Made by a program: the position numbers and the translations under genes. 64,000 nt of DNA from Crambe crambe. Lineage: Eukaryota > Porifera > Demospongiae > Poecilosclerida > Crambeidae. The notes under the pieces are model-generated. The model saw only the letters and a program-made list of their open reading frames with translations, was not told the DNA's origin and did no database searches. Within the stretch, counting starts at the first letter, position 1. Every line of letters begins with the position of its first letter. This document shows positions 1-64,000 of this stretch, in pieces. Location: NCBI GenBank assembly GCA_963924555.1, contig OZ004597.1:1816404-1880403 (forward strand), read 5' to 3'.

Positions 1-821
1 ACATTATGAGCTGGAGTAGAGCTGACACATGGCATAGCTGGAGTGGGGTCTCCTGAAGTACTGATGGAGGACGGCGGTGGTTGGGGACTGGACTGCTGAT
101 TTAAGACATTGCTGTTGGGAAGGGGACTTCCCTGTTGAATAGGTTGAGGGGTGCTACTGGTTTGAGAGTTCTGTTGCTGCTGCTGCTGTTGCAGTTGCTG
201 CTGGGGTGGTGGGGTATTGGTGACCTGCTGAGTGGAGTTACTGTTTACTAGGTTGCTGCTGGCATTGGTGCTATTCATCAGTGAAGATTCACCAATACTT
301 AGGTCAGCTGAAATGAGAGCATCTGGTAATTCATCGTTGAAGTCCTCCAGTAAACTCAACACATCTGCATAAAGAGTATCCAGATACTAACATTTCCTAT
401 TTTAAGATTTTATACCAAGACTGTTATTTAGCTACCATCACATACATGCTTTAAAAAATTGCTAAAAAATTTTTTTGAAAAAAAATTTTTTGGGGTTTTT
501 TTTTTTTTTTTCAAATAAATTCACAAACTAGCTAAACATCAGCTAGCTAGATATCATTGGCTTCATTATGAAACAAGCTACTTACTGCTAGCTATCAACA
601 TCTCTATCCACCACCAAACAAGTTGATCATTTCAAAAATGTCTATACACAATATATTATTGTACACCATGTCAGCCAAACCCCCTTTCGCCGATTAAATA
701 TGAAACGCCCAAAATACCCCTGTAAACCATCTTTCTCACCTGAATCACTGTCTGTCCTTGGTCTTTTAATAGGAGGTGGGCCTTCAGTGGCCAACACAGA
801 CACTGGCGGCAAATTAGCCAT
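1..821 (-). CDS. CREBBP/EP300: CBP/p300 histone acetyltransferase, N-terminal part
   Basis: Transcriptional co-activator and lysine acetyltransferase of the nucleus; only the first exons are in the window. Exon 740-821 starts MANLPPVSVLATEGPPPIK and reaches a basic KRPRTDSDS motif, like the PKRAK segment that opens vertebrate CBP. Exon 1-386 encodes LLEDFNDELPDALI, matching the LFDLENDLPDELI segment of CBP, followed by a Ser/Thr/Asn-rich stretch and a glutamine run, both usual in this part of the family. The catalytic, bromo and TAZ domains would lie left of the window. Oddity: exon 1 ends in phase 1 at a good CAG/gtgag donor, but the reading frame of exon 2 needs phase 0, so an unseen micro-exon or another splice choice is needed. 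Identity rests on two short motifs and composition. Confidence 0.72.
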
Positions 822-1196
822 GGGCTATACTTGCCTGTAGCTTTTTTCTCTCTGGTATCTTTCGCTAAGCTTCGATCACGATAGAGTACTCTTATTCGTC
901 TTACTGAAAGGTTACTATGCCTTTATAATAACCCTACGATCTAGCAAAACTACTATCTAGGTTTTCTATCACTTTTAAGACCATAGTAGCAAGCTATTTT
1001 CCAATTTAAAAGTGACTTATTTTACATTTCCACTTGAGGAAGAGCACAGCCATTTTGTTTGTGGTTAGCACAGTTTACACTTAGTATACAATAATTCATT
1101 AGAAGTATACGGATTAGTTTACTGGAGGTCTTCACGTGAGCATTCCTTTGATGGTCGATCTTACCCGGCGGTTGTGCCGCGAAATACTTGTGCAGC
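822..1196. promoter_or_regulatory. Divergent intergenic region between CBP/p300 and AMDHD2
   Basis: The 375 bp between the two opposed start codons must hold both promoters. It is AT-rich and I see no TATA box or NRF1-like element in it. Confidence 0.4.
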
Positions 1197-2745
1197 ATGC
1201 AAGATATAGAGCCGGTGATCAGATTTCAAGGAGGTGAAGTGTGTCGGGATGAGAGTAGTTCTTACGGCACCTTGAAGAAAGGTGATGTTTGGGTGAGAGG
1301 AGGAAAGATCATAGATCCTTTGGCACTCTTTTTCGATGAAAAAAAAGCACCAGATGTCACTATAGACTGCAGCAACCTGATCATAGCCCCTGGATTCATT
1401 GATATTCAAATAAATGGTACAGTAGCTTATGGGGCTTCATCAATAAGTTTACGTTCACATACCATACCGACTTACTGAAGGTGCATTTGGAGTCGATTTC
1501 TCTTCTTTGAAGGAAGAAGAAGCTTCTAAGAGCATAAATCGAGTCGGCCATGGTTTATTAGAGCATGGTGTTACAGCGTACTGCCCTACCATAGTCACTT
1601 CATCAAAGGATTATTATCACAGGATCCTTCCCCTTATTCAACGCCAAGAGGGAAGTAGGGAAGGAGCAGCTATATTAGGTGAAAACTTAATTAAGGAAGC
1701 ATCTTTATCGATGAAATTATGTTGTTAATTTTTTATAGGTATTCATTGTGAGGGTCCTTTCATTAATATCCGGAAGAAAGGTGCTCACCAAGGATCTTAC
1801 GTTAAGGATAAAGTCTCTCCTGATCTTATATGCAATTGTTATGGCCCTGGTTTGAGTAACGTAAGAACGATTACTCTAGCCCCTGAACTGGCTGGAAGCT
1901 ATGAGACTATCAGGTGGTTAGCAGAAGAAAAGAAATTAGTTGCTCTAGGTCATTCATTGTCATCTCTGAAAGAAGGAGAGGATGCTGTTGGACATGGTGC
2001 TTCACTGATCACTCACCTCTTCAATGCTATGTCACCAGTATGTCATATGTCAGACAGTAACAACCAAACGCTCAGTTCTTGGTTCTTTAGTTTCACCATC
2101 GTGACCCTGGCTTAGTTGGTCTCTTAACCACCTTAAGACTGGAGCCAAAGAAACAGATCTTCTATAGCATTATTGCTGATGGTAGCCACACTGACGAGAC
2201 AGTACTAAGAATAGCTTTCTTATCTAATCCATCAAGTTTGTCCAAATAACTTTGGAAAAACTATAATTTTTAAAAAGTCCATTTTTTGATTAGGTATTGT
2301 GCTAATAACAGATGCTATTGCAGCTATGGGACAAGGGGATGGAGTTCACCAATTAGGAACTCTGACAGTGGAAGTTCAAGGCAAAGTAGCCAAACTTCCT
2401 GGTCAGGACATTTTAGCTGGAAGGTACATATTGTAGTAACTTAGTTTGACATGGAGAGCATCTTGAATCATTTCTTGTTCCAGTGTTGCTACCATGATAG
2501 ACTGTGTGAAGGAGTTGAAACGGGCCACAGACTGTAAAGTGGGAGAAGCCTTGCTTGCTGCCAGCCATCACCCTGCCCAAGTCCTTGACCTGCTGGGGAA
2601 GAAAGGAACTATCACCCAGAAAGGTGCTGATGCAGACATGGTTCTCTTGGACAAGGACCTCAATGTCCAGGCAACAGTCATTTCGGGAGAAATCGTATGG
2701 ACAAAGAAAGGTTCTGATTTTAATAAACGAATCAAATTGGCATAG
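1197..2745 (+). CDS. AMDHD2: N-acetylglucosamine-6-phosphate deacetylase
   Basis: Cytosolic metal-dependent hydrolase that deacetylates GlcNAc-6-phosphate, recycling amino sugars and limiting UDP-GlcNAc synthesis. Six exons: 1197-1416, 1481-1678, 1739-2037, 2091-2235, 2294-2423, 2484-2745; all phases agree and give 417 residues (human 409). Amidohydrolase landmarks in order: LIIAPGFIDIQING, GIHCEGPFI (metal-binding Glu), ALGHS, SLITHLFNAMSPFHHRDPG (His ligands), IIADGSHT, LITDAIAAMG (catalytic Asp), GADADMVLLD and an ISGEIVW C-terminal strand. The start is the ATG at 1197. Introns are only 53-64 bp. The 3' end converges on AIFM1 with 96 bp between stop codons. No missing catalytic motif seen. 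Confidence 0.95.
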
Positions 2746-2841
2746 CAACAGTCATTATTTATTTATTATATATTTATTTTTTACAATGACTTAACAAAAA
2801 ATATATATATATTGATTGAGATATGACATTAATAATTAGTA

Positions 2842-5800
2842 TTAATTACTGTCCTCATCCGACTTGTGCAAATCAAACTGCCCTATGAATTTGCTGATAT
2901 CAGTCTCATTCTTCTCCTCGGCAATCACCTATTTATACATAAAATGGTTATTACCCAAGGATTGATCCAACACCTTCAATAATCAATAGAACCCCTTCAT
3001 TGGTCTTAATCCGAACTAACTACGAGGTCATCTTTGCACTTTTAAATACAGCTTTGCGAACCTGCTTAGCTAGACCCATCTTCCCAAAGAGATTCCATGT
3101 AAGGACACCAAGAATCCGTCCAGTTTCCTTGCTCAAGTAGAAAACCACTCCTTTGGAGAAGTCATCCACTGGCATTTCCTAGAAGCATCAATGACACAAC
3201 ACCATCCGATGACCTCTTTTTCTATGTACAGGTGGTGTACATTTATAATACCTCATCAGGTTTCTTGGCCCACACTCCAATAGTCGGCAGCCCTCCATCA
3301 ATGAGACCTGTAGCCTCAAACCCCACCTCTGAGCCAAGATCACTCCTAGAAAATTGTTAAAAATACCCTTTCCCCAAAGAAATAATCGTTCCTATGCACT
3401 TAGAAATTTGCTTCCCCCAAAGCAATAATTATTCTATCGATGTATTATCGAAATCACCTCCACACACACTTTTGGGAGACATAAGGAAGAGGAAACAACA
3501 TACCAGAACATGGATTGGTGATCAAATCTCTTGTGGTCTCCAGTCATGTTTTCTCCTGCTAGACGCCCACTGACATTGGCGTGATCATGATGCTCCACCC
3601 TCCTCCGTCCCAACCTTGGATCATAGAAGCAGGACACATCACCAGCCTGTGTGATTGGGAAGAAAATGTTTCTCCTCCCAAGATGCTTATTTCACAGTAT
3701 CTACTTACCACCCAGACATCTGAGCATGCTTGCAGCTCTGCATTGACTCTGTAACCACCCAAGATTGGATCCAGTTCCAGTCTGGCTGATTTAGCAAGTT
3801 CAGTGTTTGGTACCAAACCAACTGCCACCACCACATGGTCCGCTTCAAGCTATAATGTGACATTTCATGACTTGAAATACAGAAGCTTCTCTCTCTTATT
3901 CTCACTTCATTTCCATTTGAAAGGGTTGCCACTACCTTTCCCGCTTCTGATAGTGTGACCTTAGCGACGGTAGTGCCGGGCACAACTGTCACTCCTTCTT
4001 GCCGTACCTTATCCGTGGTCCACTTACAGAGATTCGTTGGAAGGACAAGACCGAGGTTTCCTTCTTCTGGGAAAATCTGGGTCACTTTTAGTCCTCTGCT
4101 CTTACCTTGGATAAAAAAAAATAATTGATCACCACTTGCATCTTGTGTGATAATTATGTTCATACCTTTGCTTGCCATTCCTACAGCCAGTTCACTACCA
4201 AGAAAGCCTCCTCCCACCACCAAGATTGATTCCACCTTACCAACTAGATCATCAAGCTTCTTGTAGTCGGGAATCCTTCTAAAGAGGGACACTTTTTCTT
4301 TCAACTTGGCAGATGTGTCTCTGAAGATGGGCAAGTTCCTAGGCCTCCCACCAGTGGCAAGGAGACACTTGTCATATGAAATCTCTGACCCAGAATCAAG
4401 GGTGATCTTTTTATCCGTTGGATTCAGTTTGGTAGCCTAAATCGATATAAAATGAGGGTGCTTTGGGTATCATGCTTTGCCCCATTGATGATAATTCTTT
4501 GTATTCAATTTCCTACTGATAGCATTCCTTTCAGACTTCCGGGACATGAATGCTGCCAGGTGTAAACACCGGACTAGCCTTACCTTTGTGCCCCTGAGAA
4601 CAGCCACACCACCATCCTCCTTCAGGGGAAGTTCTTTGGGGTCGCAAAAATTCCATTTGTAAAACGGACTGGATTAAAAGAAAAGAAGGGAATTGCCATA
4701 ACTCCCTCTGTCCATCTCTCCACAACTAGCATGTTAGCAACCCACTCGACTAGCTTTCCTCCACTCCAGGATGCCTTGAACTTCAGATCCTTGGTGGCTT
4801 TGTGATCTTCGTAGAGCCACAGCTGCTTTGATAAGGGAGGTCGACTGTACGGGTTGAAGTCTTCCTCTCCAATGATAAGAACCTACAGTATAGTTCAGTC
4901 ATTGGTGGTCGGAGGAATGTTATATTGTTCATAAAAGTGGCACTCTTGTTTTACGATACAGCACATTCTGTAATGGACTGTCTGTTCGTACCATTGTCTC
5001 TATTGCCCCACACTTTATGCCATTGTCTTTATTGCACTACAGTTAGTCTCATTGTCTCTATTGCCATTGTCTCTATTGCCCCACACTTTATGCCATTGTC
5101 TCTATTGCCCCACATTTCATGCCATTGTCTCTATTGCCCCACATTTCATGCCATTGTCTCTATTGCCCCACACTTTATGCCATTGTCTCTATTGCCCCAC
5201 ACTTCTTGCCATTGTCTTGTGGGCCCTTTGACACAAGGAAACTACAATCTGTCATCTGTATCTTACTTTAGCCTTAGGATCCTTCTCTCTGATGGCCTTA
5301 GCAGCTGCAAAAGAAGCAGTTCCAGCACCAATGAGCACATACTGTGCATGGCCTGTGTAGAATTTTGCATATGGCACTTCAATAGCTAATATTTATACTG
5401 GAACTTGATCATTCAGTACTAACTTGGAATTTCAAGCTTGGTAACATCTTTCTTTGTAGGCAAGGCCTCAGCAACGACTTCTACACTCACTATGGGCTTT
5501 GCAGGAGTTGTATCTGGGATCTCATCGGTTGCTATCAGCTTTTCAGTTTCGGCTATTGTGGAGAATGCATTGAAGTTTGCTTCCATGGGAATACAACACC
5601 TCACCTTCGGGATGAGAAGCACCAGCTTTTGAGTACTCCTTCACCCTCTTGGCTTCTATCTGAGAATTGAAGCTTGCAGTGGTCCTCCTTGTGTTCTAAC
5701 ATTAAACAATAAGGGGGTGTGGCACAAATGAATGAATAACTTACTCTTATACTATAAGCTGTGATCCCACAAACTGTCAATCCTCCTGCAATTATTAGAA

Positions 5801-5939
5801 CATTGGTGGTCCCCCCAACTTTTTCAGTCCATCCACTGGCATTCCTGTAACTACTCCTTTGTAGCAAGGTGCCAGCTCTTTGAACCGAGCCTACCGGCAA
5901 CCTACAGCGAAGAGCTGCCCGAGCTAACATGCTAGCCAT
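2842..5939 (-). CDS. AIFM1: Apoptosis-inducing factor, mitochondrial
   Basis: FAD/NADH oxidoreductase anchored in the mitochondrial inner membrane; supports respiratory-chain biogenesis and moves to the nucleus in caspase-independent death. Thirteen exons (5745-5939, 5605-5695, 5424-5552, 5267-5385, 4746-4882, 4584-4668, 4166-4436, 3906-4105, 3709-3849, 3504-3646, 3252-3345, 3050-3178, 2842-2928) join in phase to 606 residues (human 613). The Arg-rich N-terminus looks like a targeting signal and is followed by a membrane segment ([19 protein letters not shown]). FAD site [21 protein letters not shown]-site Rossmann [17 protein letters not shown]; second FAD motif [21 protein letters not shown]-terminal domain with QSMFWSDLG. 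Exon 6 follows a weak donor (GA/gtgggt at 4745), the least certain junction. Confidence 0.95.
4985..5215. repeat. 29-bp minisatellite in an AIFM1 intron
   Basis: About seven tandem, slightly diverged copies of a unit containing CATTGTCTCTATTGCCCCAC, inside the intron between AIFM1 exons 4 and 5. It accounts for most of that intron's unusual length and creates a spurious open frame on the plus strand. Confidence 0.9.
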
Positions 5940-6014
5940 CCCAAAATGAGACCCGTAGAATCTGACCTTTGACCTTCGCGACCACTACGCATGCGCGATA
6001 GAATTCATTTTTGC
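5940..6014 (-). promoter_or_regulatory. 75-bp AIFM1 upstream gap with DR1 and NRF1-like elements
   Basis: Only 75 bp separate the stop codon of the upstream EMI-FAS1 gene from the AIFM1 start. On the plus strand it holds TGACCTTTGACCTT (5963-5976), a direct repeat of a nuclear-receptor half-site with one-base spacing, and ACGCATGCGCGA (5987-5998), close to the NRF1 consensus. Both motif classes are known regulators of nuclear genes for mitochondrial proteins. Function here is inferred. Confidence 0.6.
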
Positions 6015-8156
6015 TTATGGATTTAGGCTATAGTCAATAACAGTGTCAATGCTCCTTCCACTTCCAGCTGGTGGTGCTAAAACGCCTGGTGGATTACCAG
6101 TGGTGATATCTGGGAGTGTCGTCATCTCTGGGAGTGTCGTCATCTCTGGGAGTGTCGTCATCTCTGGGGGTGTCGTCATCTCTGGGGTCTCTGGGGGCGT
6201 GGTAGGTAGAAGAGTAGTTGGAGGAGGGACAGTTGTAGGAACAAATTCAGTGCACCGTCCATAGTCGAAGTTGGGTGGGATCAGGACTCGATCTACGATA
6301 TGAATGACACCATTGCTTGCGGTTATATTAGGAGTGGTGATAGTAGCTGGTGGATCAGTGAGAAATGTGATGGTACCATTGGAGTCTGTCCTCAGGAGAA
6401 TAGCCTCCTTCTGAAGGGTGTGGGTAAACATACGTCGGGAAAGCGAAGAGGTATAATCTGCCCCCCGTGCAATATGGTAGAGAACGATATCATGCAGGAG
6501 AGACCTCATGTACATCAAGCAGGTAAACAGATCTGGTGGAATTTGTTCCATGAAAGCATCATCAGTTGGGACAAAAAGGGTACGAGAAACATCGTCTTTG
6601 TCCAGGAAGTCAAACACATTTGCAAATCTCAGTGCTTCTGTAAAAAGCATCACAGGCATCCCGATGATGGTGTTATTATTCAACATGTCTGCAATAGTCC
6701 TTGTGCTGCTCATGAAAACATTATCAACCACATGGAGCATTATCATGACATCATCTGAGATGCAGGCATCAGGATTTACAATCCGTGCACCACCAATATA
6801 TCTTAACTGTAAAAAAAAAATTTTTTTTACATGCATGGAGAGAACCAGCTGTCTAGCTATGAATTATCAATTGCAATAAACTTACATCTGTATAACGTAT
6901 GCTTTTTCGAGAGTTGGAATTGTAGGTACGATGAGCAAACGTAACAGTGTTGGAGTGGAGAGTCCTGTTGATGAAGGTTTGAAAGCGCATGTCGAAATGG
7001 ATGTCTGTTTCCTTCACAGTGCGATTGACTAGATGGTGTCCCACTATCAAGTTAGGACTCATACCTTCTAGAGCTCTGCTAGCTGATCGAAAGGCTGCAT
7101 TCGTTGGAGCAAACAATGTAAATTCAAAATCACTGCTGTTGGCACTCAGAAGTGGTAAGTAGTCAGTCTGGTTGATAAAGCCAATGAATTCTGTCAAGTT
7201 GAGGAGATTCAAGCAGTCCAAGACTGTGTTTCCAATCGCTGTAATATTGCACAAAAGAATACCAGTGCATAATTCTTAAAATGGTAAGGTCTGGAGGTTG
7301 TTAAGTTCTGGTCAAGAGTGGGAATGGGTATAGAAAGTACCCACTTCCTCCCCTCTCTCCCTCCCTCCCTCCTTCCCTCCCTCCCTCCCTTAAGCACACC
7401 TCTTGGACATCCAACAGGAACAGCAGGAAGAACTCTGTTGAAAAACCGGGTTATATAGTCATTATGTGTCGGACTAGTCGCTGGCCTCACTTGAAATCCA
7501 GCGCAACACTCAAATTTGGATCTTTCAAAAGTTTGATTCATGTTGGTGCATGTTGACGTTGGCTGGCAAAGAACCCTACATAAAGTCCATATATAGCTAT
7601 ATAAGAATTGTTGGCTGGATAATACAGAACAAAGTTTGATCCCATCATCCCTACCCTTTGTTTGCTTACTTATTGAGCTATGGTCATCCCTACATTTTAA
7701 AGAAAACATTCGACAGATTTCCTGAAGATCCAAATCATTAACTATTACCACCTATGTAACTAATAACTCACTGACACTTCCTGACCCAAATGTAATGGTT
7801 CCTATCCAGAACCCAGTCACAGTAATTTTGGTATGTATATTCTAATTCATTCTTCATAACAAGTTGAGTTGTCCGACACGTGTTAGGTCTGCAAAAAGAC
7901 AACCTCACCACTTAAACATTCATGGTTAGTATAAATATCCTCACCCATATAAATATTCTGGTGCCATGATACTGGTATTCTGAAGTATTATTTCTGGTCC
8001 GCATGTACTTCTGAGAAACCCGAAAGGAGGACCGCATACTTGCCCGAGCAAATTCTGGAAGGCAGAAGTAGGATACTCGGCATTTATACCCCAGCATAGC
8101 GAACAGACTATAATAGCTGCAACAGCCGTAGGAATGTTTACAATCTTTGTAGCCAT
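6015..8156 (-). CDS. Secreted EMI-FAS1-FAS1 protein (TGFBI/periostin-like)
   Basis: Predicted extracellular-matrix adhesion protein. Five exons: 7945-8156, 7772-7888, 7400-7575, 6886-7238, 6015-6806, all in phase, 549 residues. Signal peptide about 1-26 (ends CWGINA). EMI domain about 72-168 spans the first three exons: GPNTCR at its start, a TYQNYCDWV segment, a KCQ-VLCQ join, then FECCAGF and a CPRA end, like the GPNVC...ECCPGY module of TGFBI. Two fasciclin domains follow, about 169-325 (FTLFAPTNAAF, LIVGHHLV) and 326-480 (LFVPTDDAF, NGVIHIVDRVLIPP). The C-terminal tail is a Thr/Pro stalk with TTLPEM repeats; no membrane segment or GPI signal is evident. Vertebrate TGFBI and periostin have four FAS1 domains, so this is a two-domain version. 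Gaps to both neighbours are 75 and 127 bp. Confidence 0.88.
6106..6190. repeat. 18-bp coding tandem repeat
   Basis: Four to five copies of an 18-bp unit (ATCTCTGGGAGTGTCGTC on the plus strand) encode the MTTLPE repeats of the FAS1 protein's stalk. Unit length is a multiple of three, so copy-number change would keep the frame. Confidence 0.9.
7340..7391. repeat. CCCT-rich simple repeat in intron
   Basis: A pyrimidine-only tract of CCTCCCTC-type units in the intron between exons 3 and 4 of the EMI-FAS1 gene. Confidence 0.85.
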
Positions 8157-8283
8157 AGCTGCACTACTTTACAGCTACAAGCTGTGGTAGCAAGCCGGCC
8201 TCTTTGTTGACGTGAGCGCGCCTCCAATCTCGCACATGCGCAGTAGAATTGCCTAGCAGATATATATAAAACCTAAGGATTTA
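8157..8283 (-). promoter_or_regulatory. Short promoter of the EMI-FAS1 gene
   Basis: This 127-bp gap follows the stop codon of the upstream phosphatase gene. It contains TCCAAT (8223-8228) and GCACATGCGCAGTA (8232-8245), an NRF1-like element about 76 bp before the start codon. Core elements are seen; activity is inferred. Confidence 0.5.
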
Positions 8284-11174
8284 TTAGGTGTTACATGTAT
8301 CACTGACACATGGTTCAAAGTCCAATTCAATTGCAAAAAATTTTGGATAATAACGTTGAATTCTTGATTTCTGGAGGTTGTCCAATTCTGCCCTGTCCAG
8401 TGTGACTCTGTGTATCAAAGCATTATAAAATGACATAGCTAGACTGTAGGTTATGCTCCTTCACCTGTTATTTTCAATGAAAGTCGTATTAAACCAGAAA
8501 TAAAACTGGCACTTGTCGTTTCCAGTAGGAATTGAGCTCTGAAAGTAGAGCTGAGCTCAACACATGAATCGATTTTTTACACAAGTACACTTACTGTAGA
8601 GTTGTAGAACTTGAACTTTACATCATCAGTCAATATCAAGGGGTGCGTCTTTGAGATCATCAACTCAATGCAGTCATCAATAAGGTCATGAGCCACTTCA
8701 ACCTGCATTATTATCAACAAGGTCATGAGCCACTTCAACCTGCATTATCTGTGACTTGTACGGTTTAATAGCTCAAAACACAAAACTGTCCAGATAGTTA
8801 TAATTTACCTGATCTGTATAGGATTCTTGAAAGGAATACTCAAATATCTTCTCATTAACATGTAGTATCTCAAAACTCCAGTCTGTTCCATCACCTTTAC
8901 CAGCACCTGCAAAGCGATAGGAGGGGCAGCTAGTTACTGCATGTTAGTGATAACTGGTCCACATACTGCATAGTCCATGAAAGCTAATCTTCTTCAATTG
9001 GTATGATATTGGGCGGGGTAACTCTCCACCCATTTTTGTACGGAATTTTTCATAATAAAGCACATATCGGCTCTGGCTTGGAGTCTGGACCCCCTGAGAT
9101 TTGTTCCCCCGTGTCCTGTCAGTCCGTCTGACACTGAAGTAGGCCAGACTTTCCCCTGCTCCAGAAAAGAGACCTGCTCGTACTAGCCATGCTGAAATCA
9201 TAGTACCTGTACGTCCTGCAACAAGAATGCTATTGCATATACTTATATACATAACTATGTGCAATAAATTCCAGTAGCAAGCTATAGCTTACCCTTGCCA
9301 CCCTTGCAGTGCACTACTATCACATTGTCAGGATTGGCTTCCATCCATGTGTAAACGTCCTCGCAAAAGTCAACCAAATCCCTGCAATTCAAAAGATTTG
9401 TAACTAACTTTTTATAAACTCTGCTATTTAGCTAGCTTCTGACTCTTTAGTCTTACGTAAATCTAGGAACATTGTGATCGTCAATGAGGATCCGTTGAAC
9501 TTGATTGTGGAAATAACTTGTATCATATTCTCGCTCAGCTGGAAAAGATAACAAAATACAGAAGATATTAGCTAATAGCCCTAGGATATATCTCAATCTT
9601 CTGGATACAAAGCTCACTCTACATGTGTAACAGCTGTAGATGTACAGTAATCTCATACCCTGAGGCTACTGCTCTAACTACTGTACTCACAACACAAGTT
9701 GTACACTCTGTAGTGTCCAAAATGGTTCTTATCAAGAAACTCCCCCACATCTCTGATGGAGTTGCGATACAGGGACTCACTGCCACTTGAAGGAAAGGAC
9801 ATGGCAATGACCCGATCTGTAACGTAGGTCAAGTCTAGATCAAAATGCTCGTCAATGTAGCGTCTCTTGTTCTGAGAAACCTGTTATGGAGACAATGTGG
9901 GGATCATTCATGATGCTAATGCCCTCATGATTATGGTGGAAAAGTGGAATTGTACCTTATTTCTGAAGAATCTTTTGATTCCCTTATGTTCATATACTAT
10001 CCTGGCCCAAAACAAAACTCGAATTATTCGTCCAACAATGAAGAGGCGTATCAATCTACATCATAACAAGTTCTCAGTCCAAGTATAATCATTAGCCATG
10101 CATACCCAACATGTTTTGAATGCAGATCGTTCAAAGCTATTAAGATATAAATGATCGTTACCAGAGTAGATATCATCACCACTACTAAATCCAACACTTC
10201 AAACCATCGTTGAAAAAATGACTTTCTGCATGAAGATATCCATGATGTGTGGTTAGCAGCATTGTTATGAAATGAGTACTATAGACTCACCCGAGACCTA
10301 TGATTCGTATTGATACTTCTATGCAAAAGTATGCTGAGAAGAGAAGGTCAAGTATCTGGAAGACAACTTCTGCCCATTTCAGGTTATTTGATTGCTCTCT
10401 CTCCTTTCTCAAGGATACATCAACGATGATAAAGATGACATCAGCCACAACCATAAGGAGTCCAAGTAGTCTGCGATATTATACATAACAATAACAAGTG
10501 AAACTGGATTTGGAAAGGCATTATTTTGGGAAAGGAGTATCAGAATCCCATCACAACAACTGAGAAAAATATACTGGGCTGCTATTACAAAAGCTGTTTA
10601 CAAAACCAATCCATTTCAGAATTTTCAGGTGCATTCATATTCATCTCAGCCCAAAACAAATCAGGATTTGCACAGGCCAATTAGGCTTTTTAACATTCGA
10701 ATCTTACCGAACTGGAAGTGAGTCGACTCCACGTAACATCCGTAACCGTGCCCGCCTAATGAGGATGAAATGGCTAGGTTGATCATTTATCCCTTACCCC
10801 ATAAAGTCCAAAACTCACACTAATAGATCATTGGAATAATCCATCTTCATATACTGTGGCTTGTTCTTAGTGGAGTCGATAAATGCATCTGCAACTACTC
10901 TCCTTTCACTGGAAAGCTCTCTTTTCATTTGCTTCAAAGTGTTCTTCAGACTAGTACTGTATCTCCTCGGTTTGGCTTCAGTAGAGCTCACCAATGGGAC
11001 CATCAAGTCGTTTTGATCCGAAGCTGGTTCGCGCAGCTCAGTAGATTCATAGGATTTGTTCCTATTAAGACTTGCTGTCTTTCCTCTGCCTTCACTTTCC
11101 TGATCGTCATTGATCAGAGCCGAGTAGGGAAGTGTAAGCCCGCCATCTTCGTTCTCAGCAGAAAGGGTTGCCAT
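8284..11174 (-). CDS. TPTE/VSP: Voltage-sensing phosphoinositide phosphatase
   Basis: Membrane protein in which a four-helix voltage sensor controls a PTEN-like lipid phosphatase. Thirteen exons (10819-11174, 10708-10755, 10291-10470, 10106-10225, 9956-10055, 9691-9880, 9457-9538, 9293-9381, 8967-9215, 8809-8906, 8595-8702, 8465-8538, 8284-8407) give 605 residues. A polar N-terminus is followed by S1 ([18 protein letters not shown]), S2, S3 and an arginine-bearing S4 ([19 protein letters not shown]). The linker [19 protein letters not shown] leads into the phosphatase; the active-site loop [11 protein letters not shown] matches the C-x5-R signature with the Gly found in VSPs where PTEN has Ala. 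A C2 domain ends the protein ([27 protein letters not shown]). One intron between S3 and S4 is only 50 bp. The start gives the longest N-terminus consistent with splicing. Confidence 0.93.
8666..8745. repeat. Tandem duplication across a 3' splice site
   Basis: A unit of about 37 bp containing AAGGTCATGAGCCACTTCAA is present twice, so the acceptor and first codons of VSP exon 11 are duplicated. Starting at 8702 (minus strand) keeps the frame. The copy starting at 8739 would add 37 nt and reach a stop codon. Confidence 0.8.
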
Positions 11175-11330
11175 CTTTCTAGCTAGCTAGGATTCTAGCG
11201 CGCAGCTCATAGTTAAATGCCTCCAGGCTCTTTTCTAGCGTTGGCGTTCAAATTATAGTGGGCGGGGCTCGTTCAGCTGTCAAGGTACGTGTAAACAGAG
11301 TAGACTAGTATAGATCAAGTGGGAGGCGGT
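11175..11330. promoter_or_regulatory. Divergent promoter region, VSP and unknown gene
   Basis: The 156 bp between the VSP start (minus) and the start of the 11331 gene (plus) must serve both. It contains a GGGCGGGGC box around 11261-11269. No other element recognised. Confidence 0.45.
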
Positions 11331-14300
11331 ATGGATAAAGAGGTGGGTCTCCTGCGCTGTTCCAAAGTGAGTTCACTCCTACTTTACGAACAGCTGTACA
11401 CTTTGATTTTTTTCCACACCTCCCTAGTTGAATTGCTATGCTGAGTTCAACAAGATGGTGCAAGTTTTAGCCCATGCTCACCACACACCACCAGTCCACA
11501 AGTTCCTTGGAGCAAAGAGCATGTAAACTAGCTAGCTGCATTATTTGTATTACACTTTAAACTAATCTTCAGGCAGGGGACCAGTGCTGAGTATAACTTC
11601 TACATAACCCTTATCATGATGTTGCAGCAAGTCTTAAGGTTTGAGAGTTATTCTTATCATCATTCTCCTGAAACTGACACAATTTCCCAACCACTTTCAG
11701 TAATAATAACAGCGAATCCCAGAGAAAAGAGCTGCAAGGTGTGTATGAGTGGTTCACTGCCAACAGGCCCTTGATAAGGTCACATAAAAGACCCCCTTTA
11801 CGAAAACCTAAGCTATCTTTCAAGAAGACTGAGAGGAGAGACTTATCGGATTTCCAAAGACCTCAAACTGCCCCTGCCTCGCTTCATCAGGTAGTTTATT
11901 GAATTATGACATGTGCAATTTAACAGTGAAAATTGACACTGTCATTTCCAAGGGGGAAGGAGGAGGAGTCCAATGGCTTTCTCCTGTCTCAGGCAACAAT
12001 GTCAGGGACAAGAGCAGACCCAGGACGACATTCACATCAACTTATGTCAGCAGATCTTTAGGACATGACCTCGATCGCATTGGTGAGACCTTTGACCTGC
12101 TTCAATCTGTAGAAGCATACAATGGGTAAGCTAACACTAGCCACAGCGGAACCAGAGTCTGACATTTGAGAGCCAGCCTTATGTCATTTATAGAGAGGTT
12201 GTCCTCCTTTGAAGGTTATTTTGTACAGCAATGATACTGAATTTTTACATAGACACTTCATACAATAATTAAATTTACATAGGGGGAGGAAGGTCATGAC
12301 CACATACATAGCGTGCCTTCTAGGGGGGTCTGTGGGCATGCTCCCCCAAGATGGATTTTAAGCCTCATTGGATTGGATCTGGTGCATTCTCTGAGGTTCT
12401 AGGGTGATGTCTCAATTCCCATGCACTGAATATTATAGCTTGTTAGCTAACTAAATACTTTCAAGCTGCCTAAAAAAACAACAAAAGAAAAACAAAAAAC
12501 AACAACAGCAGCAAACTATTTCAGTTACACTTGTGATGTCATAATCCATCATTTTTGAGGGGGCTCAGCCCCCACCTTCAGAATATTGGGGGGGGGGGGG
12601 GCTCTAGCCCCCCCCCCCCCCCCCCAGCCCCCACCTTCCGCCTCCTATGATTTAGTGTGAGATGTTATTAGTGTCCAGCAATTATTTCCCAAAGCTTATA
12701 CGTAGCTGTGTCTCTATTATCTAACCTAGATACATTCATGTTGTGTGTAAGGGACCAGCTTCAATATTTATCCTTTGTTGAGAGGTTTGTTCTCTTTCAG
12801 AGTGTCTTGGAGGTTTTTCACTGCATGCCAAAAATTAGCTAGAATGGCTATCTTATTGGAGCTGGTGTGTGAAAGAGATATATTACTGTAGCTGCTTGAT
12901 TGATCTCTTGAGACCATTAGTTTTGATGACGGGTTTGTTTATTGTGTCAACAGACCACCATTTGATGATATGCAAGCCAGTGAGATAATATCAAAGTCAC
13001 CATCCCGCAGTTCTAAGTCCTCTCTCCAAGTTCCAACTCAGATGTATCCCTCTCCTGGGTTTCTCGCTGACTATAAACCCCCTGGAACAACCACTCAGCC
13101 TGTGAAAATTGGCCAAGTGTTTTCCTTGGCTCCAAATGTTGCTGCCCAGATGACTCTAGACAAAGAAGCAGTGAGTAATTAGCCAAATAGCCAAATAGCC
13201 AATTAGAATTAAACTTTTCTACATAGTTTAAGGAAAGCGAGATTGGCATAGCGAGTAGAATACTTCTCTTACGTTCAGCCCCTGTGCAAGATAAACGCTT
13301 GTATAGCTCACCTGTTGATGACCCTGACAGGCCATTGGGCTCCATTCCTTGCAAGAAGAGCTCTGATTTCAGTGTACAGCATGACTTAGTTAGAACAAGA
13401 TCATCATTATGCAATCTCGAACCTCCACTATCAGTAAATACCTTGGAACCTATATCAGAAATAGGTGACACTGAAGCTCCTCTTTCAAACCATATGGATA
13501 AAGAGTTGAGACATGAAAAATTGCAATCAGAATCATTCAAGCTGGAGTCACCAACACATCAAGATGAAGAAATGAAATTGGAAGTAAACGAGTTGAGAAC
13601 AAAAGAAGATGATGATGATGATGAAGCAATTATAACCTTCAAAGATGATCAAGATGAAAAAGTGAGCAGATTTCCTGATAGAGACGATCAATCGTCCAGT
13701 GCAAGCCAACTCAACATACCCCGTCAACCTTCAGTCCAGATAACAAAATCTGCATCGTTGTCACAACCAGAGAGGGCTGTACCAGAGAGGGCTGATTCCA
13801 GAAGGTAACAAGAGAGTACTAGTTTCCTCCATTCACAGAAATCACCGTGTTATCTGTTTTCAGAGCACCATCGGTGGTATCAATCACATTCCCACTGGAA
13901 GATGGACCTCCACCAGAGAGAACCAGGTATATTTTCATGATAGACTGGTAACCGAGTTTCCTTGCCACAGTGGAACCTCCGAGTAAAGGACTCTTTGGGA
14001 TCAGCCACTTTGTCCTTTGCAGAGAGATTGTTCTTTTCTCAGAGGTTAAAAAAAAAAAAATGCTATGTGCAAGGGGCCCAAAGAGTATCCTTTGTTGGGA
14101 GGTTGTCCTTTTCTCAGAGGTTAAAAATATTAAGGTTGTCCTAATCTTGGAGGGTCCTTCACTGCAGTTAGCTACTACTTGCTCATTATAACTCAATAGG
14201 ACATCACACGGACCAAGAAAAACACCTACTTCTGTTGCTGGTTTCAAGAAGAACAGGTATTATCAACATCTGTTTATGATATTGATCATGCTGGTGGTGA

Positions 14301-14390
14301 CCATGCATTCATTGATCACACAGATACAGATCCAAGAGACCTCAGACTGTGACAGAAATCAGAATGTCAACAACAACAATAATAAGTTAG
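11331..14390 (+). CDS. Unrecognised, largely disordered protein
   Basis: I do not recognise this family. Ten exons can be joined in phase (11331-11366, 11428-11522, 11573-11590, 11701-11890, 11953-12125, 12954-13170, 13227-13804, 13864-13926, 14200-14256, 14330-14390), predicting 495 residues. The N-terminal 45 residues (MDKEVGLLRCSKLNCYAEFN onward) look ordered and hold two Cys. Then comes a basic proline-rich stretch (SHKRPPLRKPKLSFKK) ending FQRPQTAPASLHQ, a segment with SLGHDLDRIGETFDLLQSVE that could be helical, Ser-rich linkers, an acidic patch (EDDDDDEAII) and a basic Thr-rich tail. No signal peptide or membrane helix. The 18-nt micro-exon at 11573 and the acceptor at 11953 are the weakest choices. 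It converges on the SOD-SH3 gene with 163 bp between stops. Probably intracellular; function unknown. Confidence 0.6.
12585..12627. repeat. Poly-G/poly-C inverted homopolymer pair
   Basis: A run of about 14 G (12588-12601) is followed after GCTCTAG by a run of about 18 C (12608-12625), in the longest intron of the 11331 gene. It could form a hairpin or G-quadruplex. Exact run lengths may be unreliable. Confidence 0.7.
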
Positions 14391-14553
14391 CTCCTTAACT
14401 ACTATATATGATATAATTATCATTAGAGATTGTGAATATTTAAAACAACAAACAAACAAATACACAAATAACAACAACAACAGCAAAAACTAAAAAATTG
14501 CGAACTCAATCTATCATAGCACATAATTTTTGGGTTATAATAATAATGTAAGA

Positions 14554-17500
14554 CTATTTCTTAGTGAGAAACGGCTCTACATAGTTCACTGGGAATAAGC
14601 CAGTGGTCCCACTGTCCAGCATACCACAATAGAAGCCCCCTTCTTCTCCTTTCTCGATGAACATCAGAGTATCTCCCACGGAAAAACTAAGCTCGGCCTC
14701 AGACCTTGCCACATAATCCTTTATGGCTCTGTAGAAGTTAGTCGGAGACTGTGAGGTGTGGTGGCCATTGCTGACTGGTTCAGAAGAAGGTGTTTCCACA
14801 GGTTTTGAGTTTGACTTGCCATCAGTTTGTTCTGTTCTAATGTCTTTGGGACTTGATGTAACAGGAGTTCTTGTGGTCTCAGTTGTGCCTGGTTTTGATG
14901 TAAGAGATGGTTTCGATGTAAGAGATGGTTTTGATGGTTTAGATGTAAGAGAGGGTTTTGGTGCTAATGGAGGCTTTGGTTTTGTGGCAGGGTGTCCATT
15001 TTCTGTAGTCACAGGAGGGGGAGGCTTTGATGGAATAGTGCTACTTTTGCGACGTTCAGGTTCAGGTTTCGGTACTGGATTAGGCTCCACTTTGGAATTC
15101 TCGGATCTTTTAGTGTCCCGAGAAGCTGATTTAATGCGAGTACCAGGTGAGTGTGAAGGTCGAGGGGGAGGTATTGCAGAAACAGTCTTATCAGGACCTG
15201 CCATTTTCATTTCATCATGAGATGCTGTTAGTTGAGGCGGCCTCTGAGGCGGTGGTTGTTTTTGAGTTTCAGAAGAGCCGGGATCTTTAACTGCTGGAGG
15301 ATTGGGTGGTCTGGATGGAGAAGGCCTGGCCATTTCCTGTGCAGTGGGGTCTGCTAGTACAGCTTCACTGATCCCTGATGTGCTGGACTTCTTATAACGA
15401 GGCTTCGGCACAGGTGAGTTGCTTTCATCAGGTGCAGTCAGAGGAGTGGTCACATCTGCAGTAGTTTTGCCGACAGAGGTCCGTTTAGGCGGCTGAGATG
15501 GCCTGGGCGGTGGTTTAAACACATCGTCATCTTTTGCAGTGTCCTTCTTTGAGTCTCGCCTCACCATTCTCTTTAGTGAGCTCATCAGCTTACTCCCTCT
15601 GGACTCAAATGGCTTCCCTGCAGGTGGTGGAGTAGAATCTTTGCTTTGAGGTGGCACTTTAGCTTCTTCTGACTTGGGAGACTTTCTAGTTGCAAGAGAC
15701 GTGGGTTTAGCAGGCTTAGAAGAAGATTCTGTAGTTGATACGATACTCGATGGCCGAGGGGGCGGTGGTCGCTTAGGAGGGGCCATCTTTGAAGTATCTC
15801 GACTTCCAAGCTTATTACTATTCTCTGTTGGTCTTTGTATCACTTCTGTTTGTACTCTAGATCGTTTAGCAGGCTCGGGTTTTGGTGTTGACATTAAGCT
15901 ACTGATCCTCTTTGGTGGAGGAGGTCGTGGACCTTTGGGTGAGCCACATGGAGTCAAAGAAACGTCACTTTCAGCTACTGTTTTGACTCTTGGATGAACA
16001 GCACTCACAGAAGTGCTGGGATCTCTTGAACCACCAGGCATTGGTGAAGCATCTGCTGCTGATTGGATGTTATTTGCCAAGGGAGATATCTTCCTTGTGG
16101 GAGGCGGTGGGAGAGGGATGCTTGGTGGGGGAGGAATCATCCGACTGGTTGGTCTCTTTACCTTCTTCATTCTTGCCTTGACTCTCGGGGGAGGTATGGG
16201 AGTTCTAACAGATGGAAGTTCTGGTTTCTTCTCCTCCTCCTTCTTTGGTGGTGTGGATTTGCTGACAACTTTTGGCTCCTCTTTTGCTGATTCAGCAGAT
16301 TTAGAAGCAGCAGCAGCTGCTGCTCTAGCTTCCAACAAGGCAGGGGGAACAGGGGGAGGAGGGCGACGATGGGGCTTGGAGTGCATGTCTATGGCTGTCG
16401 TCCTCCGCTTTTGCTGCTTGCCAGGAGGTTTAGTGGCAGACACACCAACTGCAGCAGGTTTGGGATTAAGTGATACAGATTCGGAGACTGTATCTCCTTT
16501 ATTTGTCACAGGTGCATCAGATGGTACTGTTTCTGCACTTCCAGCAGCGTCTCCTCCACTTGTTATCGGCACAGTAGATGGTGAGGAAGCCTCTTTCTTA
16601 TTTAAGGAATCTTCATTCTTGATCTCTACCTTTTCAGCAGGTGACTCAGCTGGTGTAGCTCTCGGCATTTGCGGTGAGGGTTGAGACTCTTCAAGTATTG
16701 TAAAAGGATGATTAGTAGTTCCTGGAGGAGGGGGTGGGGCTCGTCTTTTTCCTCTGGCAGGTGCCGATTGTCGTCTCTGAGCATGCTTGACAGGTTTTGG
16801 CTTGGGTTGGGGTTTTCCCTCAAGTAGAGGAATCTGTGAAAGAGTATAAAACACACTTATAAGGAGTTCAAAGGTCATAAATAATAATATACATATTCAA
16901 TATTTAGTTTGATGGTAGACTTTCCTACCTTATCTTCCTTGGGGGAAAGAATTGGTTCTGCAGCAGGTTCATTCTGTGGAGGAGTGGAAGTCACCTCCTT
17001 CTTTCTTGGAGCAACACTTGGCTTCTCACTCTTTTGCTCCTCTGAGTCTTGATCACTATCCACACGCCAACGCTTCTTAAGGTTGAGAGAGTTTCTCTTG
17101 ATGAGTGCACTGGCCAGCTCACCTGAAGTAGACATATAAACAGCTTAGTGTAGTCATGTGATGGTCACATGACTAAATGTCATGTGATGTTCATACCTTG
17201 TAGACCATCCTCTTTGCTCATGGATTCCAGTCTCAAAGAATCATCTGATTTACCCTCTTCATCATGTTCTGAAGGTCTCTCAGTCTCCACAGGAGACTTG
17301 CTTCGTTCCTTCCTCTTACTGACAGCAGCTGCTAGTTGATCTGCCAGACTGCTGCCACCCTCTTTTGGCACTTCTTGCTTCGGTTGCTCAGTAGTAACAG
17401 GTGCTTCCTCGATCTCCTTTTGACTCTCTCTCACATCTTCAGTAATCTCATCTGCTGCTACAGCTTCTAATGCCGACACTTCAATTATTGGCTGTGCAAA

Positions 17501-20500
17501 AAGATATTTGTATCTGTTAGAACCTGGACTTACTGACTGCATGAACTTGTTAATTACCTTATACCAACTCATGTTAATGTTACATGTTACCCGGTGGAAA
17601 CTTCTAGAACTGTTGTTCCATATGTGTGGTTGTACTTAGCTATTCTCTTGCATTGTTAGTCATCCTTAGTTTTTGTTCATTTGTTAACTAGTCTGATTAG
17701 TCATTGATATATAGTAACTATTTGGTATTTGATGAGCTAATATACAACAGTATCCAAATGAGCAGATGCTAATAAGCTGAAATTTTCAAGTGCCATGTTT
17801 ATAATTTTCACTGTGGCTAGAGCACCGGCAGAAAGTTCCATATAAAATATAGTACTCTTTATCTAGCCCTAGCTCTGCCCTTTACCCATGAGTATAGTAT
17901 TAATTTGATGTATAGTCTGCCGGTATTCTAGACACTCCATATAATTTTATCTTCGTAGTTATGATCCATTTGAAATTACCTTTTACATCTCTAGTTTGTA
18001 TTTTGGTAATCAATTTTTTTTTCCATGCAATTAGTTTTCATAGTGGAAGGTGGACTATGAATACACTTTCTAACTGACTGAGTGAGTGATTGTCATGCAT
18101 GTGTACCTCCACATAGGATTCAGGGAACCAGCCCTGTATTCCTCCCACAGCACCAAACCACCAGCCGTTATCTTGACCCCAGTAGACCAGCACCGAGTCC
18201 CCTTCATTGAAGACAAGGTCTCCTTCTGTCTCTGAATTGTACGAGTACACAGCTCGATATTCCAGAGCCTCAAGGTCACCTCCTACAACAGGAAGTGATC
18301 ACCATTTACATAAGTCAGAACTCAATGACACATTACACCACCTTTATTTGATCAGTAGTAACTCTCTAATAATTTCAAAGATCAGTGCATAAATCTCATA
18401 TTACATTCCATGAATATGTAATGATCCATGTAATCATAGCAACTAGTACTAAGGTCAAAGTACAGATATATAAGCCTAGTCAGCAGAAAATTGAGAATCT
18501 AGTTTTCACAAAATGGGATACCATGGGACACATGTTCTCTCACCTGCAGCCATAGTTTCATCCATGTTCTTTGGCCTTTCCACATCAGCATCAGCAGCAC
18601 TGCTTGCACTTTCAGCTCTCTGTCTGACTTCCTTATCAACTGTCTTGGGGGTCGCTAGGGGTGTCGGGTCCACATACGACTCGGGGAACCAACCAATCAG
18701 GCCTTCATACACCCCCTTCCACCACCCGTTATCCGACTTCTCTATCACCTTAATCACATTCCCCGTCTTGAATACCAGCTCAATTTCAGTCGTTCCATTG
18801 AAATCAAACTTAGCAACATGCCTCTCGGCATGAGGTAACAAGTTATCGCCTATCTCTCCTCCTTCAAGCATGGTCTTTGTCAAAATGAAGTCATTGTCAT
18901 TCTCTTGACTCCCTCCAGACTCCGTGGCCTGCCTATTCTCAATGACCTCATTGTTCCTTAAGCTCTTAGGAGTGTCCGGACAACTACCAGTACCTCCACT
19001 CATACTGCCTTTATCTCTATCTTTATTTTCAATCACAAACACATCATCTCTACAAGAAAAAAAAAGATTATTATTCCTCTCATTCAACCCCCCTCTCTCC
19101 CTCGTCTATATCCCCCGTTTAATCCCCTCTCCCTTGTCTATATCCCCTGTTCAATCCCTCTCCTTCCCTTGCCTATATCCCCTGTTCAGTCCCTCCCTTG
19201 CCTATTATATCTCTATCCTTCTCTTGCCTATATCCCTCTTCCTCCCTTGCCTATATCCCTCTTCCTCCCTTGCCTATGTTCCCTGTTGGTTTACCTTTCT
19301 ACATAAGGTTTGTCAAACTTAGAGACCATCTTTGGAGTGGAATCTATCTCTTTCTTGCTGAATGTGTGAGTTCTCTTTGCTTTCTTGCTCTTGCGTTTTC
19401 CACTGGAGGAGAGATCGGGCGAGTGGTCGGTATCTCGCTTCATGGAGAGAGAAGGGTTAGTAGAACTGAAGGAGCTAGAGGCACCCATGATGGCTGCAGC
19501 TGCTAGTGTGAAACTCTCTGCATAAAAGCAACAATGGTTTGGTTTACAAATCGAGGCAAGAGAAACTACCACAGTTTTAACTAAGAAATCTCTTTTAAAA
19601 TAGATGTTGTCTGATGAATACTCATTTCCTTCTTCTTTAGGGATTTCAAATTATTTTAAATATGCAGCAGCCCTGTTTATTTTGCATACAGAATCACATA
19701 CATCAATGCTTAATGTCATTGCTTACCGTCTTGTTGTTTCTTCTTCTCAGCCTCTCTATCCACGTACACGACATAGGTCTTAGGGAACCACCCACTTTTC
19801 TTCTCCTCCTCAACCTGACCCCGCCACCAACCCCCTCCGTAGGGGGTCTCCTCCAATATCACCCAATCCCCCGGCATCAGGCTCAAGTCATCCTCATTCT
19901 GAGGCTCATACCGATGCAGGACTTTGTAGTTTGGAACTAATGGAGGAGGAAAAGGAAGGAATGTGATATAACCGTACACACAGTGATTATATTACAGGTA
20001 AAATCCCTCTACAGCACATGTGGCACCTCATCAGCTATTCCTAGAGTACATGCACCATGGCATGGAGCTGGGGGCTAAGGGCTAGGGGCATAGGCTCTCA
20101 AGATTAGTTTCACCAGGCTTCCTTATAATGACTATTGGCAGGCTATACATGAAGTGAATATGAGATGTCAAGTCAAGTTTTGATAGTCTGTTGAATATGA
20201 GATGTCAAGTCAAGTTTTGATAGTCTGTTGAATATGAGATGTCAAGTCAAGTTTTGATAGTCTGTTGAATATGAGATGTCAAGTCAAGTTTTGATAGTCT
20301 GTTGTGGTTGCAGGTGCAATCATTAAGGAAGAGTCACACAGCATATTGATCTTGAAAGTACAAGCCAAGTCCACACACACTATCCATACATGATAATGAG
20401 ATAATGCAGAGGACAGACGTATGGAACCATCAAAGGCCCTTCCTCTAGATATTCTAGTCTCTTCTCTCCACCTTCTCGTCCACTAAGAAGCAGTCCTTTT

Positions 20501-23500
20501 CTGACCCCAGAGCAGTGAGTGACCCACTACCAGTACACTGTCGAGTTCAGCACTTACCTCCTAATATCGGCTTTGCAGGTGTCCGCGTTCCCATCTCCAT
20601 GCGGGAGGTTTTGCTGACTTCGTATTTGGAGGAGGACCTTTTCTTCTTCACTAGACACACCACCAGTAGGATCACAACAATGATCAAGATCACCGCCACC
20701 AGTGCTCCCACCACACCTCCAATGATACCACCAACCGGAGAACCTGCACACAATGTAATGTAGCACTCGACATTCATTACATCATAAATTTATATGCAGG
20801 GTCTCTCCATGGGTCAAAATGTCTTAAATTAATATGCAGGGTCTCTCCCACTATGATACCTCTTCTTAATAATGCAAACTCTGGCCTAAAGCCAAAACAC
20901 AATTGTGTGTGGGCACAGCTGCAGGTCAGGGAAATTTCTATAGAGGGGTATAAAGCCTACAGGTATTAATGACCTTATTTGGACCGCTAAAACCACGACG
21001 TCACAAGAAGTTTCCCGGGAACATAGAAGTTTCCCACCATAATACGAGAACATAGAAGTTTCCCACCATAATATGGGAAATATTTTCACTGATAGAGTTT
21101 ACTGTTACTTACTTGTAGGAATGGGAAGAGGGCTGGTCGTTTGTGCTGTGATTGGAGGAGACATTGTTGTTGGTGGTGGTGAGGCTGTTGTTGGTGGTAG
21201 TGACATGGTTGTTGGTGGAGCAGTTGGAGGAGGTACGGCCACTAGGGGAGCTCCATTACACACTGTGACGTCATTCAATACAGTTCCGTCCATTGGTTGG
21301 ATCAGCAGTGCAGGTCGTGGGGAAGAAGACTCTGTCCCAAAGGCAGAGTTCGGGCCCGATAGAGGGAGATTGGGATCGGTGAACACTGCTCTAAATAGTC
21401 CACGAGTCCGGGGGATGTTTAGGGATCCGTGTTTTGAACCAAGGTCCCCCACACTGCAAGCAAGAAGTGAGTCGGTGGAGCACAAGTTTTGGTTGTTGGG
21501 GGAAGGATCCAATATTGGAAGACCATCACAGGAACTAGGGTTAGTGACCACACCATTCCTGAAACTCCAACTGAAAGGAACGAATCCTTCTCCTCCCACT
21601 TCTCTCTTACTTCGAGGGGAATGGTCCTCCATCAAAGACCGCTTCTTTCTTCTACTTGAAGGGGATGCACTTGGTATTGGAGTAAGGGATGAAGGTGTCA
21701 TGGTAACAGCTGGTACTAGAGTTGAGGATGCCATGGGAATAGAGGATTCAAAAGCAAGAACATCCAAGGAGGAAGGAGAAGGAATTGGGGAAGAAAGAGT
21801 ACTTGACACAAGGAGAGGACTATCTTGAGAAGGAGAGGAAGAGGGGGAGAGAGAAGGAGCTTGAAGAGATGAAGTGACTGGGGGCAAAGGAGAAATGTCC
21901 ACAGAGGAAGACGAAGGAACTGGGAGAGATGGAGGAGGAGTAGTGACTGGGGGCAATGGAGATACATTCTGAGAGGGAAAAACAATTGAAGGGGAAGCAG
22001 CCAGAAAGGGTGAGGAGGAAGTTTGGGAAGGGACGGGTGAAGATGGGGGAATGGAGGAGGGGACTGGGAATTGGATACTAGTGGAAGGAGGGGATTCAAG
22101 GGATGCTGAGGATGGTTGAAGTGGAGCTGCTGAGGAAGTGGACAGCTGGGGATCACTGCTAGTTGTTAGAACATCTGGAGGGGGTGGAGTGGGTGGAGGG
22201 GGGTGGAGTGGATGGAGGGGGTGGAGGAATAGGTGTGAATGTAATGTATTAATATTTCAGTGAATTATTTCATACCTTGTATCTCGGAAGTTGTTGTTGG
22301 GAAGAATGAACTAGTCTGGAACGAAGTCTCGGCCGAAGGAGACACACTGGGAAGTTCAGATGTAGTAGTAGGAACCATTACAGATGGCGCCACACTGGAT
22401 GTAGTAGGAGCCATTACCGATGGAGCCATACTGGGAAATGGAGAGGGAGATGGACTGAGAGTTGGAGAAGAAGTGATGAATGGTGACGCCATGATGGAAG
22501 TTGTGGGCTGGGGTGGAAGCAGTAGTTCCATTATGACTTCGAGTTCGACTATGATGGTGGTTGCAGCTGAAGGGTCATTGGCAGGTTGTAACAGAGTCAC
22601 TTCACCTACGATACTGCTCGTGTTTATTGAGTACACCACTCGCATGATTGGTTGAGTGTGTACAATGTTGGCACATACCCGACGAGTCCCAGCTGGATCG
22701 TCCATGTGGATGACTATAGAACGTCCGATAATCCCAAAAGCTCCAAACAGGGGGACATTGGGGTCATAAAAACTTTGAGATATCGTGTCCCGGTTCTGCA
22801 AGCTACCAAACTTGCCACTCAAATCTCCGATCTCATAACCATCACTGGTTATTGGAGGGTTTCTCCCGTAGACCACTTGCAAGGGGTTCCAATGACCCCC
22901 TGCAAAGGTGCCATTGCATCTTTCAGGCATTCCCAGATTAGCTGGTCCGATTGGATACTGATGCACATGATACCCTCCAATCATACGTCTTAGACCTGTC
23001 AAGTTTACGTCTACTCTTGTTTGGTCAAACGGGGACAGTTGCAAAAACCTAATGGAGCCATCAATTCCATCCTGAGAGGTAAAGATTGCCTCAGCCTGTA
23101 GGGGGAAGTACCGTGATATGTTGGCGCAAGCAATCCTTGGTGCTCCTCTGTTGGCTTCATGGATCACAACGGAACGACCGTCAATGGAGAATGGGAGATC
23201 AGTATCAGAGTAAAACTGCTTAATTACTCTGTTCATCACGGAAAAAGGACTTCCTTTACCCGAAAGGTCTCCCACTTCACAGTTGTTTTGATTCATGGGG
23301 TTGCAGAGGTCAGAATATGTACTGGATGAGGCATTAACGCCCCTAGGGTTATAGTGAGGACCAGCTATGCTGCAATCATTCCCGTCTCTATCCAGAGGGC
23401 TTTCATGGACGTGCCAGTTATGTCCTGTTGAATTAACCGAACCTCCTACACTAATCAAATCAGTGTAAACCGATGCAGTGCTGTTATTAGTATGCTGCCG

Positions 23501-24163
23501 AAAATATATACTCCCAGTGAACATGTTTCGGAATGGCGTGAAGAGGATGTTCGCTTGCCCGTCACCGGTGTTTGCTGGATAGCCAATATTGGCACAGGCA
23601 AGGCGGCTGCTGTTGGTATAATGGATGACAATGGAGCGCCCGATGATTGAGTAAATGCCATAGAGGGAAAGAAAACCATCTGTAAAAGTGTATGAACTTG
23701 CAGTATCATTGAGGGGCCCCCATCTGCCACTCAGGTCCCCCAACTCGCACAAACTCTGATTAGCAGCGCAGTTTGCAGTGTAGTTCCCGTCAGAATAGGC
23801 CCCCAGGGGGTCATAGTGTCCACCCGTGATCTCACTCCTACAGGGATTCCGTTTGGCATCGTGAGGGAAGGGATACTGGTGAACGTGCCAAGGAAAAGAG
23901 GAGAAACCAGGAAAGCTGTCCAGACCTGAATTTAACAAACATTATTGCACATTAAGATGACATCAGATCAGATGCTTTCAGAATCTTATACCTGTTAGGT
24001 TAACTCTTATCTCAGTGGGACTCTCGGGATTACTTTGCATGAACCTTATGCTTCCCCTTAGCCCACGCTGGTTGAAGATAGCCGTCACATTGAGCTGGGC
24101 ATGGCAGGGGTGCAGCAGAACGAGGCACAGAGCCATCCAAATGAGATAAACATGCAGAGCCAT
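14554..24163 (-). CDS. Transmembrane copper-only SOD-repeat protein with four cytoplasmic SH3 domains
   Basis: Eleven exons (23992-24163, 22276-23925, 21113-22174, 20558-20743, 19727-19936, 19295-19517, 18544-19049, 18107-18282, 17197-17491, 16929-17122, 14554-16833) join with every phase matching: 2317 residues. Signal peptide 1-22 (ends LLHPCHA). SOD-like domains about 24-172, 182-330 and 333-480 each keep the copper ligands (HVH 71/73, 229/231, 377/379; bridging-type His 94, 248, 402; His 159, 313, 464), the disulfide Cys and an Arg near the C-terminal Cys (SRLAC, PRIAC, TRRVC), but the zinc ligand before GDL is Glu (CELGDL, CEVGDL, YEIGDL). A fourth, degenerate domain (481-527 plus about 803-917) is split by a Ser/Thr/Pro stalk with RRKKR (782-786) and RSKR (795-798). 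TM about 965-993, then KKKR. SH3 domains about 1026-1083, 1245-1300, 1340-1395, 2260-2313; proline-rich 1560-2255. Copper-only SOD-repeat proteins are a known class; I know of none with TM plus SH3 domains. Confidence 0.88.
19090..19290. repeat. Pyrimidine-rich minisatellite in intron
   Basis: Irregular repeats of units such as CTTGCCTATATCCCCTGTTC fill most of the intron between exons 6 and 7 of the SOD-SH3 gene. Confidence 0.8.
20157..20304. repeat. 37-bp tandem repeat, four exact units
   Basis: 148 bp made of four essentially identical 37-bp units (starting AATATGAGATGTCAAGTCAA) in the intron between the TM exon and the first SH3 exon of the SOD-SH3 gene. Units abut without spacers. Confidence 0.95.
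21019..21073. repeat. Short direct repeat in intron
   Basis: Two near-identical 26-bp copies beginning GAACATAGAAGTTTCCCACC lie in the intron between the stalk exon and the TM exon. A related pair with ATGCAGGGTCTCTCC lies near 20795 and 20835. Confidence 0.75.
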
Positions 24164-25426
24164 CTGTTCCCGTATCCTGTATCCTCCTGACCTCCACCTC
24201 CCAATAAGTGAGCCACCTGGTGTAATATAACAATAATAGCAGACATTCAAATAGAGTTCAAAAAGAGTTCAAAAAAAAAAAAAAAAAGCATACAACTGAA
24301 CTCAAGACAATCAAAGTAGAAGTATTAATGGCTACAGGATATGTATTAGTAGTACATACATGAGGATGTGTACTAGGACACACAATACATAGCATACTCC
24401 ACATACTCCAACAGTATAAGGTCATACATAGTGCATATACATACATACATACATACATACATACATACATACATACATACATACATACATACATACATAC
24501 ATACAAGACTATTGCATACTCCAACAGTATAAGGTCCTAGTGGCATGAAAGCCTCTGGGACATTCCCCCACAGATAGTTATTATGTGAATTCCAACCCAT
24601 TTCCCCTGAGACTCCGTGCATGCATGCACCTTAGTCAACACAACGTGCATCCTTACGAGACTATTTGGAAACAGAAGCAAAACCAAAACACCACACAGCA
24701 GCCAATGTAATTACCTCTTATCCTGTTATACGCTATCAATACAGCCTTAATGATATTATTTACATTAAACAAAAGGGAATTTGATATCATGACTGAGGGA
24801 CTGCTAAGTGGAAACATGTAAACCCATGGTTACAAAATGCTTTCTTCCCAAAACTGAAGGCATTAAAAATACAAATGATAATGGTACAGCTATTTTTTAA
24901 CTATGCATACTAAATACTCGAACTATGAATACACATAACTGTTAGTGTGTTACACCACAAGAAAAGTAATAATTATGATTATGGATGCTGTTGGCAACAA
25001 AACAGAGGATTTCTTTTAATGTAGCCTTTTACGATGCTAATGGGCACATTGAAGATGGGCACCAAACTCACACCTTAAGTGGAAGAACTTGGTTAGCGAT
25101 CGTTAGTACGTCTGTCTCAGCGTTTATGGCCTTATTTTTCACACTTGTAGTACAATGTCAAAGTAGCTAGCATTAAATGTAAGTGACATCTTTTCCTCTA
25201 ATGGTGTGTCATTATCTACCTTACAAGTGTGCCCACAACACCATGCTGGTAAACAAACCTCCCCCAGATTGGGTTCACCTAAAACCTTACATTGATAACA
25301 CTTTTAGGACAATTCCAGACCTCAATAGACTACTTGTCTCAGTGTCCACTTAACATTATCTAGTGTTGATAAAGACTCAGCTCCATCATGCAGCTGCTTA
25401 GCTCATTTATGGTCAATGTGTCAAAA

Positions 25427-25458
<32 letters not shown>

Positions 25459-26587
25459 GGCTATAACAATTCGTGCTTGAACCTGAAGAGCAAGAGCTAG
25501 TGGTTTCAGTGCTTTAGTGATAGTTATAAGATATCCATTAGTGTTGCCATGAGAAAATACTTTCAGGATTTATGTATGAATGTGATACATGCCACTTGAA
25601 CAAGCCACCACCACAAAAGCCAGCAGTACCCCATCATTTCTTTGGCCATGCCAGCATAAAGGAAGGGACTCATATTAAGTATGACATGAGCTGGTCAATA
25701 GAAAATGATTCTAAGTAGCAGGTGTTGTGTGGAAACTTCCTACATCCACACTCGGTGAGCTATAACCAGTTCCATTTATACTTTAGTAAGTAATAGTTAT
25801 TGTTCGTTGCACAATTATTATCAGAGCCAGTGAAACTATGCAGGGAGTTGAACACAGGTGACTTATGGGTACTTTATTCATCCCACAACAACTCCTGTAG
25901 ATATGCCAAATATTAAATGTGTTTACAGAGCTGAGACTGCAATGTTTATGTTACAGCTATAGCCAGCTATTGGTACATCACAATACATCAAACAGTTTCC
26001 AGGCAGTGAGTGGCACAGCTGATTAGTTAGCTTACTACGGAGCTCAACACTAACATACTAGATTCTAGAAGCTCTAGCAATCCAATTCCACTTGTAGCTA
26101 GCTAGAGCTACTTCCAGTAGCTAGTTACTTGCAAGCTCAGAGATAATAGCCTAACACTTCGTGTTTTAGCTAGTTGATACTTACGGTATATCAGTAGCTG
26201 CAGATCAGGACTCTCATTAGAGAGAGAGAGAGAGAGAGACAGCGTCTTTATTCTTTCAGCCTTAGCTTGTATAAAGCTTGCTGGGGGAGTGGTCATTCCA
26301 TAGACGATTTGGTTATGGGCGTGACTACAGGGCGGGCTTAATTAATTGCGCAGCGCAGCGCAGCGCGCTCGATCGATCAGAGTTAATTCGAGTATGGTTA
26401 AATTCGACGTTTTACCTGATAGCTACTTGCAATCAGTGTGTATAAAATCTCAAGATAAGAACACAAATGTCTAAAAGTAAACACAAATGCTGCATATTTG
26501 GTTAAAAAAAGTCTATATAAGCATGTATGCACATAAACTAGCCACTGTTGTTTATTATGATGTCATTATGATGCTGCATTGGGACAC
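24164..26587. other. Intergenic region upstream of the SOD-SH3 gene
   Basis: 2.4 kb without a gene I can support. It must contain the SOD-SH3 promoter (right side of 24163) and the 3' flank of the first Ig gene. Visible content: an A-run (24269-24287), a CATA microsatellite, a T-run (25431-25458), an AG repeat (26219-26239) and a GCGCAGCGCAGC tract (26345-26370). A 61-codon open frame on the plus strand at 24985-25170 contains one hydrophobic stretch but has no recognised relative. Confidence 0.6.
24435..24505. repeat. (CATA)n microsatellite
   Basis: About 17 copies of a CATA tetranucleotide. It yields spurious Met-Tyr-Val-Cys open frames on the minus strand. Confidence 0.97.
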
Positions 26588-29500
26588 TCAGAGTGCTGGA
26601 TGTTCATATATGGGCTCATTTGTCATCATTCCAGTTTCAAGGATTTTCCCCCTTCCTCCAGTTTGATAGCATAGATCCACTGATTCATAGGCCTGGTTGG
26701 AACCCATGGCAATCTCCACCGACTTATCACACTCTTCATTGCGGTGAGAGTCCACACCCCTTGCTTGAGGAGAACGTCTGATTTTCCTTATGCTGAAAAT
26801 AAGCAAAGTGTAACCAGATGTAGCTAGTCTCATGAGACTGTGATGTCTACATGTGAAGGGCATAAACTATGCATTAGTATACTCTGCTGATTTTAATAAA
26901 GTTATTCTAACACCTTTAGTATTTATCATAATAAAGGTATTGTAGCTACATCAGTACACACTGATACCTAGCAACTAGCTTATTTTAATGACAACGTGAG
27001 AAGGAAAATGAGTTATTTCTGTGTATGTATAGCTACATGTGGGGTATGTAATGCATGGGAGGTTTTGTGTCATGTGGTAAACAAGATGTGTCTGTGTAGT
27101 CACAACTTATAACTCACCAAATGACGAGGGCAATGGCTGCTATACTTATGATAATGCCTGTGATAATCCCTGTGGGATAGGTCACTGCTATTATGATCTT
27201 GCTTTCAATGGGAGCAACTGGAACTACATTTGTGGAAGCACTGCCAGAATTGACTATTCTGAGACATGTATCCATTGTCACTGAGTTCATCATGGAGGGA
27301 CATTGCTGATTCAGTGTTATCGTAGAATTGCTGACCAATACTGATGGCTTTGCTTCTGATATTAATATCCATGAGAAGAGCATGTTGATGAGTGTACTTG
27401 CTGTGATGGTACCATCAGTGTTCGAGTAAATAAGAGCAGATGTCAAATAACCAAATCTTTGAGACACAGTACAATCCAGAGTCATATTTTCAAATATAAA
27501 AGAATAGACATCACATTCTTGACACAAGTTGTCTAAAATAACATGGATGGCCCTTTTCAAGTCTTGAAATTGTTGATTCTGAAAGATAATCAAAACAATA
27601 CCTGGCTTGTATTTAGCTATTATTCTAAAAGCTCACCATAAACAGGTCACACTCTATGTCCTCCAATAGCAGCTGGAAATAGGCTAATAAAAATCACAGG
27701 CTTATTTATTTAGATCTCAAGACTATACGATCAACCTACCTTTTTCCTGTAAGAGAGATGTGTTATACACACTATCCACAGCACATCTGTAAGTTCCGTA
27801 CTGGGACGGGTAGGTGGAGTGTCTTAGAGAACTTCCTCGGTTGTGTGCTAAAATTCTGCCATTCTTCCATAAAGTAAAATTATGAGTGTCATTATGTTCA
27901 TGACTGATAGCTGTACACTCAATAACTGTTGACTCTTGATATGAGAGTATTGAATCTTCAAAATGTAGTTGTACTGATGATGGAGGGTCTGTAGTAATAA
28001 TTATAATATTGAACTAAGGTAAATAACAGAGACTATAGCTACTGAACATACTGTATGCTGCTTTAATATTCCAGTATGTAATCCAATTAGGAATTATGAG
28101 GCACAGGTAATCACAATAACGGTAATAATCATAGCAGTCCCACCTATAAAAGCTCAAGAAGAAGTAATAATAGGTGTTAATGCCAATGTAGTCACCAATG
28201 ACATCATCAGTACTGTTGTATGTGATTTGTAGAGAGTGTATGATTGTTCCATTTTGCCTCATGGTTGTAGAATTATACATATTCCCATATGAAAGCCTGA
28301 TGCCATTTTTGTACCACTCAGTATAATGAAAATAACTGTCAAATACACTATAGTTTTTTTCATCCCTCAAGATAATGTCCTGCTCCTCAGTGACAAGATA
28401 AGTTCCAAATACTGCCTTGAAAGGATCATAGGGAGGTGGGAGACGTTCCTGTACTAGGAATGTGACTGGAGCATGAATGGCAAGTGATTCTAAATGAGGT
28501 AGTATATCTGAATCACATGATGGTGAATTGCTTCCATTGAAACTCATTGAATTAATCTTTACTTCATACTTTCCTCCATCACGTATTCTCATGTCTGATA
28601 CAGTTAATGAAGTTCCTTCATTAGTGATAGTAAACTTATCTCCAGTTGTGATTCGAGTTCCATTGTGATACCAGGCAAGAGAGGAGATAGAGCGAGCATC
28701 ATATTGACTAGAGATATTCACATTTAGCACCAGTATTTCACCACAATAGAAACTTCGTATTACTGGTTCTTCTGTGAAGAGCCAACCTATGATTTTGATT
28801 ATACAGCACTCTTCATGTAAGTAGCAATACCTATTACTCACCAAAGTCATTCAACTGCCCATGTAGCTATCTGGATGCCTTTTTTCATTATTCTATTAGC
28901 TAGCTACATGCATTACAAGCACTGTGGGGCGAGTGTGTGTGTGCATGTCTAGGTTGTCATGAAAAGAAACTACAACAGAGACAAGGTTTGTAAATACCCC
29001 CTCCCCCTCTCCCCCTCCCCTATTTGGAGTGGCCATAGGACTTAATTTTGTAGTAAGCCCCAATATGGCATGATTGAGGGTATGCATATCTACAAAGAAA
29101 CTCGGACTGCATGCTGTACGAAGTAACTAATATTGGTCGGGTAATACTGTTTGTTGTTTTTTCTTCAAAAGTTGAAGCATGAACCATAAAAATTGTATTA
29201 TTTTTTCAAAAACAATTTTTACTCAATGCAAAATTTTGGTAACTATCTACTGCATAGAAACTATCTAAGCAATGGGTTGTAATAAAAAAGAAGACTGTTG
29301 TCGGTCACTGCTGTTTTATTCATTGCTTCTCTGTTTTGAACCTTCTTCTACTAATAGCAATCCAGGAGTATAATATGGATAGGGCAATCACAAGACTTGT
29401 TAGAGGCCATTTGGCAATATAGGAAATAGCACACGAACATACTGTAGCTAGTGAACATACGGGAGTGGTCATGCAAAAAAATTTCCACACACACGTGTGG

Positions 29501-30183
29501 ATAACCTCTATAAACCTCCACTAAAATTTGCCCCCCTTGGATAACAACTGAAATAATGCAATATGCTGCAGCAACTCTAGTAGAACGATATCAAGAACCA
29601 GATCTAGAATGTAAATATAGCACAAATCGGAATGTTGGGTATTGGGGTTACCTTATCACTGATTTACGCTCACTCACTGAAATTGTTGCCTCCAGCACTC
29701 TGTCTTGGCCTTAGGTTGGAAGCATGCAATTTGGCTGGATTTATAACTCACCATGAACTTCTATGACCTTTCTGCTTGAACCAAGAAGTGTTTGATTACA
29801 TGATACCTCACATGAATACCAGCAATAGTGTAGATTATAGTTATAATAATGATAACGTCTACTGATATTTTGACTACTTGAAGTAGATCCACCTCCAACA
29901 TTATCCAAAACTCTCCACTGATATGTTACTTGGTCTGGTGGCGTAGGTTCAATCAAACATGAAAAGTTCACTCTCTGTGATAATCTATAGGGCCCCTGAC
30001 TCGGACTAGTGATGATAGTGACAGAATACACTTCATCACCAGTGCACACAACAGCACCTGTAGAGATATTGATTTAAAAATACTGCTTGCTAAGAAGACG
30101 GAATCTTAACAACTAATAAGAAAAGGTTTAATACCAATAAACACTTGAGATAGTAGAAATAGAAAAATATTCCCTCGTTTCAT
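26588..30183 (-). CDS. Ig-superfamily receptor, array copy 1 (intact)
   Basis: Seven exons: 30135-30183, 29752-30057, 28052-28786, 27740-27988, 27637-27683, 27118-27578, 26588-26792; all phases fit, 683 residues. Exon 1 is a signal peptide (MKRGNIFLFLLSQVFIG). Exon 2 is Ig1 (VNFSCLIEP, YQWRVLD, CWYSCEVS). Exon 3 holds Ig2, which lacks the canonical Cys pair (LAWYHNGTRI, SLTVSDMRIRDGGKYEVKI), and an Ig3-like segment (EWYKNGIRLSYGN). Exon 4 is Ig4 (IECTAIS, LWKNGRIL, GTYRCAVDS). Exons 5-6 form a Cys-containing membrane-proximal module resembling SEA-like domains, then a TM helix (GIITGIIISIAAIALVI). Exon 7 is the cytoplasmic tail with tyrosines in NQAYESVDL, CYQTG and PIYEHPAL. All Ig exons are bounded by phase-1 introns. 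Likely a cell-surface recognition receptor; ligand unknown. The 3' half is C-like and the 5' half G-like (see findings). Confidence 0.88.
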
Positions 30184-30299
30184 TTTGACCACAACTTCTC
30201 TAGAATGCTGAGCGATGCATTATATGTACAAGGCGTGGGCGGGAGTTACACAATAATGGATTGCTAGTGCGCTTGCGCAGCATCAAAATTTGGTAACGC

Positions 30300-30905
30300 A
30301 GGAATTTGACACACATAGGCGAGAGTACACACCCCTTGCTTTGATTTTTCTTATCTAGCTAAAAAAATTCCTTCAAAGTGCAGCTAGCTTGAGGTAGAGT
30401 GAGCCTGCAAGACTATTATGTGAGGATTTCTCTTTTTGCTGGCCTCTGCATATCTTATAACTCACCAAATGGCAAGAGCAATGGCTGCTGTATAGCTACA
30501 ATGCCAGTTTCCCTGTGGGATAGGTCACAGCTATTTTAATCACATCACAGACATAGGAGGAACTGGAAATGCATTTATGAAAGTATCATAGGTAGTTTAC
30601 TATGGAGGGGCATTGTTGATTCAGTGTTATTGGGGAATTGCCTATACCAGTATATCAATGGGTGTTGAATAAGCAAGAGCAGACATCAAGCTACAGTACA
30701 ATCCAGAGATATATAGCCAAAAGAAAAGAGTTAGACATCACATTCTTGACACAAGTTGTTTAAAATAACATGGATGCATGGCTCTTTTCACATCTTGAAT
30801 TTGAAAGATGATCAAAACAATAGTTACCTGGCTAAAATTTAAGTTGTTAGCTCTATAAGCTGTAGCTATAATGTCCTCCAACAGCAACTGGAAATAGGTT
30901 AATAT
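30300..30905 (-). pseudogene. Ig-receptor relic (tail, TM and SEA remnants)
   Basis: Decayed copy of the 3' half of an Ig receptor: tail-exon traces near 30305-30345, TM/SEA exon remnants 30468-30800 with many internal deletions, and an exon-5 trace (TCCTCCAACAGCAACTGG) near 30873. No Ig exons and no continuous frame. Confidence 0.75.
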
Positions 30906-31021
30906 GCATGAAACTTTGAACTTTTTTAATAGCCAACACCAATCTGATAAAAAATTTACTAGCTAACTACCACCAAAAAACAACAACAGTGTTTAGTTAA
31001 TTGCTGCATGCATGAGGACAT

Positions 31022-32640
31022 TCAGAGTGCTATCTGTTCATAAATGTGTTCATTATTTGTCATCATTTTGGTCTCAAGGATTTCTTCTCTTCCTCCAGTT
31101 TGATGATGTAGATCCACTGATTCATAGGCCTGATTGGAACCAGTGGGTATCTCCACTGACTTATCACTGTGAGAGTCCACACCCCTTGCATGCTTGACAA
31201 GAACCTCTGATTTTTCTTATACTATAATAATAAATCAGTGGAAGTTTTGAATTCCCTCCCTCAAAGTGTAGCTAGCTTGTGTGAAGTAGCTAAAGTGAAC
31301 CTGCAAGACTATTATGTGTGGGGCATTGGCACTATTTTGCATAACTTAGCTATGACTCACCAAAATTAATGACAAGGGCAATGACTGCTATACTTATGAT
31401 AATGCCAGTGATAATCCCTGTGGGATAGGTCACTGCTATTATAATCTTGCTTTCAATCATACATGTACTCATGGGTGCAACTGGAACTGCATTAGTGGAA
31501 GCACTGCCAGAATTGACTATTCTGAGACGCATGTCCATTGTCACTGAGTTCACCATGGAGGGACATTGCTGATTCAGTGTTATTGTAGAATTGCTGACCA
31601 ATATTGATGGCTTTGCTTCTGATGTTAATATCCATGAGAAGAGCATATTGATGAGGGTACTTGCTGTGATAGTTCCATCAGTGTTTGAGTAAACAAGAGC
31701 AGATGTCAAGAAACCAAATCTTTGAGACACATGTACAATCCAGAGTCATATTTTCAAATATAAAAGGATGAATGTCACACTCTCGACACAAGTTGTCTAA
31801 AGTAACATGGACATGGATGGCCAATTTCAAGTCTTAAAACTGTTGATTCTGAAAGATGATCAAGATAATAGCTAGCTACCTGGCTAAATTTAAAGTTGTT
31901 ACTGTATTCTAAAAGCTCACCATAAACAGGTCGCACTGTATGTCCTCCAACAACAACTGGAAATAGGCTAATATAAAATGCATACCAACTCACAGGCTTT
32001 TATTTATAGATCTCAAGACTCCATCAACAACCTACCTTTTTCCTGTAAGAGAGATGTGTTATACACACTATCCACAGTACATCTGTAAGCTCCATACTGG
32101 GATGGGTAGGTGGAGTGTCTTAGAGAACTTCCTCGGTTGTGTGCTAAAATTCTGCCATTCTTCCATAAAGTAAAATTATGAGTGTGTAATAATCATAGTA
32201 GTCCCTCCTATAAAACCTTAAGTAGCTTTAGTACAATTGGCTAATGCCAATGTAGTATGTTGCAAATATTGCCTTGAAAGGATCATAGAAAGGTGGGAGA
32301 CGTTCCTGTACTAGGAATGTGACTGGAGCATGAATGGCAAGTGATTCTAAATCAAGATGGTGAATTCCTTCCATTGATATTCATTGAGTTGATCTTTACT
32401 TCACATTTTCCTCCATCACATCTTCTTGTGTCTGATACAGTTAAAGAAGTTCCATCATTCCAGTTGTGATTCGAGTTCCATTGTGATACCAGGCAAGAGA
32501 GATAGACGAGCCATAACGAGTGTAATGATATTCATTAGAGATGTTCACATTTAGCATCAATCTTTCACCACGATGAAAACTTCATATTAGCTACTGGTTC
32601 CTCTGTGAAGAGCCGACCTATTGTTATACAGCACATGCAG
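31022..32640 (-). pseudogene. Ig-receptor pseudogene, array copy 2
   Basis: Tail exon (31022-31215), SEA/TM exon (about 31360-31838), exon 5 (about 31918-31965), part of Ig4 (32035-32190) and a damaged Ig2/Ig3 exon (32230-32640) are recognisable. The SEA exon has an inserted base pair near 31727 (GACACATGTACAATCC where intact copies read GACACAGTACAATCC), shifting the frame. Ig4 is truncated and runs straight into Ig3 sequence through a deletion. Ig1 and the signal exon are absent. Confidence 0.85.
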
Positions 32641-33100
32641 AATCAATAGAAGCATTCATTTCTTCATTCATGATTAACTACTACAGTAGCCTTTGGGCTA
32701 AATTTTGGATGACAGAAGATTTCATCAAAGTATATTTTGAGAAATGGCAGATTAATTCCAACCTGGGACTATAGCCATGCAAATTAAATTAGTTATAAGC
32801 TTAGGTTGATGAAGCAACTCACTGTAGCATGCATGACTACACTGCAAAAACAAATGTGTAAAAACAACGGTTATCTGAGTTCCAGGCTCAGATAACCTAA
32901 AATGGGTATTATTTTACAGTGTATATACAGGGAGACCAAGCTATAGCAAGCACACAGAACTTATTACTGTAATCGTGTGTGTACAAAAATCTCAGAACAT
33001 AAATGCTGTTTTAAAAAAGTCTAAATAAGCATTTATAGCTATATGCACGTAAACTAGCCACTGTTGTTTATAATGTCATTATGATGCTGCATTGGGACAT
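32641..33100. other. Intergenic spacer inside the Ig array
   Basis: 460 bp between a pseudogene and the next intact copy. I see no coding remnant. It includes a short inverted AACGGTTATCTGAG / CTCAGATAACC motif near 32868-32900. Confidence 0.5.
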
Positions 33101-36055
33101 TCAGAGTGCTGGATGTTCATATATGGGCTCATTTGTCATCACTCCAGTCTCAAGGATTTTTCCCCTTCCTCCAGTTTGATAGCGTAGATCCACTGATTCA
33201 TAGGCCTGGTTGGAACCCATGGCAATCTCCACCGACTTATCACACTCTTCATTGCGGTGAGAGTCCAAACCCCTTGCTTGAGGAGAACGTCTGATTTTCC
33301 TTATGCTGAAAATAAGCAAAGTGTAACCAGATGTAGCTAGTCTCATGAGACTGTGATGTCTACATGTGAAGGGCATAAACTATGCATTAGTATACTTTGC
33401 TGATTTTTATAAAGTTATTCTAACAGCTTTAGTATCATAATAAAGGTGTTGTAGCTACATCAGTACACACTGATACCTAGCAACTAGCTTATTTTAATGA
33501 CAACGTGAGAAGGAAAATGAGTGTTTATTTCATTTCTGTGTATGTATACATGTGGGGTACGTAATGCATGGGAGGTTTTGTGTCATGTGGTAAACAAGAT
33601 GTGTGTAGTCATAACTTATAACTCACCAAATGACGAGGGCAATGGCTGCTATACTTATGATAATGCCAGTGATAATCCCTGTGGGATAGGTCACAGCAAT
33701 TATAATCTTGCTTTCAATGGGAGCAACTGGAACTGCATTTGTGGAAGCACTGCCAGAATTGACTATTCTGAGACATGTATCCATTGTCACTGAGTTCACC
33801 ATGGAGGGACATTGCTGATTCAGTGTTATCGTAGAATTGCTGACCAATATTGATGGCTTTGCTTCTGATATTAATATCCATGAGAAGAGCATGTTGATGA
33901 GTGTACTTGCTGTGATAGTTCCATCAGTGTTTGAGTAAACAAGAGCAGATGTCAAGTAACCAAATCTTTGAGACACAGTACAATCCAGAGTCATATTTTC
34001 AAATATAAAAGAATAGACATCACATTCTTGACACAAGTTGTCTAAAATAACATGGATGGCAGTTTTCAAGTCTTGTAATTGTTGATTCTGAAAGATAATC
34101 AGCTAGTTACCTTTAAGTTGTTACTGTATTCTAAAAGCTCACCATAAACAGGTCGCACTCTATGTCCTCCAAAAGCAACTGGAAATAGACTAATAAAAAT
34201 CACAGGCTTTTTAAATTTAGATCTCAAGACTATACAATCAACCTACCTTTTTCCTGTAAGAGAGATCCATTATACACACTGTCCACAGCACATCTGTAAG
34301 TGCCATACTGGGATGGGTTGGTGGAGTATCTTAGAGAACTTCCTCGGTTGTGTGCTAAAATTCTGCCATTCTTCCATAAAGTAAAATTATGAGTGTCATT
34401 ATGTTCACGACTGATAGCTGTACACTCAATAACTGTTGACTCCTGATATGAGAGTACTGAATCTTCAAAATGTAGTTGTACTGATGATGGAGGGTCTGTA
34501 GTAATAATTACAATCTCAAACTAAGGTAAATAACAGAGACTATAGCTAGTGAACATACTGTATGCTTTAATATTCCAGTATGTAATCCAACTAGGAATTC
34601 TGAAGCACAGGTAATCACAATAACGGTAATAATTATAGCAGTTGCTCACAAAAAACCTTAGGTAGTAGTAGTCATATGAACTAATGCCAATGTAGTCACC
34701 AATGACATCATCAGTACTGTTGTATGTGATTTGTAGAGAGTGTATAAATGTTCTATTTTGCCTCATGGTTGTAGAATTATACATATTCCCATATGAAAGC
34801 CTGATGCCATTTTTGTACCACTCAGCAGTACCGAATGTATCATATTCACTGTAGTTTTTTTCATCTCTCAAAATAATGTTACTACTATCTTGCTCCTCAG
34901 TGATAAGATAAGTTGCAAATATTGCCTTGAAAGGATCATAGGGAGGTGGGAAACGTTCCTGTACTAGGAATGTGACTGGAGCATGAATGGCAAGTAATTC
35001 TAAATGAGGTAGTATTTCCGAATCACAAGATGGTGAATTCCTTCCATAGAAATTCATTGAGTTGATCTTCACTTCATACTTTCCTCCATCACGTATTCTC
35101 ATGTCTGATACAGTTAATGAAGTTCCATTATCAGTGATCATAAACTTATCTCCAGTTGTGATTCGAGTTCCATTGTGATACCAGGCAAGAGAGAAGATAG
35201 AGCGAGTATAATAATATTCATTAGAGATGTTCACATTCAGCACCAATCTTTCACCACGATAGAAACTTCGTATTACTGGTTCTTCTGTGAAGAGCCAACC
35301 TATTATCAATATACAACACTTTCCATTATATGGCCAGGCTACCTGGCTAATTGCCCCATTGGTCTCATGTAGAAATCGAATATTAAGACACATAATCTTG
35401 CTGAAATTTTGTGAGTGTATAGCTATAGGCAAGCTAGTGGCTAGGATGACAGCTGAAAATAATGCAATATGCCGCAGCAACTCTAGTAGAACAATATCAA
35501 GAACCAGATCTAGAATGTGGTCTGAGTATTGGGGTTACCTTATTTACGCTCGCTCGCTGAATGATACATAGTTCCCTCCAGCAATCTCTTATTGATACTT
35601 AGGTTCAGAAGCATGCTGGATTTACAACTCACCATGAACTTCTATGACCTTTCTGCTTGAACCGAGAAGTGTTTGATTACGTGATACCTCACAAGAATAC
35701 CAGCAATAGTGCAGAGTATGATAACGTCTACTGATATTTTGACCACTTAAAGTGGATCCACCTCCAGCCCTATCCAAAACTCTCCACTGATATGTTACAA
35801 GGTCTGGTGGTGTAGGTTCAATCAAACATGAAAAATTCACTCTCTGTGACATTCTATAGGGCCCCTGACTCGGACTAGTGATGATAGTGACAGAATACAC
35901 TTCATCACCAGTGCACACAACAGCACCTGTAGAGATATTGATTTAAAAACTGCTTGCTAAGAAGACAGAATCTGAATAACAACAACAACAAACAAGAAAA
36001 AGTTACCAATAGACACTTGCAACAGTAGAAACATAAAAATATTCCCTCCTTTCAT
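33101..36055 (-). CDS. Ig-superfamily receptor, array copy 3 (intact)
   Basis: Same seven-exon plan: 36007-36055, 35633-35926, 34559-35299, 34247-34495, 34143-34189, 33627-34087, 33101-33305; phases agree, 681 residues. Signal peptide MKGGNIFMFLLLQVSIG; Ig1 (VNFSCLIEP...CWYSCEVS); Cys-poor Ig2; Ig3-like; Ig4 (IECTAIS...GTYRCAVDS); SEA-like module beginning LLLEDIECDLFM; TM; tail with AYESVDLRYQTG and PIYEHPAL. The tail, TM and SEA exons and the introns between them are almost identical to copy 1, while the Ig2/Ig3 exon differs more. The Ig2/Ig3 exon is open upstream through its splice acceptor to a Met followed by a hydrophobic stretch (MLRHIALFSAVILATSLPIA), a possible second N-terminus. An NRF1-like TGCGCTTGCGCA lies 93 bp before the start. 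Confidence 0.88.
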
Positions 36056-36189
36056 TTCGATCACAACTTCTCTAGCTGCAGCTATGGTGAGGTTTAGTAC
36101 TATTATGTAACGCGCGTGGGCGGGAGTTATAGCTAATGGATTGCTAGTGCGCTTGCGCAGCATCAAAATCTGCATTATTAATGGCTTAG

Positions 36190-36900
36190 GCCTATATCTG
36201 TCATCAATCTCTTTCCCATGAAGTAATGCAGGAATTTGAGCCCCTTCCTCCAGACATAAATCCACTGATTCACACAGAGTGCACACCCCTTGCTTTGCTA
36301 TCTGAAAATTCCTTCAAAGTGCAGCTAGCTTAATATTGTGTGAGGTAGAGTGAGCCTGCAAGACTATCATGTGAGGTTGCTGGCCTCTGCATATCTTATA
36401 GACCAAATGGCAAGAGCAATGGCTGCTACAATGCCAGTTTCCCTGTGTCACAGCAATTATAATCATGTTTTGTATCACAGACAGACATAGGAGCAACTGG
36501 AAATGGATTTTGTGAAAGTATCATGGCTATGTAGTTTACCATGGAGGGGCATTTGTTATTGGGGAATTGCCTATACCAGCTTTGTTTCTGTCAATATCCA
36601 AGAGAAGAGCATGTTAATGAACGTACACTTGCTGTGATGGTCCCATCAGTGTTTGAATAAACAAGAGCAGTCGTCAAGTAACCAAATCTTCGAGCTACAG
36701 TACAATCCAGAGTCATATAGCTAAAAGAACATTCTTGACATAGCTATATATAAGTTGTTTAAAATAACATGGACTCATGGCTCTTTTCACGTCTTGTAGC
36801 TAATTGTTGATTCTGAAAGATGATCAAGTTGTTAGCTCTAAGCTCAGCTCACCATAAACTGGTCACACTGTAGCTATGTCCTCCTAATATGCATGAAACT
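36190..36900 (-). pseudogene. Ig-receptor relic (tail, TM and SEA remnants)
   Basis: Parallel to the relic at 30300-30905: tail traces at 36210-36300, TM remnant at 36400-36480, SEA-exon fragments 36530-36800 and an exon-5 trace near 36850. Riddled with deletions and without an open frame. Confidence 0.72.
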
Positions 36901-36994
36901 TTGAACTTTTTGCCAACACCAATCTGATTAAAAATTTACTAGCTAGTTACCACCAGAAAAACAACAGTGTTTAGTTAATTGCTGCATGGGTACA

Positions 36995-38345
36995 TTCAGA
37001 ATGCTATCTGTTCATAAAATGTGTTCGTTATTTGTCATCATTTTGGTCTCAAGGATTTGTTCCCTTCCTCCAGTTTGATGATGTAGATCCAGGCCTGGTT
37101 GGAACCAGTGGGTATCTCCACCAACTTATCACTGTGAGAGTCCACACCCCTTGCTTGACAAGAACCTCTGATTTTTTCTTATACTAGCTATAATAAATTT
37201 TATAGCTTGTGTGAAGTAGCTAAAGTGAACCTGCAAGACTATTATGTGAGAGGGCATTGGCTGCATGCATGGCCTCTGCAGAACTTAGCTATAACTCAGC
37301 TCACCAAGATAAGAGCAATGACTATATGATAATGCCATGCAGCTAAAATCCCTGTGGGATAGGTCATGCTTTTGATCATACATGTACTCGTGGGTGCAAC
37401 TGGAACTGCATTAGTGGAAGCACTGCCAGAATTGACTATTCTGAGACACGTGTCCATTATCACTGAGTTCACCATGGAGGGACATTACTGATTCAGTGTT
37501 ATTGTGGAATTGCCTATACCAGTATTAATGGCTTCATGAAAAGAGCATAGTGTACTTGCTGTGATGGTACCAATTTAGCTAGTGTTGGAATAGCTAACTA
37601 GAGCAGATGTCAAGAAACCACAGTACAATCCAAAGTCATATTTTCAAATAACATCACACTCTCAATGCAAGTTGTCTAAAATAACATGGATTCTTGAAAT
37701 TGCTGATTCTGGGGAATTGCCTACAAGTATCAATGGCTTTGTTTCTGTTATTATCCATGAGAAGAGCATGCTAATGAATGTACACTTGCCATCAGTGTTT
37801 GAGCAGACATCAAGTAACCAAATTTTTGAGCTACAGTACAATCCAGAGTCATATAGCCAAAAGAAAAGACATCATATTCTTGACACTTGTTTAAAATAAC
37901 ATCTTTTCACGTCTTGAAATTGTTGATTCTGAAAGATGATCAAAACAATAGCTACCTGGCTAAAATTTAAGTTGTTAGCTACTAAGTTCACCATAAACTG
38001 GTCCCCACACTGTAGCTATGTCCTCCAACAACAACTGGAAATTGGCCAATAAAAATGCACAGCACATCTGTAAGTTCCATACTGGGATGGGTCGGTGAAG
38101 TATCTTAGAGAACTTCCTCGGTTGTGTGCTGAAATTCTAAAAATTATGAGTGTCATTATATGTTTATGACTGGTAACTGTTATTGGTGACTCCTGATATG
38201 AATCTTCTCTGATGGCTATTATAGTGACTAATAACATCATTTAATACTGTCATCTGACTATGGTAATATCAATAGACACTTACAACAAGGAAGTAAACTG
38301 ATTCTCCTTTCACTTTGACCACGACTTCTCTAGTTGAGCAGCCCC
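36995..38345 (-). pseudogene. Ig-receptor pseudogene, array copy 4
   Basis: Tail exon 36995-37170, SEA/TM exon 37310-37690 with deletions, a second partial SEA fragment 37690-37890, exon-5 and Ig4 fragments 37980-38215, and a decayed signal-exon-like end near 38275-38330. Ig1, Ig2 and Ig3 are missing. The doubled SEA fragment suggests an internal duplication before or during decay. Confidence 0.75.
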
Positions 38346-38553
38346 TGTGAGCTGGGCCATGGGTGCATGGGCTTGGCTGGCACATGCGTAGCATACTTAT
38401 GCTTTGCGCAGCAGTCTTTGCACAGCAGTCTTTGCACACCAATCTTGTATTAATTAAAGAAGTCTAGCTAACAAACTAGCTAACTACAACCAGAAAAATA
38501 ATACAATTTTATTTCTTTATGTAGTCAATGTCATTATGATACTGCATAGCCAT

Positions 38554-41431
38554 TCAGAGTGCTGGGTGTTCATAAATGGGCTCATTTGTCATCACTCCAG
38601 TCTCAAGGATTTTCCCCCTTCCTCCAGTTTGATAGCGTAGATCCACTGATTCATAGGCCTGGTTGGAACCTATGGGAATCTCCACAGACTTATCACATTC
38701 TTCATTGCAAGAGTTCACACCCCTTGCTTGAGAAGAACCTCTGATTTTTCTTATACTGAAAACAATAAAAGTTTGACACTGAATTCCCTCAAAGTGTAGC
38801 TAGCTTAATATTGTATGAAGTAGAGTGAGCCTGAAAGACTATTATGTGGTAGGTACCATATTATTATGGTACTTTTGCTGGCCTCTTCATAACTTAGCTA
38901 TGTAACTCACCAAATGACAAGAGCAACGACTGCTATGCTAATAATAATGCCAGTGATAATCCCTGTGGGATAGGTCACAGCAATAACTATCTTGTTTTTA
39001 ATCATTAGAGCAACTGGAGCTGAATCTTCGAAATGTAGTTGTATTGATGATGAACGGTCTGCATAGATATCAAACTAAGGTAAACCCTACACATATAACT
39101 AGTGAACATACTGTATGCCTTGATATTCATGTATAGAATCCATCCAGGAATTCTGGAGCAACAATGTCTATAATCAGAGCAGTCCCCATAGGAGAGATAA
39201 TCTTCCCGAATGCCAATGTAGTCACCAATGACATCATCAGTACTGTTGTATGTGATTTGTAGAGAGTATATAAATGTTCCATTTTGACTTGTGATAACTG
39301 TATAATTATACATATTCCCATATGAAAGCTCGATTCCATTTTTATACCACTTAGTAAGATAACGGCGACTGCTGCTAAATGAACTTTCATCCCTTATTAT
39401 AATGTTATTTTCTTGCTTCTCAGTGATAAGATAAGTTGCAAATATTGCCTTGAAAGGATCATAGAGAGGTGGGAGACGTTCCTGTACTAGGAATGTGACT
39501 GGAGCATGAATGGCAAGTGATTCTAACTGAGGTAGTATTTCTGAATCACATGATGGTGAGTTCCTTCCATTGAAACTCATTGAATTAATCTTTACTTCAT
39601 ACTTTCCTCCATCACGTATTCTCATGTCTGATACAGTTAATGAAGTTCCATCATTAGTGATAGTAAACTTATCTCCAGTTGTGATTTGAGTTCCATTGTG
39701 ATACCAGGCAAGAGAGATAGAGGAGATATAATGAGTGTAATAATTAGAGATGTTCACGATCACATTTAGCACCAATCTTTCACCATGATAGAAACTTCGT
39801 ATTACCGGTTCTTCTGTGAAGAGCCAACCTATGATTTTGATTATACAGCATGTAAGTAGCAATACCAAGGTCACCAGGGCTACCCTTGCCATCCTCAAAT
39901 AGTACCTTAGCTTCTCGTCCACCGCCCATGTACCTGGCTGCTTTTTCTATTAGCTACATGCATTACAAGCACTGTGGGGCGAGTGTGTGTGTGTGCATGT
40001 CTATATAGGTTGTCATGAAAAGAAACTACAACAGAGACTACCATCTGTGGAATAAGATTAAAAAACCCCAACAAGATTTGTAATTAAATACCCCCTGCCT
40101 AGATGTAGTTGCAGGACAAATTGCTATTTGAAGTGGCCATAGCTACAATTAAAAATTTCTGTAGGACTTAATTTTTGTACTAAGCCCCATGTGGCATGAT
40201 CAAGGGTATGCATGTCTACAAAGAAACTTGGACTGCATGCTGTAGAATACTGTATGGCTGGGAAATCAAATTTGGCAGATTACTCTCATTCGAAATTCAG
40301 GAAAAATTAAACTTGGCGGATTTAATTTGCTCATTGGCGCACGTGCGTGTGAGCAGCTGCTCTCAATCAATTGGCATCAGTAGCCTTTCCTGTAAAGTTG
40401 GTTTGTCTGTTTGCTTGTTTTAAATCATAGCTAGTCATCTTAATAGAGGAACATAAAGTGGGATGGTGATCAGGCAAAAATGGGAGTGGTCATGCAAAAA
40501 CTTTTCCACTAACACAAGTGCATGGATAACCTCTACAAACAGTAACCTCCACTAAAAGTTGCCCCCCCCCCCCTCCCTCTTGACACATTGTTTTCAAAAT
40601 CAATTTCCTGATCAATTGATTTAGAAAATCGTTTAGAAAAATTGATTAGAAAACAATCGAGGTATAGATTGCATCTAAGCATCCAGGTATTTTATTCAGT
40701 TGGTGTTGGCATTCCATACTGCTCCACTCTTTCCAAAACTACCAATCCAAGCATGATTGTCTGTGTATGTACCATGGAAAAATGACCACAGATAATTACT
40801 AGTAGTCCCTTGGGTATAATTTTGATGAAGCACCTTGTCTACCACTAGCTAGCTAGATCAAGCTACAGTATATCAAGCCAACACATCTTACACTAACTCA
40901 AACTCACCGTGAATTTCTATGATCTTTCTGCTTGAACCAAGAAGCGTTTGATTATGTGACACTTCACATGAATACCAGCAATAGTGCAAATCATGATGAC
41001 GTCTACTGATGTTTTGACCATTTAAAGTAGATACACCTCTAGCATTATCCAAAACTCTCCACTGATATGTTATGAGGTCTGGTGGTGTAGGTTCAATCAA
41101 ACATGAAAAATTCACTGTCTGTGATAGTCTATAGGGCCCTTGACTTGGACTAGTGATGATAGTGACAGAATATGCTTCATCACCAGTGCACACAACAGCA
41201 CCTGTAGAAATATTAAAGAAGATAACTATAAGTGGAACCTCGTAATACAGACATTCTGGAACCAGTAAGCGTGTTCTGATCAGAGAAGTGTCCGCATTTA
41301 CAGTGCTGAGTCAATTGACACAAACATGTGAGCAATGCCACTGACTGAAGTAACAGCAGGAATTATTTAATTAAATATTTACCTATCGACGTTTGCAACA
41401 GTAGAAATAAGAAAATGTTCTCTCCTTTCAT
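38554..41431 (-). CDS. Short Ig-superfamily receptor, array copy 5 (fused exon)
   Basis: Five exons (41383-41431, 40908-41201, 39112-39828, 38911-39058, 38554-38755) stay in phase and predict 469 residues. Signal peptide MKGENIFLFLLLQTSIG, Ig1, Ig2 and Ig3-like are present. The 148-nt fourth exon fuses the first 14 codons of the Ig4 exon (RSSSIQLHFEDS) directly to the TM exon (APVALMIKNKIVIAVTYPTG), deleting Ig4, exon 5 and the SEA-like module while preserving frame and both splice sites. The tail keeps AYESVDLRYQTG and PIYEHPAL. Just before the Ig2/Ig3 exon the frame is open to a Met with a strong hydrophobic run (MARVALVTLVLLLTCC), a possible alternative signal peptide. The promoter side carries a G-like sequence and an RPS3A relic. 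Confidence 0.82.
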
Positions 41432-41545
41432 TTCGACCCCTTGTCTACTGATTAACTGTCTGCAGCTAGCTAGACTTAAGAGTAGTAGAATGCGCATGCG
41501 CCGTCTAAAAGCATGCGCGCACGTGGCTACTACCATAGTACTGTA

Positions 41546-41702
41546 CAGGGGTTTTCAGGTTGGTTGACACAAAATTTGCCGACTGTGCAGAATTAAATTC
41601 GTGCTCACAAAATTTAAGATCATTGTATTTATATGACGTGCTCGCTTGAATTTATCTTGCACATGTGCAAATTCTACTGGTCAACCAACCTGAAAACCCC
41701 TG
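41546..41702. mobile_element. 157-bp MITE with 23-bp terminal inverted repeats
   Basis: Ends are perfect 23-bp inverted repeats (each beginning CAGGGGTTTTCAGGTTGGTT), flanked by TA on both sides (41544-41545 and 41703-41704), as for Tc1/mariner-type insertion at TA. There is no coding capacity, so it is a non-autonomous element. It sits upstream of Ig copy 5, between its NRF1-like motif and the RPS3A relic. Confidence 0.85.
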
Positions 41703-41883
41703 TACTGCAAATTTCACTTCCGTTTGAACATTGAGTTTTGCGTATGACCTTTGACCCTCATTACCACTGTATATGCGCAGTAGCCCACGCAATGTTAACT
41801 TCAAAAGAAGTACGTGAAAATCTGCAGTATCATAGTCTGGCGTAGCGGCGACCCTTACCAACCCAAGGGTCGTGGCTGGCTGT

Positions 41884-41935
41884 GAGATTGACCAAGGGAA
41901 AAAAGGGAGCTAAAGAGAAGTTAAATAAAAATGAT
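41884..41935 (+). pseudogene. Relic of RPS3A exon 1
   Basis: The stretch containing AGATTGACCAAGGGAAAAAA matches RPS3A exon 1 at 50073-50099 over 27 bp and continues with diverged sequence like the RPS3A intron (ATGATGGGG). The start codon and the remaining exons are absent. It lies divergently upstream of Ig copy 5, just as the real gene lies upstream of copy 7. Confidence 0.85.
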
Positions 41936-42759
41936 GGGGTAGAACATAGGAATATTAGTGTGATGAGTAGCTACCCTCATCTGTTTTACTGAGGATGACT
42001 GATCTTCACATTCTAGAGTTAATAAGTGAACCTTCTAACTGAAAACTATTATATAAGGTTACTGCTTGGAAGAAGATGAATATGACATAGCTAGAGAAAA
42101 GCAGGAAGAATGAGTGATTTTGGTTTGGGTTATGACGAGATCACTGAAATGAAATGCTGTGTACAATATCTCTGAAGATAGAAACTGTTTTTAGTTGAAT
42201 CTGGAGATTGTACAATATTCTTTTGATTATATTATACCATGGCTATGTTGCAAATTATTATTATGACTTTCAACAGTTTTGAGTGTACTTAAATAATTGC
42301 CCATTTATCATTATCATGGCACTGAATTAAGTCAGTCTATTATTCTAATTACCAGGGACCTACTCTGACTTAAAAAGCTGCCATTTAATATGAATATTTA
42401 TATTGGCATGGAATTAAATCACTGACTTAATTCAGTGCCATGTATACTCATGGCATGTTAGACTTAAATCAATGCCATGAGTGACTCAAGGCATGGATGA
42501 CTTAATTCATTACCATGAGTAACTCAAGGCATTTTATGTAGGACCCCGGCACTAGTCTGGCATAGCAGCGACCCTTAGCACACATGCATAGCACACATTA
42601 TGCTTTGCGCAGCAGTCTTTGTGCACAGCAGTCTTTGCACACCAATCTTGTATTAATTAGCTAACCAACTATGTAACTACAACCAGAAAAATAATATTAT
42701 TTACAATGTTTATTTCTTTTATATGTGGTTAATGTCCTTATGGTGCTACATAGGGACAT
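41936..42759. other. Repeat-rich spacer inside the Ig array
   Basis: No gene seen. Contains an inverted-repeat element (42315-42442), further degenerate CATGGCA / GACTTAAT repeats to 42535, and a second copy (42554-42577) of a 24-bp motif AGTCTGGCRTAGCRGCGACC also present at 41834-41857. From 42576 the sequence matches 38385-38460, marking a duplication boundary. Confidence 0.6.
42315..42442. repeat. Inverted-repeat element, 128 bp
   Basis: Perfect 21-bp inverted ends (CATGGCACTGAATTAAGTCA... and its complement) separated by 86 bp. May be a small non-autonomous transposon; no clear target-site duplication beyond TAT on each side. Confidence 0.6.
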
Positions 42760-45443
42760 TCAGAGTGCTGGGTTTTCATAAATGGGCTCATTTGTCATCA
42801 TTTTGGTCTCAAGGACTTGTTCCCTTCCTCCAGTTTGATAGCGTAGAGCCACTGATTCATAGGCCTGGTTGGAGCCCATGGCAATCTCCACTGACTTATC
42901 ACATTCTACATTGCGAGAGTTCGCACCCCTTGCTTGAGAAGAACCTCTGCCTTTTCTTATACTGAAAACAATAAAAGTTTGACACTGAATTCCCTCAAAG
43001 TGTAGCTAGCTTAATATTGTATGAGGTAGAGTGACAATTATGTGAGGGTAGGTACTCTATTATTATGGTACTTTTTCTGGCCTCTTCATAACTTAGCTAT
43101 GTAACTCACCAAATGACAAGAGCAATGACTGCTATGCTAATAATAATGCCAGTAATAATCCCTGTGGGATAGGTCACAACAATAACTATCTTGTTTTCAA
43201 TCATTAGAGCAACTGGAGCTTCATTTGTGGAAGCACTGCCAGAATTGACTATTCTGAGACATGTATCCATTGTCACTGAGTTCACCATGGAGGGACATTG
43301 CTGATTCAGTGTTATTGTAGAATTGCTGACCAATATTGAAGGCTTTGCTTCTGATGTTAATATCCATGAGAAGAGCATGTTGATGAGGGTACTTGCTGTG
43401 ATAGTTCCATCAGTGTTTGAGTAAACAAGAGCAGACATCAAGTAACCAAATCTTTGAGACACAGTACAATCCAGAGTCATATTTTCAAATATAAAAGAAT
43501 AGACATCACATTCTTGACACAAGTCGCTTAAAATAACATAGATGGCTCTTTTCATGTCTTGAAACTGTTGATTCTGAAAGATGGCTAAATTTTTAGTTGT
43601 TAGCTACTGTCACACTGGCATATTAATTCACAGGCTTTTATTTAGATCTCAAGACTCAACAACCTACCTTTTTCCTGTAAGAGAGAACACTATCCACAGC
43701 TCATCTGTAAGTTCCATACTGGGATGGGTAGGTGGAGTATCTTAGAGAACTTCCTCGGTTGTGTGCTAAAATTCTGCCATTCTTCCACAAAGTAAAATTA
43801 TGAGTGTCATCAGGTTCATGACTGATAGCTGTATAGCTACTCGATAACTGTTGACTCTTGATGAGAGTACTGAATCTTCTAGTTGTACTGATGATGGAGG
43901 GTCTGTAGTAATAATTATAATATTGAACTAAGGTAAATAACAGAGACTATAGCTAGTGAACCTACTGTATGCCTTGATATTCCAGTATGTAATCCAACTA
44001 GGAATTATGTAGCACACGTCACGACAATAAAATCCATAATCAGAACAGTTCCTCCTATACAAGTAGTAGGAATGATATGGGCTAATACCGATGTAGTCAC
44101 CAATGACATCATCAGTACTGTTGTATGTGATTTGTAGAGAGTGTATGATTGTTCCATTTTGCCTCATGGTTGTGAAATTATACATATTCCCATATGAAAG
44201 CCTGATGCCATTTTTGTACCACCCAGTATAATGAGGATAACTGTCAAATACACTATAGTTTTTCAAGATAATATTATTAGTGTCCTGCTCCTCAGTGACA
44301 AGATAAGTTGCAAATATTGCCTTAAAAGGATCATATGGAGGTGGGAGATGTTCCTATACTAGGAATGTGACTGGAGCATGAATGGCAAGTGATTCTAACT
44401 GAGGTAGTATTTCAGAATCACATGATGGTGAATTCCTTCCATTGAAATTCATTGAGTTGATCTTTACTTCATATTTCTCCATCACATCTTCTCATGTCTG
44501 ATACAGTTAATGAAGTTCCATTATCAGTGATCATAAACTTATATTTCCAGTTGTGATTCGAGTTCCATTGTGATACGAGGCAAGAGAGGAGATATAACCA
44601 GTGTAATAATATTCATTAGAGATGTTCACATTTAGTACCAATCTGGTTCTTCTGTGAAGAGCCAACCTATTATCAAGATTATAAACAGCACTTTCCATTT
44701 TATGACCAGGCTACCTGGCTAATTGCCCCATTGGTCTCATGTAGAAATCAAATATTAAGACACATAATCTTGCTGAAATTTTGTGAGTGTATAGATGTTG
44801 GCATTCTAGTGGCTAGGATAACAACTGAAAATAATGCAATATGCTGCAGCAACTCTAGTAGAACAATATCAAGAACCAGAATGTTGGGTATTGGGGTTAC
44901 CTTATCACTGATTTGCACTCGCTCACTGAATGATGCATAGTTGCCTCCAGCAATCTCTTGGCACTTTGGCTGGAAGCATGCAATTTGGCTGGATTTACAA
45001 CTCACCATGAACTTCTATGACTTTTCTGCTTGAACTGAGAAGTGTTTGACTACGTGATACCTCACAAGAATACATACCAGCTATAGTGCAGATTATGATA
45101 ACGTCTACTGATATTTTGACCACTTAATTAAAGTAGATCCACCTCTAGCATTATCCAAAACTCTCCACTGATATGTTACGAGGTCTGGTGGTGTAGGTTC
45201 AATCAAACATGAAAAGTTCACTCTCTGAAGCATTCTATAGGGCCCCTGACTTGGACTAGTGATGATAGTGACAGAATACACTTCATCACCAGTGCACACA
45301 ATAGCACCTGTAGAAATATTAATTTTAAAAACTGCTTGCTAAGAAGACAGAATCTGAACAACAACAAACAAACTAACAAACAAGAAAAAATTACCAATAG
45401 AAACTTGTAACAGTACAAATAGAAAAATATTCCCTCCTTTCAT
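42760..45443 (-). pseudogene. Ig-receptor pseudogene, array copy 6
   Basis: All main exons are recognisable: tail 42760-42961 and SEA/TM 43110-43573 (both still open), Ig4 43675-43900, Ig2/Ig3 43975-44670, Ig1 45010-45305, signal exon ending at 45443. The copy is dead: exon 5 is deleted, Ig4 has a 10-bp deletion, a CAG-to-TAG change gives a stop at 44354-44356 in Ig2/Ig3, further frame shifts occur near 44260 and 44475, and Ig1 has insertions near 45070 and 45125. The 3' half seems to have decayed less than the 5' half. Confidence 0.88.
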
Positions 45444-45529
45444 TTCGACAACAACTTCTCTAGCTGCAGCTATGGAATTACATGATAGTGCGCTTGCGCA
45501 GCATCAAAATTTGCATCGGTCGGGCTTCG

Positions 45530-46240
45530 CTTAGGCCTCAATCTCTTTCCCATGAAGTAATGCAGGAATTTGAGCCCCTTCCTCCAGCCTGATGACATAG
45601 ATCCACTGATTCACACATAGGCCACTGACTTGAGAGTGCACACTCCTTGCTTTGATTTTTTTAATCTGAAAATTCCTTCAAAGTGCAGCTGCTCACTTAA
45701 TGATTGTGTGAGGTAGAGTGAGCCTGCAAGACTATTATGTGGGGATTCAATTATAATACTTTTTGCTGGCCTCTGCATATTTCATCAAATGGCAAGAGCA
45801 ATGGCTGCTACAATGCCACTTTCCCTGTGGGATAGGTCGCAGCAATCATAATCACGTTTTCTTGGAAATGCATTTGAGGAATTCCCTATAAATGTTTTTA
45901 TTTTAGTCAATATCCATGAGAAGAGCATGTTAATGGATGTATACACTTGCTGTGATGGTTCCATCAGTGTTTGAATAAACAAGAGCAGATGTCAAGTAAC
46001 CAAATCTTCAAGCTACAGAGTCATATAGCCAAAAGACATTCTTGAAATAAGTTGTTTAAAATAACATGGATGCATGGCTCTTTTCACGAAATGGTTGATT
46101 CTGAAAGATGATCAAAACAATAGCTAGTTACCTGGCTATAATTTAAGTTGTTAGCTCTCACTGTAGTTATTTCCTCCAACAGTATAACTGGAAATAGGTT
46201 AATATGCATGAAACTTTTTAATATTTAATATAGCCAACAC
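45530..46240 (-). pseudogene. Ig-receptor relic (tail, TM and SEA remnants)
   Basis: Third relic of the type at 30300 and 36190: tail traces 45560-45655, TM remnant from 45785, SEA fragments 45890-46090 and an exon-5 trace near 46165. It again sits just 5' of a full copy (copy 6), so the relic travelled with the duplicated unit. Confidence 0.72.
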
Positions 46241-46318
46241 CAATCTGATAAAAAATTTACTAGCTAGCTACCACCATAAAAAAAAAACAGTGTTTAGTTA
46301 ATTGCTGCATGGGGACAT

Positions 46319-49300
46319 TCAGAGTGCCATCTGTTCATAAATGTGTTCATTATTTGTCATCATTTTGGTCTCAAGGATTTCTTCTCTTCCTCCAGTTTGA
46401 TGATGTAGATCCACTGATTCATAGGCCTGATTGAAACCAGTGGGTATCTCCACTGACTTATCACTGTGAGAGTCCACCCCTCTTGCTTGACAAGAACTGA
46501 TTTTTCTTATACTATAATTATAAATAAATCACTCCCTCAAAGTGTAGCTTGTGTGAAGTAGCTAAAGTGAATCTGCAAGACCACTATTTTGCTGATCTTA
46601 GCTATAACTCACCAAATGATGAGGGCAATGACTGTTATACCCATGATAATGCCAGTGATAATCCCTGTGAGATAGGTCACTGCTATTAAAATCTTGCTTT
46701 CAATCATATATGTACTCATGGGTGCAACTGGAACTGCATTAGTGGAAGCATTGCCAGAATTGACTATTCTGAGACATGTATCCACTGTCACCGAGTTCAC
46801 CATGGAGGGACATTGCTGATTCAGTGTTATTGGGGAATTGCCTACCAGTATTAATGGCTTTGCTTCTGATGTTAATATCCATGAGAAGAGCATGTTGATG
46901 AGTGTATTTGCTGTGATGGTACCATTAGTGTTGGAATAAACAAGAGCAGATGTCAAGAAACCAAATCTTTGTGACACAGTACAATCCAGAGTCATATTTT
47001 CAAATATAAAAGGATAAACGTCACACTCTTGACACAAGTTGTCTAAAATAACATGGATTGCCCTTTTCAAGTCTTGAAATTGCTGATTCTGAAAGATGAT
47101 AATTATGAATTAATAACTAAAGTCATTATTCTAAAGTTATAGCATTTACCATAAACAGTTTACATTTTGTGATATTGACGTCCTCCAACAGCAGCTGGAA
47201 ATTGGCTAATAATAATGCATAATATAGTGTAAGTTTACATTTTTAATAGTACCTACCTTTTTCCTGCAATAAGAGAGAAGTGTAATACACACTATCCACA
47301 GCACATCTGTAAGTTCCATACTGGGATGGGTAGGTGGAGTATCTTAGAGAACTTCCTCGGTTGTGTGCTAAGATTCTGCCATTCTTCCATAAAGTAAAAT
47401 TATGAGTGTCATTCCGTTCATGACTGGCAAATGTACACTCAATAACTGTTGACTCTTGATATGAGAGTATTGAATCTTCAAAATGTAGTTGTACTGATGA
47501 TGGAGGGTCTGTAGTAATAAGTAAAATATTGAACTAAGGTAAATAACAGAGACTATAGCTACTGAACATACTGTATGCTGCTTTAATATTCCAGTATGTA
47601 ATCCAACTAGGAATTGTGTAGCACACATCACGACAATAACGTTCATAATCAAAGCAGTCCCACCTATAAAAGCTCAAGTAGTAGTAGCGATATGAGCTAA
47701 TGCCAATGTAGTCACCAATGACATCATCAGTACTGTTGTATGTGATTTGTAGAGAGCGTATAAATGTTCCATTTTGCCTCATGACTATAGAATTATACAT
47801 ATTCCCATATGAAAGCCTGATGCCATTTTTGTACCATTCAGTATAACGAGAATAACTGTCAAATACACTATAGTTTTTTTCATCCCTCAAGATAATATCC
47901 TGCTCCTCAGTGATAAGATAAGTTCCAAATATTGCCTTGAAAGGATCATAGGGAGGTGGGAGACATTCCTGTACTAGGAATGTGACTGGAGCATGAATGG
48001 CAAGTGATTCTAACTGAGGTAGTATATCTGAATCACATGATGGTGAATTCCTTCCATTGAAACTCATAGAATTAATCTTTACTTCATACTTTCCTCCATC
48101 ACATCTTCTCATGTCTGATACAGTTAATGAAGTTCCATTATTAGTGATAGTAAACTTATCTCCGGTTGTGATTCGAGTTCCATTGTGATACCAGGCAAGA
48201 GAGGAGATAGAGCGAGCATCATATTGACTAGAGATATTCACATTTAGCACCAGTATTTCACCACAATAGAAACTTCGTATTACTGGTTCTTCTGTGAAGA
48301 GCCGACCTATGATTTTGATTATACAGCACTCTTCATGTAAGTAGCAATACCTATTACTCACCAAAGTCATTCAACTGCCCATGTAGCTACCTGGATGCCT
48401 TTTTCCATTATTCTATTAGCTAGCTACATGCATTACAAGCACTGTGGGGCGAGTGTGTGTGTGCATGTCTAGGTTGTCACGAAAAGAAACTACAACAGAG
48501 ACAAGGTTTGTAAATACCCCCTCCCCCTCTCCCCCTCCCCTATTTGGAGTGGCCATAGGACTTAATTTTGTAGTAAACCCCAATGTGGCATGATTGAGGG
48601 TATGCATATCTACAAAGAAACTCGGACTGCATGCTGTACGAAGTAACTAATTGGTCGGGTAATACTGTTTGTCGTTTTTTCTTCAAAAGTTGAAGCATGA
48701 ACCATAAAAATTGTATTATTTTTTCAAAAACAATTTTTACTCAATGATAATTTTGGTAACTATCTACTGCATAGAAACTATCTAAGCAATGGGTTGTAAT
48801 AAAAAAGAAGACTGTTGTCGGTCACTGCTGTTTTATTCATTGCTTCTCTGTTTTGAACCTTCTTCTACTAATAGCAATCCAGGAGTATAATATGGATAGG
48901 GCAATCACAAGACTTGTTAGAGGCCATTTGGCAATATAGGAAATAGCACACGAACATACACATACTGTAGCTAGTGAACATACGGGAGTGGTCATGCAAA
49001 AAAATTTCCACACACACGTGTGGATAACCTCTATAAATCTCCACTAAAATTTGCCCCCCTTGTCACAAGGGCAGTACAATAGACACATTGTTTTCACTTT
49101 TTACGTTCATGGATACTCTGGATTTTGAGGGCAGTGTCAGCAGGTCTCATTTCCAAATTATGTCCTGAGGGTAAAATCAAATCACATACTCTCTCTCTTT
49201 ACTGTAGCTATGTCTATGGAACGCCAATAGCTACCGCCAAAAATGCTTGATGTAATCTATGTTTGAACTTTGACTTAGAAATTGTTTTTCTGAAATTGCA

Positions 49301-49912
49301 TTCCATACTGCTCAACTCTTTATCCAAGCATGACTATCCAGATTATAATTTTTGACAATTGACGAAGCACCGTGACCTTGTCTGATCCAAGCTACAGTAT
49401 ATCAAGCCAACACATTTTACACTAACTCAAACTCACCATGAATTTCTATGATCTTTCTGCTTGAACCGAGAAGTGCTTGATTATATGATACTTCACAAGA
49501 ATACCAGCAATAGTGCAAATAAGGATATATATAAGAAGAAGAAGAAGAATATCTACTGATGTTTTGACCACCTAAAGTAGATCCACCTCCAACATTATCC
49601 AAAACTCTCCACTGATATGTTACGAGGTCTGGTGGTGTAGGTTCAATCAAACATGAAAAATTCACTATCTGTGATAGTCTATAGGGCCCCTGACTCGGAC
49701 TAGTGATGATAGTGACAGAATACACCTCATCACCAGTGCACACAACAGCACCTGTAGAGATATTAAACTATAAGTGGAACCTCATAATACAGACATTCTG
49801 GATCTGATAAAGAAGTCAATTGACACAAATAATAAAGTGAGCAGGAAATATTAAAGTTTTTACCAATCGACGTTTGCAACAGTAGAAATAAGAAAATGTT
49901 CTCTCCTTTCAT
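46319..49912 (-). CDS. Ig-superfamily receptor, array copy 7 (intact)
   Basis: Seven exons (49864-49912, 49437-49751, 47572-48306, 47257-47508, 47150-47205, 46613-47088, 46319-46511), all in phase, 691 residues. Signal exon, Ig1 (longer loop with SSSSSYIYPYLHYCWYSCEV), Cys-poor Ig2, Ig3-like, Ig4 and a SEA-like module whose exon 5 reads LLLEDVNITKCKLFM, three codons longer than its paralogues. The linker before the TM has five extra residues (PMSTYMIESK). The tail keeps AYESVDL, but CYQTG/RYQTG is HHQTG and the last motif is HIYEQMAL instead of PIYEHPAL. Its start codon is 138 bp from that of RPS3A on the other strand. The Ig2/Ig3 exon and its 5' intron are nearly identical to copy 1. Confidence 0.88.
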
Positions 49913-50050
49913 TTCGACCACTTGTCTTAACTGCAGACAACTGCAGTTAACTGAGACTTAAATGATGAAGAGAATAGTATAATGCGCATGCGCCGCCTAA
50001 AGCATGCACGTGGCTAGCATAAATTTCTTTTCTATTTACTGCCTACCATC
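49913..50050. promoter_or_regulatory. Bidirectional promoter of Ig copy 7 and RPS3A
   Basis: 138 bp between opposed start codons. TGCGCATGCGCCG (49983-49995) is an NRF1-like element 71 bp from the Ig start and 56 bp from the RPS3A start. A pyrimidine-rich TTTCTTTTCTATTT near 50026 could be the 5'-terminal oligopyrimidine start usual for ribosomal-protein mRNAs. Confidence 0.6.
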
Positions 50051-51554
50051 ATGGCTGTGGGTAAGAACAAGAGATTGACCAAGGGAAAAAAGGGAGCCAA
50101 AAAGAAGATGTAAGTTATATAAATATGATGGGGATAGAGTCTTAAAGGTCAATAAAGTATATAAATTCGACCTTTCTACCGCTGGATTATAGTGGATTTA
50201 TTAACAATGTGGTTATTTTTTTGGTAGTGTTGATCCCTTCACTAAGAAAGATTGGTATGATGTGAAGGCTCCAGCAATTTTTTCAGTTAGAAACATTGGC
50301 AAGACCTTAGTGACAAGAACGCAGGGGAAAAGTGAGGATTTGGTAGCCATTATAGCTATGGTGCTAGTTAGTTATCATCATGTGTTCAGAACTGGCTAGT
50401 GATGGGCTCAAAGGACGTGTATTTGAGGTCTCATTAGCCGACCTTCAGAATGATGAGCAGGCCTTTAGGAAATTCCGTCTGATCTCAGAGGATGTTCAAG
50501 GAAAGAATGTGCTCACCAACTTCCATGGAATGACCATGACCACTGACAAACTGAGATCTCTGGTGAAAAAATGGCAGGTTAGTACTGGGTCGGTACTTTT
50601 AATAACAGTCCCAGTATGATCAGACTCTAGCTCTCTAGATAGTCCAACCATTATTGAACACATACAGAAGTTTGGGGCAATTTCATCAAAGCATGCTTGG
50701 AAAACTGGCTAAGCTGATTAATAGCCAGCATCATGAGTTTCCTGATGTTTTCGAAACCTTCCCCCCTTGAGAAAATGTTATGATAATGCAGACTCTGATA
50801 GAGGCTAATGTGGATGTGAAAACAACTGATGGCTTTCTCCTTCGTGTATTCTGCATTGGATTCACCAAACGCCAGCCCAATCAGATCAAGAAGACATCGT
50901 ATGCCAAGAGCTCTCAATGTCGGGCCATCAGGAGGAGAATGGTAGAGATCATCACCAGAGAAATCAGTCAGATTGATCTGAAGGAGACGGTCAATAAACT
51001 GTGGGTGGAGTTGATGGAGGGAAGGGGGATACAGTTTTTACATGTTGCTTTAAATTTGCAGGATCCCAGATAGTATTGGTAAGGACATTGAGAAGAAATG
51101 TCAGAGCATTTACCCTCTCCATGATGTGTACATCAGAAAGGTCAAAGTTCTCAAGAAACCCAAGTTTGATGGTAAGCGTAATAATGTACAAACCAAATTA
51201 TTTGGGACTTGAAATTACAGTTGGAATATCATAGTATGAACCGAGACTTTTACACCTAATATGGTTAAACTCTGAACCCTCTTGGCTGCCCTGTGACAAT
51301 GCTATTGACTAATTGATCCAATGAGCTGTTGCATAAGGAACTAAAATCTCTCCCAAGAGTTCAGTATTTGATGTGCATTATATGGAAAGTACTTACGATA
51401 TTTTCCCCATGGCTTCTCTAACCATGTTGTATAATCATTGAAATACTTCACCCCACCCTCTCCTATAGTTGGGAAGCTGATGGACATGCATGGTGAAGGT
51501 GCAGGAGCCAAAGTGGACGGCAGTTACGAACCACCTGTTCAGGCATCTGTGTAG
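50051..51554 (+). CDS. RPS3A: Small ribosomal subunit protein eS1 (S3a)
   Basis: Core component of the cytosolic 40S subunit. Six exons: 50051-50109, 50228-50331, 50390-50577, 50792-51000, 51062-51171, 51469-51554; phases agree, 251 residues (human 264). Opens [19 protein letters not shown], then [98 protein letters not shown] and a C-terminal [12 protein letters not shown]. It is slightly shorter than vertebrate S3a near the C-terminus. Shares its promoter with an Ig receptor gene, an unusual partner for a housekeeping gene. Confidence 0.98.
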
Positions 51555-51620
51555 AAGTGACAGTGTAGTATTGTTAGGTCCTCCATCTCATTGACTCAAA
51601 TGTTGATTGTATGTTATTTC

Positions 51621-51626
51621 AATAAA
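51621..51626 (+). terminator. RPS3A polyadenylation signal
   Basis: AATAAA 67 bp after the RPS3A stop codon, the expected place for a ribosomal-protein mRNA. The convergent cyclase gene ends at 51863. Confidence 0.75.
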
Positions 51627-51862
51627 GTTTTTTATTTATTGATTGGAAGATGGATTATGAAAGTAATGTCTATGATAAAGGGAGGGCAAGATTAATCATA
51701 AAAATTAAGAGTGATTGTGATCAAGCAGTCAAGAATTTAATTTGTGAAATGCAGTAATTATGTGAACAGAATGTGCAGGTGATAGATATGACAGTAATGA
51801 TATGATGATTGGTAAGTAGAATGCATAAGTAATGGTATGTTGTTTGATACAACCATGGCCAG

Positions 51863-54800
51863 TTATACTTTTTCTTCAGTTGGCTGCTTCATAACGAAAA
51901 CAGTTTTCATCTCTCCTTTACCTTTGACGATCACTTTGTGGACGGTGTGAGTGACGTACGGACCCAATTTCTCCAGACAACCCTCAGGCATGTGGATCTT
52001 GTTGATAGCACCAGTGGTGACCATACGGCTGGCAACATTCACTGTGTCCCCCCAGATGTCGTACAGCATCTTCCGGCTTCCAACCACACCTGACGTAATT
52101 GGACCGTAATTGAACCCAATTTGCATCTCAAAGACAAAGTGAGTGATTTTGTGGTTCACCACTTCCAATACTTCGACAAGTTGGTGGCCGAATTTGATCA
52201 AATCTAGAAGATGTGAAACAGAATTACACTCCTCACTTGGGGACATATTGAGACCAGAGGCTGCCATGTAGGTGCTACCAATCGTCTTGATCTTTTCCAC
52301 GCTGCAGAACTCTGGCCGCTCCAAGAGCATGTCAAACTCGGAGATGATGATGTTAAGCAACCTGAGAGAGTCTTCTCCTTTGTTCTCGTCTTTCTGAAGA
52401 AAGTGCCGAAAGTTCACAATGGAGGCGAACATGACTCCGACGCACTCATGGTTCTGCGAGAACTTGCCAGTTGTTCTCAGCTTGTAGGCAACGTGGGGCG
52501 GGATGATATTGAACAGCAACCACTCTGCTTGGACTTTACGCTGTTTTGTGAAACGACGTCGAGCCGATGCCTCTATTCGACCAATAAAACTGAGTCGTAC
52601 GGACACCTCAGACATTCTATTGACGACTGCCAATAGGATGAGAATGAGGAGCAGTAGAATAATAGCCTCAGGGGCAACGTGTCTGGTGTAGTAGGTGGTA
52701 AAGTAAGTGGAGATGGGTGGCTCTGTACCAGGGGTCCGAAATTCACCGGCATACGATGGAGTCCCAATTGTAAACGGAAAAGAGGATACAGTTGGGGGAG
52801 GAGTTGTTACAGGGTCGGTGAGATTGAAGTTGAAGTCTTTGATGCAGAAGGTAAGATGCACAGCCACTAACATGATCACGCTCAGCGAGCCAGTGAGGAG
52901 ACCACCAACAAACTTCACGATGTGACTCACCTCCATAAAAGTGATATTGTTAACTAGAATCACTATGGTGATGAAGAAGGTCATCTGAACATGAGCCAAC
53001 TCAGCAAACTGCCTCGTCACGAAACTCTCCTGGTTGTTGGAAGTGATTAGATCCATGGGTTGACACTGCGTTATCGTGACACACACGATTGCCACAGGGT
53101 AGTAAATGAAAAAGAGTGCAACGAGAGAACGGACATACCAATTGATGATTAGAGTGGCAAATTTGGCAAAACCTTGTGGGAAACGGTGAGGTGAGAAAAC
53201 AGCAAAGACAAGAATCAGGACTGGGATTTCGACACAGAGGCCGATTAGGAAAATCCCCAGCCACGCAGGCCATATTTTTCTGAATGAGCCATCAGTATTG
53301 AGGCATACAGCACTGGCCACCATGATCAAGAGGAACATGACAAAGAGAGTTATGGTGTCCAGCATGTAACTGAGGCGAGTGATGCGGTAACCCAGCTCCA
53401 TTTCTGTAAGTTCCCCATTGGACCCGTCGTCCAAATTCCGCCCGTAATTCCGGTAAGTTGACTCCCAGTCTGGGTCACGGAAGTTGAGCGAGAGCAAGTG
53501 AAGCTGGGAGTCGAAGTATGTATCAAAGTTGATGTTCTGCTCGTCCATATGCTTCACTATGTCCTCATCCATATCTGTATTCTGTTGCTCTTCCTCTCCC
53601 TGGAGGGGGACAGCCAAATCAGCGTAAGAGGTACACCTCTGCAATTGAGTCTGGATGTCCATGATAGAAGAGGAAGCGTGGATATCATTCGGAACTCTCC
53701 GAACTGAAGTAGCCTTCTGCTTCTTTCGCCACAGACAGAAAAAATCGGTGATACTCACTCCCTTGGTGGGGGATGTTGATTCATTCCTACAACCCAAGTA
53801 CTCCACCTTTTCTTCCTTCTCTGATTGGTGCACAGTATCAATCACGGCTATTTTCTTCTTCCACTGAAGACCAGAAACTCCAAAACTTTGGGGTCGATTC
53901 TTCTTTTCTGTCACATAATAGAGTTCCAGATCACACAATTCTGGTTCAGCTCTTTGGACGATTGACTCTGTGACATACGATCCCAACAAGCAGGAGTGCG
54001 TTGCCTTGGATATGAGGACATGGCCAGGAATGCTGACGGACTCAATTTGGTTGGCTAAGGTGACATCTTTTGACCACACATCAAACTTGAACCGTTTTGT
54101 GCCCATGACTCCACAGAAGACAGAGCCAGTGTGAATACCAACACGCATTTCAATTGGGAACTTCGTTCGTATGCGGTACTCTTCCAAAGCTTTGATGATG
54201 GCCAGACCCATGTTGACACAGTTATCAGCATGGTCCTTTTCCGGTTCTGGGCAGCCCGACACACAGAAATAGCAATCACCAAGTGTACTTATCTTCTCAC
54301 ACTTATACTTTGTGACGAGATCATCAAACATGGAAAAAACAGTGTTCAAGATTCCAACAAGTGCGGCAGCTGAGAGGGTGCTGGAGAACTTTGTGAAATC
54401 AACGATATCGGCAAATAAGATGGTGACATTGTCCATGCTGCAGATGTTGAAGGGCGCCATAATAGACTGATAAACTGGATCCAGACTCCCTTCATTAACA
54501 GCTCTCTGTTTGATCATAAACGCCATTTGGACGTGGACATTGAGTAGACCATCTGCAAAGTCCTTTGGCATCATTGATAGGATTGTTTTCTCTTCAAGAT
54601 CACGCTCCAAGTCCAACGCTTTCTCAGAGAGGACGCACTGGGCAATCTTCCAAAAAGTAGCGACTTGCCTAACTTGCAGCAAATAGGCCATTGTGATGCC
54701 AGCCAAAATGAGGCAAATGTACAGAAGTACACGACCTATTGTTGAACTGGTGTAGACCTTTTTGGGAAAAGTATTTGCTTTCTCGAACATTGTGACTCCC

Positions 54801-55903
54801 ACGATGCACTCGAGAATGATGAGGTAGATTACACTCAATGCCACTGAGAGCCATATGGGCAGACGTGAAAGCGTGAAGACCACCAAAATGAAAACGGCGG
54901 TGACAGCAAATTGAGCCACAAAGGACATGGTCAGGAACCCCCTCATATTCCCTTCATATTTGATAGCCAGGGCAAGTGCAAAAGAGACACACATGAGAAT
55001 GAGGGAAAAGAGGATTGATAGAGGAAGAGCAAATCTGGCATAGAGGCGTGTGAATGTTATGATCAAGAATATGCCCACCAGTACAAGTAGGATCACTCCA
55101 CCTATAACGTACCAAATGGAATACTTCACACTGAAGATGGCGAGCTCGTTGTTGAGTGATTCCGTCATTATATCTGCAAGGAAGGATGGTGTGAAGGGAA
55201 TGTTGACCGAGAAAACAACGATCCATAGCAGAGTGAACATCCCAATGAGAACCAAAGAGACACGAAATCGTTTACGGAGAAACTCGATCACAGTTTTCTT
55301 TAGTTGCCTCTCAAGCACTTCTGAATTCAAATTGGGACTCCACCAATATCTGGAGGTATTCAAGCATTTCCCACCGGATTGTGGAGCCACGTCTTCACTG
55401 GAACAGTCTGTCGTGGTACTCTTTTGAATCCAACTGGGATCCTCTTCTAAATATCCATGACCCGAGTGAGAGCACGAGCCTCTTCTCTGTCCAATGTTGG
55501 CACCAGCATACAGCTGCTCAAGATCCATTGGATTTACATTATGTAAGTTGATCTCACATGTACCGTCTTCTTGGTTGATGTGAAGTCCTCCATCTTGGTT
55601 TATTGTGTCGACAACAGAAGGCCTTCTCAAGTCGCTCAAAGGGGTACCGATCATTGGCACGTTGGTGACCGGTCTCCTTCGAAAATTCAGATTGAGGCCC
55701 CCAACTGTGGTATGGGAGGGTGGATTGGTCCCACTACTACCCTCGTTCAGACTCTTACCGTAGTCGCTGCCCATTCCAGAGTCTTGCGAGTCGACGTTGC
55801 TATCAGAGCCAGTCGAGGCATCAGCGGGACTGTTGTCCCTGAGAGATAAGCTGTCTGCATCTGGATCAGCCCTGGCAATAGTATTGTCGACAGCGGCGGA
55901 CAT
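51863..55903 (-). CDS. Transmembrane adenylate cyclase, ADCY9-like,single exon
   Basis: Makes cAMP from ATP at the plasma membrane. The ATG at 55903 opens an uninterrupted 1346-codon frame (the frame continues upstream without an ATG). Cytosolic N-terminus about 1-210; first six-helix bundle (SLVLIGMFTLLWIVVFSV to LLYICLILAGITMAYLLQV); C1 catalytic domain with ILFADIVDFTKFSS and STLGDCYFCVSGCPEP (two metal Asp) and RFKFDVWSKDVTLANQIE, closest by eye to ADCY9; second six-helix bundle with a large Thr/Pro extracellular loop (VTTPPPTVSSFPF); C2 domain with GVMFASIVNF, VEKIKTIGSTYMAASGL (adenine-site Lys) and YDIWGDTVNVASRM. C1 has Asp where most cyclases have Gly in the VGFT motif. The lack of introns among intron-rich neighbours suggests retroposition or intron loss. 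Confidence 0.93.
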   Translation of the reverse strand: MSAAVDNTIARADPDADSLSLRDNSPADASTGSDSNVDSQDSGMGSDYGKSLNEGSSGTNPPSHTTVGGLNLNFRRRPVTNVPMIGTPLSDLRRPSVVDTINQDGGLHINQEDGTCEINLHNVNPMDLEQLYAGANIGQRRGSCSHSGHGYLEEDPSWIQKSTTTDCSSEDVAPQSGGKCLNTSRYWWSPNLNSEVLERQLKKTVIEFLRKRFRVSLVLIGMFTLLWIVVFSVNIPFTPSFLADIMTESLNNELAIFSVKYSIWYVIGGVILLVLVGIFLIITFTRLYARFALPLSILFSLILMCVSFALALAIKYEGNMRGFLTMSFVAQFAVTAVFILVVFTLSRLPIWLSVALSVIYLIILECIVGVTMFEKANTFPKKVYTSSTIGRVLLYICLILAGITMAYLLQVRQVATFWKIAQCVLSEKALDLERDLEEKTILSMMPKDFADGLLNVHVQMAFMIKQRAVNEGSLDPVYQSIMAPFNICSMDNVTILFADIVDFTKFSSTLSAAALVGILNTVFSMFDDLVTKYKCEKISTLGDCYFCVSGCPEPEKDHADNCVNMGLAIIKALEEYRIRTKFPIEMRVGIHTGSVFCGVMGTKRFKFDVWSKDVTLANQIESVSIPGHVLISKATHSCLLGSYVTESIVQRAEPELCDLELYYVTEKKNRPQSFGVSGLQWKKKIAVIDTVHQSEKEEKVEYLGCRNESTSPTKGVSITDFFCLWRKKQKATSVRRVPNDIHASSSIMDIQTQLQRCTSYADLAVPLQGEEEQQNTDMDEDIVKHMDEQNINFDTYFDSQLHLLSLNFRDPDWESTYRNYGRNLDDGSNGELTEMELGYRITRLSYMLDTITLFVMFLLIMVASAVCLNTDGSFRKIWPAWLGIFLIGLCVEIPVLILVFAVFSPHRFPQGFAKFATLIINWYVRSLVALFFIYYPVAIVCVTITQCQPMDLITSNNQESFVTRQFAELAHVQMTFFITIVILVNNITFMEVSHIVKFVGGLLTGSLSVIMLVAVHLTFCIKDFNFNLTDPVTTPPPTVSSFPFTIGTPSYAGEFRTPGTEPPISTYFTTYYTRHVAPEAIILLLLILILLAVVNRMSEVSVRLSFIGRIEASARRRFTKQRKVQAEWLLFNIIPPHVAYKLRTTGKFSQNHECVGVMFASIVNFRHFLQKDENKGEDSLRLLNIIISEFDMLLERPEFCSVEKIKTIGSTYMAASGLNMSPSEECNSVSHLLDLIKFGHQLVEVLEVVNHKITHFVFEMQIGFNYGPITSGVVGSRKMLYDIWGDTVNVASRMVTTGAINKIHMPEGCLEKLGPYVTHTVHKVIVKGKGEMKTVFVMKQPTEEKV

Positions 55904-56152
55904 TGTTGGACATCCAGCAACTTCTGACTTGTCACCGCACTCTCGAGTCTTTTTGTACAATCATTTTCTTTTTAAGTTGTTTGTACTGTGGTATGACATC
56001 CGGCCTGCCTTCAAAGGCTTCAAATGTAATTTGAAAAGCCATAATACCACAGCTGTTATTATTATGTACATGTATTATTGCATAATGCATACACCACATT
56101 ATGTTCAGTTGTACATGATTAAAAAATCTAATAAACACATGCGGACTGCTTT

Positions 56153-61149
<4,997 letters not shown>

Positions 61150-61343
61150 TATTATGAAGAGCACACTACTAGTAGGTCTAAGGGATCTAAATAAAGAAAG
61201 TTGATTTTCTAGCGATGTGAAAACTGCGGTAAGAACACAAACCGCACAGATTTGATTTCCCGCGCATTTTGTACGGAGGTCACATGGATCACATGATTAT
61301 CACATGTCAAAATCACTCCGCGTATATATAATTGTGAAATGCA
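61150..61343. promoter_or_regulatory. Bidirectional promoter, SMARCA5 and microprotein gene
   Basis: 194 bp between opposed starts. Contains TTTCCCGCGC (61256-61265), an E2F-type site, and three TCACATG E-boxes within 27 bp (61280, 61289, 61300). Motifs are seen; use is inferred. TCACATG also recurs in some introns of this window, so the cluster may be chance. Confidence 0.5.
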
Positions 61344-61607
61344 ATGGGGGAGGAAGAACCTAAACACACTAAAGGCAGCGAACAGAAGGAACTGAAACCA
61401 GTCCTAGAGCCCTCTACCATCAAGGCATTTGTTGCAGGGATAGTGATAGGCAATCTGAACAAAGGTGTGCTGCTGGGCTTCACAATTGGTGCCCTAGGGG
61501 GGCTCTTCATACAACAGAACTTCACCGGTATCCCCAATGTCAGCAGAACTTGGAAAGACTTGTTAAATCGATGGAAAGAAACTGGAAGATCTAGTTCAGA
61601 GAAATGA
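61344..61607 (+). CDS. 87-residue protein resembling the SLC35A4 upstream-ORF microprotein
   Basis: Single exon, 87 residues, charged N-terminus, then one or two hydrophobic segments. From memory of the conserved microprotein encoded in the 5' leader of mammalian SLC35A4 (mitochondrial inner membrane), the central and C-terminal parts align almost without gaps. Shared positions include the K-x-F-x-AG start of the hydrophobic segment, a central LGF, a Gly pattern, a Gln and a PNV-x-x-T-x-x-D-x-L ending; here these read IKAFVAGIVIGNL, LLGFTIGALGGLF, QQ and IPNVSRTWKDLLNRW. A nucleotide-sugar transporter frame does not follow it: the next gene is TMBIM4 on the other strand, so here it is a free-standing gene. 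It shares a promoter with SMARCA5. An out-of-frame ATG lies 5 bp upstream at 61339. Family assignment needs a profile search. Confidence 0.72.
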   Translation: MGEEEPKHTKGSEQKELKPVLEPSTIKAFVAGIVIGNLNKGVLLGFTIGALGGLFIQQNFTGIPNVSRTWKDLLNRWKETGRSSSEK

Positions 61608-61713
61608 CAGTGTTTCATAGATACAAAACCACAATATTGTAAAGGAGTACAACATAATGTAGTGACAATTTTGAAGTATTTATTTCACTCTGTTAGATGC
61701 ACCTGACATATAT

Positions 61714-62809
61714 CTAATTTCTCCGAGCATCCTGGAGGATCCGCAATATGTAAAGGAAGAGGTTAATGAAGTCCAAGTAAAGGTTGACAGCTGCTATGAT
61801 GTATTCCTCTGGAGACAACTTGTGCATGATCAGGTGTGTGTCAAAGATGATGAATCCACTGAAAAGAAGAGCACCAGCTATTGACAGCACGAAATGCAAT
61901 GCCTCGCTCCAAAAGAAGAGCTACAATTAGACATAATGATTATGTGATACTGGGCCCCATGTTAATTAATTGTATTATTATCAAAGGAGTCCATTCCATT
62001 TCTTACTCACCTGTATTATCCCTCCAATGATCAAGATCCACAAAAAGGAGAATAAGCTACAGAATGTTGTATTGATACACAGAAAATGAAACCACAATAG
62101 CATTATATAATAGCCCCAGGGTACAATCCCAGCTCAATAGGTATAGTCTAGTATTAAATACCTTGCTCCCCATGTGCTGAAGTCATATCGGCTCTGCATG
62201 GTATAAGCTGTGAGAGCAACAAACACTGCTGCTGTGATCAGAAATGACTTGAGGACCAGATCAACATCAAAAAAAGTCACTGCCGTTCCCAGAGAAAGAG
62301 CCTCTGTAGTGGTCTGGGATGAGGACCGAATTATATTAATATGTTTGTTTTGGTATTTTTTAGGACATACAAAAGCAAGGAGAAGATAGAAGTTGGTGGG
62401 TGTTTCTTGTCTCTTGATGATGAGTGCAACAAGAATGGCAAACGTTGCAATTAAAAGCACGACACTGAAGGCTGGGCTATATTAATAAAAGATTTTGAGT
62501 ACATATAAGTCTCACTTATGCTAGTACTGCCCACCTGTTCTGGATAAAGAGTTTCACTGGAGTGACCACAATACATATCCCTGCTATGATCACCGTCAAT
62601 ACCAGCTGTGCACTCAAAATTCCATACACTTTGCGTAGGAAACCTATCGAGATTGATAGATAATATGTAAGTAGCTAGCCAAGTACATGTAGGCCTACAT
62701 CAGCTAGCTCACTTAGTCTCAAAGCTACTTCAGCCTGCCACACAGATATTGGTACTCCTTTCCCAGGTTTTTCATTCCCCCCAGAGAAAAGAACCGATTC
62801 AACGTCCAT
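61714..62809 (-). CDS. TMBIM4: Lifeguard 4 / Golgi anti-apoptotic protein
   Basis: Multi-pass membrane protein of the Bax-inhibitor-1 family, acting in Golgi/ER calcium handling and cell survival. Six exons (62713-62809, 62535-62643, 62371-62476, 62162-62313, 62011-62056, 61714-61920), in phase, 238 residues, the same length as human TMBIM4. Matching segments: [84 protein letters not shown] and a C-terminal [20 protein letters not shown]. The paired acidic residues of the family's pore (FDTH, LYLD) are present. Divergent from neurochondrin with 198 bp between starts. Confidence 0.95.
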
Positions 62810-63007
62810 AACTACTCGACAGCTCTACGGATTACTACACTGTCGTTACGAAACTGATCACCACGCCCCCGATTCGCCTCCTTTTTATTTTTCAAATAAA
62901 GCGCACTCCAGCTGATGGCTGTCCTCCAGGAGCCTTCTTAAAGTAATTTGAGCTAGGTTAGCTGCAGAATCTACTGCAGAAACTCACCCAGGGATACTTC
63001 AACAGTC

Positions 63008-63750
63008 ATGGAGTTGAAACAATGCTTGAAGTGTCTCAAAAATGCAAGATCTGACAATGAAAAGATGGCTGCACTTTTGCTGGTATGTACTATAGAGTAT
63101 AGTCTGCAGTAGCTACCATGTGTCTATGAGGCCATGCATGATTGTAGGCAGCTAAGCTAATCAAATCTGATGAAATCGGCACTGAAGGAAGGAAGAGTGT
63201 GTTTGAAACCATTGGATTTTCTTTCATCAATCGTCTCCTGGCAACAACAAGTAAGAACAAATCGGGCCAATGTATTAAAATTCTGTAGAAAATTTTCTCC
63301 TCCAGATAAAATTCCCGAGGACTGCATTGAGAACCCTTACCATCAAATAGCAGTGACGATCCTCGCATGCTTCTGCACTGATGAAGACTTGGTAAGACAG
63401 CCGGTGAATGAGCAAGGTGCTCTGAGTGAATATCGTTCATTTATTTGCAGGTTATCCACCCACAAGTCACTTCCAAGATACCACACTTCAATAACTTCAT
63501 TCTAATCAAGTGAGTGGACACCCCCTCCGAATGTACCTGCATAGAGAGGTCCCACTGTCATAGTATGGCACATAACTCTTTCTCTTCTTTCTTCCTCGTG
63601 ATCTCTTTAGAACTTGTGAAGGAAGCTCCCTAGCGGCAGATTCTCTTGATTGCCTCAGAGCCATGAGTCACTCAGTTGCTGGCATGCAGCACCTAATGAA
63701 ACATAATTCACTGGAGGCACTCACTCAAGCATATCTAATCCAAACTAAAG
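63008..63750 (+). CDS. NCDN: Neurochondrin, N-terminal part
   Basis: Cytosolic armadillo-like helical protein linked in vertebrates to neurite outgrowth and receptor signalling. Five exons in the window (63008-63082, 63148-63250, 63306-63391, 63451-63509, 63611-63750), all in phase; the coding frame continues right of the window. Starts MELKQCLKCLKNARSDNEKM; then KSVFETIGFSFINRLLAT, NPYHQIAVTILACFCTDEDL, VIHPQVTSKIPHFNNFIL and a segment with LDCLRAMSHSVAGMQHLM, matching the neurochondrin N-terminal repeats (GFTFPNRLL, ALLACFCSDPEL, HPQVLNKIP in vertebrates). Its presence in a nerveless animal implies an older cellular role. Confidence 0.9.
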
Positions 63751-63753
63751 GTA

Positions 63754-63840
63754 TCAGAGATTATTAACATTTACCAGAGATTACTAACATTTACCAGAGA
63801 TTACTAAGAGATTACTAACATTTTGATTCCAGAGATTGCT
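63754..63840. repeat. 20-bp tandem repeat in NCDN intron
   Basis: Three to four imperfect copies of CCAGAGATTACTAACATTTA directly after the last NCDN exon in the window. Confidence 0.85.
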
Positions 63841-64000
63841 AATAGGTTTCAAAGTATAAAATAACATGTGGCCCTTGGACATTTTACCAAGCATTCACTG
63901 GACATTCAATGATGTAGAAAAATATTATTTTGTGCTCTGCATACTGAACACCAGTCCCTGCTGTTGCCCTAGGGCTAGGGACAAAGCCCTAGTTTTAGGG

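Follow-up and report, generated by a model that had tools for sequence, protein, structure and literature searches.

Gene organization at the locus

The gene lies in a 64,000-nucleotide window of the Crambe crambe assembly GCA_963924555.1 (contig OZ004597.1, positions 1,816,404 to 1,880,403), and all coordinates below are those of the window, with every feature on the minus strand. Between 24163 and 14554, eleven exons were rebuilt into a coding sequence of 6954 nt that translates in a single frame into 2317 amino acids and closes with one terminal TAG stop codon (14554-14556). All ten introns display GT-AG borders, and their phases chain in frame (phase 1 for introns 1-5, then 2, 1, 0, 1 and 0), just as the preliminary description had proposed. 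Phase-1 introns flank each of exons 2-5. The gene region contains no N bases upon sequence scanning, and an assembly gap was rejected as the source of the gene model. Pfam analysis detected Sod_Cu in three stretches (E 2.5e-38); SH3 was matched three times in the piece covering exons 5-10 and once in exon 11, and matches in the exon 3-4 piece were weak and all below family cut-offs. The proposed signal peptide, three superoxide dismutase (SOD) domains with copper ligands, transmembrane helix with adjoining KKKR and four SH3 domains were recovered through translation, Pfam and hydropathy, and the single-protein architecture is supported to the extent that genomic sequence permits.

Extracellular copper SOD repeats

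The translation opens with a signal peptide (aa 1-22, exon 1, 24098-24163), the second-best hydrophobic stretch of the protein, whose cleavage site was placed by eye. Three SOD repeats follow: D1 (aa 23-175, 23573-24097), assigned by translation, Pfam and alignment and interrupted in its beta3-beta4 loop by intron 1 (23991-23926, phase 1); D2 (aa 181-331, 23105-23557), assigned by Pfam and profile; and D3 (aa 333-482, 22652-23101), assigned by Pfam and PDB sequence search, with a low-confidence model closest to SOD5. Each repeat holds four copper ligands (H71, H73, H94 and H159 in D1; H229, H231, H248 and H313 in D2; H377, H379, H402 and H464 in D3). Alignment to SOD5 indicates a Cu-only site in all three, with zinc ligands and the long loop VII absent and a Glu/Asp pair present; the Glu of the ExGDLSG motif aligns with the SOD5 Glu numbered E110 in a review. 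The spacing from the last His to the Cys is 9, 11 and 11 residues in D1, D2 and D3, an Arg precedes the last Cys, and the disulfide Cys are kept. Candidate disulfide pairs are Cys 86/168 in D1, 242/324 in D2, 394/475 in D3 and 823/913 in a fourth repeat, D4.

The closest solved structure by PDB sequence search is the fungal Cu-only SOD5, which is also the best PDB fold match of a weak predicted model of D3 together with the first part of D4 (pLDDT 51.6). A search of IMG/VR for relatives of D1-D3 returned four pattern stretches and no relatives, and a search of GTDB genomes returned 16 pattern stretches and a single tblastn match of only 14 residues. This match, located in a bacterial open reading frame (L001, 4525-5436), was rejected as chance, as its coordinates place it in another frame and the reading frame appears transporter-like by eye. 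Judged from its sequence, the ectodomain belongs with the animal CSRP/SOD4 proteins.

A degenerate fourth repeat with a Ser/Thr/Pro-rich insert

The preliminary description placed a mucin-like stalk after D3. Composition, profile and pairwise tests revise this assignment, in that most of the stalk is a 277-residue insert within an overlooked, copper-less fourth SOD repeat. The first half of this repeat (D4a, beta1-beta3, aa 483-525, 22523-22651) is followed by the insert (aa 526-802, 21591-22522; 28.2% Ser, 19.9% Pro, 9.7% Thr and no Cys), which holds intron 2 (22275-22175, phase 1), and by the second half (D4b, aa 803-918, 21243-21590), with four Cys and no copper ligands. D4b scores 16.7 bits against the D1-D3 profile (best shuffle 3.4), and its Cys quartet is placed as in D1 and D2 (e.g. 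CxxGD). D4a was assigned by pairwise shuffle test and motif register: its comparison with the first half of D1 gives a z of 5.1, matched by none of 500 shuffles, and its motif GEVTLLQ is in register with the SOD repeats (2 of 20000 shuffles match a motif that was composed with D4a in view). Against the profile D4a reaches 1.2 bits, not above shuffles (top 4.1), and in a sliding scan its window scores 69 and windows within D4b up to 63, a small margin. When the two halves are joined, D4 scores 44 against D1, with the best of 200 shuffles at -9. Intron 1 in D1 and intron 2 in D4 occupy the same loop in the same phase. A PDB search with D4b alone gave no SOD match and one unrelated weak match, and its AlphaFold model from a four-row alignment has a pLDDT of 40.

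Near its end the insert carries two furin-like sites, RRKKR (aa 782-786, 21639-21653) and RSKR (aa 795-798, 21603-21614). Both are known only as matches to the pattern R.[KR]R, which also has one occurrence on the cytoplasmic side, at aa 1585. All four Cys of D4 are on D4b and none are in D4a or the insert, so a cut would leave two chains held non-covalently. Notch is a receptor that is split by furin and held non-covalently, and GAIN and SEA domains are comparable. The sponge protein resembles these systems in having basic cleavage-type sites in a folded juxtamembrane repeat, and its Cys distribution would permit no disulfide between the D4 halves. It differs from them in that its fold is that of SOD and its cleavage is putative, and no sequence relation is claimed.

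Membrane topology and the cytoplasmic SH3 array

Exon 4 (20558-20743) is a symmetric 1-1 exon that encodes the transmembrane helix (aa 968-993, 20726-20649) and KKKR (20648-20637). The best transmembrane candidate in the protein is aa 975-993, with a mean hydropathy of 3.82 and KKKR directly after it. The SOD part has 13 N-glycosylation sequons, a number that 0 of 500 shuffles reach (mean 5.3), and the cytoplasmic part has one against a shuffle mean of 6.2, a contrast that agrees with a predicted topology in which the SOD part is outside the cell and the SH3 part is cytoplasmic.

The four SH3 domains were located by Pfam and sequence search. SH3-1 (aa 1024-1081, exon 5, 19764-19936) starts at an exon edge, SH3-2 (aa 1243-1295, 18668-18826) is in exon 7, SH3-3 (aa 1344-1395, exon 8, 18107-18262) stops at an exon edge, and SH3-4 (aa 2257-2314, 14566-14739), at the extreme C-terminus, has FY where the conserved Trp pair is usual. 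Each of the four is closest to a different family. The top match of SH3-1 is intersectin-1, with CD2AP second, third and fifth. When SH3-1 to SH3-3 were searched jointly, Grb2 led the matches of the SH3-2 stretch, ahead of SORBS1 and p47phox chains, and Acanthamoeba myosin IB led those of the SH3-3 stretch, ahead of intersectin-2. SH3-4 matched PACSIN2 and then p47phox.

A proline-rich linker (aa 1396-2254, 14746-17491, exons 9-11 including introns 9 and 10) separates SH3-3 from SH3-4. The proline-rich region expected from the preliminary description is present, but composition counting gives it about 860 residues (17.7% Pro) and not the approximately 700 claimed. PPPP occurs eight times in the cytoplasmic part by overlapping count, compared with 0.37 in shuffles. 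The tail is not enriched in SH3-ligand motifs of class I or class II, as 67 and 220 of 500 composition shuffles, respectively, reach the observed counts; binding of the SH3 domains in cis is therefore unsupported. A motif scan of the tail found no YxN or NPxY, and Pfam gave no PX, EH, SH2 or F-BAR match in the cytoplasmic pieces scanned, where SH3 families were the only families returned.

Comparison with known proteins

The CSRP/SOD4 family includes CUSR in fish and SOD4 in amphibians, and a CSRP is reported in a sea sponge (PMC7730656). The sponge protein shares with this family a signal peptide, Cu-only SOD domains arranged in tandem and separated by short linkers, conserved disulfide Cys, a Glu/Asp pair in place of the zinc ligands and a short loop VII. 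Its tandem array comprises three repeats by Pfam and a degenerate fourth by profile and pairwise tests; family members have four or more according to a review, and vertebrate SOD4 has three. The Cu-only site is found in D1-D3 and not in D4, the Cys predicted to form the disulfide are present in every repeat, D4 included, and the signal peptide, sequon contrast and transmembrane helix point to an extracellular, anchored array, in a family whose proteins are secreted, GPI-anchored or held by a C-terminal transmembrane segment. In contrast to known members, the sponge protein retains the copper ligands in its first repeat and has lost those of its last, which is interrupted by the insert with its furin-like sites; a cytoplasmic region with four SH3 domains and proline-rich sequence is added after the helix. 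Since SOD4 proteins are already described with a signal peptide, an extracellular SOD part and a C-terminal transmembrane segment (PMC10416458), membrane anchoring of SOD repeats has precedent, and the novelty lies in the SH3 array. The word SH3 is absent from the main text of the SOD papers searched for it, a set to which PMC10416458 did not belong, and we found no description of a SOD, transmembrane and SH3 pairing in the open-licence PMC papers searched.

The Candida albicans Cu-only SOD5 is the closest solved structure, both in sequence and in the fold of the weak model, and has the same copper site and Glu/Asp pair; the fungal Cu-only class differs in being single-domain, GPI-anchored or secreted, and free of any transmembrane-SH3 part. 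SH3 scaffolds such as intersectin, CD2AP/CIN85, Grb2, PACSIN and p47phox/Tks similarly combine several SH3 domains with long proline-rich linkers, but in the sponge protein the array is joined to a membrane helix and an extracellular enzyme. In Tks4 the C-terminal SH3 domain follows a long linker, reminiscent of SH3-4. The tail was rejected as an NADPH-oxidase organizer of the p47phox/Tks type on the lack of a PX domain by Pfam, though p47phox SH3 domains rank high for SH3-2 and SH3-4. CD2AP/CIN85 adaptors have three N-terminal SH3 domains, a proline-rich region and a C-terminal coiled coil; in the sponge protein CD2AP ranks high for SH3-1, SH3-2 to SH3-4 have their best matches in other families, and the C-terminus is an SH3 domain.

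Functional interpretation

The gene probably encodes a single-pass plasma-membrane member of the CSRP/SOD4 family, a superoxide dismutase positioned by an SH3/proline-rich scaffold. D1-D3 would dismute cell-surface superoxide, for instance from NADPH oxidases, into H2O2. The insert might be cut in the secretory pathway, after which the SOD ectodomain would be either shed or kept in place non-covalently by the split D4 barrel. Through its tail the enzyme may be clustered with partners linked to actin, endocytosis or oxidases, which would allow superoxide to be converted at its place of origin. Such a protein could have originated by fusion, via phase-1 introns, of an ectodomain made of SOD repeats with a gene for an SH3 scaffold, the transmembrane exon serving as the joint. 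Signalling across the membrane, or the sensing of copper or superoxide, is unproven.

It is quite conceivable that the protein is fused as modeled, yet passes no information across the membrane, the ectodomain serving, whether shed or anchored, only as an antioxidant at the surface and the tail being an ordinary endocytic or actin adaptor. This reading overlaps with the positioned dismutase, and the probabilities we attach to the two do not add to one. Known CSRP/SOD4 proteins are extracellular, and SOD activity has been demonstrated for an oyster CSRP (PMC13017621); the SH3-only Pfam content of the cytoplasmic pieces and the tail free of YxN and NPxY also fit an adaptor. An antioxidant role leaves unexplained, however, why such a protein should carry a four-SH3 tail of 1320 residues, or furin-like sites in a degenerate SOD repeat.

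We consider it unlikely that the locus holds two transcription units or isoforms, namely a secreted or membrane-anchored SOD protein ending after exon 4 and an internally promoted SH3 scaffold, with frames that chain by chance. If unspliced, the exon 4 donor reads into a stop after Gly-Lys-Cys, and intron 3 offers an in-frame ATG upstream of the helix (20777) with a TATA-like word at 20794. The codon of M1104 (exon 6, 19488) is flanked by A at -3 and G at +4 and would begin an MGxxxS N-terminus, which we take to fit the myristoylation pattern, and introns 5 and 7 contain AATAAA words. Against this stand the splice scores, computed with generic weights rather than those of this organism and ranked as percentiles among all GT/AG dinucleotides on the minus strand. 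The donor of exon 4 has the best score of the ten donors (99.8th percentile) and the acceptor of exon 5 is at the 99.3rd percentile. Scores are lower, below the 92nd percentile, for two donors (1 and 8) and three acceptors (2, 4 and 9), a point against the single-gene model. Intron 4 contains neither AATAAA nor ATTAAA and no in-frame ATG running into exon 5. Both poly-A signal words are also missing after the stop codon, between 14553 and 13800, so such words decide little either way. An SH3-only gene starting within intron 4 was rejected on its stops and its lack of an in-frame ATG into exon 5. The joint of the SOD and SH3 halves is, by these splice signals, well supported.

It is improbable that the ectodomain acts chiefly as a binding or adhesion receptor and not as an enzyme, a role that has been suggested for copper-less members of the family. 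Such CSRPs, and dominin, are on record (PMC13017621), and D4 has lost its copper site. In D1-D3, however, 12 of 12 copper ligands are retained, along with the disulfide Cys, the Glu/Asp pair and the Arg that precedes the last Cys, a pattern that is not expected unless copper chemistry is under selection. Also improbable is a new class of two-chain redox receptor, in which furin would cut the insert and the D4 halves, held to each other non-covalently beside the membrane, would act as a Notch- or GAIN-like switch. This switch would be altered by superoxide, by the copper load of the catalytic SOD array or by tension on it, and would in turn alter the SH3 scaffold, turning an enzyme of superoxide removal into a sensor coupled to actin or NADPH oxidase.

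The SOD4 family is needed for tadpole tail regeneration (PMC10416458). If the fused transcript of the positioned dismutase is real, one polypeptide links an extracellular enzyme that converts superoxide to H2O2 with a cytoplasmic SH3 scaffold. It would then offer a direct handle on how cells place, and perhaps read, surface ROS chemistry, and on the membrane role of the enigmatic CSRP/SOD4 family. In the split repeat that lacks copper, the SOD fold would have been put to a new use.

Structure of the gene and its surroundings

The eleven-exon model proposed in the preliminary description, with matching phases and a total of 6954 nt, was rebuilt by script and gave 2317 residues with a single terminal stop. 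The exons, all on the minus strand, occupy 24163-23992 (exon 1), 23925-22276, 22174-21113, 20743-20558 (exon 4, encoding the transmembrane (TM) helix), 19936-19727 (exon 5, the first SH3 exon), 19517-19295, 19049-18544, 18282-18107, 17491-17197, 17122-16929 and 16833-14554 (exon 11). All ten introns are short (66-621 nt) and have GT-AG borders. Splice sites were scored with generic weights, not derived from this organism, against every GT or AG dinucleotide of the same strand. Under this scoring all but two donors and three acceptors exceeded the 96th percentile, the exceptions being donors 1 (88.8 percentile) and 8 (88.2) and acceptors 2 (81.7), 4 (91.9) and 9 (88.8). At the joint between the SOD and SH3 parts, these generic weights ranked the TM exon donor first among the ten (99.8th percentile) and placed the exon 5 acceptor at the 99.3rd. 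Intron 4 contains neither AATAAA nor ATTAAA, and in the exon 5 frame it holds many stops and no ATG open into exon 5. Poly-A words weigh little for the gene limits, because none occurs between the stop codon and 13800 either.

Intron 4 also carries a 37-nt tandem repeat (20155-20304; 4.1 copies, 100% match). In intron 3, an in-frame ATG at 20777, 11 codons 5' of the exon 4 acceptor and near a TATA-like word at 20794, is open across the splice site and is a possible start of a SOD-less TM and SH3 isoform. In exon 6, the in-frame Met1104 (19488; A at -3, G at +4), followed by GASSS, could start an SH3-only isoform with a lipid modification.

The window further encodes HAND/SLIDE (as in ISWI), nucleotide cyclase, fasciclin and Ig domains. 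This gene content, the gene density and the short introns would fit an animal of an early branch, for example a demosponge. Tandem duplicated blocks of Ig-domain receptor-like genes (26499-50016, minus strand; aligned pairs over 1 kb 74-92% identical) include an I-set match in one ORF and, at four places, tails with tyrosines that are nearly identical to one another (NQAYESV..., PIYE.PAL); they resemble a receptor family of recent origin, possibly with a role in recognition. A 1365-codon stop-to-stop frame (51866-55960, minus strand), in which two stretches match the nucleotide-cyclase catalytic domain (E 7.6e-98), is possibly a single-exon adenylyl-cyclase-like gene or a retrocopy.

Extracellular SOD repeats

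Pfam Sod_Cu matched three stretches (E 2.5e-38), in agreement with the three SOD-like domains reported earlier, and each of these repeats (D1-D3) does keep its copper ligands (HxH, GxHxxP His and GRSxVIH His). Each sequence also retains two disulfide Cys, the Arg preceding the last Cys, and an ExGDLSG motif; the Glu of this motif corresponds in the alignment to E110 in the numbering of a review of animal Cu-only SOD repeat proteins (CSRPs; PMC13017621, available portions). The last His and Cys are spaced by 9, 11 and 11 residues. Among solved structures, the closest to D1-D3 was the Candida albicans Cu-only SOD5 (phmmer E 1.2e-12; repeat profile E 1.4e-20). A two-domain SOD1 heterodimer chain took second place in the profile search and fifth place in phmmer, and single-domain Cu/Zn SODs followed. 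In the exon 3-4 piece, all 11 Pfam matches were weak and lay under their cut-offs. N-glycosylation sequons numbered 13 in aa 23-482 against a shuffle mean of 5.3 (reached by 0/500 shuffles), 2 against 3.4 in aa 483-964, and 1 against 6.2 in the cytoplasmic 1322 residues; these counts fit a topology with the SOD part probably outside and the SH3 part inside.

The S/T/P-rich stretch earlier called a mucin-like stalk exists, but most of it is an insert within a fourth, degenerate SOD repeat (D4) that had been overlooked. Its first part, D4a (aa 483-525), directly follows D3 with beta1-beta3 features, and its G[E/S][I/V]x[F/L]xQ motif lies 23 residues past CANI, the same spacing as from D2 to D3 (2/20000 shuffles, with a motif composed with D4a in view). 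A Cys-free stretch of 277 residues follows, of which 58% are Ser, Pro or Thr and which contains furin-like motif matches (RRKKR and RSKR). D4b (aa 803-918) then resumes at beta4; it has a CSVGDL motif and four Cys matching those of D1 and D2, and its sequence contains no copper ligands. Against the D1-D3 profile, D4b scored 16.7 bits (best shuffle 3.4; 789 scoring of 1000 made), and D4a alone 1.2 bits, under its best shuffle of 4.1 (716 scored). Paired with the first half of D1, D2 or D3, D4a gave z of 5.1, 2.7 and 2.4 respectively (reached by 0, 5 and 7 of 500 shuffles), and joined D4 against the three repeats gave 6.5, 4.2 and 5.4, exceeding the best of 200 shuffles each time. A sliding scan placed the D4a window top of 299 (score 69), which alone is weak evidence because D4b windows reach 63. 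Structure prediction of D4b failed (pLDDT 40); a weak D3+D4a model had SOD5 as top fold match, with the first two strands recurring in D4a. Since introns 1 and 2 are both phase 1 and share a loop (beta3-beta4 in D1; within the insert in D4), their positions suggest that the insert may have grown around an old intron.

Cytoplasmic SH3 array

Pfam located the four expected SH3 domains in three plus one stretches. SH3-1 was nearest to intersectin-1 and CD2AP, and SH3-4 to PACSIN2, then p47phox. When SH3-1 to SH3-3 were searched together, SH3-2 was the leading stretch for chains of Grb2, SORBS1 and p47phox; for Acanthamoeba myosin IB and intersectin-2 it was SH3-3. The identity between the domains themselves is 43% for SH3-2 versus SH3-3 and 28-38% for the remaining pairs. 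With different families matched, the array is, judged by sequence, without a single parent family. In the cytoplasmic part PPPP is enriched (8 versus 0.37 in shuffles; 0/500 reach the count) and P.[PA]..R moderately so (6 versus 1.9; 6/500); class I and II SH3-ligand motifs are not enriched (67 and 220 of 500 shuffles reach the counts).

Proposed function and novelty

The sequence anatomy of the protein is evident, and we consider it rather probable that it is a fused, enzymatically active and scaffolded protein. The SOD repeats would dismute superoxide to H2O2 at the cell surface, the SH3/proline-rich scaffold would place this enzyme, and furin may process the protein; its gene could have arisen by joining of parts through phase-1 introns. 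An overlapping reading, in which the same fused protein is a surface antioxidant with an ordinary adaptor tail and passes no information across the membrane, comes close to an even chance, and the two confidences are not meant to add up to one. The tail as an NADPH-oxidase organizer was rejected, the PX domain being missing in the Pfam scan.

As far as the available portions of these sources go, SOD4 (the CSRP family) has a signal peptide and C-terminal TM, occurs in animals, choanoflagellates and Filasterea, and is required for tadpole tail regeneration (PMC10416458), with CSRPs in a sea sponge, among others (PMC7730656). Those portions, together with the ones on CSRPs (PMC13017621), oyster multi-domain SODs (PMC9118643) and oxidase organizers (PMC2121648), describe no SOD joined to SH3. 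The architecture was earlier called undescribed, and none was found in the open-licence literature as available, the founding 2018 CSRP paper and supplements aside. On these sequence grounds, this is a well-formed gene whose modules are known and whose combination appears new.
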